Origin: Thiothrix subterranea
GTDB lineage: Bacteria > Pseudomonadota > Gammaproteobacteria > Thiotrichales > Thiotrichaceae
Length of the DNA: 64,000 nt
NCBI RefSeq assembly: GCF_030930995.1
Contig: NZ_CP133217.1
Coordinates: forward strand, 1,426,001 to 1,490,000
Direction of reading: 5' to 3'
Position numbers and translations under genes: made by a program. Positions within the stretch are counted from its first letter, which is position 1. Each line of letters opens with the position of its first letter. This document shows positions 1 to 64,000 of the stretch, in pieces. The notes beneath the pieces were generated by a model. The model was not told the DNA's origin. It was given only the letters and a program-made list of their open reading frames with translations, and searched no databases.

Positions 1-129
1 GACGGTGGCTGTACACAGCACCTTGGTATTGCCGAATTCCACTAATACCGAGCCTTCCGCGTGGCAGGTGTAATGGCGGGTAAATTTAACCGTTCGCATT
101 TGCTCAGGGGCGCGTTCGCTGGGTCTCAT
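1..129 (-). CDS. rph: RNase PH, N-terminal part (runs off the window)
   Basis: The reverse strand from the ATG at 129 reads [16 protein letters not shown] and continues through an [20 protein letters not shown] stretch, the typical N-terminus of RNase PH. The enzyme is a phosphorolytic 3'-5' exoribonuclease that trims tRNA 3' ends. Only 43 codons lie inside the window, out of about 240 expected. The gene is divergent from nothing here: it simply leaves the left edge, with the kinase gene behind it on the same strand. Confidence 0.93.
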
Positions 130-165
130 GGGGAATCCTTTTATCGCTTAGAGGGGAGAGCGGGG

Positions 166-194
166 ATTATACCCATCATTGGCGTGGGTTTCAC
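166..194 (-). promoter_or_regulatory. Candidate sigma-70 promoter of rph
   Basis: A perfect TATAAT lies on the minus strand at 171-166, 37 bases upstream of the rph ATG. The -35 region about 17 bases further up reads GTGAAA, a weak match. The call rests mainly on the -10 box and its position. Confidence 0.45.
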
Positions 195-196
195 GG

Positions 197-2521
197 TTAT
201 GGTGCGGCAATGTGTGGTAGCCAGCGTTCCAGCATCACCTGCATCGTGGCGGGGACAAACGGTTTGGTGAGGTAATCATTCATGCCTGCGGCGAGGCAAC
301 GTTCACGCTCCCCAGCAATGGCGTGGGCGGTTAGGGCAATAATGGGCAAGTGCGTGAAACGGGCATCAGCGCGAATCCGTTGTGTGGTTTCATAGCCATT
401 CATCTCCGGCATACTCACGTCCATTAACACCAAGTCGATAGTATGTTGTTGCAATTGTTGGAGAGCGGCTGCACCACTATCGGCTATTACAACGTCAACG
501 TGCAGTGTTTTCAGCAGAGCGCGACCGAAAAATAAATTCAGATCGTCATCGTCTACCAAGAGGATTCGGTATGTTGTTGCCGTGGGCAAACGTTTAATGA
601 CCGCGATGTCGTCTTGCTGAGAAACGCTACAATGCGTGTCAACCCTGGCGAGATCAAAATCCAAACTGAAAAAGAAGCGGCTGCCCTGTTTCGGGGTGCT
701 GCTCACTGCCAAGGTGCCACCCATTGCTGCTACCAATTTATGGCTGATGGATAAGCCTAGCCCCGTGCCTTTAAAGCGTTTGTCGGTTGAGGTTTGAGTA
801 GCCGAGAAGGGTTCAAACAATTGCGCTTGTTGTGTTGGATCGATGCCAATGCCAGTATCGGTGACGTCAAAATGCAGTAATACCTTGCCGGTTACGTCCG
901 CGCCCAGGTCACGAATCGCCAAGCTCACGCTGCCCGTTGCGGTGAATTTCAGGGCATTGTTCAACAGGTTGAGCAATATTTGCGACAAGCGGGTGAGATC
1001 GCCGAGTAGCAGGGTTTGCAGCGAAAAATCACTGTGCAGCTTCAGCGTTAAGCTTTTTTGTTGAGCGTGTTCGTGCAGGAGTTTTTCCAGGTTTTCCAGC
1101 AATTCGCCGAGGGTAAACGGGTGTGATTCGATTACCGGCAAGGTGTTTTCTAAGCGGGCTAAATCCAAAATATCATTGATCAGGTTCAGCATGTGGTTGG
1201 CGGCGGTGTCGAGCCGATCCACGTACTCTTGTTGTTGCGGGTTCAGTGGCGTGGTTTGCAGCAGTGTGCCTGTGCCGATGACCGCATTCATGGGCGTGCG
1301 CAATTCGTGGCTCATTGAGGCTAGAAATTCACCTTTGGCTTTGCTGGTGGCTTCAGCGCGTTGCGTTTGTTCGTGCAAGATGCGGGTGCGTTCTGCCTGT
1401 GACAGTGAGAGCAAAATCATAAACGCCAACATGCCGACATGCATAATATCAATGGCATAGGGCAAGTTGTGTACCAGCCCGAATCCGACCAAGATTAAGG
1501 GAATGCTGCTCAGCGTGACGATGCTGGATGCCCAGGCGAAACTTTTCGCTTCACGCAAGCCCCGCCGCCATAAGGTGAAGGTGGCGGGAACAATGATGCT
1601 GAGCAATAAAAAACCCAGCAGTGAGGTCAGCCATGCCCCAAACGCAAACCAGTGGTTGAGTAGGATGCTCAGCAATGCACCCCAAAACACGAGCCGCAGC
1701 GGTACGACAAAATACGGTAGCTGTTTGGGTAAGCCCATTAAGTGGTGGAAAAAGTGTGCGCCACTGGCAATAGCGGCGTAAGCAAACACCGATTGTATTA
1801 ACAGGTAATGTTCCTGAAACAGCGTGATGACATGCAAGAGACCCGTCAAACGGCTCAATTCTAAGGTCACAAAGACGATAAAAAATGCCAAACTCAAGAA
1901 GCTGATTTCGGTTAATTTGAAATAAGTCAGTAAGTTGTAAGCCGCCAACGCCAGCATTCCGCCCAAGACAATCCCGTAAAACAAGTAATCATGGATGGCT
2001 GCCAGCAATAAGTATTCGGTAGCGTTAAATTCCACTTCAAACGACAGCGGAATATTGGGGTTTTGCACGCGCAAGTACACGCTAACGCGGCTATACGGGG
2101 CGAGATCGAGGTAATAAGCAGGCATCCGCAAGCTATCGACGGCTTGCAGCGGTGCGAGGGAAACCGGCGGCACGGCGGCTGATGGGTAAACGTAAGCTTG
2201 CACCGTGCTGGGGTATTGACCACGAAACAACACATAGCCATTGCGGTTTTGCGCCGTGCTGTTGTGGATGTCAAATCGCGCCCAATACACCGCCGTGGTG
2301 TAGCCAATTTGCGGGTGATAATGCCAGTCGGCTTGGAAATGTTCGCTCACACGGGCGGCATCGGTAACACGCCAGTTGCCGGTCGGGTCTTGCGCTATCG
2401 CTATGTGTGGGTAAACCCATGCTTGCGCGGTGTTGGCATCCAGTTCCATGGCGGCGGGTAGCGCCTGAGCCGCTAAACTGATGAGCATACCGCCAATTAG
2501 CAATAAAATAGTGCGAAACAA
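197..2521 (-). CDS. 7TMR-DISM hybrid sensor histidine kinase
   Basis: A 774-residue membrane sensor kinase. Residues 1-22 form a signal peptide. About 30-165 is a periplasmic sensor region of the 7TMR-DISMED2 type, and 175-375 holds seven hydrophobic helices. The HisKA segment has SMSHELRTPMN with the phospho-acceptor His near 405. The ATPase domain shows the N box (LLNNALKF), G1 (DTGIGID) and G2 (GTGLGLS). The C-terminus is a receiver domain with LVDDDD, LVLMDVSMPEMNGY (phospho-Asp) and a conserved TKPF lysine. No Hpt domain is fused, so phosphate would need a separate Hpt protein; one is encoded at 5890-6225. The ligand is unknown. Confidence 0.9.
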   Translation of the reverse strand: MFRTILLLIGGMLISLAAQALPAAMELDANTAQAWVYPHIAIAQDPTGNWRVTDAARVSEHFQADWHYHPQIGYTTAVYWARFDIHNSTAQNRNGYVLFRGQYPSTVQAYVYPSAAVPPVSLAPLQAVDSLRMPAYYLDLAPYSRVSVYLRVQNPNIPLSFEVEFNATEYLLLAAIHDYLFYGIVLGGMLALAAYNLLTYFKLTEISFLSLAFFIVFVTLELSRLTGLLHVITLFQEHYLLIQSVFAYAAIASGAHFFHHLMGLPKQLPYFVVPLRLVFWGALLSILLNHWFAFGAWLTSLLGFLLLSIIVPATFTLWRRGLREAKSFAWASSIVTLSSIPLILVGFGLVHNLPYAIDIMHVGMLAFMILLSLSQAERTRILHEQTQRAEATSKAKGEFLASMSHELRTPMNAVIGTGTLLQTTPLNPQQQEYVDRLDTAANHMLNLINDILDLARLENTLPVIESHPFTLGELLENLEKLLHEHAQQKSLTLKLHSDFSLQTLLLGDLTRLSQILLNLLNNALKFTATGSVSLAIRDLGADVTGKVLLHFDVTDTGIGIDPTQQAQLFEPFSATQTSTDKRFKGTGLGLSISHKLVAAMGGTLAVSSTPKQGSRFFFSLDFDLARVDTHCSVSQQDDIAVIKRLPTATTYRILLVDDDDLNLFFGRALLKTLHVDVVIADSGAAALQQLQQHTIDLVLMDVSMPEMNGYETTQRIRADARFTHLPIIALTAHAIAGERERCLAAGMNDYLTKPFVPATMQVMLERWLPHIAAP

Positions 2522-2676
2522 GCGTGCTGAATTCCTTGGTGATTAAAATTCACGTAAGCATACCGTGTAACTGTGTGAATATAGTGCGTTTTATTTGAAC
2601 ATTTGGTATCTTTTTTGCGTTATTCAGTGGGATAATTTGTGCCGTTTTTTGTCTGTTTTTCCATTGCGAGGGTGTT

Positions 2677-3444
2677 ATGTTAAAAGGATTTTTGCCAAGT
2701 TCATGCGGCATTTGTGCGTTAATGTTTGTGATACAACCGGTTGGAGCCGGTACCGCGACCACGGGTATGCCATTGAAAGCACGCGGTGTGGGTGTCGAGC
2801 TGTATACGCAAAACCAGGATGTTAAAATTACCGATATTGTGATTAAAAATCCAATGGTAGCGGCGTTATTGCCCGCGAATGCCAAAGATTTAGTCACGAT
2901 TAATAATGATCTGAAAATGGTGGGTGCTAAGCTGGATTATCAGGTGAACCCGCACCTGACGGTATTCGGCGGTATTTCACACGTCAGTGGGGAATCGACG
3001 GCTAATTTGTCAGCGCTTCCGGGCTTCGGCTTAAGCGATTTGGTGTTTGATGCCGACGGCACTTTATACAACGCGGGGGCGACGCTGGTGAAGCAGCAGG
3101 GGCGTTATTTTGGCGCATTGACTTACATTTACACCCATGCAGACGGGGATGCTGGCATTAAAGATGGCGCGGTGAATACGCTAATACCTAGCGTGGGTGT
3201 GCTGACTGACGTGGGCGCATTCAATGCGGGGTTGATTTATCAGCAGGCGGATCTTGATTACGCCGGAACGCTGGTGTTGCCGGGGTTAGGCGAGGTGGAA
3301 ACCGAGGTGCGCGGCGAAACGGCTGACACTTTGGCGTATCGTGTCGGTTATCAAACCCAAGTAGGCAGGGATTTGTATCTGGATGCGAGTGCCGGATTCG
3401 GCGGTTGGGAAGATGCGCGGTTGGAATTGAACCAACGTTTTTGA
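2677..3444 (+). CDS. Putative outer-membrane beta-barrel protein
   Basis: A 255-residue protein with a hydrophobic N-terminus (cleavage likely near residue 24, after VGAG). Long runs of alternating polar and nonpolar residues with many Gly/Tyr follow, and the terminal residue is Phe (LNQRF), the usual signature for BAM-assembled barrels. I do not recognise a specific family. A GAGGGTG ribosome site precedes the ATG. It is divergent from the kinase gene on its left, so the two could share a control region at 2522-2676. Confidence 0.6.
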   Translation: MLKGFLPSSCGICALMFVIQPVGAGTATTGMPLKARGVGVELYTQNQDVKITDIVIKNPMVAALLPANAKDLVTINNDLKMVGAKLDYQVNPHLTVFGGISHVSGESTANLSALPGFGLSDLVFDADGTLYNAGATLVKQQGRYFGALTYIYTHADGDAGIKDGAVNTLIPSVGVLTDVGAFNAGLIYQQADLDYAGTLVLPGLGEVETEVRGETADTLAYRVGYQTQVGRDLYLDASAGFGGWEDARLELNQRF

Positions 3445-3452
3445 GTCAAAAA

Positions 3453-3522
3453 AAACAGCCCTAACTACAGGGGAGTAAGTAGGGCTGTTAAGGACTCACC
3501 AATTTTGGCGCAGTTTGGTGAG
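3453..3522. terminator. Two hairpins between converging genes
   Basis: The first hairpin pairs ACAGCCCTA (3455-3463) with TAGGGCTGT (about 3480-3488). It is preceded by eight A residues, so it has a U-tract when read on the minus strand. The second pairs CTCACCAA (3495-3502) with TTGGTGAG (3515-3522). Together they sit between the barrel gene and the interrupted minus-strand gene and probably end both transcripts. Confidence 0.65.
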
Positions 3523-4325
3523 CCGAGTAAGGAGGTTTTACGGTTTTTTTATCATGCTTTCTTCCCAGAGCGATTCCACCACGCCTTGTAACGTAATGAA
3601 TTGATCCGATTGCAATAAATACAAATACACGTGCGGGCCAATCAACTCCGGCAGAAAACCGCTTAAGCTGGTTGAATGCGTGTGTGGCTCCGCTGTTTCT
3701 AAGGTTTCATCGGTGGTAATGCTGTGATTGCTTTGTGTACGCCCGACATGGGCATGAACTCATGGGGTGCAAGTCCCCTGTAGGAGAACCCACCGTTCTG
3801 GCTTTCAGAGCGGCATAACTACTAGCCGACGGCAACTGCCACCCCGCGAGGGCTGGTGGGAAGGAAGCCGAAGCGCAAAACTGCGAGCCTACGGACAGAA
3901 ACGTCATACAAGGCTGAGTCTCAGGGATGAGTGGGCACAAGGTCACGAAATCCAGTGGTTCGCGAGATACAGTAAATGACGGGGTTGTGCAGTGACAGTT
4001 CATGTTCTTATTCGGGGAGATCTGCTTAACCAGCGGTCGTCGTGAACCCGTACAGGCGCGGGTATAGAAAAGGTCTGGGCGTTCTGGCATGTCATCCGCC
4101 AGCAGCGAGCGAACCGGATGACAAACGGCAGCGCGGCGGGAGCAATCTTCACCGTGATTAAGCAGAAGTCAGCAGACGGCATAGTAGCCCAACGCCCGGC
4201 GTAATGGCGGGGACACGGTGAAGGCCGGAACATCAGGGGAGGAGCAGCCCACCTGACCTTGGCGGCAGCGATGCCAAAGGCGGTCAACGTGGCAGCGAGC
4301 CTCCCACAACATCCATTGAGCAACC

Positions 4326-5590
4326 ATGAACATGGAACAAACCTTACTGAATGACATTTTGTTGCCCACCAACCTGCACCCGGCATGGAAACATGTGCGG
4401 CAGAACAAGGGCAGCGCAGGCATCGACGGCATCACGCTGGACGCCTACCCGGACTGGGCGAAAGCCCACTGGGCAAACATCCGGCGCGGGTTGCTGGCGG
4501 GTTATTATTGCCCGCAGCCAGTCAGACGGGTAGAGATTCCCAAACCGAACGGCGGTGTCCGTTTGCTGGGTATTCCCACCGTCAACGACCGGCTGATCCA
4601 GCAAGCCATCGTACAACGCCTGCAACCGTTGGTTGACCCCAGCTTCTCGGAACACAGCTACGGCTTCCGTCCGCACCGTTCAGCCCACCACGCCATCAGG
4701 GCGGTACAAGGCTTCATCCGGCGCGGCGACCGTTACGCCGTGGACATCGACCTGTCGAAATTCTTCGACAACGTAGACCACGACCTGCTGATGCACCGGC
4801 TGGGCAAACGGGTCAACGACCCGCATGTTCTTACCCTGATCGGCAAATACCTGCGGGCAGGTGTCAGCCACCACGGCAACATCGAAGCCACCCACGGGGT
4901 GTCCCCCAAGGTGGTCCACTGTCGCCACTGTTGGCAAACATCCTGCTCGACGACCTTGACCGGTTTCTGGAACGTAAAGGCTACCGGTTCGCCCGTTACG
5001 CCGACGACTTCGTGATTGGCGCAAAAACCCTTGCAGAAGGGCAGCGCATCAAAACTGAAGTCGAAACCTTTCTGCAAACCCTCAAGTTGCCGGTCAACGC
5101 CGACAAAAGCAGCGTCCTGCCGATGAACGAACTCTGCTTCCTCGGCTACCAGTTCCGGGGACTCCACCTTATCTGGAGTCCTGCGAGTCTGGCAGCCTTC
5201 AAGCACCGTATTCGCCAACTGACCAACCGCTCGTGGGGCGTCAGTTGGGAATACCGCTACCGGAAGCTGAAGGAATACCTCACCGGCTGGATGAACTACT
5301 TTGCTCTGGTCATCTTTGACCCGGTGGAACGGCTGGACTACTGGATACGGCGCAGAATCCGCATGTGCTACCTCAAGCAATGGCGGAAACCGCGCACCCG
5401 CATCCGCAACCTGATCAAGCTGGGCGTCCCGGAACGGTTGGCGGTCAGCATCGGGTTGAGTTCCAAAGGCTACTACCGGCTGGCAAAGACCAAGGCCATG
5501 CAAATGGGGCTGTCGAATCGCTGGCTGAAGGAACAAGGGTTAGTGTCGCTCAAGGATCAATGGGTCAAGTGCCGTTATCCCAACGGCTGA
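4326..5590 (+). pseudogene. ltrA: Group II intron reverse transcriptase/maturase, frameshifted
   Basis: The first frame (4326 to about 4904) carries RT domains: KNKGSAGIDGITLD-type start, IPKPNGGVRLLGIPTVNDR, SYGFRPHRSAHHAI and YAVDIDLSKFFDNVDHDLL. At the C-run 4903-4907 the frame is lost; the expected QGGPLSPLLANI continues in the frame starting at 4907. The second frame contains the catalytic YADD (FARYADDF), the thumb/maturase X domain with YLTGWMNYF, and a terminal GLVSLKDQWVKCRYPNG. Joined, the protein would be about 421 residues, normal for an endonuclease-less intron RT. One lost C (or two extra bases) explains the break. It could be a real mutation or a homopolymer sequencing error. 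Confidence 0.87.
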
Positions 5591-5662
5591 TGAACCGCCC
5601 TGTGCGGAGCCGCACGCAGGGTGGTGTGGGGGCTGGGGGTTAGAAACCTCCGGCTACCCGAT
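5590..5662 (+). ncRNA. Group II intron domains V and VI
   Basis: After the RT stop codon, a two-part hairpin (ACCGCCCT/AGGGTGGT with an inner TGCGG/CCGCA stem) matches the compact catalytic domain V. It is followed by GCTGGGGGTT/AACCTCCGGC, a domain VI-like stem with an A-rich loop that would hold the branch-point adenosine. Confidence 0.75.
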
Positions 5663-5889
5663 TGTTGCAGTGCTTTCGGCGATAACGCCATCACCGGTTG
5701 CGCACTCAAGCAGCCAACCAGCAGGCATAAACTCGCGACCCCGTGTTTTCCCTTAATCATTAGCCATATCCTTAATCAATTTTTCTTTCTTTGCACAAAT
5801 CTTATCAATTTACCGTACACAACCTTAACGAACGTTAGCGCGTTTGTAACGTGAAAAATTGTAAGAAAATGTAACAGGCCATATTTCAG

Positions 5890-6225
5890 TCAATTATTAT
5901 CTGAGATAAACAGTCGGATATTAGCCTGAATTTGTTGGAAGGTTTGCATGAGAGTGGGGATGAAAGCGGGGTGTTGTAATGCTGCTAGATTTTGCGCATT
6001 AATGTCGTCGAGGGCGGCTTGCAAGCTGGCAGAATCGTACAAATGCGCGGTGGCCGAAAGTTTGTGAGCAAGTGCGGCGGCGGTTTGCCAGTCTTGTTGT
6101 TGCAAGCTGTTGGATAGCCCCTGTTGGTACTGCTGAAGTTCTGGCTGTGCCACTTTGAGAAGGCGCTGCGTGGCTTCTTTGCCTAAGATCTTGGGCAATG
6201 TGGTAAATAAGGTGCTGCTGCTCAT
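5890..6225 (-). CDS. Stand-alone Hpt (histidine phosphotransfer) protein
   Basis: About 111 residues, mostly helical. The segment AAALAHKLSATAHLYDSASL matches the Hpt motif, with the phosphorylatable His in HKL. The ATG at 6225 is chosen because it overlaps the stop of the upstream response regulator as ATGA, implying translational coupling. A start at 6258 is possible but would reach further into that gene. It probably shuttles phosphate from a hybrid kinase to a regulator; the hybrid kinase at 197-2521, which lacks its own Hpt domain, is the obvious candidate. Confidence 0.78.
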   Translation of the reverse strand: MSSSTLFTTLPKILGKEATQRLLKVAQPELQQYQQGLSNSLQQQDWQTAAALAHKLSATAHLYDSASLQAALDDINAQNLAALQHPAFIPTLMQTFQQIQANIRLFISDNN

Positions 6226-6953
6226 GCGTCGAGTATCAAGCGATAACCTTTGCGCCAAATGGTGTGCAGGTGTTTAGGGTCATTGGCATCATCGCCCAAT
6301 TTTTTGCGTAGGCGGTTGATAGTCATGTCAATACTGCGATTGAGGGGCAGGTGCTCATTGCCGCTAAGCGCGTGGGAGATGGCGTCGCGGGTCAAGATTT
6401 GCCCGGCATTCTGGTAAAAAAATTGCAGTAAGCAAGTTTCTTGCGTGGTGAGTTTGATCACCGTGTTGTCGCGCTCTAATTTTTCATGCAGCGGGTCAAA
6501 CAGGTTGTCACCAATGGTGATGAGGTTATTGCTGGGCTTATTGGGTGTATGCCGAATGATATTTTGAATGCGGATAAGCAATTCTTTGGGGTGAAACGGT
6601 TTGGTGAGGTAATCATCAGCCCCGACTTCTAGCCCCGCCAAGCGTTCATCCGCTGATTTTTTTGCAGACAATAGCATTACCGGCAAGTGCGGATGGTGTT
6701 TCTTTATCCACCCTAACCAGTGTAAACCATCTTTGCCGGGCAGCATAATGTCGAGCAAGACCAAATCCGGCGGCGAACTTTGGCAAAATACGTCTATTTC
6801 TTCACCATTCAATAGGCTATGAATGCGGTAGTCATGCGCCGTTAAATATTCCTGCAATAGCGCGTGCAATACGATGTCATCATCGACGAGTAGAATTTGA
6901 CGGCTAGGTGTATTTTGGTGTAAATCTTGGTTAACGCTCATTTTTCCAGACAT
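6222..6953 (-). CDS. OmpR/PhoB-family response regulator
   Basis: 243 residues. The N-terminal receiver has LLVDDD, LVLLDIMLPGKDGL (phospho-Asp) and LTKPFHPKELL. The C-terminal winged helix includes LTTQETCLLQFF, the recognition region RSIDMTINRLRKKLGDD and IWRKGYRL. An alternative ATG (MSVNQ) lies at 6941. It is coupled to the downstream Hpt gene by a 4-base overlap. No kinase is adjacent, which again suggests a phosphorelay with the hybrid kinase a few kilobases away. Confidence 0.9.
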   Translation of the reverse strand: MSGKMSVNQDLHQNTPSRQILLVDDDIVLHALLQEYLTAHDYRIHSLLNGEEIDVFCQSSPPDLVLLDIMLPGKDGLHWLGWIKKHHPHLPVMLLSAKKSADERLAGLEVGADDYLTKPFHPKELLIRIQNIIRHTPNKPSNNLITIGDNLFDPLHEKLERDNTVIKLTTQETCLLQFFYQNAGQILTRDAISHALSGNEHLPLNRSIDMTINRLRKKLGDDANDPKHLHTIWRKGYRLILDA

Positions 6954-7061
6954 TACAGGGTTGAAATCAAATGATGTTACATTTTAGTGTGTCTGGCACT
7001 GAAAATCTAAAAAATATCAGTCAGTAACGCTGCTATTGGAAAATACAATGCAATGACACCA

Positions 7062-7748
7062 CTATTGGTATTGTTTTAAACGGGTTTCGATCACATCGCC
7101 GTCTTCTTGGTGACGTACTTGCACGATGGCGTAATCCAGTTTGGGCGCTAACCATAAGGTGGTTTGGCGCTCATTATTGTCATGCATGACTTCGAGTTTT
7201 TCGCACTCATAATTGCCAGCGGGGACTTCAATGGTCTCTTTGCCGAGTTTGCGCAGGCGGTAATCTTGCAATTTGCCTTTGCTGAGTACGCGGTAATTGA
7301 GCGCTTGGTTGGTCGCGAGGGCATCCATTAATGTCAATTCCAGTGCTGCCATGTCCAAAGTGCCAGTCGGCACGTTTAGCTGGTAGGTGTTGCTATCAAA
7401 GCTGCCGTCCACTTGAGTCGCGGTGGTGAAGCGGAATTCATCTTTTTTATCTTTGCGTTTGTTTTTGTGGTGGTACACGTAGTGTTCGGGAAGCAACTGC
7501 GCCGCGTGTTTTTTGCCGGTGCTGCGCTCCGTCAGGGTGTCGCCACTGAGCACGGCGGCTAAACCGTTGGCTTTGGTGATTTTTTGGTAGGTGTAGGTTT
7601 CACCGTCGTAGCGCAAACTGGCATTCATCACGCCCATTTCCAGCCCTTTGGCGCTGACGGTGTAACTGGCTTGAAATGCATCGGGGGCGGCCGTTAAGGG
7701 TGGCGCGGCTAATGCGAGAGCTGCTGAGACAATCCATAAAAGCTTCAT
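7062..7748 (-). CDS. DUF3108-family exported protein
   Basis: 228 residues with a clear signal peptide (MKLLWIVSAALALAAPPLTA, cleavage after TAA). The rest has the DUF3108 pattern: YTVSAKGLEMGVMNASL near the start, a basic HKNKRKDKKDEF loop, and EVPAGNYECEKLEV with a QTTLWLAPKLDYAIVQV ending. Members are periplasmic, lipocalin-like beta proteins of unknown function. It is divergent from trxA, with a 145-base shared control region. Confidence 0.8.
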   Translation of the reverse strand: MKLLWIVSAALALAAPPLTAAPDAFQASYTVSAKGLEMGVMNASLRYDGETYTYQKITKANGLAAVLSGDTLTERSTGKKHAAQLLPEHYVYHHKNKRKDKKDEFRFTTATQVDGSFDSNTYQLNVPTGTLDMAALELTLMDALATNQALNYRVLSKGKLQDYRLRKLGKETIEVPAGNYECEKLEVMHDNNERQTTLWLAPKLDYAIVQVRHQEDGDVIETRLKQYQ

Positions 7749-7893
7749 GAGGGCAATTCCTTGTGGTTAAACGCTATCGACCTGATTAGACTACAGCAAG
7801 CCGTATTGGTTCTTAAACGCTATACTACAAAGATGGCGCAAAATAGTAGAGAATAGCGGTCGTAAAACCTCAAAAATCAGGGAGAACCCTTCT

Positions 7894-8220
7894 GTGAGCA
7901 ACAACATTACTTACCTTTCCGATGCAACTTTCGAGCAGGAAGTGCTGAAATCCACCGTGCCCGTGCTGGTTGACTACTGGGCGGAGTGGTGCGGGCCGTG
8001 CAAAATGATTGCCCCGCTACTGGATGAAATTGCCAGCGAGTTTGACGGCAAGCTGAAAGTGGCTAAATTGAACATTGATGAGAACAAAGCGGTACCGCCG
8101 CGTTACGGTATCCGGGGTATTCCTACCCTGATGCTGTTTAAAGACGGCGAAGTGTTTGCGACCAAGGTAGGCGCACTGTCTAAATCACAGTTGACCGCGT
8201 TCTTGACCTCAAACCTCTAA
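7894..8220 (+). CDS. trxA: Thioredoxin 1
   Basis: 108 residues with the active-site motif [10 protein letters not shown] and the cis-Pro loop [11 protein letters not shown], the full classic thioredoxin fold. It reduces protein disulfides in the cytoplasm. Translation starts at GTG (7894), preceded by AGGGAGAA. The order trxA-rho is conserved across gammaproteobacteria. Confidence 0.97.
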
Positions 8221-8521
8221 ACAGCCCGATTCCTGCACCCCTTGGCGATTTTTGGTTTCCTTGGGGCTTGCGGGGATATTTTGCTGGACTCTGTAAAACT
8301 GGCGTGCTAGTTTAACTGTACTTGAATCTGCATCCAGATTCATTCCTGAAAATCCTGTCTCGTTTTCTTAATCACTAGATTCATGCACAGACTGTAACGG
8401 GCGATAGCCGCGATTACGGCAATAGCAAGGCACTCAGCCACGCTTCCCGATTGAGAAACACAGCACGAGCAGGGGCTTCCTGATTGTTTACTCCTACTAT
8501 CTCCATCAAATTCATCACTAT
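8221..8521 (+). promoter_or_regulatory. trxA-rho intergenic leader with a hairpin
   Basis: These 301 bases hold no convincing gene. The clearest structure is an 8-bp perfect stem TGAATCTG/CAGATTCA with a 4-base loop at 8323-8342. In other gammaproteobacteria the rho leader is the site of Rho autoregulation, so this is the likely place for it; the hairpin itself is unassigned. Confidence 0.45.
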
Positions 8522-9781
8522 ATGAACCTGTCTGAACTCAAAAAGAAATCCGCCGCCGAAGTCTTTGAAATGGCTCAAGCCATGGGGATCGAGAGCATTT
8601 CCCGCACCCGCAAACAAGACATCATCTTTGCCTTGCTGAAAGCCAATGCAGCCAACAACGTCGACATCCACGGGGATGGTGTGCTGGAAATCCTGCAAGA
8701 CGGCTTTGGTTTCCTGCGTTCCGATGATTCCAGCTACCTCGCTGGGGCGGATGATATTTACGTTTCACCAAGCCAGATTCGCCGCTTTGGGCTGCGCACC
8801 GGCGATACCGTATCGGGTAAGATTCGCCCACCGAAGGACAGTGAACGTTACTTTGCACTGCTGAAAGTCGACACCATTAACTTCGAGCCGCCCGAAAGTG
8901 CGCGTAACAAAATTGCCTTTGAAAACCTAACCCCGCTGCACGCCGATGACCGGATGCGCATGGAACGGGGCAACGGCAGCCGTGAAGACATTACCGCTCG
9001 CGTGATCGACATCGTAGCGCCGTTTGGTAAAGGTCAACGTGGCTTGATTATCGCGCCGCCCAAGGCCGGTAAAACCATCATGCTGCAAAACATTGCGCAG
9101 AGTATTGCCTCCAATTACCCCGAAAGTTACTTGATCGTATTGCTGATCGACGAACGCCCGGAAGAGGTGACAGAAATGTCGCGCATGGTGCAAGGTGAAG
9201 TCGTGTCGTCGACCTTTGATGAACCGGCAGCGCGTCACGTTCAAGTCGCTGAAATGGTCATTGAAAAAGCCAAGCGTTTGGTCGAACACAAGCGCGATGT
9301 GGTGATTTTGCTCGACTCGATTACCCGTCTGGCGCGGGCTTACAACACTGTTGTGCCATCGTCTGGCAAAGTCTTGACGGGTGGTGTGGATGCCAATGCC
9401 TTGCATCGCCCCAAACGTTTCTTCGGTGCGGCACGTAATATCGAAGAGGGTGGTAGCTTAACGATTATTGCCACCGCGTTGATTGATACCGGCTCCAAAA
9501 TGGACGAGGTTATCTACGAAGAATTCAAGGGGACGGGCAATATGGAAATCCATCTGGATCGCCGTATTTCTGAGAAGCGCGTGTTCCCGGCAATCAACAT
9601 CAACCGTTCCGGCACCCGTCGTGAAGAGTTGCTGACCACGCAAGACGAACTGCAAACCTTGTGGGTATTGCGTAAATTCCTGCACAGCATGGACGATCTG
9701 GATGCAATGGAATTGCTGTTTGATAAGCTGTCGAAGACCAAAACGAATAGCGAATTCTTTGACGTGATGCGTCGCGGGTAA
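8522..9781 (+). CDS. rho: Transcription termination factor Rho
   Basis: 419 residues, the same length as E. coli Rho. The N-terminal RNA-binding cold-shock fold includes [17 protein letters not shown] and the ATPase Walker A is APPKAGKT. The Q-loop and R-loop regions ([33 protein letters not shown]) are intact. It is a hexameric RNA helicase that ends transcription. It converges with hflX over a palindromic repeat. Confidence 0.98.
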
Positions 9782-9814
9782 AACTTTATTCTTGTTTCCA
9801 CATCGAGCATCCCC

Positions 9815-9842
9815 GTAGAGACGCAAGATTTTGCGTCTCTAC
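9815..9842. repeat. Palindromic intergenic repeat / bidirectional hairpin
   Basis: GTAGAGACGCAA and TTGCGTCTCTAC form a 12-bp stem with a 4-base loop exactly between the converging rho and hflX genes. It has no U-tract, so it may act as a structural barrier or be a dispersed palindromic repeat rather than a classic intrinsic terminator. Confidence 0.75.
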
Positions 9843-9883
9843 CGAATCCCACCGTGGCATAATCTCTCTCGGATAATTTGCTG

Positions 9884-11164
9884 CTACAAATCGTCTAGCG
9901 CCAAGCCTTCTTCCCGTAAACATTGTTCCAGCCTGCGCTGATCAATCAGCACTTTTAAGCTGAAATTGCCTTCATCCGTAATGCTTTCTTGCTGAATCGC
10001 TTTGTCGGCGTACAGTTTGGCGCGTAAGCGGGCGTGTTGCGGTTTGAGCGTCAAATCGCCTTGGAACATGTGTCCGGCAAAGTAATTTCCTAAGTATTCC
10101 AGCAATACATCCAGCCCCAGATTGTTCTGGGCGGATACGTAAATGCGGGTAGGAGTCGTGCCGGTGCTTTCCTCAATGTGCGGGGCAACGCCACCGAGAT
10201 CGATCTTGTTCATGACTTCGATTTGTGGCACGCGCTCCGCCCCAATTTCGGCGATGACGTTATTCACTTGTTCGCGGAACAATTCTAACTGGTCGTCGTG
10301 GCTGTCGATAACGTGTAGCAACAAGTCGGCATCCACGGTTTCCTGCAAGGTCGAGCGGAAGGCCGCAACCAAGTCGTGAGGCAGATAACGAATGAAACCG
10401 ACGGTATCGGCGAGAATAATTTCTTGCTGATTCGGCAATTGCACTTGGCGCAACGTCGGGTCAAGGGTGGCAAACAGTTGGTCAGCCACGTAAACGCCCG
10501 CTTGCGTCAGTGCATTGAATAAGGTGGATTTACCTGCATTGGTGTAACCAACCAATGACACGGTGGGTATTTGGGCTTTTTTGCGCGATTGACGCCCTTG
10601 TTCACGCTGATTTTGGACTTTTTCCAAGCGGCGGTCGATTTGTTTAATGCGCTCGGCAATTAAGCGCCGGTCAGTTTCTAACTGTGTTTCGCCGGGGCCG
10701 CGCATTCCGATCCCCCCTTTTTGGCGTTCAAGGTGAGTCCAGCCGCGCACGAGTCGGGTAGAAAGGTGTTTGAGCTGTGCGAGTTCAACCTGAAGTTTAC
10801 CTTCATGGCTGCGGGCGCGTTGCGCGAAAATATCCAGAATCAAACCGGTGCGGTCAATCACACGGCATTCCAGCAATTTTTCTAGGTTGCGTTCTTGGGC
10901 AGGGGAAAGGGAGTGGTCGAAAATGACCAGATTGGCGTCGCGCAATTCACGTAACTGGCGAATCTCTTCAGCTTTACCTGTGCCCACAAAATAACGTGGG
11001 TCAGGGCGTTGACGTGAGCCATTAACGAATCCGACTACCTGTGCGCCAGCCGAATCCGCTAATTCGATGAATTCCTTTTCGTCTTGTGCCGTCTTTGCCG
11101 ACTTGAAACTGATTTGAACGAGTACGGCATTTTCACCGCCGCCGGGGCGTTCAAATAGTTCCAA
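9884..11164 (-). CDS. hflX: Ribosome-associated GTPase HflX
   Basis: 426 residues, same as E. coli HflX. The N-terminal domain contains the conserved FVGTGKAEEIRQL region, followed by a coiled coil with GGIGMRGPGETQLETDRR. The G domain has GYTNAGKST (G1), DTVGFIRYLPHDLV (G3) and NKIDL (G4). It splits stalled or heat-damaged 70S ribosomes. It lies 34 bases downstream of hfq in the conserved mutL-miaA-hfq-hflX operon. Confidence 0.97.
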   Translation of the reverse strand: MELFERPGGGENAVLVQISFKSAKTAQDEKEFIELADSAGAQVVGFVNGSRQRPDPRYFVGTGKAEEIRQLRELRDANLVIFDHSLSPAQERNLEKLLECRVIDRTGLILDIFAQRARSHEGKLQVELAQLKHLSTRLVRGWTHLERQKGGIGMRGPGETQLETDRRLIAERIKQIDRRLEKVQNQREQGRQSRKKAQIPTVSLVGYTNAGKSTLFNALTQAGVYVADQLFATLDPTLRQVQLPNQQEIILADTVGFIRYLPHDLVAAFRSTLQETVDADLLLHVIDSHDDQLELFREQVNNVIAEIGAERVPQIEVMNKIDLGGVAPHIEESTGTTPTRIYVSAQNNLGLDVLLEYLGNYFAGHMFQGDLTLKPQHARLRAKLYADKAIQQESITDEGNFSLKVLIDQRRLEQCLREEGLALDDL

Positions 11165-11198
11165 TCGGCAACCTTTCTGATGATTTCAGTAGAATGAC

Positions 11199-11429
11199 TT
11201 ATTCTTCTGGTGCTAATGCCAATTTGATCGGGCGAGCAGGCACGATCGTGGAAATAGCGTGTTTGTAGACTAATTGGCTGACGGTGTTCCCCAGCAATAC
11301 AACGAATTGGTCGAATGATTCGACGTGACCCTGTAATTTGATGCCGTTGACCAAGTAAATCGAGACAGGAATCCGTTCCTTTCTCAGAGCATTAAGGAAG
11401 GGTTCTTGTAATGTGTGCCCTTTCGACAT
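11199..11429 (-). CDS. hfq: RNA chaperone Hfq
   Basis: 76 residues with the Sm1 motif ([23 protein letters not shown] in two parts) and Sm2 with the YKHAIST signature. The proximal-face Gln8 and the YKH residues are present; the C-terminal tail is short and acidic, unlike the long E. coli tail. It is a hexamer that pairs sRNAs with mRNAs and binds A-rich ARN repeats on its distal face. That matters for the small RNAs proposed at 34587 and 35674. Confidence 0.98.
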
Positions 11430-11586
11430 GAGCTTCTCCTAAAAATATTCTCGGGTTTGTGGTTGTTATGGTCTCACACCTAAAGCTAGGGGGGTGGTCG
11501 TGAGCCAGTCGCTTGTTTCCTTCGACGCCTAAAAGCTTATCAGTTCTATCGTCTCACCAGAATGCCTGTTTGTCGGACGTATCCGT

Positions 11587-12513
11587 TCATCCGCCAATAA
11601 ACGTTGAAACGTTGCTGATGACCGATGAAAGGTTAAGTTCTTGGGGGTCGTAACAACTAATGCCTTTTTCGGATCGCAACCACGTCATTTGACGTTTAGC
11701 AAGCTGCCGTGTTGCGACAATAGCACGATCGCGCATCTGATTGTAGTCTATTTCGTTAATTAAATAATCCCAAATTTGCCGATAACCGACGGCTCTTATG
11801 GCGGGAAGGTGGGTATTTAAATCGCCACGTGCCAAGAGTTGGCGCACTTCATCCACCACGCCTTGGGTTAACATTTGGTCGAAACGTTGTTCCAGACGTG
11901 TGTGTAACCATGCCCGATTTTCGGGGATCAAGGCAATTTTAAATAGCGCGTAGGGGCAAGCCGCGTGCCAAGTTGCTTGCTGCAATTCGGTCAGTGATTT
12001 CCCTGTTAGTTCAAAGACTTCCAGAGCGCGTTGCAGGCGCTGCGGGTCGTTGGGGTGGATGCGTTGTGCCGCCACCGGGTCAATGCGAGCTAAACGGTCA
12101 TGCAGCGCTTGCCAGCCGTGCGTGACGGCTTCTGCTTCCAAGCGGGCGCGGATGGCAGGGTTGGCTTCAGGCAAGGCCGATAAGCCGTATTCGAGTGCGC
12201 GGAAGTACAGCATCGTACCACCCACCAGCAGCGGAATACGCCCAGCAGCGCTAATATCTGCCATTTCGCGCAATGCATCGGTGCGAAATTCAGCGGCGGA
12301 ATAGGGTTGTGCAGGGTCGAGAAAGTCAATCAAGCGGTGCGGTGCTTGCGCTAAGGTGGCGGCATCGGGTTTGGCGCTGCCGATATCCATGCCTTTATAC
12401 ACCAGCGCCGAGTCGACACTGATAATTTCGACGGGAAAATACTTGCGCAATTCTACCGCAAGGTCAGTTTTGCCCGTACCGGTCGGCCCCATAATGCAAA
12501 TCGCTTTGTGCAT
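11587..12513 (-). CDS. miaA: tRNA dimethylallyltransferase
   Basis: 308 residues from the ATG at 12513. That ATG shares one base with the mutL stop (TAATG), which is why I prefer it over a start 168 bases upstream inside mutL. The P-loop GPTGTGKT, the [16 protein letters not shown] segment and the [10 protein letters not shown] end are diagnostic. It adds dimethylallyl to A37 of tRNAs that read U-starting codons. 157 bases separate it from hfq, room for an hfq promoter. Confidence 0.95.
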
Positions 12514-14378
12514 TAGCGCCCTCGCAGAAACAGTTTGTCGATTTGTTCCAACGCCATTTGTGTCCAAGTCGGGCGACCGTGATTGCATTGCCCGCTGCGT
12601 TCGGTGCGTTCCATGTCGCGCAAGAGTGCGTTCATTTCTGGGATACTGAGTTTGCGGTTGGCGCGGACTGAGCCGTGGCAAGCCATGGTTGCGAGGATTT
12701 CATTCATGGCATTCTGAATGCGATTGCTCGCGCCGTGGGTAATCAAATCCGCGAGTACGTCACGTACCAGTGCTTCGGTGTCGGATTCTTTCAGCAAACT
12801 GGGAACTGCACGGATGGTGAGCTTTTCCTGCCCCAAGCGATCCAGCTCAAAGCCAAGTGTGCGGAAGGTGTCGGCGTGTTGTTCGGCGTAATCGGCTTCC
12901 TTGCGGCTCACATTGAGACTGGCAGGCACGAGCAGCGGTTGGGAGCGCAGCGCGTCGGCTGCCATGCTTTGCTTGAGGTATTCGTAGGTAATGCGTTCGT
13001 GCGCGGCGTGCATATCCACCACCACCAAGCCATTGGCGTTTTGTGCGAGGATGTAAATGCCGTGGAGTTGCGCGATGGCGTAGCCGAGTGGTGGCATATC
13101 AGAAGAATACCCCTCACCCCCTGCCCCCTCTCCCTCAAGGGGCGAGGGGGGAGGAGATGCTGGCGTTGCTGGTATTACAGGTTGGTACAACTGCTGATAA
13201 GCCGCCATCTGTTCGCGCACCGGCATTTGCAGTCGCTGCTGATGCTGCTGTTGATAAGCAGGGCAATAAGGTTGTGCTTTTTCTTGCTCCCCTCGCCCCT
13301 TGAGGGAGAGGGGCAGGGGGTGAGGGGTATCTTCCGTTTGCGCCGGAAGTTGTGTTGGCGCACCCATCTCATCCCCCGGTCGAATATCCGCCAACGCCTG
13401 ATGCAAGGTGCGAAACAAAAAATCATGCACCAGCCGTCCTTCCCGAAACCGCACTTCTTGCTTGGTGGGGTGTGCATTCACATCCACCAATTGCGGATTC
13501 AGTTCCAGAAACAGCACGAACGCGGGGTGTCGCCCGTGGTACATCACGTCCTGATACGCTTGTTTCACCGCATGGCTGATCAATTTGTCGCGTACATGGC
13601 GGGCATTCACATAGAAATATTGCAAGTCCGCTTGCGAGCGTGAAAACGTAGGCAAGCCAACCCAGCCCCATAAGCGCAAACTGGCGGCTTCGTAGTCCAG
13701 ATACACGCTTTGCTCGACAAATGCGCTACCGCAAATCTCGGCAATGCGCCGTTCTGCGCCGCTGCGATCTTCCGCCGGGCGTAAGCGTAGGGTGTTTTTT
13801 TGGTTGTGATTGAGTTCAAAGCTGACATCGAAGCGGCTCAGGGCGATTTTACGCACCGTGTCTTCGATGTGACCAAATTCGGTTTTTTCGGTTTTGAGAA
13901 ATTTGCGCCGTGCGGGGATGTTGAAAAATAAATCAACCACATCCACGGTCGTGCCGGTGGCGTGTGCCACGGGTTCGGGCGCGTCGAATACTTCTTGCCC
14001 ATCCCCAAACAGTTGCCACCCTTGGGGCGCATCGGCATGACGGGAGCTAAGAATTAAGCGCGAAACCGAGGCGATACTGGGCAAGGCTTCACCGCGAAAA
14101 CCGAGGCTGCGCACTTGTTCCAAATCGTCGAGGCTGGCAATTTTGCTGGTGGCGTGCCGACTCAGGGCGAGGGCTAATTCCTCGTGTGGAATGCCGCCGC
14201 CGTTGTCGCGGATGCGAATGCGTTTGCTGCCACCTTGTTCGATGTCGATCTCGATACGGGTTGAGCCCGCATCGAGCGCATTTTCCAGCAATTCCTTGAC
14301 CACCGACGCGGGGCGCTCAACCACCTCGCCCGCCGCGATTTGGTTAATGAGGTGGTTAGGAAGCTGGCGTATCGGCAT
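12513..14378 (-). CDS. mutL: DNA mismatch repair protein MutL (endonuclease-type motifs)
   Basis: 621 residues. The GHKL ATPase N-terminus has [26 protein letters not shown] and GFRGEAL. The C-terminal domain has [12 protein letters not shown], close to the DQHA(X)2E(X)4E nuclease motif, plus [14 protein letters not shown] and a terminal FLR. These are the set found in nicking MutLs rather than the MutH-dependent E. coli type. The central linker (about residues 345-425) carries two copies of a dispersed G/C-rich repeat read in frame ([13 protein letters not shown] and [15 protein letters not shown]). The stop overlaps miaA by one base and the start overlaps the upstream protease stop by one base. 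Confidence 0.95.
13109..13154. repeat. Dispersed C/G-rich repeat inside mutL, copy A
   Basis: CCCCTCACCCCCTGCCCC, then a CTCTCCCTCAAGGGGCGAGG core. It is nearly identical to the reverse complement of copy B at 13287-13328. Both lie in the nonconserved MutL linker and keep the reading frame. Confidence 0.85.
13287..13328. repeat. Dispersed C/G-rich repeat inside mutL, copy B (inverted)
   Basis: CTCCCCTCGCCCCTTGAGGG followed by AGAGGGGCAGGGGGTGAGGG. Together with copy A it forms an inverted pair of about 42 bp separated by about 130 bp, able to form a large hairpin. Confidence 0.85.
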
Positions 14379-16246
14379 TAGGGTTGCGTACCGCCTACCG
14401 CTGGTGGGATTTGCGGGATCACCGGTTGTGGCATCACCGGCTGTGGTGGCACAACGAGCGGTGCTGGGGGAGTAGCAACCGGTGCTGGCATCACCAGCGG
14501 CGCGGCGGGTATAACCGCCGGTGCTGGTTGTACCACTGCTGTCGCTGGTGCGGGAGCAGCAGGAATGGTGGCGGGTACGGGTTCTGCTACCGGCGTTGCT
14601 GGTGGTTGAGCGATGGCTTGCAGTTCTTTGGAACGATCGGCATTTACCCCGTATTGCGCCAGAATTTTGGGCTGACGTTCAATAGCTTCTTTACGATCAA
14701 TCACCAACTGATAGTGATCAGAGGTTTCCAACGTGATGTAATCAGTGTTGGATGACTGTATTTTTTGGTAGAAGTCATTGAAATCACGGATGCTTTCACC
14801 GTTGACTTTTTCAATCAGCAAATTGTTGTCATGGTGATAATCTTTGTTAATGTCAGCCGGTAATACTTTGGTGAGAATGACCGCTTCGCTGCGTTTTTCA
14901 TCAGGGGATTCGTAGGTCAGTGCGCCGATGCGGGCGGGTGTGCCATCCATGCTGTCAATCACGTCTTGGTTCAACGGCATGAATACCAGCCCGCCGAAGA
15001 TGAAGTAGGTGGGCTGTTTGTCGTACTGGTTCGGCTTCACCAGCAGGTATTCTTTGCCGGGTTTGTCGAGCGGTAAGTTAACAAGTTGCTCTTGACCATT
15101 GCGCAGGATTTTGAAAGCGATGCTTTCGCCGATTTGGTGCATGTCGATGTAGTGCGTGTGGTCGATGAATTCACCGGGGCGGAATTCTACCGTGCCATTG
15201 TTTTCGATTTTGTGCCCGTCAATTTCGGTCACAATGTCGCCGATTTGCACTTTGCCATCCGCCGGGGAATTTTTGTAAACCTTGTGCACTAACATGCCGG
15301 TTTGGGTGTCACCCAAGCCGTATTTGCGACGCATTGCTGGGTTTTCCATCGACTGGGCGAGGAAGCCGTGGAAGCCGTAGCCATCCACTTTGCCGTCTTT
15401 TACGTCAGCTAATACGTGGCGAATAATCGGGGTGGGAATCATGTAACCGATATTTTCGGTCAAAAATCCTGATTGCATCGCGACCCCAATGACCTTACCG
15501 TTGGAAATAACCGGGCCGCCGCTGTTGCCGAAGTTAATCGCGGCGTCCACTTGTACCGCGATCAGATTTTCACCGGTATGCACGTAGTTTTGTTTTTCAA
15601 TCCGTGATACCACCCCACGGGTGACGCTGAGGGTGTTACCGCCAATCGGGAAGCCGTACACTTCGACAGATTGCTGCATTTTAGGCAAATCGCCGAGTTC
15701 CAGCGGGGTAACATCTTTATAAGCACTGGCATCTTTGGTGCGCAAAATCGCGAGGTCGGACTCGTGTGAAATGTACACGACTTCCGCTTCATAACGCTTG
15801 GTTTCGCTATGGCGTTGAATTTCCAAGAAAGTTGCGTCAGAGGCAACGTGCGCATTGGTTAAAATCAGATTGTCAGCAATGATCAAGCCAGAGCCAGAAC
15901 CTTTCTGCGAGTCGGAGTTCCAAGGGGAGAGCGTATCGTAAGTGTGCTGCACGACGTGAACTTTAACGACCGCATCCTTGATCTTAGCGCGTGGGTCGAA
16001 ACCATCGGGTGTAGTGACCACTTCGTCTTCGAGTGGTGTGTTGCTGGTGCTGGCTTCAACTTCATTAGCAACCGGTGCGGGTGCTTCTGATACCGCTGGT
16101 TCAGCGGGTACTGCCGGTGCAGGCGTGACGGCTTGCGTCGCAGGGGGTGAAAGCGGTGGGGTGATATTGATTTCAGCCAATAAGCTAGGTGAGATGGCTA
16201 AACCAAGACACAGGAAGGTGCGGGTAATAAGGGTTGTTTGGCGCAT
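14378..16246 (-). CDS. Deg-like periplasmic serine protease with PDZ-like region
   Basis: About 622 residues from the ATG at 16246 (a start at 16261 is possible but has no ribosome site). A signal peptide ([20 protein letters not shown]...) is followed by a Pro/Ala-rich linker. The trypsin-like domain has LTNAHV (His), SDLAIL (Asp) and FGNSGGP (Ser), near 138, 169 and 247 counted from the long start. A PDZ-like region ([18 protein letters not shown]) and a second domain resembling plant Deg9-type proteases follow. The last 85 residues are almost pure Pro/Ala/Val/Gln. It occupies the place where amiB precedes mutL in many relatives. Confidence 0.82.
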
Positions 16247-16440
16247 TTTTTTGAGTCCCATATTGAAAATAATAACAGCCCAAGGCGAGAGGCATAAATA
16301 ATTAAAGGACTATAGCGTATCCGTCGGTCGCGTGAAAAGACTTTAATCTGACGGTAATCTATCGGTTTTTAAGGTAAAACTTGGTATTCTTCGGCACTTA
16401 CGGCATGGCACACGCCTCAAGAAGACAATAGGATCGAACG

Positions 16441-19260
16441 ATGACGGACTACAAGCACACTCTCAATCTGCCTAATACGCTGTTTCCAATGCGCGGCGAC
16501 TTGGCAAAACGTGAGCCGGGGATGCTGGCAGACTGGGAAAATCGCCAGCTTTACCAACAATTGCGTGCCAAAGCGCACGGTCGCCCCAAGTTCATTCTGC
16601 ACGATGGCCCGCCGTATGCGAACGGTACGATTCATATTGGTCATGCCGTCAATAAAATCCTCAAAGACATTATTGTGAAAAGCAAAACCTTGGGTGGTTT
16701 TGACGCGCCTTATGTGCCGGGTTGGGACTGTCACGGCTTGCCGATTGAGTTAAAAGTCGAAGAAAAACTCGGTAAGGCGGGCGATAAAGTCGATGCGTTT
16801 GTGTTCCGCAAGGCGTGCCGTGAATACGCGGCGGAACAAATCGACTTGCAACGCAAAGACTTCAAACGTCTGGGCGTACTGGGCGATTGGGAAAACCCGT
16901 ATTTGACGATGGATTTCCAAACGGAAGCCGATATTGTGCGTGCTTTAGGGCGCATTGCGGCTAATGGGCATTTGCTCAAAGGCGCAAAGCCGGTGCATTG
17001 GTGTACCGATTGCGGTTCGGCGTTGGCAGAAGCGGAAGTGGAATACGCGGACAAAACCTCGTTCTCGATTGATGTGCGTTTTACCGTGGCGGATGAGTCG
17101 GCATTGTTGGCGCGTGTGCCAGACGCGGCGGGGCAGGGCGATTTGTCCGTGGTGATTTGGACAACCACGCCCTGGACATTGCCTGCCAACCAAGCCGTTG
17201 CGCTAAACCCAGAGCTGGAATACGTGGTGCTGCAAACCGCTACCGAGCGTTTGATTGTTGCGGAAGCCTTGTTGGAAGCGGTATTGCAACGCGCTGAGAT
17301 CAGCGAACACACGATTCTGGCACGTTGCACAGGCGACAAGTTAGAAGGCTTGCTGCTGCAACACCCCTTTTATGCGCGGCAAGTCCCCGTGATTTTGGGT
17401 GATCACGTCACCACCGAAGCGGGTACTGGTGCGGTGCATACTGCGCCCGGTCACGGTCAGGAAGACTTTGTGGTGGGTTTGAAATACGGCTTGCCGGTGG
17501 ATAATCCGGTGGGCAACGACGGCTGTTTCTTGCCGAATACCGAATTGTTTGCGGGTGAATCGGTTCACAAAGCCAATCCACACGTCTTGGAAGTGCTGAC
17601 CGAGCGCGGCAAGTTGCTGAAAGCGGATAAATTGCGCCACAGCTACCCGCATTGCTGGCGGCATAAAACCCCGCTGATTTTCCGTGCAACCCCGCAATGG
17701 TTTATCAGCCTTGAGCAAAATGGGTTGCGCACCCAAGCGATGGCGGCGATTCAGGGCGTGAAGTGGATTCCTGATTGGGGCAAGGCGCGGATTGAGGGCA
17801 TGGTGCAAAACCGCCCCGATTGGTGTATTTCGCGGCAACGTACTTGGGGCGTGCCGATTGCATTGTTTATCCACAAGGAAACCGGCGCATTGCACCCGCA
17901 AACACCTGCACTGATTGAAGCGGTAGCGCAGCGGATTGAGCAACACGGTATTGATGCGTGGTTCAGCTTGACGGCGGAGGAGTTGCTGGGTTCGGATGCG
18001 CCGCATTACGACAAAGTAGGCGATACGCTGGATGTGTGGTTCGATTCAGGCGTAACTCATGCGTCGGTGCTGGAACGCCGCGCTGATCTGCAATTCCCAG
18101 CAGATGTGTATTTGGAAGGGTCTGACCAGCATCGTGGTTGGTTTCAGTCATCCTTGCTGACCGCCATTGGCACACGTGGCACCGCACCTTACCGCACCGT
18201 GTTGACCCACGGTTTCGTGGTGGATGGTAAAGGCGAGAAAATGTCCAAATCCAAGGGCAATATCGTCGTGCCGCAAAAGGTGACGGATTCTTTGGGCGCG
18301 GACATTCTGCGTTTGTGGGTTGCTTCGACCGACTACAGCCGCGAAATGTCGGTTTCTGATGAAATCCTCAAGCGCACGGCGGATGCGTATCGGCGGATTC
18401 GTAACACCGCGCGTTTCTTGCTGGCAAACTTGAACGACTTTAATCCGGCAACCGATCTTGTTCCCGCCGCCGAGATGCTGCCGTTGGATCGGTGGGCGGT
18501 AGACCAAGCCGCGCAAGTGCAAGACAAAGTGCTGGCAGCTTACGATCATTTTAATTTCCACTTGATTGCGCAGGAAGTGTTGAACTTCTGTACCGTCGAG
18601 CTGGGCAGTTTGTTCCTCGACATTACCAAAGATCGTCAGTACACCATGCAAGCAGGCAGCCTTGGGCGGCGTTCGGCGCAAACGGCGGCTTGGCATATTT
18701 TGAATGCGCTGGTGCGTTGGTTGTACCCGGTGTTGAGTTTTACCGCTGAGGAAATCTGGCAGAGTATGCCGGGGGAAAAAGCCGAGGATTTCGTGCTGTT
18801 TACGCAATGGTATGACGGGCTGTTCCGCTTGGATGCCAGCGATAAATTGTCCGCGAGTGAGTGGAGTTACGTGTTTGCACTGCGCGAATTGGTTAGCAAG
18901 CAATTGGAAGCAGTGCGGGTTGCCGGTCAGATTGGGGCGAGTTTGGATGCGGAAGTGGCGATTTATTACCGCAAAGGCAGCCCAGAAGTGAGTGCGGATT
19001 CGTTGCTGAAATTGGGCGATGAATTGCGTTTTGTGTTCATCACGTCTGCGGTGCATTTGCACGATTTGGCGGCAGTACCAGCCGATGCGGTGGAAATTTT
19101 GGAACACGTTTTTGTGCGCGTTTCCCGTTCTGAGCATGGCAAGTGTACGCGCTGCTGGCATCACCGTGAGGATGTCGGCAGTCATACCGAGCACCCGGAA
19201 TTGTGCGGGCGGTGCATTGATAATGTCGACGGGGTTGGGGAGGTGCGTCATTATGCGTAG
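16441..19260 (+). CDS. ileS: Isoleucyl-tRNA synthetase
   Basis: 939 residues, standard bacterial length. HIGH motif as [17 protein letters not shown] as [10 protein letters not shown], editing domain with [13 protein letters not shown] and a [15 protein letters not shown] segment. The C-terminal zinc finger is [10 protein letters not shown]...LCGRC. It charges tRNA-Ile and edits Val-tRNA. The AGGA ribosome site lies before the ATG. The stop codon is inside lspA. Confidence 0.98.
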
Positions 19261-19774
19261 TTTTCGTTCCCTTTCCTCTGACACGGGGATGTTGACTTGG
19301 TTGTGGTTATCTGCGGTCGTGATTGCGGTCGATCAGTTGACCAAGTGGATGGCGGAAGCCAATTTGGAAATGGGTGAGTCGTTTGCGGTAATTCCGCATT
19401 TGAATATGACTCTTGCGTACAATACCGGCGCGGCTTTTAGTTTCTTGTCTGATTTGGGCGGTATTCAGCGTTGGTTGTTTGCGGCTTTAGCGATTGTGGT
19501 GAGTGTTTTTATTATCAATTGGCTGCGTAAGCTGAGAAAAACGCGGATTTGGGCGGCAGTGGGGCTAACCCTTGTGTTGGGCGGTGCGATTGGTAATTTA
19601 ATAGACCGCTTGTTGTACGGCAAGGTTATTGATTTTATTGACGTGTACTTTGATATTCCCTTCGTAATGGAAAATTATCATTTTGCCGTGTTTAATGTCG
19701 CTGATATTGCGATTACCTGCGGCGCGGTTTTATTGGTGTTCTTGAGCCTGTTTGCGGCGGATCAGATCGAGTAG
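19253..19774 (+). CDS. lspA: Prolipoprotein signal peptidase II
   Basis: 173 residues with four membrane helices. The catalytic aspartates are in [21 protein letters not shown] and [12 protein letters not shown]. It removes signal peptides from diacylglyceryl-prolipoproteins. The ATG at 19253 overlaps the ileS 3' end by 8 bases in another frame, the usual ileS-lspA coupling; a later ATG at 19289 is less likely. Confidence 0.95.
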
Positions 19775-19787
19775 GAATATTAAATAG

Positions 19788-19813
19788 AGGGCGCACATGG
19801 AAGTGCGCCCCCT
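19788..19813. terminator. Hairpin between lspA and argH
   Basis: AGGGCGCAC (19788-19796) pairs with GTGCGCCC (19803-19810) over a short loop, 14 bases past the lspA stop and just beyond the argH stop on the other strand. No long U-tract follows. Confidence 0.6.
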
Positions 19814-19819
19814 ACGGAA

Positions 19820-21220
19820 TCAGGCGATGCGTTCGCGGGCAATAATCACTTGTTGTTTCACTTGCGCAGGCGCTGTACCCCCTAAATGGTCACGGGCAGC
19901 GACCGAACCTTCCAACGTCAGGACAGCAAACACATCATCGGTGATGGTGTTGGAAAACGCTTGCAGTTCTTCTAAGCGCATTTCGCTCAGATCACGCTCG
20001 GTTTCTACACCCAAGGCCACTGCTTTGCCGACGACTTCGTGCGCATCGCGGAACGGTAAGCCTTTACGTACCAAATAATCGGCGAGGTCGGTGGCGGTGG
20101 AGAAGCCTTGCATCGCGGCTTTGCGCATTTTTTCCGGCTTGGGTTGGACGTGTGGCATCATGTCAGCAAAGGCTCGCAAGCTGCCGAGTAGGGTGTCTAC
20201 GGTGTCAAACAGCGGCTCTTTGTCTTCCTGATTGTCTTTGTTGTACGCCAGCGGTTGGCCTTTCATTAAGGTCAGCAGAGCGAATAAATGCCCGAAGACG
20301 CGCCCACTTTTGCCGCGCACCAATTCCGGTACGTCGGGATTTTTCTTCTGCGGCATGATGGATGAGCCGGTGCAGAAGCGATCCGGTAGGCGGATGAAGT
20401 CAAATTGCGCGGATGTCCACAACACCAGTTCTTCTGAGAAGCGTGACAAGTGCATCATAATGAGTGCAGCGGCAGAGGTGAATTCGATTGCGAAATCACG
20501 GTCACTGACGGCATCCAGTGAATTACGGGCAGGGTGGTCGAAGCCGAGTAATTCAGCCGTATACAAGCGGTCGATGGGGTAGGTCGTGCCTGCTAACGCG
20601 GCTGCACCCAACGGCATGACATTGATGCGTTTGCGGCAATCTTGCAAGCGCTCGAAGTCACGTTGCAACATTTCAAACCATGCCAGCATGTGATGCCCAA
20701 ACGTGATCGGTTGTGCTACTTGTAAATGCGTGAAGCCGGGGAGGATGGTGTCGGCTTCGCGTTCGGCAAGGTCAACCAGAGCGTGTTGCAAGCGGCGTAA
20801 TTCGTGGCTGATGCCGTCTACTTGATCACGTAGCCATAGGCGCACATCGGTGGCTACTTGGTCATTGCGTGAACGTCCGGTGTGTAACTTTTTTCCAGCA
20901 ATACCGATGCGGTCGGTGAGGCGGGCTTCGATGTTCATGTGCACGTCTTCGAGCGAAATTTTCCATTCCAATTCACCGGTTTCGATGGAACGTTCAATTT
21001 CGTCGAGTCCACTCAGGATTTGTTCAACTTCAATGGTGTTTAATAAGCCTGTTTTACCCAACATGCGGGCATGGGCGCGAGACCCTTGGATGTCGTGCCG
21101 GTACAGGCGCTGATCAAAAGGGATGGATGCGGTGAACGCTTCAACGAAGGCATCGGTAGATTCGCTGAAACGTCCGCCCCAAGGTTTGTCCTTGGCGTTG
21201 TCTGATGGTTGTTGGCTCAT
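19820..21220 (-). CDS. argH: Argininosuccinate lyase
   Basis: 466 residues. It carries the fumarase/aspartase signature [12 protein letters not shown], the [13 protein letters not shown] substrate loop and [16 protein letters not shown]. It converts argininosuccinate to arginine and fumarate, the last step of arginine synthesis. It is divergent from algZ over 249 bases, the same arrangement as in Pseudomonas. Confidence 0.97.
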
Positions 21221-21469
21221 GAGTTAATGTTGAATTTTCATCAAGTTGTTAAAAGAAGTTGCTAAACATTATCACATTGTGGAAGAATAAAAAAACGCAA
21301 TCCTTAATGTCGTATTTGTGCAACGTTAGTTGCCGTTAGTATACAAGGAAATGCTCAGCCTGCTATGACAGGTCAGGGAATTATAAAAAATATAAACCAT
21401 TACAACTGGGTCAGAATGAAGCGTTGCAACCCTGAAGTTGTGCGTTATCTGTCTGATTGAGAGCAAAAA

Positions 21470-22501
21470 ATGCCGTCATTCAATGGAAAAACCTTAAGTT
21501 ATTTGCCTAGTCTTTGTGCTCCTCCTGCATTGTTGCGGGCTGTGTTGGCTGCTGAATTATTGGCTATGGTGTTGGCCTTGGTGGTGACAACGGATTTGCG
21601 CGGTTTCTTTGTCAGTTTGGGGCTGCACTCGCTGTTCGTGCTGTGGGTAACGTTAGCTTCCATTTTTACGCTGTGCTTTGTGAGTCGCTTATTAACCAAA
21701 CCAAGCGTTTTTCATGCTTCTGCGATTGTGCTGGCGACCGTTACGGGGTTTACCCTGTTGGCTTCTGTGCTGGGCTTGTTGATGTCTGGCAATAATGATG
21801 CGGTAGGGAATACATTATTTGTCTTCAAAAATTTGGTGATCAGCCTGCTCATTACGGTGGTGCTGCTGCGGTATTTTTATATTCATGGTCAGTGGGAGGA
21901 AACCGTCGAGGCGGATTCTGCTGCTAAATACGATGCCCTGCAAGCGCGGATGCGCCCACATTTCCTTTTCAATAGCTTAAATACCATTGCGCACTTGGTA
22001 CACATTGATCCCAACAAGGCGGAAGCGGCGTTGTTGGACTTAGCCGATATTATGCGCCTTACACTCGACAAGCGGTCACGGATCGCACTCAAAGAAGAGT
22101 TAGAGTTAACACTGGCGTATTTGCGTATGGAAAGTTTGCGCTTGGGTGAAAAACGGTTACACATCAAGCTCGATATGGATCAAAACAGTTTGCCGCTGGA
22201 TATGGATATTCCGCCGTTTTTGTTGCAGCCCTTGGTCGAAAATGCCGTGTACCACGGTATTCAGCCGCGTCAGGATGGTGGTTTGTTGACGGTCAGTTTG
22301 TATGACGCTGGAGACAGACTGGAGGTTTGTGTGACGAATCCATTGCCGCCTTCTGGTATGAGCACGCATACCAAGGGGAATCACATTGCCCAGGAAAATA
22401 TGGTGAATCGCTTGCATCTTGCTTATGGCGACCGTGCCAACTTAAAAATCCAGAAAAACGTACAACAATACCGGGTTTCATTTTCCATCCCCAAGGAGTA
22501 A
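21470..22501 (+). CDS. algZ: LytS/AlgZ-type sensor histidine kinase
   Basis: 343 residues. The N-terminal 140 residues form four or more membrane helices. The cytoplasmic part is a His_kinase (PF06580) domain with MRPHFLFNSLNTIAHLV (phospho-His) and an ATP-binding end with FLLQPLVENAVYHGIQ. It is followed 6 bases later by a LytTR regulator and flanked by argH, which fits AlgZ/FimS. In pseudomonads this pair controls alginate and type IV pili; the targets here are unknown. Confidence 0.87.
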   Translation: MPSFNGKTLSYLPSLCAPPALLRAVLAAELLAMVLALVVTTDLRGFFVSLGLHSLFVLWVTLASIFTLCFVSRLLTKPSVFHASAIVLATVTGFTLLASVLGLLMSGNNDAVGNTLFVFKNLVISLLITVVLLRYFYIHGQWEETVEADSAAKYDALQARMRPHFLFNSLNTIAHLVHIDPNKAEAALLDLADIMRLTLDKRSRIALKEELELTLAYLRMESLRLGEKRLHIKLDMDQNSLPLDMDIPPFLLQPLVENAVYHGIQPRQDGGLLTVSLYDAGDRLEVCVTNPLPPSGMSTHTKGNHIAQENMVNRLHLAYGDRANLKIQKNVQQYRVSFSIPKE

Positions 22502-22507
22502 AAAATT

Positions 22508-23254
22508 ATGACATTGAAAGTGTTAATCGTTGATGATGAGGAATATGCCCGTGCTCGCATCAAAGGATTATTAGCCAGCCAAGTCGATTACGGAGTTTGT
22601 GCAGAAGCCGAAAACGGGGTGGATGCAGTGATTATGACCGAACGTTATCAGCCCGACATCGTGCTCATGGATATTTCCATGCCCGGTATGGATGGGTTGG
22701 AAGCGGCTCGGCACATTTCGGGCATGGATAGCCCACCAGCCGTCATATTCACCACAGCGTATGGTGAGTATGCTTTAGAAGCCTTTTCAACAAAAGCAAC
22801 AGGGTATCTTATGAAGCCTATTAGACAAGAACAACTATTACAAAGTCTGGAACAAGCCCGTTCACTCAACCGTGCGCAACGTATGGAAGCGCTGGAAAAC
22901 CGTGAGGGTCGCAATCTGCTGTCACGGAAGCACATTTGTGCGCGGATGCGTGGCAATCTTGAGTTGATTCCCATTGAAGATGTGGTGTATTTCCAAGCTG
23001 ACCAAAAATACGTGACCGTGCGTCACAAAAAAGGCGAGGTCATCATCGAAGAGTCATTGAAATCACTGGAAACCGATCTGGCTGATCGTTTTATCCGCAT
23101 CCATCGCAATGCATTGGTGTCTAAAAGTGCGATTGCGGGGTTGTCAAAATCTTCCGTTGGGCGCACGCAGATTGTACTGGATAACGTCAACGATCAACTG
23201 GAAGTGAGCCGCCGCCATTTGGCTGAAGTGCGTCGATTCGTGCGTAACCGTTAA
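22508..23254 (+). CDS. algR: LytTR response regulator, AlgR-like
   Basis: 248 residues. The receiver has LIVDDEEYAR, IVLMDISMPGMDGL and TGYLMKPIR. The LytTR DNA-binding domain includes DVVYFQADQKYVTV, ESLKSLE, RFIRIHRNALVS and a terminal LEVSRRHLAEVRRFVRNR. The partner kinase is immediately upstream. A strong intrinsic terminator follows. Confidence 0.92.
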   Translation: MTLKVLIVDDEEYARARIKGLLASQVDYGVCAEAENGVDAVIMTERYQPDIVLMDISMPGMDGLEAARHISGMDSPPAVIFTTAYGEYALEAFSTKATGYLMKPIRQEQLLQSLEQARSLNRAQRMEALENREGRNLLSRKHICARMRGNLELIPIEDVVYFQADQKYVTVRHKKGEVIIEESLKSLETDLADRFIRIHRNALVSKSAIAGLSKSSVGRTQIVLDNVNDQLEVSRRHLAEVRRFVRNR

Positions 23255-23266
23255 TTTCTCCTGTTT

Positions 23267-23297
23267 GGGGCGTGAGGTTATCACGCCCCTATTTTTT
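23267..23297 (+). terminator. Intrinsic terminator after algR
   Basis: GGGGCGTGA pairs perfectly with TCACGCCCC over a 5-base loop and is followed by TATTTTTT. It also lies at the end of the converging thioredoxin-like gene. Confidence 0.93.
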
Positions 23298-23301
23298 GCC
23301 G

Positions 23302-23790
23302 TTAATTCAGTGCGCGTTGTGCTGTGGTAATGGCGTCTTCTAAGTAAGCACCGTAAAAGTCTGGGCTGTTGTAGCCAAGCAGACGTTCCGCCACCTCCTT
23401 GCCTTCTGCATCCAAAAATAACAGTGTCGGCGTTAACGATGCTTGATGCCTTGCTGCAAATTCGTCAGCATCAATCCGCTCACCATTAAAATCAACAACG
23501 GTTTGCTCACTGCCTAAGTCAAAGCGACGAATCAAAATCCGCGCATCGTATTGACCACTGCGAAGCATGGGTTCCAAGTGTTCGGTTTCGAGTTGTCGGC
23601 AAAATCCGCAATAATCAGCACGCACGGCTAACAGCAATGGTATTCCCTTGCGTTGCATTTCTTGTTGCAGCGCCTGAAAGTCGTTGGCTTCAGGAATGGC
23701 TTCTGCGCCAATGGCTGTTGGTGCGAGTGATGTCACCCATAACGCGAGGGCAAACAACCAATTGGTGATGAAGGTTGGGTTTGTGTGCAT
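23302..23790 (-). CDS. Exported thioredoxin-like protein
   Basis: 162 residues from the ATG at 23790. A GAGGAAA ribosome site lies just upstream of it and would be inside the gene if the TTG at 23805 were used. A signal peptide (to about AIGA) precedes a thioredoxin fold with the redox motif ADYCGFCRQLE and the cis-Pro loop LTPTLLFLDAEGKEV. It resembles SoxW/DsbD-gamma-type periplasmic reductants. It converges with algR. Confidence 0.82.
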   Translation of the reverse strand: MHTNPTFITNWLFALALWVTSLAPTAIGAEAIPEANDFQALQQEMQRKGIPLLLAVRADYCGFCRQLETEHLEPMLRSGQYDARILIRRFDLGSEQTVVDFNGERIDADEFAARHQASLTPTLLFLDAEGKEVAERLLGYNSPDFYGAYLEDAITTAQRALN

Positions 23791-23883
23791 GAAATTTTTC
23801 CTCAAGATAAGCCGTTATCGTTATTAAACTTTGTAGACAAAATATAGAGCATTTTGTTGTAGCGGGATATGCCAAAAGGGATA

Positions 23884-23889
23884 TATAAT
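23884..23889 (+). promoter_or_regulatory. Candidate -10 box for the atp operon
   Basis: A perfect TATAAT sits about 124 bases before atpI in the 222-base gap after the thioredoxin-like gene. No good -35 is found at the right distance, so this is a weak call. Confidence 0.35.
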
Positions 23890-24012
23890 GCTGCCCTATT
23901 GCTTAATGGGTCAGGGTAAGCCCTAGTGGTTGACCGTATATTAGTATGTATTTATACTCCATCGGGATTTAGGCGAGAGCAGGTTATGATTTAGCCCGCT
24001 CCAGAGGAACAG

Positions 24013-24363
24013 ATGCGACGCATACTTATTATTCAATTCATCTTGATGCTGGCCGCTGTGTTAGTGTCATGGACGTATCAAGGTGAACCAGCATTGTTGC
24101 CTGCATTTTACGGTGGTGCGATTGCACTCGCTAACACTTTGCTGCTATCACGGCGTGTGACGCAAGCGGGTGAGATAGCAAAAACCAGTCCACAGCAGAG
24201 CGTCAATGCTTTGTATTTTGGTGTGGTACAACGATTTGTATTTGTGTTAGTTGCGCTAGGGTTCGGGTTAGGCTATTTGAAATTGTCCCCTGTGCCATTA
24301 TTAGCCACCTTTATGGTGTCGCAACTTGCTTACATGCTGATGGGAACTCGCCAAGTCGAGTGA
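24013..24363 (+). CDS. atpI: ATP synthase-associated protein I
   Basis: 116 residues, four predicted membrane helices, at the usual position ahead of atpB. AtpI helps assemble the c-ring. Sequence conservation in this family is low, so the call depends partly on position. Confidence 0.88.
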   Translation: MRRILIIQFILMLAAVLVSWTYQGEPALLPAFYGGAIALANTLLLSRRVTQAGEIAKTSPQQSVNALYFGVVQRFVFVLVALGFGLGYLKLSPVPLLATFMVSQLAYMLMGTRQVE

Positions 24364-24401
24364 TGCCAGCACGAGATTTTTTAACTTTGTGTACGGAGTG
24401 A

Positions 24402-25259
<858 letters not shown>

Positions 25260-25268
25260 TAGCTGTAG

Positions 25269-25287
25269 GGGCGACCGGTGGTCGCCC
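25269..25287. repeat. Perfect hairpin between atpB and atpE
   Basis: GGGCGACC and GGTCGCCC form an 8-bp G/C stem with a 3-base loop in the 86-base gap, followed by a U-rich stretch. It could be a processing or attenuation site within the operon or a dispersed palindrome. Confidence 0.7.
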
Positions 25288-25345
25288 ACCAAAACCGTTT
25301 TTTAGTTTTATTTTTTGATTTTTAACTTTTCTTGGAGACTTCACA

Positions 25346-25633
25346 ATGGATGCAACTTCAATTGCAATGATCTATTCCTACACTGCGGTAGGCGTTGGCA
25401 TTATCTTGGCGGCTGCTGGTCTAGGTTCAGCACTGGGCTGGGGTATGATCTGTTCTAAATTTATCGAAGGCATTGCTCGTCAACCTGAAATGCGTGCGCA
25501 ACTGACTGGTCAAATGCTGTTCACTGGCGGTCTGATGGAAGCATTCCCAATGATCGTTCTGGGTATTTCCATGTGGTTCATCTTTGCTAACCCGTTCATC
25601 GGCGCAGCTAAAGCAGCACTGGGCGCTGGTTAA
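25346..25633 (+). CDS. atpE: ATP synthase F0 subunit c
   Basis: 95 residues forming two helices. The ion-binding carboxylate is the Glu in GGLMEAFPMIVLGISMWF. The polar residues of sodium-type c subunits are not apparent, so a proton enzyme is likely. A strong GGAG site precedes the ATG. Confidence 0.97.
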   Translation: MDATSIAMIYSYTAVGVGIILAAAGLGSALGWGMICSKFIEGIARQPEMRAQLTGQMLFTGGLMEAFPMIVLGISMWFIFANPFIGAAKAALGAG

Positions 25634-25676
25634 TTTCCCGATTGTTAAACGTTGTTACTAACATTCGGAGGTTAAC

Positions 25677-26147
25677 ATGAACGTAACTGCAACCCTGATT
25701 GGTCAGATGATCGTTTTTTCGATCTTGGTCTGGTTCGTCAAGAGCGTACTGTGGGAACCGATGCTGAAAGTGCTGGAAGACCGTAAGGCGCGTATCGCCG
25801 ATGGTCTCGCCGCTGCCGAAAAAGGCAAGCACGAAGAAGAATTGGCTCGCAAGCACGCATTGGATGAGCTGAAAAAAGCCAAAGCCGAAGCTGCCGAAAT
25901 CGTTGCGCAAGGTCAAAAGCGTGCAGCGGAAATCGTTGACGAAGCCAAGAATGCTGCTGTCGAAGAAGCAGGCCGCGTGAAAATCGCAGCCCAAGCGGAC
26001 ATCGAACAGGAAGTTTCACGTGCGCGTGAAAGTCTGCGTACCCAAGTCTCTGCATTAGCAGTGGCGGGTGCGGAGAAAATTCTTGGTAAGGAAATTGATG
26101 CTAAAGCTCACGCCAAAGCATTGGATGAACTGGCTGCGCAAATTTAA
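25677..26147 (+). CDS. atpF: ATP synthase F0 subunit b
   Basis: 156 residues, the E. coli length. One N-terminal membrane helix ([19 protein letters not shown]) is followed by a long charged coiled coil that forms the peripheral stalk. A GGAGG site lies upstream. Confidence 0.97.
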
Positions 26148-26158
26148 GGTGGTGAACC

Positions 26159-26695
26159 ATGTCTGATTTGACAACCGCTGCCCGTCCTTATGCCCGTGCG
26201 GTGTTTGAGATGGCGCAGGAAGCCGGGAAACTGACCGAATGGTCAGCGCAACTGGCAGCCATGTCTGCGGTGGTCGCGGCTGACGGTTCATCTGCCTTGT
26301 TGGCTCATCCTCGCATGACCAAAGAACAGAAAGCGACAGTATTCGGCGAGATTGCAGGCGATGCACTCGACGAGCAAGGTCGCAATCTGCTCAAGGCACT
26401 GGCGGAGAATGACCGTTTCTCATTGTTACCTGAAATTTCCACCCTCTTTGAACAAATGAAGGCGGAAGCGGAAGGCGCAATTGAAGCGGAAATTATTTCT
26501 GCACGGAAAATGAGCGATGACCAGCAGCAGACCATTGCTGCGGCACTCCAAAAACGCTTGGGACGTGAGATTAAGCTCGTCACTACAGTTGACCCCTCTT
26601 TAATGGGTGGCGCAATTATTCGCGCCGGTGACTTGGTGATTGACGGCTCAATCCAAAGCAGGCTGAAAGATATGAAGGCGGCGTTGGCGCGTTAA
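26159..26695 (+). CDS. atpH: ATP synthase F1 subunit delta
   Basis: 178 residues. It has the N-terminal helical bundle (ARPYARAVFEMAQEAGKL) and the C-terminal DPSLMGGAIIRAGDLVIDGS signature. It links the b stalk to the alpha-beta hexamer. The stop of atpF is 11 bases upstream. Confidence 0.96.
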   Translation: MSDLTTAARPYARAVFEMAQEAGKLTEWSAQLAAMSAVVAADGSSALLAHPRMTKEQKATVFGEIAGDALDEQGRNLLKALAENDRFSLLPEISTLFEQMKAEAEGAIEAEIISARKMSDDQQQTIAAALQKRLGREIKLVTTVDPSLMGGAIIRAGDLVIDGSIQSRLKDMKAALAR

Positions 26696-26722
26696 GCCCA
26701 GCCGATAATTGAGGAATAGCAT

Positions 26723-28264
26723 ATGCAACTTAACCCAACTGAAATCAGTGACCTGATCAAAAAGCGCATTAGCAGCTTTGAGTCCGGTGCTGAAGCTCGC
26801 ACTGAGGGTACGGTTGTCTCCGTTACGGATGGTATCGTCCGCCTTCACGGGCTTGGCGATGTAATGTCTGGCGAGATGATCGAATTCTCTAACGGTTCTT
26901 ACGGTCTGGCATTGAATCTGGAGCGCGATTCTGTCGGTGCGGTTGTCCTAGGTGATTACAAAGGTATCACTGAAGGCGACACCGTAAAATGTACTGGTCG
27001 TATCTTAGAAGTACCCCACGGTCGTGGTTTGCTGGGTCGCGTTGTTAACGCGCTGGGCAACCCGATTGACGGTAAAGGCCCGGTTGAAAACGACGGTTTC
27101 GCGCCGATTGAGCGTATGGCACCGGGCGTTATTGAACGTAAATCGGTTGACCAGCCAATGCAAACCGGTGTGAAAGCACTGGATGCAATGGTACCCGTTG
27201 GTCGTGGTCAACGTGAGTTGATCATCGGCGACCGCCAAACCGGTAAAACAGCGGTAGCTGTTGACGCAATCATCAACCAAAAAGGCAAAAACGTAAAATG
27301 CGTTTACGTCGCGATTGGTCAGAAAGCGTCATCCGTTGCTAACGTAGTACGCAAACTTGAAGAGTACGGCGCACTGGAATACACCGTTGTAGTTGCGGCT
27401 ACGGCGGCTGACCCAGCATCCATGCAGTACCTCGCGCCTTACGCGGGTTGCACCATGGGTGAATACTTCCGTGACCGTGGCGAAGACGCCCTGATCGTAT
27501 ACGACGATTTGACCAAGCAAGCATGGGCTTACCGTCAAGTGTCCCTGTTGCTGCGCCGCCCGCCGGGTCGTGAAGCGTATCCAGGGGACGTTTTCTACCT
27601 GCATTCCCGTTTGCTGGAACGCGCTTCCCGCGTTAACGCTGAATACGTTGAAGCATTCACCAATGGTGCTGTGAAAGGTCAAACCGGTTCATTGACCGCG
27701 TTGCCGATCATCGAAACCCAAGGTGGTGACGTTTCTGCCTTCGTTCCGACCAACGTAATCTCGATCACTGACGGTCAGATCTTCTTGGAAAGCGACCTGT
27801 TCAACGCGGGCATCCGTCCTGCGATTAACGCAGGTCTGTCAGTATCCCGCGTCGGTGGTGCTGCACAAACCAAGATCATCAAGAAACTCGGTGGTGGTGT
27901 GCGTTTGGCGCTTGCTCAGTACCGTGAATTGGCAGCGTTCTCACAGTTCGCCTCTGACCTCGACGAAGGCACTCGTAAGTCTTTGGCGCGTGGTCAACGT
28001 GTAACTGAACTGATGAAACAGCCACAATTCTCCCCGCTGTCCGTAGCAGAAATGGCTTTCTCCCTGTACGCAGCTAATGAGGGTTTCCTCGACGACGTAG
28101 ACGCGAAGAAAATCGTGGATTTTGAAGCAGCAATGCTGAGCTACCTGCGTTCTTCCGAGAAGGCTCTGTTGGACAAGATCAACGAAAAAGGTGATTTCAA
28201 CGGCGAGATTGAAAGTGCGATGAAAAAAGCACTGGAAACTTTCAAGTCGAAAAACACTTGGTAA
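26723..28264 (+). CDS. atpA: ATP synthase F1 subunit alpha
   Basis: 513 residues, identical in length to E. coli. Walker A as GDRQTGKT, the [13 protein letters not shown] region and the alpha-subunit signature [14 protein letters not shown] are present. It provides the non-catalytic nucleotide sites and the arginine finger. Confidence 0.98.
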
Positions 28265-28279
28265 TGGGAGGTTATTCCT

Positions 28280-29137
28280 ATGGCAGGTGGTAAAGAAATA
28301 CTAAGCCAGATCAAGAGCATTAGTAATACCAAGAAGATCACCAAGGCAATGGAGATGGTTGCTGCATCCAAAATGCGCCGTGCGCAAGACCGGATGAAAG
28401 CCAGCCGTCCCTATGCTGAAAAAATGCGTCAAGTGGTGGGTCATTTGGCAGCAGGTCATCTTGAGTATAAACACCCTTATACCCAGACGCGCGAAACCGT
28501 GAAACGGGTTGGCTACATCATCATGTCCTCTGATCGGGGCTTGTGTGGTGGTTTGAACGTCAACTTGTTTAAGCAGGCATTGCGTAGCATTGCGGACTGG
28601 AGAAAGCAGGATGTCGAAGTGGACATCTGCGTTTTCGGTGCCAAGGCTGCGGCGGCGTTTCGGCGTTACGGGATTGTCGCTCAGAAAACCCACATGGGCG
28701 ATGCCCCAAAAGTGGCGGATATGATCGGCACGATCAAGGTGATGTTGGATGCTTACGAGGAAGGCCGGATTGATCGCCTTTTCTTGGTCGAGAATGAATT
28801 CGTTAACAGCATGACGCAAAAACCGCAGGTGACTCAGCTCATCCCGGTCGTGGCTGCTGGCGCGGATTCAATCAAGCACCATTGGGACTATCTCTACGAA
28901 CCTGAGTCGAAAGAAGTCATTGATGCGTTGATGCAGCGTTACATTGAATCACTCATTTACCAAGGCGCGGTTGAAAACGTGGCTTGTGAAATGGCAGCGC
29001 GGATGGTCGCCATGAAGAGCGCCTCCGACAATGCCGGTACGATGATTGATGATTTGAAGCTGATCTACAACAAGGCGCGTCAAGCGGCAATCACTCAGGA
29101 AATTTCCGAGATTGTTGCGGGTGCTTCAGCGGTCTAA
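28280..29137 (+). CDS. atpG: ATP synthase F1 subunit gamma
   Basis: 285 residues. The N-terminal helix ([20 protein letters not shown]) and C-terminal helix ([20 protein letters not shown]) form the central shaft. [16 protein letters not shown] is conserved. It lies 15 bases after atpA. Confidence 0.97.
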
Positions 29138-29181
29138 GGCTGGCGCGGGTTCACAGATTTTAAATTTTAGTGAGGTACTGA

Positions 29182-30561
<1,380 letters not shown>

Positions 30562-30570
30562 GGGGGCATC

Positions 30571-30999
30571 ATGGCGATGACATTTCATTTGGACGTGGTA
30601 ACAGCAGAACAGTCGTTGTTCTCTGGTATCGTCGAAGAAGTGATTGCACCGGGTGCAATGGGTGATTTGGGCATTATGCCGCGTCACTCGCAGTTGATTT
30701 CCAAGCTGCGTGCAGGCGAATTGCAGTACAAAACCACTGAAGGCGCGATGGCATCGCTGTTCGTCTCTGGTGGTGTGCTGGAAGTGCAGCCACACGTGGT
30801 GACGGTATTGGCTGACACCGGGATGCGTGCGGAAGACCTCGACGAGGCTGCCGCCCGCGAAGCGATGAAGCAAGCTACCGACGCGCTGCAAGGCAAAGAC
30901 CCGGAAGACCTCGACTATGAGGCGATCCAGTCTGAGCTAGAAGCGGCGAAGGCGCAGATCGAAATGCTGCACCGGATTGGTAAGCTGCGCGGTCACTGA
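30571..30999 (+). CDS. atpC: ATP synthase F1 subunit epsilon
   Basis: 142 residues. The N-terminal beta sandwich has [20 protein letters not shown] and [14 protein letters not shown]. The C-terminal helical hairpin can inhibit rotation. The 3' end (about 30964-31022) is echoed in the relic at 33070-33122. Confidence 0.97.
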
Positions 31000-31026
31000 G
31001 TTTCGACGCAAGTCCGCAAAAAACAG

Positions 31027-31051
31027 AAAGGCTGCCTAGTGCAGCCTTTTT
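31027..31051 (+). terminator. Intrinsic terminator of the atp operon
   Basis: AAAGGCTGC pairs with GCAGCCTTT over a CTAGT loop, followed by a T-run, 28 bases past the atpC stop. Confidence 0.93.
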
Positions 31052-31086
31052 GCTGTGGATCAGATAAACTCTTGTTTGATTATTGA

Positions 31087-31473
31087 GCCAGTAAAAGATA
31101 TGTCAGCAATATTGATGCTTATACCCGTTCCTTGCTCGTACATCCTGATAGGCTGGATGCCAATCATTTGGTGTTTGGGTATGCCTTGGAAGGAGAATTC
31201 CTTCGAGTAGTGGATTTTTGGATCAAAAAGATTTGGGAAATGGCAGGAGCGTCATCAAAAAACATTCTAAGTCTTCAAGTTAAACAAAACGTTCCTGTGA
31301 ATATTCGCCCTAAAGATTGGCGTACTCGTGATGCTTCTTTTGGTAATCGGCGGCGATTTGTCGAAGCATTGGATGCGGCTCTCAAGAAATTCTACCCTGA
31401 ACGTTATCACGGTGGTAACTGGTTGAAGCAGGTAGCGACGGGATACCAAGCAAAAACAGGTATCCCGTTATAA
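31087..31473 (+). pseudogene. C-terminal remnant, probably of a type II restriction endonuclease
   Basis: The open frame begins directly after a TGA at 31084 and has no ATG at its start; only a TTG at 31132 could initiate. It encodes about 128 residues including NHLVFGYALEGEFLRVVDFW and FYPERYHGGNWLKQVATGYQ, and looks like the end of a larger protein. It converges with a C5 cytosine methyltransferase 8 bases away, the usual R-M geometry. That context, not recognised motifs, is why I call it a restriction enzyme remnant. Confidence 0.5.
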
Positions 31474-31481
31474 AATAATGC

Positions 31482-32867
31482 TTAAGCAATTAAAGCCAAT
31501 TGATGATAACAAGGCTGATTTTTAGGTGATACGATAGGAGTCTTAGTGCTGATTTTACCCAAAATACCTTCCAGAATGACGCGCTCCGCAACGGCTTCAA
31601 CAGTAGCAACAGGTATGGTATTACCAAATAAGTCATGCGCCAAAGTATCAGCCACATTGAGCTGGAAATGATCAGGAAATCCAAACAAGCGGCACTGCTC
31701 AACTAAGGTTAATTTTCGTAACCCTTGCGTATCCGGCACGACGATTCTATCAAGATCAGTAGCAACCAAGGTTGGTGTCGTAGTTTTAGGATCAAGCACC
31801 TTATTGATTTCATAGCTTAATTTTCCTGCTACAATATTGTAACCTTTTTCCACATCTTGTCGCGGCAGGCGGATTCTTTTGCTTGTGCCATTTTCAGTGA
31901 CGGTCACAATGTCTTTAGGGTGTTCATATTTCAGGTAATTTTTTTGCACCAAGTCATCTAACAGCGTTTGCAAGTGAGGGTGTTGGTAAAATGTTCTGAT
32001 TTCATTTGCTGTCAGTGGCATTCCATCCATCCATGTAATGCCTTTAGCAGCCGCCCATTTTTTGTTACGGCGATACAGCAAAATAAGGTTTAGTAGCTCT
32101 TTTTGGGCATCACTCACCTCGCCTTTTAAACCAATATCCCAGCTATGAATGTTCTCTTTACCACCACGCTTATCTTTAATGGATTTACCTTGCAATTCAT
32201 CCAGCTTGAAATGCGAGAGTAATAACTGGGTGAGCTTAGTGTTCATACACGGCTTGTCTGTTTCCAGAACATCCTTTAGTGCAACTATTTTTTGTGGGAA
32301 ATCGTGTAGATTAATCGTTTGTGTTTTTGTGCCAACGATAAAAATGCGTTTACGTGTTTGTGCTAATCCGAAATGTTTAGCATCCAAAACTCGCCATGTG
32401 ACGTGGTAATCCAGTAATTGGAGTTTTTCCAGAATAACACTGAGGGTGCGCCCAATGCTGTCAGTATTATTTTCTTTATCATGACCGACTAAGCCTTCTA
32501 CATTTTCTAGGATAAAGGCGGCGGGACGTTTAGCGTCTAAGATGCGTTCGACTTCAAAAAATAAGGTGCCGCGTGTATCCGCAAAGCCATAACGTTTTCC
32601 TGCACAACTGAAGGCTTGACAGGGGAAACCCGCTAACATCACATCAAAATCAGGTATTTCAGCGGCTGGAATCTGGGTAATGTCACCGTGAATGCGGCTG
32701 TCAGGGAAGTTATCGGTATAGACCTTTACCGCATGGGGTTTTATTTCGGAGGTGAACACACATTCTGAAGTTACGCCTTGTGTAGTGCAAGCTGTTTCAA
32801 AGCCAAGCCGAAAACCACCCATACCAGCAAATAGGTCAATGAAACGGAGTTTCTTTGTGGGGGTCAT
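31482..32867 (-). CDS. C5-cytosine DNA methyltransferase (type II R-M)
   Basis: 461 residues. Motif I is [16 protein letters not shown], motif IV has the catalytic Cys in [16 protein letters not shown], motif VI is ILENVEGL, motif VIII is [11 protein letters not shown], and motif X is [19 protein letters not shown]. The target-recognition region lies between about residues 220 and 370; the target site cannot be read from it. No intact endonuclease or C-protein gene is adjacent, so it may act as an orphan methylase. Confidence 0.94.
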
Positions 32868-32982
32868 GGTGGCTCTTCCTTGGTTTGCGTCTATCTAAGG
32901 TGGCTTATGGTAGCATTTTCGGTTTGTCGGTTCCAGTGGTTTTAACGTGCGTAGCTATCAAGGGTATGAATGATACGATGAA

Positions 32983-33122
32983 CATCGACAAGGCGGCACT
33001 GGTGTACGGTCAGATGAATGAACCACCCGGCAACCGTCTGCGCGTCGCGTTGACTGGTCTGATGATGAAGGCTGCACTGGATGCTAAGCGGTCACTGAGT
33101 TTCGACGAGTCCGCAAAAAACA
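32983..33122 (+). pseudogene. Chimeric relic of atpD and atpC
   Basis: Bases 32983-33063 match an internal stretch of atpD with a handful of differences ([17 protein letters not shown] is readable). After a few unrelated bases the sequence jumps to the end of atpC and the noncoding DNA behind it (CGGTCACTGAGTTTCGAC, then GTCCGCAAAAAACA). The 1.1 kb between these parts in the real operon is missing. The relic is not a gene; it marks a duplication and deletion at the right edge of the methylase segment. Confidence 0.85.
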
Positions 33123-33990
33123 AAATATCCACCAAGAATGAGGGCGTGGCGGTTTCAAACCAATAAGGTAGGAATTCCTTGCCTTTGGAAATAAACAGCA
33201 GTACATCAAACGGGTTATAAACACTCTCCCCCATCCAGTTATAGCCGTTGTACCAGGAACGTACCAGCGACATATCCGCGCCTTGCAAATGTTCGCCGAA
33301 ATGTCGTTCCAACTCGGTTTGGGTATAACCGCACAACGCGCTGTAACGCGGGTCGAGGGTAATATCTTCCAAGTTATTCAAGCCACTGAACAGCGATACT
33401 TTGGAAAATTTGCTCACCCCCGTGAGGAAAGCAAAGCGGATATAGGCATCGTTGTCTTTGATTACCGAATACAAATTGCGTAAACCATTGCGCATTTCCG
33501 CTGCCACACTGCTGTCGGTGATATTGTCGAGAAGCGGTTTGTCGTATTCATCCACTAAAATAACGACATTGCTTCCATATTTATCCTTAGCTTTGCGGAT
33601 AAGTTCAGCGAAACAGCCAGACAGACTTTTTTCTTCACAGGTAATGCCGAGTCGTTGCTGATTAATACGTAACAATTCACCGATTTTTTCGTTCAGTTCC
33701 GCTCGGTTGGCTAATTGCCCCGAACCAAAGCTGATTGCAATCACTGGGTATTGCACCGCCCAATCCCAATGCGGGTGGATGTGCAAACCCTGAAATAATG
33801 CCTCATTACCCGCAAATAACTGATGCAAAGTGTCTACCAACAAGGATTTCCCGAAACGGCGCGGGCGTGAGAGAAAGTAATACGAACCCTTATCAAGCAA
33901 TGTTTGAATGTGAGCGGTTTTATCCACATACACGCAATCATCCGCCATGATTTTTGCGAGAGTGCTGATGCCGATAGGTAACTTCTTCAT
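33010..33990 (-). pseudogene. AAA-ATPase-like protein (PF09820 type), C-terminally truncated
   Basis: The start has MKKLPIGISTLAKIMADD and YVDKTAHIQTLLDKG, Walker A as SRPRRFGKSLL and Walker B as VVILVDEYDKPLLDN. These mark the AAA-ATPase/PD-(D/E)XK_9 family, normally 510-560 residues. Homology ends at about residue 288 ([13 protein letters not shown]), exactly where the atpC-like relic begins at 33122. The last 38 codons are antisense relic DNA. The C-terminal nuclease-like domain is absent, so it is probably nonfunctional. Confidence 0.85.
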
Positions 33991-34051
33991 GTGCAGCGCC
34001 TGCCGTGGGTGATAGGGGCATTATAGCGGGTTTTGCGGTTGACCACGCTGC

Positions 34052-34366
34052 TTAGAAAAAGGCTTTATCTTGTTCCCACATCACATTTTTCTGCTTAGCG
34101 ATGGCAGCTTTCAGCAATTCTAACAAGGGGTAAGCGCGGACATTGCTGCTGACAGCGGAATCTTCAGCATCTTGCTTGCTGGCGTCGTCGCTCTGGCTGG
34201 CTTGCGCTTTTAAGGCGGCTTCAAGACATTGCAGCGCTGTTGCCACGTCCTCGGCACGGATGGCGCTGGGGATTGTGCCACTATGCCCCATCATGCGAAT
34301 CAGGGCTTTCGCATCCTTTTCAAACATGGAAACACTGGCGGCGGCGGGGCTGGTGAAGCGGATCAT
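34052..34366 (-). CDS. DUF1840-family protein
   Basis: 104 residues from the ATG at 34366 (MIRFTSPAAASVSMFEKDAK); a longer start at 34405 is less likely because family members begin at MI(T/R)F. MMGHSGTIPSAIRAEDVATAL is the conserved core. The function is unknown; it occurs widely in beta- and gammaproteobacteria. An operator-like palindrome cluster begins 55 bases upstream. Confidence 0.82.
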   Translation of the reverse strand: MIRFTSPAAASVSMFEKDAKALIRMMGHSGTIPSAIRAEDVATALQCLEAALKAQASQSDDASKQDAEDSAVSSNVRAYPLLELLKAAIAKQKNVMWEQDKAFF

Positions 34367-34420
34367 GGCTTGCTCCTTGTCAAAATCACAAAAGTCATCT
34401 GCCAATCATATACCGAAAGC

Positions 34421-34476
34421 CTGTCACACTGGCAGATTTGTCAGCCACTGACAGGATACCTGTCGTTTTCTGACAG
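34421..34476 (+). promoter_or_regulatory. Cluster of CTGACAG/CTGTCAG palindromes (candidate enhancer site, copy 1)
   Basis: Three interlocking dyads are visible: TGTCAG-CCA-CTGACA, GACAGG-ATA-CCTGTC and CTGTCGTTTTCTGACAG. The last is repeated exactly upstream of copy 2. It ends 84 bases before the sigma-54 promoter at 34561, a normal distance for an activator site. It may also control the divergent DUF1840 gene. Confidence 0.6.
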
Positions 34477-34560
34477 CATTGCCAAGGTAGTGAGTGGGCA
34501 GGTGTTTAGCGAAAATCAGAAAATTTATAATTATCAATGGTTTATATTTTTAGTGGGCGT

Positions 34561-34576
34561 TGGCACAAGGGTTGCA
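34561..34576 (+). promoter_or_regulatory. Sigma-54 promoter, copy 1
   Basis: TGGCACAAGGGTTGCA matches the sigma-54 consensus TGGCACGRNNNTTGCW at every defined position except one, with exact -24/-12 spacing. The predicted start is near 34587. Confidence 0.85.
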
Positions 34577-34586
34577 ATAGTCCTTT

Positions 34587-34729
34587 CAGTCAGAACAGCG
34601 AAACAACAACAAGTATTTATCAGCAAGCCCCAAGAGGCAGAGAGCAGGCTTAAACATTAATAACAATAACTTGCCTGACCATGCTTCGACTCCTCTAACC
34701 CCCGGCTCAATAGCGGGGGTATTTATTTT
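34587..34729 (+). ncRNA. Candidate sigma-54-dependent small RNA, copy 1
   Basis: About 142 nt from the predicted start to the T-tract. It contains two runs of ARN triplets, AACAACAACAAG and AATAACAATAAC, of the kind Hfq binds on its distal face. A stem pairs CAGGC with GCCTG and displays the second run in its loop. There is a C/U-rich stretch with CTCCTC, complementary to ribosome-binding sites. It ends in an intrinsic terminator (CCCCCG...CGGGGG, tail TATTTATTTTT). No reading frame of note. I do not recognise the family; the organisation recalls CrcZ-type RNAs. It could instead be a leader. Confidence 0.62.
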
Positions 34730-34730
34730 T

Positions 34731-35105
34731 CTAGTTGGATGTTCGCTGATACCCAGCAATTTCCAGCAAAACATCCGCCAGTGAAGGCTCGTGGCTATCG
34801 CGAATAATTTCACCGTCATGCTTGTGGTGCGAAAACGTCGCCACCTGCTGATGATGCGGCGCATTATCGTAACGAAAAATCATCGTTTGACTGGCATCCA
34901 TGTATTGATAACGATACTTCACCTTACCCGCATGGTCGGTATTTTTGACTTCGGCAAAGTCCAATCTGTCGCCTCCATCAAACACGATAGAGCCCGCGAT
35001 ATAGCCTTGCCTGTTATTGTAAAGGGTTTTGCGAAGTGACAAGTTTTGCGTGTTTGGAACAGTTTGCAGCACTTGCTCGATTTGTGCGAAATAGGCTTCG
35101 ATCAT
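34731..35105 (-). CDS. DUF6516/TumE-like toxin
   Basis: 124 residues. The conserved segments GYIAGSIVFDGGDRLDFAEVK, KVKYRYQYMD and IFRYDNAPHH match the DUF6516 family, toxins of TumE-type pairs. The start overlaps the antitoxin gene stop as ATGA. The stop codon lies at the edge of repeat copy 1. The mechanism is not established for most members. Confidence 0.72.
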   Translation of the reverse strand: MIEAYFAQIEQVLQTVPNTQNLSLRKTLYNNRQGYIAGSIVFDGGDRLDFAEVKNTDHAGKVKYRYQYMDASQTMIFRYDNAPHHQQVATFSHHKHDGEIIRDSHEPSLADVLLEIAGYQRTSN

Positions 35106-35410
35106 TGCAATGCCTGCAACTGCTGCTGATTGTCGCGCAACATTTCATACAACCCCGACCACAACATATAGTCTTCGCTATCATCCACAGCGCCTTGTTC
35201 AAACTGACGGTAGAACACGTCAGATGGCATCTGGTATTGTTCTTCAAATTTTTTCAAATCCAGACGCAAATTCAAAATACCCCGTTTCAATTCATGCACC
35301 TGAAACGCGATGATGTTCTGGGCGAAAGTCTCCTGATCCGCGACTTGGGACATTAACAGACGTAAACGTTGCGCAGTGGCAGGTTGTACGTTCAACTCTA
35401 AATTTAACAT
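35102..35410 (-). CDS. Putative antitoxin partner of the DUF6516 protein
   Basis: 102 residues from the ATG at 35410 (MLNLELNVQ); longer starts at 35449 or 35416 exist. The region HELKRGILNLRLDLKKFEEQ and EDYMLWSGLYEMLRDN recurs in small proteins encoded before DUF6516 genes. Gene order (antitoxin first, 4-base overlap) fits a toxin-antitoxin operon. The call rests on context and pattern memory. Confidence 0.6.
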   Translation of the reverse strand: MLNLELNVQPATAQRLRLLMSQVADQETFAQNIIAFQVHELKRGILNLRLDLKKFEEQYQMPSDVFYRQFEQGAVDDSEDYMLWSGLYEMLRDNQQQLQALQ

Positions 35411-35523
35411 GATCATCGCCTCCGTTAGCAGACTTGCTGTGATAAGCATAATCCATAAAGACCGCCCGAACCAGCCGATAGATCAGGCCGTAATGACTCC
35501 AATTCCACGTGGCCCAGTCACCT

Positions 35524-35561
35524 CTGTCACACTCTGCCGCCACCCTGTCGTTTTCTGACAG
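35524..35561 (+). promoter_or_regulatory. CTGTCG-N4-CTGACAG dyad (candidate enhancer site, copy 2)
   Basis: CTGTCGTTTTCTGACAG plus the following GCATTGCCAAG is identical to copy 1. A further CTGTCAC half-site lies upstream. It ends 86 bases before the second sigma-54 promoter. The intervening sequence has diverged much more, so this block looks conserved by selection. Confidence 0.58.
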
Positions 35562-35647
35562 CATTGCCAAGCCAATGCCTAGCACTCTTTCCCGCCAAAA
35601 ACAGTCTCAGGCAATATTATCAATAACTTAATAATAATCATCAACGT

Positions 35648-35663
35648 TGGCACAAGGGTTGCA
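35648..35663 (+). promoter_or_regulatory. Sigma-54 promoter, copy 2
   Basis: The same TGGCACAAGGGTTGCA as copy 1; predicted transcription start near 35674, about 200 bases before the speA ATG. Confidence 0.85.
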
Positions 35664-35673
35664 ATAGTTCTTT

Positions 35674-35815
35674 CAGTCAGAACAGCGAAACAACAACAAG
35701 TATTTATCAGCAAGCCCCAAGAGGCAGAGAGCAGGCTTAAACATTAATAACAATAACTTGCCTGACCATGCTTCGACTCCTCTAACCCCCGGCTCAATAG
35801 CGGGGGTATTTATTT
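35674..35815 (+). ncRNA. Candidate sigma-54-dependent small RNA, copy 2 (or speA leader)
   Basis: The same transcript as copy 1, with both ARN runs and the CCCCCG/CGGGGG terminator at 35786-35806 followed by TATTTATTTT. Because speA begins 62 bases past the terminator, read-through could make this a speA attenuator leader. Copy 1 has no such gene behind it on this strand, which favours a free small RNA. Confidence 0.6.
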
Positions 35816-35877
35816 TGGCAACTTTTCTAGTATCCTGCACACCTTAAAACCGTGCCATCCACGCCAGCAGGAATACC

Positions 35878-37779
35878 ATGTATACCCACAACACTTGGAA
35901 CATTGAAGCCGCCCGTCGCCTATACAGCATCCAGCATTGGGGTGATGGCTATTTCGACATAAATGCCGCTGGCAATGTCGCCATGTGCGTCCCCGGCAAC
36001 CCAGCGCAGCAAGTCGATTTACACGCCCTCGCGATGCGCGTCCATAACGAAGACGGAATGCGTTTCCCGCTGTTAGTACGTTTCGTCAATGTCTTGCACG
36101 ATCGGGTGCAACGCTTGCAGGGGGCATTCAACCAAGCGATTGCCGATTGCGGGCAAAGCAGCCAATACACCGCAATTTACCCCATCAAAGTCAACCAGCA
36201 ACGTAGCGTCGTTCAAGAAATCCTCAAAGGTGGCGGTACACAAGTCGGTTTGGAAGCGGGCAGCAAACCCGAACTCATGGCGGTGCTCGGTTCAGCCCCC
36301 ACCGGCAGCACCATTATTTGTAATGGCTACAAAGACCGCGAATATTTGCGCCTCGCCTTGATCGGGCGTCAAATGGGACACCGCATTTTCATCGTGGTGG
36401 AAAAACCCTCGGAACTCGCCGAAACGCTCGAAGAAGCCACTAAACTTGGCATCGAACCATTACTTGGCATCCGCACCCGCTTGTACACCTTAGGCAAAGG
36501 CAAGTGGCAAAACACCGGCGGCGAAAAATCCAAATTCGGGCTTTCCGCCGCGCAAGCTTTGCACATGATTGAGCAATTGCAAGCCGCTGGGAAACTCGAT
36601 TGCCTGCAATTGCTGCACTTTCACATGGGGTCGCAGATTGCCAATATTCAGGATATTCAACGCGGAATGCGTGAAGCCAGCCGGTATTTTGCGGAATTGC
36701 ATCGTTTGGGCGCAAACATTCGCGTGGTCGATGTCGGCGGCGGGTTGGGCGTGGATTACGACGGCTCCCGTTCGCGCAACGAATGCTCAATCAACTACAG
36801 TTTGCAGGAATACGCTAATACCATCGTGCGCAGCGTGCAGGACGTGTGCGAAGAATACGAACTGCCGTTTCCCGATTTTATCTCTGAATCCGGGCGCGGT
36901 TTAAGCGCCCATCACGCGGTATTAATCACCAACGTTATCGACACTGACCCCGAACAGCCGGAAGTGCAGCCGACGTTAAGTGAGCCGGATGATGATGACC
37001 CGATGATCTTACACAATCTGTTCCGCTTGTATCACAACCGTAAGCGCTTGCCGCCGTCGGAAATCTACCACGACGCGGCGTATTGGTTAGACGATGCCCA
37101 CGGCATGTACGCGCACGGTTCCATCGACCTCAATCAGCGGGCTAGGGCGGAAGAATTCCATCGTGCAATTTGCCGTAAATTGCTCAGCCAGCCAGAGTTG
37201 TTTGAAGCCTTAGAGCCGGAAATTCAAACCAGCTTGCAGGAAAAGTTGGCGGATAAGTATTTCTGCAATTTCTCGCTGTTCCAGTCCATGCCGGATGCGT
37301 GGGCAATCGAGCAGATTTTCCCGATCATGCCGCTGCACCGCTTGCAGGAAAACCCGGATCGGCGCGTCACCCTGCAAGATTTAACTTGCGATTCCGACGG
37401 CACGGTGTCGACTTATGTGGAAAGTGGGCGCTTGGCAAGCACGTTGGCGTTGCATTCGTTGCAAAAAAATCAGCCGTATTTGCTGGGGATTTTCATGGTG
37501 GGCGCGTATCAGGAAATCCTCGGTGATTTGCATAACCTGTTTGGCGACACCGATTCCATCAATGTGGAATTGTTGCCGGATGGCAGTTACAAGCTATCTG
37601 AACCGGAGCGTGGTGACACCATTGATGAGCTATTGCGCTATGTGCATTTCGAGCCGAAAGACTTGCTGGCGCAATGCCGTCGCAAACTCGCCGCCGCCGT
37701 TGACGATTCTGAGCGACAAAAAATGTTATTGCGTGAAATAGAAGCAGGTTTAATCGGTTATACTTATCTCGAAGATTAA
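35878..37779 (+). CDS. speA: Biosynthetic arginine decarboxylase
   Basis: 633 residues. The PLP-binding lysine is in AIYPIKVNQQRSVVQEI. The HFHMGSQIANIQDI, VDVGGGLGVDYDGS and FISESGRGLSAHHA segments are typical of SpeA. It makes agmatine from arginine, the first step to putrescine. A CAGGAAT ribosome site precedes the ATG. Confidence 0.97.
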   Translation: MYTHNTWNIEAARRLYSIQHWGDGYFDINAAGNVAMCVPGNPAQQVDLHALAMRVHNEDGMRFPLLVRFVNVLHDRVQRLQGAFNQAIADCGQSSQYTAIYPIKVNQQRSVVQEILKGGGTQVGLEAGSKPELMAVLGSAPTGSTIICNGYKDREYLRLALIGRQMGHRIFIVVEKPSELAETLEEATKLGIEPLLGIRTRLYTLGKGKWQNTGGEKSKFGLSAAQALHMIEQLQAAGKLDCLQLLHFHMGSQIANIQDIQRGMREASRYFAELHRLGANIRVVDVGGGLGVDYDGSRSRNECSINYSLQEYANTIVRSVQDVCEEYELPFPDFISESGRGLSAHHAVLITNVIDTDPEQPEVQPTLSEPDDDDPMILHNLFRLYHNRKRLPPSEIYHDAAYWLDDAHGMYAHGSIDLNQRARAEEFHRAICRKLLSQPELFEALEPEIQTSLQEKLADKYFCNFSLFQSMPDAWAIEQIFPIMPLHRLQENPDRRVTLQDLTCDSDGTVSTYVESGRLASTLALHSLQKNQPYLLGIFMVGAYQEILGDLHNLFGDTDSINVELLPDGSYKLSEPERGDTIDELLRYVHFEPKDLLAQCRRKLAAAVDDSERQKMLLREIEAGLIGYTYLED

Positions 37780-37800
37780 TTCGGGGCAAATAGGAAAATC

Positions 37801-38505
37801 ATGGAATACGTATTATTAGGCGTACTGTTGTTAGGCGCGGTGTTGTTTTTGTTGGGTTGGTTGGTCATGGCGGTGCTGTGTTTCCAGCGGCATCCGATCA
37901 CGGGATTGCTGGCATTGATTCCGGCGGTGAATTTGTTGGCCTTGCCTGCGATGTGGCATCGGGTCGGCGGTTGGGTCATTACCAGCTTTATCGGCGTGTT
38001 ATTGGCAGCGGTAGCCTGGTTTGCGGGGGCGAATCAGCACGTTTATCGCCATGCACATGCGCTGGGGATGAATGTGTCGGCGCCGGTGAGTGCCGAATCG
38101 CCAGCGGTGGAAATACCCGCCGCCGCCGCGCCGGTCACGCATACTATCGACATTCCACCCAGTGTGCGTACTGAGCAGCCAGCGGTTGCCGCCGCGCCTG
38201 TTGCTGCGCCCGCTCCCGCGCCCAAACCGGCGGATGTGTTGGCAGGGGCGAAAAGTTTACCGGCTAACGCTTTATACCACGTGGTGTTCAAGCCGATTGA
38301 GCTGGGCAAATTGTCGGACAATATCGGGCAATACGTGCGCATTACGCAAAAAGACGGGCGCAAGCGTGAAGGCAAGCTTATTACGACTTCTGCCAGTGAG
38401 ATGGGTTTGGAAGAGCGCTTGGAGGGTGGCACGGTGACGCGCACTTTGAAAACTGCTGACATCCGCGAGGTGGCTGTTATGACACACGAACAAGGCAAGG
38501 AGTAA
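37801..38505 (+). CDS. Membrane protein with a soluble Sm-like C-terminal region
   Basis: 234 residues. Two or three membrane helices fill residues 1-80. A Pro/Ala-rich linker (about 95-145) follows. The last 75 residues (IGQYVRITQKDGRKREGKLI, GGTVTRTLKTADIREVAV) have a beta pattern like Sm/RNA-binding or SH3 barrels. No family is recognised. It follows speA by 21 bases and precedes ycgL by 4, suggesting one transcript. Confidence 0.6.
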   Translation: MEYVLLGVLLLGAVLFLLGWLVMAVLCFQRHPITGLLALIPAVNLLALPAMWHRVGGWVITSFIGVLLAAVAWFAGANQHVYRHAHALGMNVSAPVSAESPAVEIPAAAAPVTHTIDIPPSVRTEQPAVAAAPVAAPAPAPKPADVLAGAKSLPANALYHVVFKPIELGKLSDNIGQYVRITQKDGRKREGKLITTSASEMGLEERLEGGTVTRTLKTADIREVAVMTHEQGKE

Positions 38506-38509
38506 CGCC

Positions 38510-38758
38510 ATGCAATGCTACGTTTACCGCAGTCGGCGCAAACAGGGTTCATTCCTGTTTCTGCCGGAAAGGGATAATTTTGCGCGAGTCCCTGAGGTTT
38601 TATTGAAGATTTTTGGCGTGCCTGAATTTTCGTTCGAGTTTTTTCTGGATGATGAGCGCCAGTTGCAATTTAACATTGCTGCCAGCGAAGTGCGGCGCGT
38701 GATGCAGGAGAATGGTTTTTTCTTGCAATTGCCGCCGAATGAAGAGTTGGCTTGCTGA
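38510..38758 (+). CDS. ycgL: YcgL-domain protein
   Basis: 82 residues matching the YcgL family: MQCYVYRSRRKQGSFLFLP, PEVLLKIFGVPEF and a terminal GFFLQLPPNEE. Small cytoplasmic protein of unknown role found across gammaproteobacteria. Its TGA shares a base with the hipA start. Confidence 0.85.
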   Translation: MQCYVYRSRRKQGSFLFLPERDNFARVPEVLLKIFGVPEFSFEFFLDDERQLQFNIAASEVRRVMQENGFFLQLPPNEELAC

Positions 38759-40005
38759 TGCAAGTGCTACCTTCCAATGAACTAGCGGTTTGGAATCTGG
38801 CTGACCCGAAGAATCCTACGCGGGTGGGTACGGCATTGTTTGCACTGGGCGGGCGTGGGGTTGCTTTTGCCTACGATGATAGTTGGTTGGCAAATGGCTA
38901 CCCGTTGTCGGGCGATATGCCGTTGCAACGCACTGTACTGACACCCACGGTACGTGATCGGCTGTTTGGGGCGTTGGATGATGCCATGCCTGACCGTTGG
39001 GGCGAGCGGGCAATCCGTTTCATTGATAATCCGCCACGGGCAACAGCTTTGGACTTTCTGTATTACGCGGGGGATCACCGTTTCGGGGCATTGGGGTTTT
39101 CGGTTGAGCAATCCCGCTATGTGCCGCATCGGGGCGAGCCATTGCCGAGTGCTGATTCGATTCACGCTTTGCAGGCATTGATTGAGCGGATTGATGCGAA
39201 TGAACCGCTGACCGAGCAGGAAAAGCTGATTGCGGGAACGACCAAAACGATGGGCGGGGCGCACCCCAAAGCCTTGGTGACGATGGCGGGCAAGGATTGG
39301 ATTGCCAAATTCCCGCGTGGAGCAAACATTGACCTTGGTTTGATTGAACATGCGTCGTTGAGATTAGCGGCGCAAGCGGGTATTACTGTGGCGCATTCGG
39401 TGGCATTGCCCGGACTGTTTGGGCATGTGGTGGCGGTTGAACGCTTTGACCGACGGGTAAACCAGCGTTTGCGTACCCTTTCTGCCAAAACGGTGTTGTT
39501 GGCGGGGGTGGGGTTTGGTGCGCCGCTGGATGAGTTGAGCTATGGGGCGATGGCAGCGTTTGTGTTGCAAGCGGGGGCGGTGGATGTGCAAGCGCAGCAG
39601 CGGGCGGAGTTGTTTCGGCGGATGGCGTTCAATATCCTGATTGAGAATTCTGACGATCACGAAAAGAATCATGCGTTTGTGTTTGATGCGGGATTTTGGT
39701 CGCTTGCGCCTGCTTTTGATGTGTTGCCGAATACGTCAAACGCGGGTTATCAGCAGATGGGGGTTGGCAAGCAGGGGGCGTTGGGGACATTGGATAATGC
39801 GCTGTCGGAATGTGGTTTGTTTGGGTTGAGCCGTGAGCAGGCGATTGAAGAGTGGTTCAAGGTGGCGGCGGTGGTGGCGGAATGGGATCAGGTTTTCGCC
39901 AGTCTTGGAGTGTCGGGTAAAGATATTGGGTATTTGCGGACATTCATTGATCAGCCGGAGCGTAAGGCGATGCGGTTACGCTCGGCTTTGGATGGGATTC
40001 GCTAA
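38758..40005 (+). CDS. hipA: HipA-family serine/threonine kinase (lone)
   Basis: 415 residues from the ATG at 38758, which overlaps the ycgL stop as TGATG; the upstream TTG is unlikely. The N-subdomain includes DPKNPTRVGTALF and the kinase core GGAHPKALV, ENSDDHEKNHAF (catalytic loop) and LAPAFDVLPN. HipA kinases phosphorylate glutamyl-tRNA synthetase and cause growth arrest. No hipB-like antitoxin gene is adjacent: ycgL occupies that place. Confidence 0.88.
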   Translation: MQVLPSNELAVWNLADPKNPTRVGTALFALGGRGVAFAYDDSWLANGYPLSGDMPLQRTVLTPTVRDRLFGALDDAMPDRWGERAIRFIDNPPRATALDFLYYAGDHRFGALGFSVEQSRYVPHRGEPLPSADSIHALQALIERIDANEPLTEQEKLIAGTTKTMGGAHPKALVTMAGKDWIAKFPRGANIDLGLIEHASLRLAAQAGITVAHSVALPGLFGHVVAVERFDRRVNQRLRTLSAKTVLLAGVGFGAPLDELSYGAMAAFVLQAGAVDVQAQQRAELFRRMAFNILIENSDDHEKNHAFVFDAGFWSLAPAFDVLPNTSNAGYQQMGVGKQGALGTLDNALSECGLFGLSREQAIEEWFKVAAVVAEWDQVFASLGVSGKDIGYLRTFIDQPERKAMRLRSALDGIR

Positions 40006-40024
40006 TCTTTGCTCGTTGGGATTT

Positions 40025-40249
40025 TCACGCCCACGATATGTCCAATTGTTTGTGTGTGTTTGCACAGTCACGCAGGTACAAATTGATAAGGCTCTGATAA
40101 GGAATGCCTTTATCGTCTGCCATCGCTTTAAAGTAATCCACGGTATCTTGGTCTATACGGATGGTGATTTGTTGCTTCATCCGTTTAGCATAGGGATTTT
40201 TGATGGCGTTTGAAAAATCATAAGTTTCACGCATGGCGACCACCTTCAT
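40025..40249 (-). CDS. brnA: BrnA-like antitoxin
   Basis: 74 residues from the ATG at 40249, overlapping the brnT end by 23 bases; a later ATG at 40234 is nearly as good. KNPYAKRMKQQITIRIDQDT is a ribbon-helix-helix start and GIPYQSLINLYLRDCA the conserved helix. It should bind BrnT and repress its own promoter. Confidence 0.82.
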   Translation of the reverse strand: MKVVAMRETYDFSNAIKNPYAKRMKQQITIRIDQDTVDYFKAMADDKGIPYQSLINLYLRDCANTHKQLDISWA

Positions 40250-40523
40250 ATTGCCGTCGTTCAAATTTGTCTGCTTTTCGTGCGGAAATGATACGGATCG
40301 TGTCGTGATCACGTTCACAGTGGCAGACAACTAACAGCCGTGAATACGCACTGACCCCCATCAAAATGAAGCGTTCTTCGCCTTCCGAGTGATCTGGGTC
40401 GGGGATAAGAAGACCAAAATCATCGGCAAACACAGATTCCGCCTCTTTGAAGGAGATACCATTGTGCTTTTTCTGGTTTAGGATGTTTTTGCGTTCATCC
40501 CACTCAAATTTCAGGCTGCTCAT
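40227..40523 (-). CDS. brnT: BrnT ribonuclease toxin
   Basis: 98 residues with the BrnT pattern: KFEWDERKNILNQKKHNGISFKEA, DPDHSEGEERFILMG and IRIISARKADKFER. RelE-like RNase that blocks translation. Toxin-first order is normal for brnTA. Confidence 0.88.
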   Translation of the reverse strand: MSSLKFEWDERKNILNQKKHNGISFKEAESVFADDFGLLIPDPDHSEGEERFILMGVSAYSRLLVVCHCERDHDTIRIISARKADKFERRQYEGGRHA

Positions 40524-40531
40524 GATTTCAT

Positions 40532-40559
40532 AGTATAATTACATTGTAGTGCTGCGCAA
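40532..40559 (-). promoter_or_regulatory. Candidate brnTA promoter
   Basis: On the minus strand TTGCGC (-35) and TATACT (-10) are 16 bases apart, with the -10 about 9 bases before the brnT ATG. A near-leaderless or very short 5' UTR would result. Confidence 0.45.
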
Positions 40560-40616
40560 GAGCAAAATTTGTATGCCCACTAATTAACTTTAGAGATTTA
40601 AAATTGCTAATGTCTA

Positions 40617-42704
40617 TTAAAATATGCCTGCGCGATATAAAGCGTCATCAATAGAAAGGTTGTCATATTTAGATGTAGGTATATTGTATTCTAAGCTTGT
40701 ACCGCTTTTACGTTTTGCTTCCGCATCAATTTTCGCCTTACGTACTGCAATTTCAGGGCATTCCTCCCCCTGAGAATCTCTACTACAATAATGACATTCT
40801 GGGCAGATTAAATGATTGCATTTTGGGCAAGTTTCATGCTTTTGTGTAATTAACGGAGAGTATCCACACTTTCTATATCCTTCTTTTTCTATCAAACCGC
40901 CGCAATAGGCAATAATTGTAAACCATTTTTCATTATCATTCTGTCTTCCACTAAGTAGTCCTGATCCTGAAAATTTGAATTCTCTAAAGTCTTTGATTTT
41001 AGCAAAAGAAATAGGGGTTTCATATATGGCAATCAATGTTTTGCATAGATCATGAATGATGTTCAAAGGGTCTTTTACATCAAAAGGATTTTTGTACTCA
41101 GTGTTTTTCTTAAAAATTAGGTCTAAATATTTATATGGAAGAATTTTTGCTTCACTTTCCTTATTCAGTGATTGTAAAAAATTCGTTAATACTAATAAGA
41201 AAATATCAGGTAGTCTTATTTTTCTCTGTGAAGTGATGGCAAGTACTTGATCATAAAATTCTAACTCAGCAGCCGTCAGATTTTTTCTGAGTTCATCTGG
41301 CAAAGAAATCCCATTAGTTATATAAAGATAAATAGGGTCAATGCCCATTATATTCCATGCTTTCCCGCTAGGTAAATTCATAGAGTGCAAGTTGTCATAA
41401 AGTTCTCTCGATATGGAATAATAGTCATCTGGATAATCCAATAGCCAAGGGGGAATCACATTTAACTTGTTACGAATTTCTATACTCAGAGTGATTAACC
41501 CATTTATTGAGAAGTTACTTTCTAGTTCACGTGCTTCAATATAAGACGTTTCACCAAGAAACTGAGTTGGTTCTATAAATTTAAAATCATCATCATTAGG
41601 CTCAGGTTTCATGTAAGGTGATAATACACAAGATATTTTTACATTTTCATTATGTCTGTTTTTTTTGAATGCTGGCACAACATGCTCAGAGTAAGATTTA
41701 CTGGTTTTATTTTTTCTGGCATTTTTCACATCAATAGGTATTTTCCCATCAAGAAGTAAATCATGTGTTTGCCAATCATTATTTTGTCTATCATGACTTA
41801 ATTGCATTATTGCTATATCATCAACATTCACACCATGTTGTTCATAAAATTTTATTGCAACCTTTTCCGCAGCTCGTGCTGATAGCATTTTAGCTATTTC
41901 ATGCTTATTTTCTTTTTTATTAATGCTGGAAATCCAGGTGCTCGCCAATTGCTTATCTTCTGCACTCAATTCTTTGTAAATATCTCTTGAGTTCCACGAT
42001 ATAGAGCTTTTTGTTTCAAAATTTTTATCTACCAAAGACAAAACCGATTGGTAATATTTTTTATATAAGTATTCTTGCACATTTGCAGGAGCTACTTTAA
42101 GATACAAATCATCTTCTCCAGTTATCGTGTAATTCTTCCAAAATGGATGAGAAGATGGAGAATAAAAATCTGTTTGTTCATTGATTGCATTAATGATTTC
42201 ATTTTGATATTCAAGATCATTACTTACGTTGCTAAATAATTCAAAACGTTGATGAACAGGAATTCGATCTCGAATAGTTTTAGCATCATTGCAAAGCAAT
42301 GTCGATTGAGGAAAGTACTTAAGAAAAGAATATAGTTTTTTATCCAAAATTCTCATGAGAATCTGAATTTGTTCATTTATCGGAATAATATTATTTAATT
42401 TTTCTCTCACAGTTTCCCATATTGTTAAATCATCAGAAAGAAAACACTTCATCAAAACATATTTGTTATTTTCATTTTTAAGCAGGTTAATGCCAGATGC
42501 AGTTATTCCTTTTTTTGATTTTATTTTTCCAAAAGAAACATAGACTCCCTCCTGGAGATCTTTTTCTTGGCACATCAATTGAGAACGATGACAATGGACT
42601 GACTCACCGGAAATTAATTCATTGATGAAACCATAATCATTGTATTTTCCAGTTTTGTGGTTTTCTGTGCCAAACCATTTGACTTTGCCAATGAATCTTT
42701 CCAT
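40617..42704 (-). CDS. Cold-shock-domain / PD-(D/E)XK nuclease-like / zinc-ribbon protein
   Basis: 695 residues; no known full-length family recognised. Residues 1-75 resemble a cold-shock domain (GKVKWFGTE, DYGFINEL, SVHCHRSQL). Around 280-330 there is a nuclease-like core: AAEKVAIKFYEQHG (Glu 280), NNDWQTHDLLLDGKIPIDVK with Asp 315 and the Asp-Val-Lys at 325-327. The C-terminus has CPKCNHLICPECHYC, a zinc ribbon. The gene is clearly more AT-rich than the core genome, implying transfer. Function in defence or RNA-guided processing is inference only. Confidence 0.62.
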   Translation of the reverse strand: MERFIGKVKWFGTENHKTGKYNDYGFINELISGESVHCHRSQLMCQEKDLQEGVYVSFGKIKSKKGITASGINLLKNENNKYVLMKCFLSDDLTIWETVREKLNNIIPINEQIQILMRILDKKLYSFLKYFPQSTLLCNDAKTIRDRIPVHQRFELFSNVSNDLEYQNEIINAINEQTDFYSPSSHPFWKNYTITGEDDLYLKVAPANVQEYLYKKYYQSVLSLVDKNFETKSSISWNSRDIYKELSAEDKQLASTWISSINKKENKHEIAKMLSARAAEKVAIKFYEQHGVNVDDIAIMQLSHDRQNNDWQTHDLLLDGKIPIDVKNARKNKTSKSYSEHVVPAFKKNRHNENVKISCVLSPYMKPEPNDDDFKFIEPTQFLGETSYIEARELESNFSINGLITLSIEIRNKLNVIPPWLLDYPDDYYSISRELYDNLHSMNLPSGKAWNIMGIDPIYLYITNGISLPDELRKNLTAAELEFYDQVLAITSQRKIRLPDIFLLVLTNFLQSLNKESEAKILPYKYLDLIFKKNTEYKNPFDVKDPLNIIHDLCKTLIAIYETPISFAKIKDFREFKFSGSGLLSGRQNDNEKWFTIIAYCGGLIEKEGYRKCGYSPLITQKHETCPKCNHLICPECHYCSRDSQGEECPEIAVRKAKIDAEAKRKSGTSLEYNIPTSKYDNLSIDDALYRAGIF

Positions 42705-42823
42705 TTTTATGAATCTTCCTGTTTTTGCGTTTTGATATTTACTTGTCTGAATGATAGGGGATTAATTTGTGCTAATATTTTATAAATAAAACCTGAGAAA
42801 TTGTCTGTCACCCACATCACTTG

Positions 42824-43717
42824 TTAGATTAAACTAATTTGCAACTCTTTATTTGTAGTGCTATTTTTGTTAATTTCCATAAAAAAAATAATTTCAAGTT
42901 CTTTTGCTATAGAATGTATGTCATCATCTATTAATGACAGTAGCTTATCTGATTCGTTTATTTTTTCTTGATATTTTACTTTTTTGACATAATCTGTTTC
43001 ATGCTTTATGAAAATGGAAGGTTCAATTTTTTCTAAGTTAATTTGACGCCATTTTTCTTTTAAGGGTTTTGTTCTTTTATTTAATTCGCTGATGGTGGAT
43101 TTTGCAATTCTTAATAAGTTTTCGGCATCATTTAAAATGCAATCACCTGATTCCGAAGTTGATTGATTTGTTTTTATTTGTTCTATTTTGCAAGCTGCTA
43201 TATTTATAGGTGTATTGCTTATAAGTTGTATTTTTGATATTTCCAAATCGAGATCCTCTTCGATTAAATTTATATGGCGTTCAACTAATGCAACTTTCCC
43301 TTTAATTGTGGTAATCATATTTTTGTACAACTTTTTTTCGTTTTTGTTTGCATATTTGAGGTGTGATTCAGCTTGTGCCTCGACTAGTAATAAACTAATA
43401 ATTATATTTTTATGATTTTTTGAATTATTGCGCAATAATTCTTTTTTCATGTTGTGAAACTTTAGTGAGTTGGCAACTCTGCTAAAAAAGTCATCTTCTT
43501 CAGGTGGTAAATTATTTTTATTTTTTGAAGTCAGATTTATGGTGCTATTGTTATTTGATTCAGTGTTGCTTGATGTTAATTTCATTATTAATCCAGATAT
43601 TGTTATTATTGGAATAGCAATATATGTTAGATATACACCAACATATGAAACAGTAAATAGCGTCACTAGGTAAAGTAAAAGGGTTGTCCAAAAAATAAAA
43701 GTTGATTTCTTATGCAT
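42824..43717 (-). CDS. Membrane-anchored coiled-coil protein of unknown function
   Basis: 297 residues. Two adjacent membrane helices occupy residues 8-47 (FWTTLLLYLVTLFTVSYVG, then YIAIPIITISGLIM). A Ser/Asn-rich linker follows, and the remainder is helical and heptad-like, facing the cytoplasm. AT-rich like its downstream neighbour, 119 bases away on the same strand, which suggests one acquired two-gene unit. No enzymatic motif seen. Confidence 0.6.
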   Translation of the reverse strand: MHKKSTFIFWTTLLLYLVTLFTVSYVGVYLTYIAIPIITISGLIMKLTSSNTESNNNSTINLTSKNKNNLPPEEDDFFSRVANSLKFHNMKKELLRNNSKNHKNIIISLLLVEAQAESHLKYANKNEKKLYKNMITTIKGKVALVERHINLIEEDLDLEISKIQLISNTPINIAACKIEQIKTNQSTSESGDCILNDAENLLRIAKSTISELNKRTKPLKEKWRQINLEKIEPSIFIKHETDYVKKVKYQEKINESDKLLSLIDDDIHSIAKELEIIFFMEINKNSTTNKELQISLI

Positions 43718-44151
43718 GAGTCTATTTCTATGTTTGATTTGAAGATAACAAATAACCGTATTATTATTTATAATAGAATATTCTAAGTGATTATTGTTAA
43801 TCTTGTTATCAAAGGTGAACCGACATCACTAATCTGGTTCGCTAAAATTTTCGTATGGGTTGAAGTTTTCATAGCCCCTCACTCTTTAAAGAATGTCTAC
43901 AGTAAGCTTTATCCTAACAAATATTTTTTGTTAAAAAAGTGACCGCTGTCACAGGAATTATTTTTAGCACCCAAGAATTGTCAAAATTATCATGCATCCA
44001 CCTTTGTAGGTCGGACTTTAGTCCGACATTGCCCGCAATAGCCTGCTTTCTCTGATTGTCGGACTAAAGCCCGACCTACGCCGAGCCGCAAATTGCAATT
44101 CCATTCCTCACGTTGCACACTGCTGCTTCCATAACCTGCCATCAAGACCCC
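43718..44151. other. 434-base gene-free stretch
   Basis: AT-rich, continuing the composition of the unknown genes to its left up to about 43990. An imperfect AACAAA/TTTGTT dyad lies at 43917-43933. The only strong structure is the palindromic repeat at 44006-44079. No convincing gene. Confidence 0.6.
44006..44079. repeat. Palindromic repeat pair (REP-like)
   Basis: GTAGGTCGGACTTTAGTCCG and its inverse GTCGGACTAAAGCCCGACCT, each itself palindromic, form a 74-base inverted unit between the AT-rich island and nudF. It marks the right boundary of the island. Confidence 0.82.
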
Positions 44152-44733
44152 ATGAAATTCGACATCCTCTCCCAACAAAATCTGTACAAAGGCTTTTTCC
44201 GCGTGGATGCCTACGAATTCCGCCACGAACTGTTTGCAGGCGGTTGGTCGGGGACGGTCAGGCGGGAAATTTTCGAGCGTCGCAATGCCGTCGCCGTGCT
44301 GCTGCACGATCCCGTTGCCGATACGCTGTTGGTGATCGAGCAATTCCGCCCCGGTGCTGCCTTGCGGGATGCGCAAGGCGCGTGGATGGTCGAAATCGTC
44401 GCAGGCATTGTCGAAGATGGCGAAAGCAACGCCGACGTAGCACGCCGCGAAGCCCAAGAAGAAGCCGGTTGCACCCTCGACACGCTCGAACACATCATCG
44501 ACTTTTACCCCAGCGCAGGCGGCTCCACCGAAATCGTCAGCCTGTATTACGCCCCCGTCGATTTATCCGCCGTACCCACCGGCATCCACGGCTTGCCGGA
44601 AGAACACGAAGACATTCGCGTATCCGTCATCCCGCGTCACACAGCGCTGGCATGGCTCAAAGCCGGTAAAATCCAAGCATCCCTAGCAATCATTGCCCTG
44701 CAATGGCTGGCGTTGGAAAAACCCCCCCGTTAA
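44152..44733 (+). CDS. nudF: ADP-ribose pyrophosphatase
   Basis: 193 residues from the ATG at 44152. The Nudix box GIVEDGESNADVARREAQEE and the preceding VIEQFRPG loop are typical of NudF. The downstream PSAGGSTEIVSLYYA is the ADP-ribose specific segment. It hydrolyses ADP-ribose to AMP and ribose 5-phosphate. Confidence 0.92.
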   Translation: MKFDILSQQNLYKGFFRVDAYEFRHELFAGGWSGTVRREIFERRNAVAVLLHDPVADTLLVIEQFRPGAALRDAQGAWMVEIVAGIVEDGESNADVARREAQEEAGCTLDTLEHIIDFYPSAGGSTEIVSLYYAPVDLSAVPTGIHGLPEEHEDIRVSVIPRHTALAWLKAGKIQASLAIIALQWLALEKPPR

Positions 44734-44799
44734 TGCGCTTGTTGGTGCGATTGATTCTATGCAAAAATGAAGTACTACCTCAGATTTGCAGGGTGCGTC

Positions 44800-46002
44800 A
44801 TGATTCAACGCCACATACTTCCCATTTTATTGGCGCGTGCTGCCCAATGGCCTGTGGTGACGGTCACGGGACCACGGCAATCCGGCAAAACCACATTGTG
44901 TCGGGAAGCCTTTCCCAACAAGCCTTACACCAATCTGGAACGCCCCGATACCCGCGATTTTGCCCGCACTGATCCACGCGGTTTTCTGAGCCAATTCCCC
45001 GATGGGGCGGTGATTGATGAAATTCAGCGTGTCCCCGACTTGCTGTCATGGATTCAAGTATTGGTGGATGAAAAGAATACAGCAGGGCAATTCATCCTCA
45101 CCGGTAGCCACCAGTTTGAACTCAGCCGCCACATCTCGCAGTCATTGGCGGGGCGTACTGCCTTGCTGAAATTGTTGCCGCTGTCGATTGCCGAACTGTT
45201 ACCAATTGTGGAAACACCAACGCTGGATGATTTCTTGTACCAAGGTGGTTATCCGCGCATTCATGCCCAACAACTAGACCCCGCCGTGGCGTTGGGTGAT
45301 TACTTTGAAACCTATGTGCAGCGCGATTTGCGTGAATTGGTACAATTGCGCAACCTCCATCTGTTTGAAAAATTTGTGCGCCTAGTCGCGGGGCGCGTCG
45401 GGCAATTGGTGAATATGCAAAGTCTCGCAGCGGATGTCGGCGTATCAGGAAACACCGTGCAAGAATGGCTCACCTTATTGGAAGCTTCCTACATTGTGTT
45501 TCGCCTGCCGCCTTGGTTCAGCAATGGCAGCAAACGCCTGATCAAATCGCCCAAGCTCTATTTTTACGACGTGGGGCTTGCCGCCTGGTTAATAGGGATC
45601 ACCCAGCCCGCGTATCTACCCACACACCCGCTGCGGGGCAATTTGTTTGAAAACCTCGTGGTGTTGGAAGTGCTGAAAACCCTGCATAACGCAGGTGCAA
45701 AACCCAACCTGTCTTTCTACCGCGATGCCAACCACAACGAAGCCGATTTGCTGCTGGAAACCGGCGATAAATTGCAACTGCTCGAAATCAAGTCCGCGCA
45801 AACGGTTGCCAGCGATGCCATGCAAGCCGCCACACGGGTAAAAACTGCCTTGGGTGAACGGATTGCCGGTATGACATTGGTGTACGGCGGGGCGGAAGCG
45901 CAACGGCGCAGTGCGTTTACGGTATTGCCGTATACGCAGGTGCAGGCGTGGCTGCTACAATCGCTCGTATTGGAAAAACCACCCCTAGGATGCCATTCAT
46001 GA
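44800..46002 (+). CDS. ATPase with DUF4143 domain
   Basis: 400 residues from the ATG at 44800 (MIQRHILPILLARA). Walker A is VTGPRQSGKTTL, Walker B AVIDEIQRVPDLL. The C-terminal DUF4143 part has FEKFVRLVAGRVGQLVN, PKLYFYDVGLAAWLIG and a nuclease-like NEADLLLETGDKLQLLEIK. Full-length for this family; function unknown. Its stop overlaps the next gene as ATGA. Confidence 0.88.
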   Translation: MIQRHILPILLARAAQWPVVTVTGPRQSGKTTLCREAFPNKPYTNLERPDTRDFARTDPRGFLSQFPDGAVIDEIQRVPDLLSWIQVLVDEKNTAGQFILTGSHQFELSRHISQSLAGRTALLKLLPLSIAELLPIVETPTLDDFLYQGGYPRIHAQQLDPAVALGDYFETYVQRDLRELVQLRNLHLFEKFVRLVAGRVGQLVNMQSLAADVGVSGNTVQEWLTLLEASYIVFRLPPWFSNGSKRLIKSPKLYFYDVGLAAWLIGITQPAYLPTHPLRGNLFENLVVLEVLKTLHNAGAKPNLSFYRDANHNEADLLLETGDKLQLLEIKSAQTVASDAMQAATRVKTALGERIAGMTLVYGGAEAQRRSAFTVLPYTQVQAWLLQSLVLEKPPLGCHS

Positions 46003-46535
46003 CCGTTAAAGCCTTTGAAAACCACACCCCAACGCTGCACCCGACCGCCTACGTCGACCCGATGGCGTATGTCAGCGGGCAAACCACCCTAGGCGAAGGT
46101 TCGTCGGTGTGGCCGATGGCGGTAGTGCGCGGCGACATCAACCCCATTCGCATTGGCAACTTGACCAATGTGCAAGACGGCGCGGTGCTGCATGTCACGC
46201 ACGGCGGCCCGTATTCCTCGCCCGACGGTCGCCCGCTGCTGATTGGCGATGAAGTCACGATTGGTCACAAAGCCGTGTTACACGCCTGCACCATCGGCAA
46301 CCGCTGTTTGGTGGGGATGAGCGCTATCGTGCTGGATGGCGCAGTGGTCGAAGACGAGGTAATGATCGGCGCAGGCAGTTTAGTTCCACCGGGTAAACGC
46401 TTGGAAAGCGGCTATTTGTACGTCGGCAATCCGGTCAAACAGTCGCGGGCGCTGACCGAAAAAGAGCGGGCATATTTCAGCTATTCGGCCAATTACTATG
46501 CAAAGTTAGCGCTAAGAACGGCTGCCTCGGAGTGA
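45999..46535 (+). CDS. Gamma carbonic anhydrase family protein
   Basis: 178 residues from the ATG at 45999 (MTVKAFENHTP), coupled to the upstream ATPase by a 4-base overlap. Left-handed beta-helix hexapeptide repeats and the metal-binding histidines (VLHVTH, IGHKAVLHAC) are visible. Resembles YrdA/PaaY. It may be a real carbonic anhydrase; activity cannot be judged. Confidence 0.88.
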   Translation: MTVKAFENHTPTLHPTAYVDPMAYVSGQTTLGEGSSVWPMAVVRGDINPIRIGNLTNVQDGAVLHVTHGGPYSSPDGRPLLIGDEVTIGHKAVLHACTIGNRCLVGMSAIVLDGAVVEDEVMIGAGSLVPPGKRLESGYLYVGNPVKQSRALTEKERAYFSYSANYYAKLALRTAASE

Positions 46536-46542
46536 AAACAGT

Positions 46543-47076
46543 ATGCAAGCTTTAATTCTCGGCGGTGCACGTTCCGGTAAAAGTCATTATGCCGAAACGT
46601 TAGCGCAACAGTCCGGTCACGAGGTTATTTATATCGCGACTGCGCAAGCGCATGACGCTGAAATGCAAGAACGCATTACCCATCACCGCGCTACTCGCCC
46701 TGCACATTGGCTGACAGTAGAAGAGCCACTAACACTTGCCACCACCCTGCAACATCATGCTGCTTCACACCGCCTGTTGCTGGTGGATTGTCTAACACTG
46801 TGGTTGACCAATTTGCTGTGTTTGGAAGACGAGCAACGTTTGCAAACAGAAACCACCGCATTGTTACAGACCCTCCCGCGTTTGCCGGGGCATACCCTGT
46901 TGGTCAGTAACGAGGTGGGGTTGGGCGTCGTGCCATTGGGCGAATTGACGCGGCGTTACGTTGACAGCGCAGGGCGCTTGCATCAGCAATTAGCCGCACA
47001 ACTGGAAACGGTGGTGTTCATGGTGGCAGGTTTGCCACAGGTATTAAAAGGACATTTCAATGGATTGGCTGAATGA
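46543..47076 (+). CDS. cobU: Adenosylcobinamide kinase / guanylyltransferase
   Basis: 177 residues. P-loop [12 protein letters not shown], the guanylylated His region [10 protein letters not shown] and [13 protein letters not shown] are diagnostic. It makes adenosylcobinamide-GDP. It starts 7 bases after the carbonic anhydrase gene and overlaps cobT by 17. Confidence 0.95.
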
Positions 47077-48115
47077 ACCCTGCGCGAGCGCGACAGAACA
47101 TTACCGAGAATTTGCTTTACAACGTCAGCAACAACTCACCAAGCCTAGCGGCGCGTTAGGCAGGTTGGAAACGTTGGCAGTGACATTGGCAGCGCTGCAA
47201 GGCCGTGAAGACCCCCGTGCCGATAGGGTTCACATCAGTATTTTTGCCGCCGACCACGGTGTGACGGAAGAGGGCGTATCCGCCTTCCCGCAAGCGGTGA
47301 CTGGGCAAATGGTGCACAATTTTCTCAACGGTGGTGCCGCTATCAGCGTACTGGCACGAGAGCTGGGTGCAACGCTGGAAATCATCGACGTCGGTGTCAA
47401 AGACCCGCTAAACCATGCAGGGCTGATCAGTCAACGTGCCGGTGCGGGTACGGCAAACAGTGCGCAAGCCCCCGCGATGACCCACAGCCAGCTCAATCTT
47501 GCACTGCAAGCAGGCTACGCCGCTGCCGAACGCGCCTATGCGAATAAAGCACACCTGTTTATTGGTGGTGAAATGGGCATCGGCAATACCACCGCCGCGA
47601 CCGCGTTGTATTGTGCCTTGCTGGATGTTGCACCAAGCGTCGCCACCGGCGCAGGCACAGGGCTTGATGCTGCCGGTATTGCGCATAAAGTGAATGTTAT
47701 TCAACGCATTCTTGATGTGCATCGCCATCACCTGAATGCGCCGTTGGAGGCATTGCGTTGCGTCGGTGGGTTTGAAATTGCCGCATTGGTCGGGGCGTAT
47801 TGGCGGGCGGCTCAACGGGGCATTCCCATTGTGGTGGATGGTTTTATCAGCACCGCCGCCGCATTGGTGGCAGTGCAACAGCAGCCGAATGTGCAGCAAT
47901 GGTTATTGCTCAGTCATGCGTCTGCCGAACCGGGGCATGTGTTGGCAACCGATTTTCTAGGTTTGCAGCCGTTGTTGGATTTGCAAATGCGGTTGGGGGA
48001 GGGCAGTGGCGCGGCGCTGGCTGTGCCGTTGTTGCGCATGGCGTGCGCTTTACATAACCGCATGGCAACGTTTGCTGAAGCAGCGGTGGCGGGTGAAACG
48101 GCAGCGCGATTGTGA
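47060..48115 (+). CDS. cobT: Nicotinate-nucleotide-DMB phosphoribosyltransferase
   Basis: 351 residues. [34 protein letters not shown] and [11 protein letters not shown] match CobT. It activates dimethylbenzimidazole to alpha-ribazole phosphate, the product of bluB encoded further right being its substrate. Confidence 0.96.
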
Positions 48116-48855
48116 TGCATAATATACCCCGCTATTTTTTCCTTGCGCTGTCATTTCTGACCCGTATTCCAGTGCCGGATCTGGGTAAGCTGGAAGTAGT
48201 GGATTTTGGGCGGGCAGCTTTATTTTATCCATTGGTGGGCTTGCTGATTGGTGCTTTGTTGTGCCTCCCGCTGGTATTGTTTCCACACGCACCGGCGGTA
48301 TTGCTGGCAGCAATAGTGACCGTGTTATGGGCGGCTATTACGGGTGGGCTGCATCTGGATGGGCTGGCAGACAGTGCCGATGCGTGGCTTGGCGGTTTCG
48401 GCGATGTGGAAAAGACGCACCGCATTCTCAAAGACCCGCTGATCGGTGCGGCGGGTGCAATCGCGCTGGTCGGGTTGTTATTGCTGAAATTCGCCGCGCT
48501 GGTGGTGATCCTTGAAAACAGTGTGTGGTGGGTGGTCTTGCTGACTCCGGTATTGGGGCGGGCGCTGGTATTGTTACTGTTTCTGACGACACCTTACGTG
48601 CGAGAGGGCGGCTTAGCCAGTGCAGTCACCGCGCATTTACCGCGTACCATGGCGTGGTGGCTCACACTGGCAACGTTGCTGCTGGTGGCACTGGTTTCCT
48701 TGCACGGTTTGGGGGCGGTACTGCTGGGATTTTGGTTGTTGCGGCGGATGATGGTACAGCGCTTGCGAGGTTGTACCGGTGATACCGCCGGTGCAACACT
48801 GGAAAGTGGTGAAATGTTGTGGCTGCTGGGGGTGGCATTGGGCTTGCCAGCGTAA
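48115..48855 (+). CDS. cobS: Adenosylcobinamide-GDP ribazoletransferase
   Basis: 246 residues from the ATG at 48115, which overlaps the cobT stop (TGATG); a GTG at 48112 is possible. Six or so membrane helices. FLTRIPVP and GGLHLDGLADSADAW are the family signature. It joins the lower ligand to cobinamide-GDP in the membrane. Confidence 0.95.
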   Translation: MHNIPRYFFLALSFLTRIPVPDLGKLEVVDFGRAALFYPLVGLLIGALLCLPLVLFPHAPAVLLAAIVTVLWAAITGGLHLDGLADSADAWLGGFGDVEKTHRILKDPLIGAAGAIALVGLLLLKFAALVVILENSVWWVVLLTPVLGRALVLLLFLTTPYVREGGLASAVTAHLPRTMAWWLTLATLLLVALVSLHGLGAVLLGFWLLRRMMVQRLRGCTGDTAGATLESGEMLWLLGVALGLPA

Positions 48856-48860
48856 GGTGG

Positions 48861-50375
48861 CTATGGCGCTTGGAGCAGTGCCATCACAACCGGCATATTC
48901 AAGTGTGTTTCCAGTGTATCCGCCAGCCGTTCGAGTTGTTGTTCGCGCACCGCATTGATGTCGAATGTGTCTGCCTCGCGTAAACCTGACCATTCCAACA
49001 ATGCTTGCAATGCTTCCGGCGCGTCAAATAGCCCGTGCAAATACGTCGCTAATATCTGCCCATCGGCAGAGATTGCGCCATCCGGTTGTCCATCCAAATA
49101 TACCGCTGGCGCTTCCAACGCTTTACCTGTGCTAATGCCGCAGTGGATTTCATAGCCGTGAAGAAAATCCTCCCCTAACCCCGCCCAGCCGCTACTCGCG
49201 GCGCTTGCGCCCTTTTGCAAAGGAGGTGCAAGAGTGCCTCTGCGGTTAGTGAGTTGTTTTTCGGGGTGCAGGGTCGTTTCCAATTCAAGTAAACCCAGCC
49301 CCGCATAACTACGCGGTTCCCCCTCCATCCCGTGCGGATCGTGAATCGCCGCCCCCAACATCTGCAAACCGCCACAAATCCCGATCACCTTCCCGCCGTA
49401 ACGCAAATGCCGCTGAATCGCCGCCTCCCAGCCTTGCGAGCGCAACCACGCCAAATCAAATCCAACATTCTTACTCCCCGGCAAAATCAGCAAATCCGCC
49501 GCCGGAATACTTTCCAAGTGCCCCACATACTGAAAATCCACCTGCGGATGCAAGCGCAACGGCTCAAAATCCGTATGGTTACTGATATGCGGAAGGCTAG
49601 GCACAACGACTCTTAGCTCCCTGCCCCCCTTGCGGGGGAAGGGCTGGGGATGGGGGGTTTCCGGCACAGCATCCTCCGCATCCAAATGCAGCCCATGCAA
49701 ATACGGCAACACCCCCAACACCGGCTTACCCGTATACGCCTCCAACCAATCCAACCCGCCCTGCAATAACGCAATATCGCCACGAAACCGATTGATCACA
49801 AAGCCTTTCACCCGCGCTTGTTCCGTTGCCGACAACAACGCCAACGTCCCCACCAAATGCGCAAACACCCCACCTTTGTCGATGTCCGCAATCAAAATCA
49901 CCGGACAATCCGCCCGTTCCGCAAAGCCCATATTGGCAATATCGCCTTCGCGCAAATTGATTTCCGCCGGGCTGCCCGCGCCTTCCACCATGACGTAGGT
50001 ATATGCCGCACACAGCCGCGCATAAGAATCGAACACCGCCGCCGCTGCCTTGGGTTTGTAGCTGTGGTAATCGAGGGCTTCGAGATTGCCGATGGAATGC
50101 CCTTGCAGGATAACTTGCGCCCCCGTGTCGGTATTCGGCTTGAGCAGCACGGGATTCATGTGGACACTGGGGACAACGCCCGCCGCCTGTGCTTGCAAGG
50201 CTTGCGCCCGCCCAATTTCGCCGCCATCGGGGGTAACGGCGCTATTCAATGCCATGTTCTGCGGTTTGAACGGCACGACGGATAAGCCGCGCCGTTTGAA
50301 AACGCGGCACAGCCCCGCGACTAATGTGCTTTTGCCCGCATCCGAGGTACAGCCTTGCACCATCAAGGTTGGCAT
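48861..50375 (-). CDS. cobQ: Cobyric acid synthase (with two in-frame repeat insertions)
   Basis: 504 residues. The N-terminal dethiobiotin-synthetase-like domain has [19 protein letters not shown] and [12 protein letters not shown]; the glutaminase domain has the nucleophile region [10 protein letters not shown]. It amidates four side chains of adenosylcobyrinic acid diamide. Two segments break the normal alignment: [17 protein letters not shown] (about 49614-49664) and [14 protein letters not shown]...GLGEDF (about 49166-49243). Both look like translated dispersed repeats. Confidence 0.94.
49166..49243. repeat. Dispersed repeat inside cobQ, copy 1
   Basis: AATCCTCCCCTAACCCCGCC at one end and CCTTTTGCAAAGGAGG at the other, inside the glutaminase domain just before YEIH. 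It keeps the frame. Confidence 0.6.
49614..49664. repeat. Dispersed repeat inside cobQ, copy 2
   Basis: CTCCCTGCCCCCCTTGCGGG continuing into GGGAAGGGCTGGGGATGGGG. It sits in the linker between the two CobQ domains and adds about 16 residues. Confidence 0.7.
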
Positions 50376-51370
50376 GATTGAATTCCTTGTTCCAGACGTA
50401 ACCAGTCTTGTTCCGTAGCAGGCAAGCCGAAGCGTAACGCCGCAGGCTCGGTGAATAAACGGGTGAGGATTCCCTGCGCTGCCAAGGCTTGATGAATGTC
50501 GGCGACGTGAGGCGAGGGCAGATAGCTAAACAATGGTGTACTTTGCACCGCATCACCGTAATAACGTTGCAATAAGGTGTGTAAACGTTCACCCGCCTGC
50601 ACCAACCGGGAACGCTGTTGCTGCTGCCACGCCTGATCCGCCAATGCTTGTTGCCCTGCCCAACGCGCCGGATGGCTCACCGACCAATCACCCTGCAAAG
50701 CAGCGATAGCCTGCAAAAGCGGGATTTCCGCCCAGACAAAGCCTAAACGCACGCCTGCCAAGCCGAAAAATTTACCCACCGAACGCAATACCACCAGCCC
50801 TGCCTGCGGCTCATGGGTAATCAGGCTTTGCGTCGGGGTAACATCCATGAACGCCTCATCCACCACCAAACAGCCACCGTATTGCAGCAAGGTTTGCTGC
50901 CAGTGGCGTAAGGTTTCCGCTGAATAACACTGCGCGGTCGGGTTGGTTGGGTTGACCACCACTAGCACATCCAGCGTAGGCATCACTGCTGCTACTTGCG
51001 TCGGGTTTAACGCTTGTACAGTGTGACCTTGTGCCGACCATGCGTGCTGATGGCTGTGGTAGGCAGGGCTGATAATCCCGACGCGGCGGTTGGAGGGAAA
51101 GCATTGTGGCAACAGCTTGATCGCTTCCTGAGAACCGCTGACGGGTAACACACAGGAGCTACCGTAATAATCGGCGGCAACGCTTGCCAGCCCATCATCG
51201 CTTTCCGGCAAACGTTGCCAGCACGCGGATGGAACAGGCGGCAAAGGATAAGCCCACGGGCTAATGCCAGTGGACACATCCAGCCAATCCGCCAAGGGAA
51301 TGCCAAATGTTTGGCTGAAACGCCTTAATTGCCCACCGTGATTATGCGAAGAAAACACTAATGCCTCCAA
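50363..51370 (-). CDS. cobD: Threonine-phosphate decarboxylase
   Basis: 335 residues, a PLP aminotransferase fold. [26 protein letters not shown] and the PLP lysine in [17 protein letters not shown] identify the Salmonella-CobD/Pseudomonas-CobC family. It makes aminopropanol phosphate for the nucleotide loop. It overlaps cobQ by 13 and cbiB by 29 bases. Confidence 0.9.
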
Positions 51371-52247
51371 TGATCAAGGTGATACCCGCCCACAGATACA
51401 CACCCCGATCCAGCAAGCGGATCGCACTGGTAATCGCGGTTGCGTCCGGTATTGACCCCGCACCGAGCGGCGGGCGAGCTTTGGTTTGCCCCGCATACAC
51501 CGCATCGCCGCCGAGCTGCACTTGCAACGCACCCGCGCCCGCAGCCATGACCACTCCGGCATTGGGGCTGTACCAACGACTGCCTTGGGTACGCCACGCC
51601 AGCATCGCAGCAACAAAATTCCCACATAGCGCATACGTCAACGCCGTCAAGCGTGCCGGAATCCAGTTCAACACATCATCCACTCGCGCTGCCCACTTGC
51701 CGAACCGCTCAAACCGTTCACTGCGATAACCCCACATCGCATCCAGCGTGTTACTCAAACGGTACAGCACCACCGCAGGCGCACCACCGATCATCAGCCA
51801 GAATAAGGGGGCAAACACCGCATCGCTGCCATTTTCCAGCACCGATTCGATGCAGGCACGGCTTACTGCTGTTTCATCCAGTTGGGAAGTATCGCGGCTG
51901 ACCAGCCAACCGACTTTTTGGCGGGCTTGCGGTAAATCATCCGCCAGCAGTGCTTGTTGCACCCACTGGGCGTGTTGGCGCAGGCTTTGCCAGCCAATCG
52001 CGAGCCAACCACCGAGAATACCCATCCAAACACCGCCGAGCAGGGTATCCAGCCACCAAACGGCAATGCTGAAAGGCAACACAGCCAAACACCACGCCAG
52101 TATGCCGTAGTGAATGCTGCGGTTATTGAGATGGGATTCCAGCCAATCCGCCAACTTGCCAAAGCCGACCAGCGGGTGAAAGCGCGGGGGTTCGCCTAAC
52201 AGCCGATCCAACAGCAGGGCGGGGACAAGGGTTAGGGCTGAAATCAT
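51342..52247 (-). CDS. cbiB: Adenosylcobinamide-phosphate synthase
   Basis: 301 residues, membrane protein. LLDRLLGEPPRFHPLVGFGKL and SRDTSQLDETAVSRACIESV are family landmarks; GYRSERFERFGKWAARVDDVL is conserved. It attaches aminopropanol phosphate to adenosylcobyric acid. Confidence 0.95.
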   Translation of the reverse strand: MISALTLVPALLLDRLLGEPPRFHPLVGFGKLADWLESHLNNRSIHYGILAWCLAVLPFSIAVWWLDTLLGGVWMGILGGWLAIGWQSLRQHAQWVQQALLADDLPQARQKVGWLVSRDTSQLDETAVSRACIESVLENGSDAVFAPLFWLMIGGAPAVVLYRLSNTLDAMWGYRSERFERFGKWAARVDDVLNWIPARLTALTYALCGNFVAAMLAWRTQGSRWYSPNAGVVMAAGAGALQVQLGGDAVYAGQTKARPPLGAGSIPDATAITSAIRLLDRGVYLWAGITLIIGGISVFFA

Positions 52248-52894
52248 GTAAAAAATCCATCATCCAACGTCCGCCCCTGCCGCCAGCCTTCCAATTCCAG
52301 CATAGGGGCAGAATAAAAAGCCTCCACCTGCCCAATACACAAAATGGCAATCGGCTGACTGCCCGCAGGTAAAGCCAGCCATTCAGCCAATGCCAGCGGA
52401 TCAAACATCGACACCCAGCCCATTCCTAAATTTTCAGCACGAGTCGCTAACCACAAGTTTTGAATGGCACACGCGACTGAACATAACGCCATTGCTTGCG
52501 GCATCGTGCGCCGCCCAAACAGCGTACCGTCGTCTGGCGCAACGCTTACCACCCACAGTTCAGCACAATCGCGGATACCTTCCACTTTGAGGCGTAAGAA
52601 TTCTTCACCTCGTTCTCCCAACGCATTCGCCGTAACCGCCCGTTCTGCCATCACCAACGCAGCAATCCCCTCACGTTGCTGGATAGTGCGGATACGTTGG
52701 AAACGCCACGGCTGCATCAGCCCCACCGACGGGGCTTGATGGGTAGCTTGCAGTAATCGCGTAATGGTCGCGTCATCAATACGGGTGTTTGGGGTGAAGT
52801 GCCGCATATCGCGCCGTGCGGCGATAACGCGGTAAAGGGTATCGCGTTCTTCCGCTGAGAAATGCGGCACATTAGGTGTAGAAAGCTCGCTCAT
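52244..52894 (-). CDS. bluB: 5,6-dimethylbenzimidazole synthase
   Basis: 216 residues, nitroreductase fold. YRVIAARRDMRHF binds FMN, and HQAPSVGLMQPWRF plus GMGWVSMFDPLALAEWLALP are typical of BluB. It breaks FMN aerobically to make DMB. Overlaps both neighbours by 4 bases. Confidence 0.94.
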   Translation of the reverse strand: MSELSTPNVPHFSAEERDTLYRVIAARRDMRHFTPNTRIDDATITRLLQATHQAPSVGLMQPWRFQRIRTIQQREGIAALVMAERAVTANALGERGEEFLRLKVEGIRDCAELWVVSVAPDDGTLFGRRTMPQAMALCSVACAIQNLWLATRAENLGMGWVSMFDPLALAEWLALPAGSQPIAILCIGQVEAFYSAPMLELEGWRQGRTLDDGFFT

Positions 52895-53544
52895 GTTGCC
52901 AGCGTGAAATCAAGGAAGGTGTAGTTATATTCGCCAGTGAAACTGCCCAATGCCTGTATTTTCAGTGGGTATGAAAACAACGGCCCATCGGTCACAAAAG
53001 TATGGAATTCGCCGCCTTCACCGCAAACATCCACACCCATAGCCTCCAATTCCTGTATGGCAGCAACATCCAGCTTGCGCCCTAACCAGCTTTCATCCAA
53101 CACGCACTGCTTGACAGCAATGATGTGCGTGGTGAAACCAACAGCATGAAATTCCGCCAGTAGTGCCGAGTGTGCGTCTTCCCACAACGGAAATAGCACA
53201 GCTAGACCCACCTCTTCGCCCACCTGTTCCAGCCATTCGCGGTGTGCCTGAAGGTCAATGTCCCCCGAAATCAGAGCTTCAGCCCCTTGCTGTTTGGCTT
53301 CGCTCAAGGCTTGTACGTACACTGGGCGATACCCTTCCCACGTCACCGACGGCGTGATCAAAGGCAAGCCCATTGCCGCCGCCTGTTGCTGCAATACTTT
53401 TGGACGTAGGGCATGAGCGCGGGTGCGCAAACCATCCGCTTCCAGCATGGTCAGCAATGCTTGCGGCTGATGCCCTGCCTGCATCGCGCGATACAAGGCG
53501 AGGCAAGCATCCTTGCCCCCGCTCCATGAACTGATCAGTTTCAT
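52891..53544 (-). CDS. Dph6-like PP-loop ATP pyrophosphatase
   Basis: 217 residues. SSWSGGKDACLALYRAMQAG is the PP-loop and CGEGGEFHTFVTDGPLF the hallmark of the diphthine-ammonia ligase family. Bacterial members occur in cobalamin operons next to btuB, where their role is unknown; an amidation or salvage role is a guess. Confidence 0.82.
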   Translation of the reverse strand: MKLISSWSGGKDACLALYRAMQAGHQPQALLTMLEADGLRTRAHALRPKVLQQQAAAMGLPLITPSVTWEGYRPVYVQALSEAKQQGAEALISGDIDLQAHREWLEQVGEEVGLAVLFPLWEDAHSALLAEFHAVGFTTHIIAVKQCVLDESWLGRKLDVAAIQELEAMGVDVCGEGGEFHTFVTDGPLFSYPLKIQALGSFTGEYNYTFLDFTLAT

Positions 53545-53545
53545 G

Positions 53546-54109
53546 TTACTTGCCGTGCGCCAATGAGCGGTTCACCATCGACACAGCAACGTGTACGAAT
53601 GTGCCAACCGTGACATACAGACCGGTGACATACAAACCGTGCGGTGCGTATTTCATTAAGCGTTTGCCCAATTCCACCACACTGAATTCAGCAAATTTGC
53701 CAGAGAAGGCATAGAAACTGCCACTGGAAATGAGTTCCGACACTGCAAAGCCAACCACGACCGCCAACACCAGTTTGCCCAAGGTTGCCAGCGTTTCACC
53801 TTGATAATGCCCAGCCAACCAACGCCCTGCTATAAACAGCGCCCCATACGCGGGAACAAGTGCCACATACGCCTGCGACACACAGAAATCGCTGACGCCA
53901 AACTTCGTAATACCCACGTAATCAATGGCGACGGCTACCGCCATGAATACCCCGAATGCCAGTACATTGCGCAGGTAAAACCCAGCAAGAAAAAATACCG
54001 CCCACGACGCATCCAGCAAGTGATCCGTTATATGAGCGCGGGTAACAAGCATTGCCAGCAGCAGAATGCTACCAACCAGCCATTGGTTTTTGGAAGAAAG
54101 TGTGAACAT
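53546..54109 (-). CDS. btuM: BtuM-like cobalamin uptake membrane protein
   Basis: 187 residues with five or six membrane helices. The ATG at 54109 is chosen because AAGGAGA lies 7 bases upstream, inside the longer frame from 54127. LLDASWAVFFLAGFYLRN and VSDFCVSQAYVAL (one conserved Cys, residue 76) resemble BtuM, a solitary ECF S-component for cobalamin. Position directly after btuB supports this. Confidence 0.62.
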   Translation of the reverse strand: MFTLSSKNQWLVGSILLLAMLVTRAHITDHLLDASWAVFFLAGFYLRNVLAFGVFMAVAVAIDYVGITKFGVSDFCVSQAYVALVPAYGALFIAGRWLAGHYQGETLATLGKLVLAVVVGFAVSELISSGSFYAFSGKFAEFSVVELGKRLMKYAPHGLYVTGLYVTVGTFVHVAVSMVNRSLAHGK

Positions 54110-54126
54110 GTCGAATCTCCTTAACA

Positions 54127-55953
54127 TTATTTCGGTGCGTATCTAACTGTCACCAGGCCATTAACACCGTCTTGATTATAGCCGTTGTTGGTTTGGTAAT
54201 CTTTGTCCAATACGTTGCTGAGTTTTGCCCCGACCGTCCAGCTCTTCGCCAGTTGGTAATCGGCGCGTAAGTCCAACGTGCCATAACCCGCCAGCTTTTT
54301 GCTCTCGGTATTGGCAGTATCGGTATAACGCTGGCTTTCGCCACGTACTGTTGCACCCACGCGGAATTTGCCAAGGTCACGGTCAATATCCATGCTGGCA
54401 AGCCGTTCGGGGCGGAGTATCAGGTTGTTACCCGCATCCACACCGCTGCGGTTTTCTGGTTTCTGGAGGGTAAGATTGGTGTTCACCTCCCAGCCTGCCA
54501 ATTGCGTTCCGGCACTCAGTTCCACGCCTTGAATCCGTGCCTTGTCGGTTTGGCTGACCTTGTAGGTCGGCGGTGGATAGCTGATCAAATTGTCGATGTT
54601 ATTGCTGAAGGCATTGGCTGACCAGCGCACTTTGTCAAGGGCAGCTTTGCCGGAAACACCGAATTCAGTGTTTCGTGATTCTTCCGGTTGCAAGCTGGCA
54701 TCACCACTAAACGGGTAGTACAAATTATTAAAGGTGGGGGCTTTAAACGCTGTGCCATACGCCGCCGTCACGCGCATTCCATTGGGTAAATCACGCCCGA
54801 CCGCAACACCGCCAGTGGTATGCTTGCCAAATTGCTCATTGTCATCATGACGCGCCGAAACATCGAATTGAGTTGCGCCGATTGAGTGCTGATAACTGCT
54901 AAACATCCCCGTATTGTCGCGGCTAGTCACATCGTAGGTCGTGTTGCTGTCCACCTTGTCGTTTTGCTGGTCAATGCCGACTGTCAAAGAACTGTTGCTA
55001 GTGATTTGTACATCAGCTTGCACGGTTGCTGTCGTGCGGGTGGTGTTAAAACGGCTTTTGAAATCACCGTCCTTGAAGTTGTCACTTTCGTCCTTTGACT
55101 GCCCAAGTTGCGCGGTCAGCACAGCTTGATTGCCCAGTGTTTGGCGTAACTTGCCATTGACTGCTTGCTGCACAAACTCGCCTTGGTTGCCGAAAGCGCC
55201 GTCGTAATCATTGTTGCCTTGCGCTTGCAACAGGGAAACGTCTACATCCGTGCCATTGGCAAAGCGGTGTCCGGCACGCAAAGCAACGCTGTCGCGTTCG
55301 TAACCATCGGCATCTGGCTCTTTATTATTGGCGGTGGCGTTGAAACCGTCGGTTTGTTCCGTGCCTGCATTGAGGTTGTACCAGGTTGTCGTATTACCGC
55401 CCGCCAGATTGACGTTGGCTTTTTGAGTATTGTTACTGCCTGCACTGATGCTGATTTCCGGCTGGAAATCTTTGCCGCCTTTGCGGGTAAAAATTTGGAT
55501 GACACCACCAATCGCTTCCGAACCGTACAAGCTGGAACGCGGGCCGCGCACCACTTCAATGCGTTCTACTTGTGCCAGCGGTAAATCTTCAAGTGCTACG
55601 CTGCCGGTGGTGGCTGAACCCATTTTAATGCCATCAATCAGCACCAATACATGGCTGGAATTGGTGCCGCGCATGAATACAAACGTGGCTTTGCCCATGC
55701 CACCGCTGTTACTGAGGTTAATGCCGGGTACATGGCGCAATACATCGGGGATGCTGTTGGCTTGGTATTTTTCAATGTCTGCACGGGTGATAATGCTGAC
55801 AGGGGCTAAGGTTTCGTCAACGGTACGGGCTTTGCGGTCAGCCGTGACAACGATTTCATCGAGGGTAGTGGTGTCTTCTGCCAATACCAGTGGGGATGCC
55901 AACAGGCAAAGGGTAACAGTGCCGAACTGCGCGGCAAGAGGGGATAATTTCAT
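54127..55953 (-). CDS. btuB: TonB-dependent cobalamin receptor
   Basis: 608 residues. Signal peptide (cleaved after VLA), TonB box DEIVVTADR, plug domain with IPDVLRHVPGINLSNSGG and VEVVRGPRSSLYGSEAIGGV, then a 22-strand barrel. The C-terminus ends VTVRYAPK, lacking the usual terminal aromatic. Cobalamin as substrate is inferred from the riboswitch upstream and the B12 genes downstream. Confidence 0.92.
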   Translation of the reverse strand: MKLSPLAAQFGTVTLCLLASPLVLAEDTTTLDEIVVTADRKARTVDETLAPVSIITRADIEKYQANSIPDVLRHVPGINLSNSGGMGKATFVFMRGTNSSHVLVLIDGIKMGSATTGSVALEDLPLAQVERIEVVRGPRSSLYGSEAIGGVIQIFTRKGGKDFQPEISISAGSNNTQKANVNLAGGNTTTWYNLNAGTEQTDGFNATANNKEPDADGYERDSVALRAGHRFANGTDVDVSLLQAQGNNDYDGAFGNQGEFVQQAVNGKLRQTLGNQAVLTAQLGQSKDESDNFKDGDFKSRFNTTRTTATVQADVQITSNSSLTVGIDQQNDKVDSNTTYDVTSRDNTGMFSSYQHSIGATQFDVSARHDDNEQFGKHTTGGVAVGRDLPNGMRVTAAYGTAFKAPTFNNLYYPFSGDASLQPEESRNTEFGVSGKAALDKVRWSANAFSNNIDNLISYPPPTYKVSQTDKARIQGVELSAGTQLAGWEVNTNLTLQKPENRSGVDAGNNLILRPERLASMDIDRDLGKFRVGATVRGESQRYTDTANTESKKLAGYGTLDLRADYQLAKSWTVGAKLSNVLDKDYQTNNGYNQDGVNGLVTVRYAPK

Positions 55954-56002
55954 GGGGTATGGATTTCCGTAACGCTGCGCCCATCGCGCACGTGTGTGAA
56001 GA

Positions 56003-56150
56003 CGACTCGCTAGAGTCGCGCCTTGTCAGGCCGGTATCGGACTTGTCAGGTTGATTGAACCTGCTTACCGTTGCGAGGGCAGTGTGGGGTTTGCACCCAC
56101 TTCCCGTTTAACGCTTCCCGAAAACGATGAAGCGCACCTGAACAGGAGGG
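56003..56150 (-). promoter_or_regulatory. Cobalamin riboswitch ahead of btuB
   Basis: Read on the minus strand: CACTGCCCTCGCAACGGTAA (core) and then the B12 box AGTCCGATACCGGCC at 56043-56029, which fits the AGYCMGGAGACCKGCC consensus well. An upstream GTGGGTGCAAACCCCAC stem is present. A CGACTC/GAGTCG hairpin at 56003-56018 lies between the box and btuB and may be the expression platform. It should repress btuB and the genes behind it when adenosylcobalamin is plentiful. Confidence 0.92.
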
Positions 56151-56191
56151 GCAAACTACGGGATTATTCCGGCAGAGTCAAACCTTTCGCA

Positions 56192-58168
56192 TTACCAGCG
56201 TTGCGACCAGAAATTCCCATTGTGGAAATAATGCACGTAATCGCCAATCATCACGCTGCGGTCATTCTGCGGGTAGCTCCAATATTCTTCGCGCCCACGT
56301 TCGGTAATCAGCGGCGCTAACTGACGGATCTTCTTGGCAGATTTGTCCACTTCAAAACGGTACAGCCCGGTTTGGGTGTGGTCATAATAATCGGACGGTT
56401 GCCCCTGCATCCCTTGTTGTGGGGTATCGTGCAACTTGATCGGCAACGCCACCCGCAAATCCGTCCCCACCGGCAATGTAGTCACCGCATGGTGATCGTG
56501 CAGCGCGGCGGAATCGGTGCCGCGTTTGCCGAGAATCAGCTTATCAACTTCCTTCATCTCACCCGGTTTGCTGGTGTCGAACAGGGAAAGTTTCATGCCT
56601 TGATACCATGCGCCCCGGAATTCACCCTGTGGGTCGGGCAGCGCATCTTTGCCAATGCCCAGCAGCAAGTGTTTGCCGACGGGGTGCAAGTAGTCAGAGA
56701 AGCCCGGTATTTGTAATTCGCCCGCGATGTACGGATCTTGCGGGTTGGTCAAATCCAGCACATACAGCGGGTCAGTGCTGCGGAAGGTGATTAAATACGC
56801 CTGATCACCGACAAAGCGGGAGGCGTAAAGCTGTTCTTCGGGCTTGCCAATGTGTTGCGGGCGTTTGCGATTGGGCAATTGTGACACCAGTTGCAAACCG
56901 TTGTTGCCACCTTCCTTGAGGATGCTGAGAATGCCGGGCGATTTGCCGTAAGGTGCAGTAATTGCCATTGATGGATCGGTGAATTGGTCGTTTTCGGTGA
57001 TTACGCGCAAATAGCCATCCTGTTCGCTGAAACGGAAGGAGGATTCCTGCCCGCTCAAATGCCCCGGTACGGAGCCGCTACCACGGTAGGCAATATCAGT
57101 GCTGGTGAAGGCAAATTTATGAATGCGGGTGTTGCTGCGAGCGCCTTGTGCTTGGTTGTATTGGTAATCTGTGGTGGCAAGGTAGAGTGCTTGCGGTGAG
57201 GCGTACAAGGTGTCGGTATTGCCCACGTAGCAACGGCTTTTGAAGCGGAAATCAGTTGCATTCAAGTCAACGGCGACCACGCTGATAATATTGTTGCTGT
57301 AATAGCCGGAATCTGCATCAGCCGTTTTGGGCGGGCGGTTGACGTAGCAATCATCCGCTGTGACCAACGGTGCGGTTTTACCATCCGCCGTGCGATAGGT
57401 GGGCAGAAAATCTTGTGCGGTCAGTTTGTCCAGACCGCTGGTCGTGTTGATTTGTGGGTAGCTTTGCAGCACCAAATACAGCGTATCACCCACGCGGCGG
57501 CTGGCATTGAAGTCGCCACCCAATTGCACTTGCAGGGTGGAAGCGGCTTTTTCAGGCTGGCGCACGTCGATGTAGTTCAATTCGGTTTGTTGCGGGCGCG
57601 GCATGATGTAAGGTGGCGGCATCATGCGGGTTGTTCCGGCGGGCATCGGCATCGGAACAGGTATGGCTTGATACGCATTGCCTAGTGTCACCAGACGGCG
57701 TTGTTTACCGGCGAGGTAAAGATTTTGCAGGCTGCTGCCTTCGGGCAATGTCAGGCGTTTGACTTCTTGTAAGTTTTTGCCGCCGTCGTTGATCTGCATA
57801 ATCCGCAGGGTGTTGTCTTGGTAATGCTGGTTGTTGGGTGCGCCGATCGCGTAGACATGGCGACCGTCGGTTTTAATGAGGTCAGCTTCATCGACCCCGC
57901 GTTCTTGCAGGTTGGTGGTGGAAAAGGCTGGCGCTTTGGCTGCTGCCGGGGCTGCTGCGGCTGGTGCAGGCATTCCGGCTGGCGCTTCCCTTGCCGCAGA
58001 ATACTGCGGTTGCTGGTAGGATTTCAGCAGGTAATCGCGTAATTCCGCCGCGCTGATTTTTTTCAATCCGCCGGTTTCGTTATCAACCGGCGCGTCTAAC
58101 GAGGCGCAGGAAACTAGCCAAGGCACACACAGTGCGGGTAAAAAGCGGGCGAATGTTGACGTTTTCAT
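56192..58168 (-). CDS. Beta-propeller lipoprotein (PF09826 type)
   Basis: 658 residues. Signal with lipobox LVSC (Cys 21). An Ala/Pro linker precedes the conserved TTNLQERGVDEADLIKTDG, then propeller blades: YASRFVGDQAYLITFRSTDP, LYVLDLTNPQDPYIAGEL and GFSDYLHPVGKHLLLGIG. A secreted propeller of unknown function. Its stop lies next to the riboswitch region. Confidence 0.86.
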   Translation of the reverse strand: MKTSTFARFLPALCVPWLVSCASLDAPVDNETGGLKKISAAELRDYLLKSYQQPQYSAAREAPAGMPAPAAAAPAAAKAPAFSTTNLQERGVDEADLIKTDGRHVYAIGAPNNQHYQDNTLRIMQINDGGKNLQEVKRLTLPEGSSLQNLYLAGKQRRLVTLGNAYQAIPVPMPMPAGTTRMMPPPYIMPRPQQTELNYIDVRQPEKAASTLQVQLGGDFNASRRVGDTLYLVLQSYPQINTTSGLDKLTAQDFLPTYRTADGKTAPLVTADDCYVNRPPKTADADSGYYSNNIISVVAVDLNATDFRFKSRCYVGNTDTLYASPQALYLATTDYQYNQAQGARSNTRIHKFAFTSTDIAYRGSGSVPGHLSGQESSFRFSEQDGYLRVITENDQFTDPSMAITAPYGKSPGILSILKEGGNNGLQLVSQLPNRKRPQHIGKPEEQLYASRFVGDQAYLITFRSTDPLYVLDLTNPQDPYIAGELQIPGFSDYLHPVGKHLLLGIGKDALPDPQGEFRGAWYQGMKLSLFDTSKPGEMKEVDKLILGKRGTDSAALHDHHAVTTLPVGTDLRVALPIKLHDTPQQGMQGQPSDYYDHTQTGLYRFEVDKSAKKIRQLAPLITERGREEYWSYPQNDRSVMIGDYVHYFHNGNFWSQRW

Positions 58169-58248
58169 AGCGACTCCCTTGTTTGCATTTTATCTCGCTT
58201 ATGATCATATTCTAGTCCAACAGTTCCATTGTGAAGGTGATATACCGC

Positions 58249-59085
58249 ATGAATCCCGTGTTTTGGCATTGTCCGTTATGTAATGAGTCGCTGACTTTGG
58301 TTGAGCGTACTTGGGTGTGTGCTAACCGCCACAGTTTCGACCGTGCGAAAGAAGGTTACGTGAACCTGCTCTTGGTTAACCGCAAGCATTCGGCTGACCC
58401 CGGTGACAATAAAGCGATGTTGGATAGCCGTCGCTATTTCTTGCAACAGGGGTTTTACGCGCCGTTGGCAATGGCATTGGGGGCGGCGATTCGTGAGCAT
58501 TTCCCCGACACTGAGCAGGCGCTGACCTTGTTGGATGCGGGTTGTGGGGAAGGCTATTACCTCAACCAACTGGTGCAATCCCTCGGTGCTAATGTGCAAG
58601 GTTATGGCACGGATATTTCGCGGGCGGCGATGCGGCTGGCGGCGAAGCAATACCCCGCGTTGGCGTTTGCGGTGGCTTCCAGCTTTGAATTACCGTTGGC
58701 GGATGCGTCGGTGGATGTGTTGGTGCGCGTGTTTGCGCCTGCCGCTGAAGCCGAGATTGTGCGCGTATTGAAACCGGGTGGGCTGTATTTGTGGGCATAC
58801 CCTGCCGCCCAACATTTGTTCGAACTGCGCCAGTTGATTTACGATGCGCCGCAACCGCATCCGGTGGAGGAGTTACCGCCGTTGGACAATATGCAGGAAT
58901 GCCCGCCGTTGGCGGTGAGTTACCCTGTCACGTTGCCGGATCAGGCAAGCATTGCGGCATTGCTGCACATGACCCCGTATTACTGGTCAGCGAGTGCCGA
59001 AAAACAAGCCGATTGCCACCACTTGGCGTCATTGGATTTGACTGTGGATTTTGCAGTGCGGATGATGCGCAAAATGATTAACTGA
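58249..59085 (+). CDS. rlmA: 23S rRNA (guanine-N1)-methyltransferase
   Basis: 278 residues from the ATG at 58249, which has AAGGTGA upstream; a GTG at 58231 is less likely. Zinc finger HCPLCNESL...WVCANRHSFD, then KEGYVNLL and SAM site LLDAGCGEGYYL. RlmA methylates G745 of 23S rRNA. Confidence 0.92.
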   Translation: MNPVFWHCPLCNESLTLVERTWVCANRHSFDRAKEGYVNLLLVNRKHSADPGDNKAMLDSRRYFLQQGFYAPLAMALGAAIREHFPDTEQALTLLDAGCGEGYYLNQLVQSLGANVQGYGTDISRAAMRLAAKQYPALAFAVASSFELPLADASVDVLVRVFAPAAEAEIVRVLKPGGLYLWAYPAAQHLFELRQLIYDAPQPHPVEELPPLDNMQECPPLAVSYPVTLPDQASIAALLHMTPYYWSASAEKQADCHHLASLDLTVDFAVRMMRKMIN

Positions 59086-59095
59086 AGGGATGTAG

Positions 59096-60436
<1,341 letters not shown>

Positions 60437-60439
60437 TCA

Positions 60440-61815
60440 GGTTGCGCGGCAAACCTCGTCCTTCAGGGCGGGGAGGATTCGGAGTAATTAATGTGGTATT
60501 TGCTGCTGCTCGATGTACTGGCGAATGACTGAACTGTACCGCCCCTCCCATTCCGTTTGTCGGCTGAAACCCGCGTTTACGGTAGATTCAGGCACACGAA
60601 GTAGGGATTTTAGTCTACCCTTAGCACCATGCAACGACTACAAGCCTTCAAATACGAACTAAAGCCAGACGGTGGACAACAGCGCAATCTGCGCCGTTAC
60701 GCGGGTTCGTGCCGCTTCGTCTACAACAAAGCATTAGCGTTGCAGCAAGCCAATCATGAAGCGGGTGAAAAGTTCATCGGTTATGTGGCAATGGCAAAAC
60801 ACCTAACGGCATGGCGCAATGGAGAAGAAACGCCGTGGCTGAAAGATGCCCCTGTCCATCCCTTGCAGCACGCGCTAAAGGACTTGGAAAAAGCCTACCA
60901 AAACTTCTTTGCTAAGCGTGCCGACCCTTCGGCTACGCTCAGGGCAGGTTTCCCCCGCTTCAAACGCAAAGGCGGCTGCGACAGTTTCCGCTATCCCGAC
61001 TCCAAACAAATTAAGCTCGATCAGCGCAACAACCGCGTTTTCCTGCCAAAATTGGGTTGGATACGTTACCGCAACAGCCGCGATGTGTTGGGGGAATTGC
61101 GCAATGTTACGGTGTCCGGCAAAAACGGCAAGTGGTACATCAGTATCCAAACCCAGCGGGAAGTGGAGCAACCCATATCTGCCACCACCACGAGTATCGG
61201 TATCGACTACGGCGCATGGCGCATAAGCAGAAATTCAGTAACAACTGGAAAAAGGCGAAAGCCAAAGTTCAAAAACTCCACACACAAATCGCCAATACCC
61301 GCCGCGATTTCCTGCACAAAGCGACGACAACCATCAGCCAAAACCACGCGGTGGTGTTCGTCGAAGATTTGCAGGTAAGCAATATGAGCCTATCAGCGGC
61401 AGGCACAGCAGAAAATCCCGGCAAGAACGTGGCGGCAAAGTCTGGCTTAAACAAAGCCATTCTCGATCAAGGTTGGGGTGAATTTCGGCGGCAACTCGAC
61501 TATAAAATGGCATGGAATGGCGGCATGTTGTTCGCCGTGCCTGCGCATTACACCAGTCAAGAATGCCCCGAATGTCATCACGTATCAGCGGATAACCGCC
61601 AAACACAAGCGAAGTTTGTGTGCGTGAAATGTCACTATGAAAATCATGCCGATCATGTCGGCGCGATCAATGTTGAAGAGCGTGGACACCGCTTGTTAGC
61701 CTGTGGAGATGCGGCATTAAGTCGCTCGATGAAGCAGGAACTCACCGAAGTAAGTCAGCTATCTAGCTGAATGCAGTAGGAATCCCCTTCCTTCAGGGAG
61801 GGGAGGATGTCAACA
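60440..61815 (+). mobile_element. Decayed IS200/IS605-type element (tnpB only)
   Basis: A tnpB-like pseudogene lies between two related hairpins. CGTCCTTCAGGGCGGGGAGG is at 60457-60476 and CCTTCCTTCAGGGAGGGGAG at 61787-61806, the second a clean stem with a TTCA loop, typical of an IS605 right end. No tnpA is present. It fills the space between gdhA and dgkA and overlaps the end of dgkA. Confidence 0.75.
60629..61770 (+). pseudogene. tnpB: TnpB (IS605 OrfB) with internal deletion and frameshift
   Basis: The N-terminal half (YELKPDGGQQRNLRRYAGSC, FVYNKALALQQ) runs to SIGIDYG, the first RuvC aspartate, near 61212. It then jumps frame to KFSNNWKKAKAKVQKLH at about 61226. The 40 or so residues normally between (GVKRFATLSDG...LSRK) are missing. 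The rest is intact: VVFVEDLQVSNM, the zinc finger CPECHHVS...CVKCHYENHADHVGAIN with the last catalytic Asp, and KQELTEVS. An RNA-guided nuclease in active form; this copy should be dead. Confidence 0.87.
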
Positions 61816-62182
61816 TGCTCCAGAGTTCCATCCCGATCACGATGACCCACAACAGAATGGACACGCCGACCGCAGCGGCGGCGATGTCTTTGATCACTTT
61901 GATTTTTTCATTGTGACGCTCTTCCACAAAGTCACAAAGTGCTTCAATCGCGCTGTTGAACAGTTCCGCCATGAGTACCAAGGTGGTTGCCACCAATACC
62001 ATCAGAAAATCCACCCAGCCCCGGAAGGCGAAGGCCACGATCAATACGATCACTGACAGCACGAGTTTGTAGGTGACACTAAAATCGTATTTGACCGCGT
62101 AACTCAGCCCGGATAACACGGTGCGGAATTTCCGCAAGGGGTGATAACCCGCATCCCCGGTGCCGAGAAATTTATTCTTCAT
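61793..62182 (-). CDS. dgkA: Diacylglycerol kinase
   Basis: 129 residues with three membrane helices and the signature AELFNSAIEALCDFVEERHNEKIKVIKDIAAAAV split over two parts. It recycles diacylglycerol to phosphatidic acid. The last codons (LTSSPP and the stop) come from the IS605-type right end, so the native C-terminus has been replaced. The start overlaps the PAP2 gene as ATGA. Confidence 0.93.
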   Translation of the reverse strand: MKNKFLGTGDAGYHPLRKFRTVLSGLSYAVKYDFSVTYKLVLSVIVLIVAFAFRGWVDFLMVLVATTLVLMAELFNSAIEALCDFVEERHNEKIKVIKDIAAAAVGVSILLWVIVIGMELWSMLTSSPP

Positions 62183-62718
62183 GCATAAACCTTTGGCAAA
62201 AACACCACACGTAATATCACTGCACAGGCACCCCCTAGCAGTGCGCCGACCAGCACATCACTCGGCCAATGCACTTGTAAATACAGTCTGGACATCATCA
62301 CCGCGATCACCACACCCGCGAAGACAATGCCCCCGCCGACCCGCAGCGCAGGCGGTAATAAAAACCACAGCGCCACAAAAAATGCAGCGGCTTGTGCCGA
62401 ATGCGCACTGGGAAATGCTGAATCGACCGGGATCGCGGTCAAGGTCTCAAACAACGCCGGGCGTGGACGTTCAAACCACGCCTTGAGCGTAAAAGCCGCC
62501 GCACTTGCCAGCAGAAACGCCGCAGGCAAATACGTGCTGTGTAACGATAGCACGGGGGCATCTCCCAAGCGCCATACCACCAAGATGCCCAACGCACTCA
62601 GGGGTACTAACAACCACAGCGACCCTAACCAGGTAACGGATGCAAAAAAATTATCCAGATACGGGGAGCGCAAACCGTGGAAAATGCCCAATATTTGGCT
62701 ATCCAAGACGTTTAGCAT
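62179..62718 (-). CDS. PAP2-family phosphatase
   Basis: 179 residues from the ATG at 62718 (MLNVLDSQILGIFHGL). Membrane protein with the three lipid-phosphatase motifs: KAWFERPRP, PSAHS and SRLYLQVHWPSD. Probably acts on undecaprenyl or phosphatidyl phosphates; pairing with dgkA suggests lipid recycling. Confidence 0.9.
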   Translation of the reverse strand: MLNVLDSQILGIFHGLRSPYLDNFFASVTWLGSLWLLVPLSALGILVVWRLGDAPVLSLHSTYLPAAFLLASAAAFTLKAWFERPRPALFETLTAIPVDSAFPSAHSAQAAAFFVALWFLLPPALRVGGGIVFAGVVIAVMMSRLYLQVHWPSDVLVGALLGGACAVILRVVFLPKVYA

Positions 62719-62719
62719 G

Positions 62720-63535
62720 TCATTTTTCCTGCACCATGTCGCGGTAAGCGTGCCAACTCGCATGGGCAATCAAGGGCATTGCAATAATCAAACCGAGATC
62801 AAAGGTTGCAATCCCTAGGCCAATCACGACGGTGATGGTGAGTGCCCATAGCAGCATGGTTAACGGGCTTTTGAAAACGGCACGCACACTGGTGGTCGCC
62901 GCCGTCACAATATCCACCTTACGTTCCAATAACATCGGGGCTGTTACCACACCTGTCATGAAGGCTAATAACGCAAACAATAGCCCCACGCCGAAGAAGG
63001 CCAAAATAAACATCCAACCCTGTTCCATGGTGAGTAAGGCGTTCCACAACCCGGCGTAACCTTCCATATCGACCGACATTTGATTAAAGAAAATACCGGT
63101 GATGACGGCTGATAAGCGCACCCAAAATACCATCATCATGCCCAGTACCACGGCATACAGCCCAAGGCTAATAGCATTTTCCCGAATACCACGGAGAGAT
63201 GACCAGAAACGCGGGGCTTGCCCTTGTTCAATTTGATGACTTAAGCCATACAAGCCTAATGCGAGGAAAGGGCCGACCAGTAAAAAGCCGGTGCTGGCTG
63301 CCACAAAAAACGCCGGGTTAGCGGCTGAGACGATGCTCATCAGAATACCGACTATGGCGAACACAATCCCGTAAGCTAAACTGGCTGAGGGGTTGGCTTT
63401 CATATCCGCCCAGCCTTGCCGCAGCCAACGCATAATCGCGGCGGGTTCAACGTGTTGGACGGGGTAACTTTTGAATAATTGTTCGGCGTGAGGAGCACTG
63501 GAAACCCCAGCCGATTTACTTGCAATCTGTGCCAT
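62720..63535 (-). CDS. DUF2189 membrane protein
   Basis: 271 residues, about six membrane helices. WLRQGWADMKANPSASLAYG and GPFLALGLYGLSHQIEQG are typical of DUF2189. Function unknown. First gene of a minus-strand run with PAP2 and dgkA, only 1 base from the next start. Confidence 0.85.
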   Translation of the reverse strand: MAQIASKSAGVSSAPHAEQLFKSYPVQHVEPAAIMRWLRQGWADMKANPSASLAYGIVFAIVGILMSIVSAANPAFFVAASTGFLLVGPFLALGLYGLSHQIEQGQAPRFWSSLRGIRENAISLGLYAVVLGMMMVFWVRLSAVITGIFFNQMSVDMEGYAGLWNALLTMEQGWMFILAFFGVGLLFALLAFMTGVVTAPMLLERKVDIVTAATTSVRAVFKSPLTMLLWALTITVVIGLGIATFDLGLIIAMPLIAHASWHAYRDMVQEK

Positions 63536-63657
63536 GGTAAACCTCCTTATAAGAACACTGTCGTTGTTAATACCCTAACGTTTTACTAGGGAATACTGCT
63601 AATGTAGTGTGAAAAATTCTCAACGACAACAAACCCTTATCAAAATATGGAAAATTT

Positions 63658-64000
63658 ATGTCTAAAAAACGCGCTATTCCTGTCTTCGAGCACCCCATCA
63701 TCGAAACCCATTGCCATCTGGATTATTTGGAAGGCGATGCGCTGGACGCTGCTTTGCAAGCCGCCCGCGAGGTGAATGTTGAACGTATTATCACCATTGC
63801 GGTTTCCCCCGATAATCTGGAAAAAGTGATGGCGTTGGCGCAGCACTACCCGCAAGTGTGGGGGACGCAGGGCATTCACCCGCACGATGCCAACGATTAC
63901 AGCGATGCGGTGGATGCGCAGATTCGCGCCAATGCTGTGCACGCGAAAATACTGGCGATTGGCGAGATCGGGCTGGATTACCACTACGACTATTCCGATC
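63658..64000 (+). CDS. TatD-family metal-dependent hydrolase (runs off the window)
   Basis: 114 codons inside the window. IIETHCHLDYLEGDAL has the HxH metal site, and GTQGIHPHDAND and AIGEIGLDYHYDY are TatD landmarks. Likely a DNase-type hydrolase. Divergent from the DUF2189 gene. Confidence 0.9.
   Translation, partial: MSKKRAIPVFEHPIIETHCHLDYLEGDALDAALQAAREVNVERIITIAVSPDNLEKVMALAQHYPQVWGTQGIHPHDANDYSDAVDAQIRANAVHAKILAIGEIGLDYHYDYSD

Follow-up and report, generated by a model that had tools for sequence, protein, structure and literature searches.

A sigma-54-associated small RNA family of Thiothrix and related sulfur bacteria, probably PilR-controlled and possibly acting as a CrcZ-like Hfq decoy

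Related systems and the duplicated unit

CrcZ is presented, in the excerpts available from PMC4063720 and PMC8266614, as an RNA under RpoN control with six (ARN)n runs that titrates Hfq away from A-rich ribosome-binding sites, and the abstract of PMC8871633 describes the CbrAB system as unique to Pseudomonaceae. PilR sites, in the available part of PMC6058289, consist of a NifA-like TGT-N11-AGA sequence plus nearby GTCT elements. Sponges of the CsrB/RsmZ type have repeated modules in one non-coding transcript and several paralogues. GlmY of enterobacteria (GlrR/QseF, sigma-54) is a sigma-54 small RNA that follows a decoy logic, and the site of its activator has TGTC...GACA half-sites in N10 spacing.

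The 64-kb stretch of Thiothrix subterranea DNA analysed here (the window) contains a 172-nt unit twice, at 34558-34729 and 35645-35816 (spacing 1087), and the preliminary description of two copies differing by one base was borne out (171/172 identical, 99.4%). Each copy has the sequence TGGCACAAGGGTTGCA, at 34561-34576 and 35648-35663 on the plus strand, which agrees with all specified positions of TGGCACRNNNNTTGCW and is read, as it had been before, as the sigma-54 (-24/-12) promoter of that copy; these two are the only exact matches in the 64 kb. With up to one mismatch, TGGCACRNNNNTTGCW has three matches in the window versus 2.8 expected, so the motif alone is not significant, and we place the weight of the promoter evidence on its recurrence throughout the small RNA family described below. 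The predicted small RNAs span 34587-34729 (copy 1, from repeat, fold and family) and 35674-35816 (copy 2, from the repeat) on the plus strand, with starts derived from promoter spacing only, and each comprises about 142 nt of non-coding RNA between predicted start and terminator. Mechanical open reading frames cross the copies on both strands, yet the earlier statement that this stretch holds no open reading frame is right in substance, because the family varies by compensatory base pairs and indels.

Two AAN runs, AACAACAACAAG (34602-34613, plus strand, in copy 1) and AATAACAATAAC, were confirmed in each copy, where the preliminary description had reported two runs of ARN triplets; they place 24 nt of each copy within runs of at least four triplets, a content reached by none of 2000 first-order Markov resamples. 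The predicted fold of a copy (-31.8 kcal/mol, z -2.0; 8 of 200 shuffles fold equally well) contains the hairpin of the intrinsic terminator that had been proposed, located with its T-rich tail at 34699-34729 in copy 1 (from fold and sequence) and at 35786-35816 in copy 2 (from sequence, as in copy 1), both on the plus strand. This hairpin is absent from the list of a simple terminator scan, probably because its stem is bulged. The CTCCTC stretch noted previously is present in both copies and common within the genus Thiothrix, but is not kept in the other aligned genera, except as a shorter CGACTCCT in one.

Compared with CrcZ/CrcY/CrcX, the window copies share a sigma-54 promoter (judged by sequence) with upstream sites of a two-component activator, the existence of several paralogues, several (ARN)n runs with n of at least four (two per window copy and four in a third, ruvA-linked copy, versus six in CrcZ according to the excerpt of PMC4063720) and a proposed titration of Hfq. 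They differ in their structured module with its conserved AGCAAGCCCC, in a pilA-type upstream element, in their neighbours and in length, at about 142 nt for the short window copies versus 407 nt for CrcZ (same excerpt). The Rfam model of CrcZ (RF01675) gave at best 17.2 bits (E 0.54) versus a gathering score of 95, in a 48-nt AAN array of the ruvA-linked copy. A GlrR/GlmY reading was set aside, the element of our genes having N7 rather than the N10 spacing of GlmY sites, the copies having no Rfam match and the GlrR score reaching no more than 401 of 763 bits in ten of the 11 enhancer-binding proteins of the genome. A CsrA-type sponge was likewise set aside: the window copies have no GGA motif, their own motifs being AAN and AGCAAGCCCC.

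Distribution and fold of the RNA family

The same genome has a third, longer small RNA gene, situated after ruvA (locus L041; the names ruvA and speA are read from sequence, not from a family search). Its promoter and upstream element are those of the window copies, and its longer transcript has four AAN runs of at least four triplets and an additional hairpin-terminated part. A blast search with the 172-bp unit gave matches in 21 of 57 genomes, including all 16 Thiothrix genomes (own genome counted). A covariance model, R1, built from the 82-position module in alignment A2 (47 rows), matched 56 of 63 genomes of the order, at up to six places in a genome, and all eight genera searched were represented. 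In a class-wide sample R1 matched 3 of 369 genomes, own included, all of Thiotrichaceae. Weak relatives may have escaped both R1 searches, which were run with stricter filters. Named genomes, searched with a DNA pattern, gave 18 stretches, which belong to Thiothrix species, to other Thiotrichaceae and to a single bin labelled 'Gammaproteobacteria'. Tandem arrays of two or three modules occur in several genomes in the ruvA-linked gene, and also in other genera.

The small RNA had not been recognised before, and no Rfam family covered either copy at the gathering score in a scan of the whole window; at a relaxed threshold, five loci again yielded no family and only a few sub-threshold matches resembling chance. 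ARN runs are enriched in the family as in the window copies, occupying 26.7 nt per gene versus 5.8 in resamples, with enrichment in 68 of 70 genes; among the 43 short-leader genes listed, 7 (L005, L006, L008, L025, L026, L029 and L163) lack any run in the leader that reaches three triplets. The repeats are very probably members of a genuine sigma-54 small RNA family. The earlier reading of a duplicated sigma-54-dependent small RNA with Hfq-type ARN runs is thereby supported, with conservation reaching far beyond the locus, and it can on these comparisons be extended to a multi-gene family with a defined fold, a predicted regulator and members in every searched genus of this order of sulfur bacteria.

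The module occupies 34613-34694 in copy 1 (from covariation and model R1) and 35700-35781 in copy 2 (covariance match G000:C2:1461700-1461781), on the plus strand in both. A leader, mostly with an AAN run, is followed by AGCAAGCCCC (34622-34631 in copy 1, conserved columns, mean unpaired probability 0.80), an outer stem (34634-34639/34682-34687), an inner stem (34645-34649/34673-34677) and a loop of AAN triplets (34659-34670), all on the plus strand; after the loop come CGACTCCTCT, conserved at genus level, and the terminator hairpin.

In alignment A2, 95.8% of the pair cells are paired, a value that holds for rows picked to fit one fold, since divergent second modules were removed; slid controls gave only 22-39%. 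Changes on both sides occurred in 7 of 11 pairs, and double-change cells numbered 42 versus 15.7 in shuffles, with no shuffle of 500 reaching as many, while further pair types were not above shuffles (200 of 500 as high). We take these compensatory changes as support for the outer and inner stem. The parent alignment, A1, had 53 rows, namely 52 of 56 module matches (the off-target L005, overlapping L034, truncated L014 and near-duplicate L004 being dropped) plus L018, which is misaligned there; for A2 the second ruvA-linked modules of L034, L036, L037 and L039 (outer stem misfit), the decayed L032 and the duplicates or near-duplicates L001 copy 2 and L025 were removed and L014 was restored. 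AGCAAGCCCC is nearly invariant among the aligned genera, and the phase of the AAN triplets is conserved as well (A50, A51, A53, A54 and A56 invariant in the alignment). Mean unpaired probabilities over 47 single modules were 0.93 for the AAN loops and 0.89 for AGCAAGCCCC; in the full ruvA-linked transcript AGCAAGCCCC is half unpaired (0.50) and the two later AAN arrays reach 0.71 and 0.63.

The upstream element and its probable activator

An element of the form TGTC-N7-GACA precedes the promoters. Copy 1 has a distal site, TGTCAGCCACTGACA (34439-34453, an exact match), and a proximal one, TGTCGTTTTCTGACA (34461-34475, 85 bp before the -24 box), and copy 2 has TGTCGTTTTCTGACA at 35546-35560, 87 bp before its -24 box, all on the plus strand. 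The element of the window copies lies within CCTGTCGTTTTCTGACAGCATTGCCAAG and belongs to a direct repeat of 28 nt, exact in sequence and situated outside the 172-bp unit, that the preliminary description had not noted. These three sites are the only ones in the window, all upstream of the two small RNA genes, and three or more were reached in 5 of 100 window shuffles. Searching the own genome for the element together with a -24/-12 promoter, under strict and relaxed settings, returned exactly the three small RNA genes, and the reversed control returned no match.

Among 72 pairs of promoter and module, a count that includes at least two off-position promoter-like matches (L017 plus strand and a second L046 match) and omits loci L052-L103 and those above L171, the element was exact in 54, had one mismatch in 16 and three mismatches in 2; Markov-resampled upstream DNA gave 0.11% exact and 3.2% with one mismatch. 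It stands 85-91 bp before the -24 box in 52 of the 70 pairs with at most one mismatch, the others spanning 51 to 123 bp. Within the genus 39 of 44 pairs have it exactly, as do 15 of 28 in other genera, where the remaining 13 have one mismatch; a short copy, L018 (G009), is without it. The element played no part in how these loci were chosen: it was not contained in the 172-bp query used to fetch those of Thiothrix, and those of other genera came from the RNA model or from blast with the unit.

At the pilA loci of all 16 Thiothrix genomes the same element stands 61-86 bp before a TGGCAC-N5-NTGC promoter, with an exact sequence in 15 of them and one mismatch in the remaining one; one contig-edge pilin locus of G002 is without it and another pilin locus of that genome has it. 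The own-genome search misses pilA because the pilA -12 box reads ATGC, and therefore further sites with weaker promoters may exist. A histidine kinase and a sigma-54 response regulator are encoded within about 3 kb of the own-genome pilin genes; we call them PilS and PilR by our own reading, no library model having named these proteins. Element and sigma-54 promoter thus occur at the small RNA genes as they do at pilA, in the same genome and genus (70 of the 72 pairs within one mismatch), and a PilS-PilR pair stands beside pilA in the own genome; the difference from a PilR regulon is that the product is an RNA. The PilR sites in the available part of PMC6058289 are similar to TGTC-N7-GACA, although their spacing is not the same.

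Since the small RNA genes and pilA share this upstream element, PilR is the likely activator, rather than a CbrB-like protein, and PilR probably activates the small RNA genes. That a different enhancer-binding protein of the NifA, NtrC or GlrR type does so is unlikely, although the genome encodes 11 strong PF00158 proteins, with NifA and NtrC above cut-offs among them, any of which could be the activator. The half-sites of NifA (TGT-N10-ACA) and GlrR (TGTC-N10-GACA) resemble those found here but their spacing does not, the element is shared by the pilA promoters of all 16 genomes with a PilSR-like pair adjoining pilA, and ten of the 11 proteins, when scanned, fell far below the GlrR cut-off. 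None of these ten was named CbrB, and their listings held no CbrB model. Should PilR control be correct, the family would provide a PilR-controlled small RNA, of which our searches of the open-licence literature, in the text they returned, found no other example, and would tie the sensing of pilin to global post-transcriptional regulation. The same kind of search, within the same kind of text, found no such RNAs in Thiothrix or Beggiatoa.

A second PilR-like protein is encoded at 958-2478 of locus L061 (G000:C2:3565381), with no kinase obvious beside its gene and with glutamate at the presumed phospho-acceptor aspartate (CLTEWELPDG versus CLTDMKLPDG in PilR). This paralogue is possibly constitutively active and could act at the same element.

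Candidate functions and genomic neighbourhood

A presumed protein partner is encoded in the window itself, as hfq lies at 11223-11411 on the minus strand (domain-match range; PF17209, E 3.9e-29), and residues 1-71 of its product align with a solved Hfq chain, PDB 1u1s_A, from Pseudomonas aeruginosa. In 15 of 16 Thiothrix genomes the pilA leader has, at its Shine-Dalgarno site, an Hfq-type AAYAAYAAGGA; these do not count as 15 independent events because the leaders are orthologues within one genus. That of G005 reads AACAACTAAGGA instead, and in leaders followed by two ATGs the exact start of pilA is uncertain. Among window open reading frames, with starts chosen heuristically, 2 of 58 have an AAN run of three triplets at -32 to -1. 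Pairing of the small RNA with the own-genome pilA leader was not above chance, 238 of 300 resampled leaders pairing at least as well. In many pilA leaders (e.g. L075) a short GTCT-NN-GGAC-like hairpin also precedes the AAN run and may be another site of control.

The family, its fold and promoter, the element shared with pilA, the AAN runs and the run at the pilA ribosome-binding site are all legible in the DNA, whereas transcription, binding by PilR and by Hfq, and the direction of the effect on pilA are inferred. PilR or its paralogue would bind TGTC-N7-GACA and sigma-54 RNA polymerase would transcribe the small RNA genes; each transcript would present AAN-rich loops on structured modules, one here and several in other genera and in the ruvA-linked copy of several genomes, mostly with further AAN runs in the leader. 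By binding at the distal face of Hfq the loops would titrate this protein, as CrcZ does, releasing mRNAs that have an AAN run at the ribosome-binding site, with pilA as the first candidate beneficiary through its AAYAAYAAGGA. In such a coherent feed-forward loop PilR would increase the transcription of pilA and, by way of the decoy RNAs, its translation as well.

We favour this reading because the ARN enrichment, the CrcZ precedent, the AAN run of pilA and the lack of pairing between small RNA and pilA point to it together, and consider a CrcZ-like Hfq decoy that permits pilA translation under PilR and sigma-54 the best explanation, to be held tentatively. Titration of Hfq could quite plausibly be the main function of these RNAs, and pilA is possibly one of its main beneficiaries; that PilSR drives such RNAs in parallel to pilA, so that one signal both transcribes and unlocks an Hfq-blocked pilin mRNA, is a proposal we make with some reservation. 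Against a decoy stand the short copies, whose two runs are few for a sponge, and the less open later AAN arrays of the full ruvA-linked transcript (0.71 and 0.63). Titration alone also does not explain AGCAAGCCCC, since this most conserved part has no ARN motif. If the decoy reading holds, the CrcZ principle would be used outside carbon catabolite repression, and, with PilSR in control, Hfq titration would serve surface or pilin sensing in sulfur bacteria.

An Hfq-dependent base-pairing RNA under the same PilR/sigma-54 control, with AGCAAGCCCC as a seed for mRNAs in trans, the AAN runs assigned to the distal face of Hfq and the U-rich tail to its pore, is a possibility to be reckoned with, if a doubtful one. 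ARN runs occur in ordinary Hfq-dependent base-pairing RNAs too, and this reading stays alive because the decoy model leaves the conserved AGCAAGCCCC unexplained, a stretch both nearly invariant among the aligned genera and unpaired (0.89 over 47 modules). In each of the 16 Thiothrix genomes, moreover, the 10-mer AGCAAGCCCC outnumbers its reversed control; the own genome has 21 occurrences versus 3 of the control, exceeding what the small RNA genes explain, and the excess may reflect base composition or codon use, or hidden targets. A search for seed targets found no conserved one at translation starts among the 60 of 61 non-module sites listed, from 5 of 16 Thiothrix genomes; neighbours of the sites formed related genes in only four clusters of 2-3 members, by a crude clustering that took the longer open reading frame per site and in which own-genome sites were not among the matches listed. 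Seed complements in the loci of pilR, the orphan pilR-like gene, hfq and pilin amounted to a few 9-mers resembling chance. Together with the lack of complementarity to the own-genome pilA leader, the tandem modules of some transcripts fit an Hfq decoy better than a seed RNA.

It is rather improbable that the RNAs act as a decoy or scaffold for another RNA-binding protein that reads AGCAAGCCC plus hairpin, with Hfq merely stabilising them: an unpaired stretch conserved in its very sequence next to a conserved hairpin, and the repetition of modules within transcripts, would suit such a protein, but there is no candidate for it and the AAN phase is conserved too. Attenuation of speA by copy 2, the main alternative of the preliminary description, is very improbable and was set aside, because although about 62 bp separate the end of copy 2 from the predicted start of speA and a copy directly precedes speA in 7 of 16 Thiothrix genomes, direct linkage is limited to these 7, no copy examined elsewhere adjoins speA, and other copies have the same promoter and module beside unrelated genes, after ruvA in 14 of 16 Thiothrix genomes or next to a DUF1840 gene.

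The evidence on the evolution of the copies is mixed. Against the 99.4% identity of the two copies in the own genome and 96.5% in G004, positional counterparts elsewhere are 88-95% identical, as after gene conversion or re-duplication; for G008 and G012 the DUF1840-side counterparts are 96.5% identical versus 91.9% and 89.4% for the copies within each genome. In a close relative, G001, the single copy is flanked upstream as copy 1 is and downstream as copy 2 is, an arrangement that recombination between the repeats would leave. The two copies of the window enclose a small gene pair (34731-35449, minus strand), the first a TumE-family toxin (PF20126); the second (35102-35449) matched no Pfam family and may encode its antitoxin. 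No match to the pair was found in the single-copy locus of G001. A decayed-looking small RNA copy at 2010-2129 of L032 (G006), with its promoter absent and terminator altered, adjoins relatives of this gene pair, and a 40-nt fragment corresponding to the 3' part of the unit follows an unrelated small gene at 2001-2040 of L050 (G015). Upstream of copy 1, window positions 33010-34405 (minus strand) hold a predicted AAA-ATPase_like protein (PF09820) and a DUF1840 gene (34052-34405), and a DUF1840 gene adjoins a small RNA copy in several Thiothrix genomes. Elsewhere in the window, three Rfam matches mark a group II intron (3840-5662, plus strand), and a cobalamin riboswitch (RF00174) lies at 56012-56156 on the minus strand.
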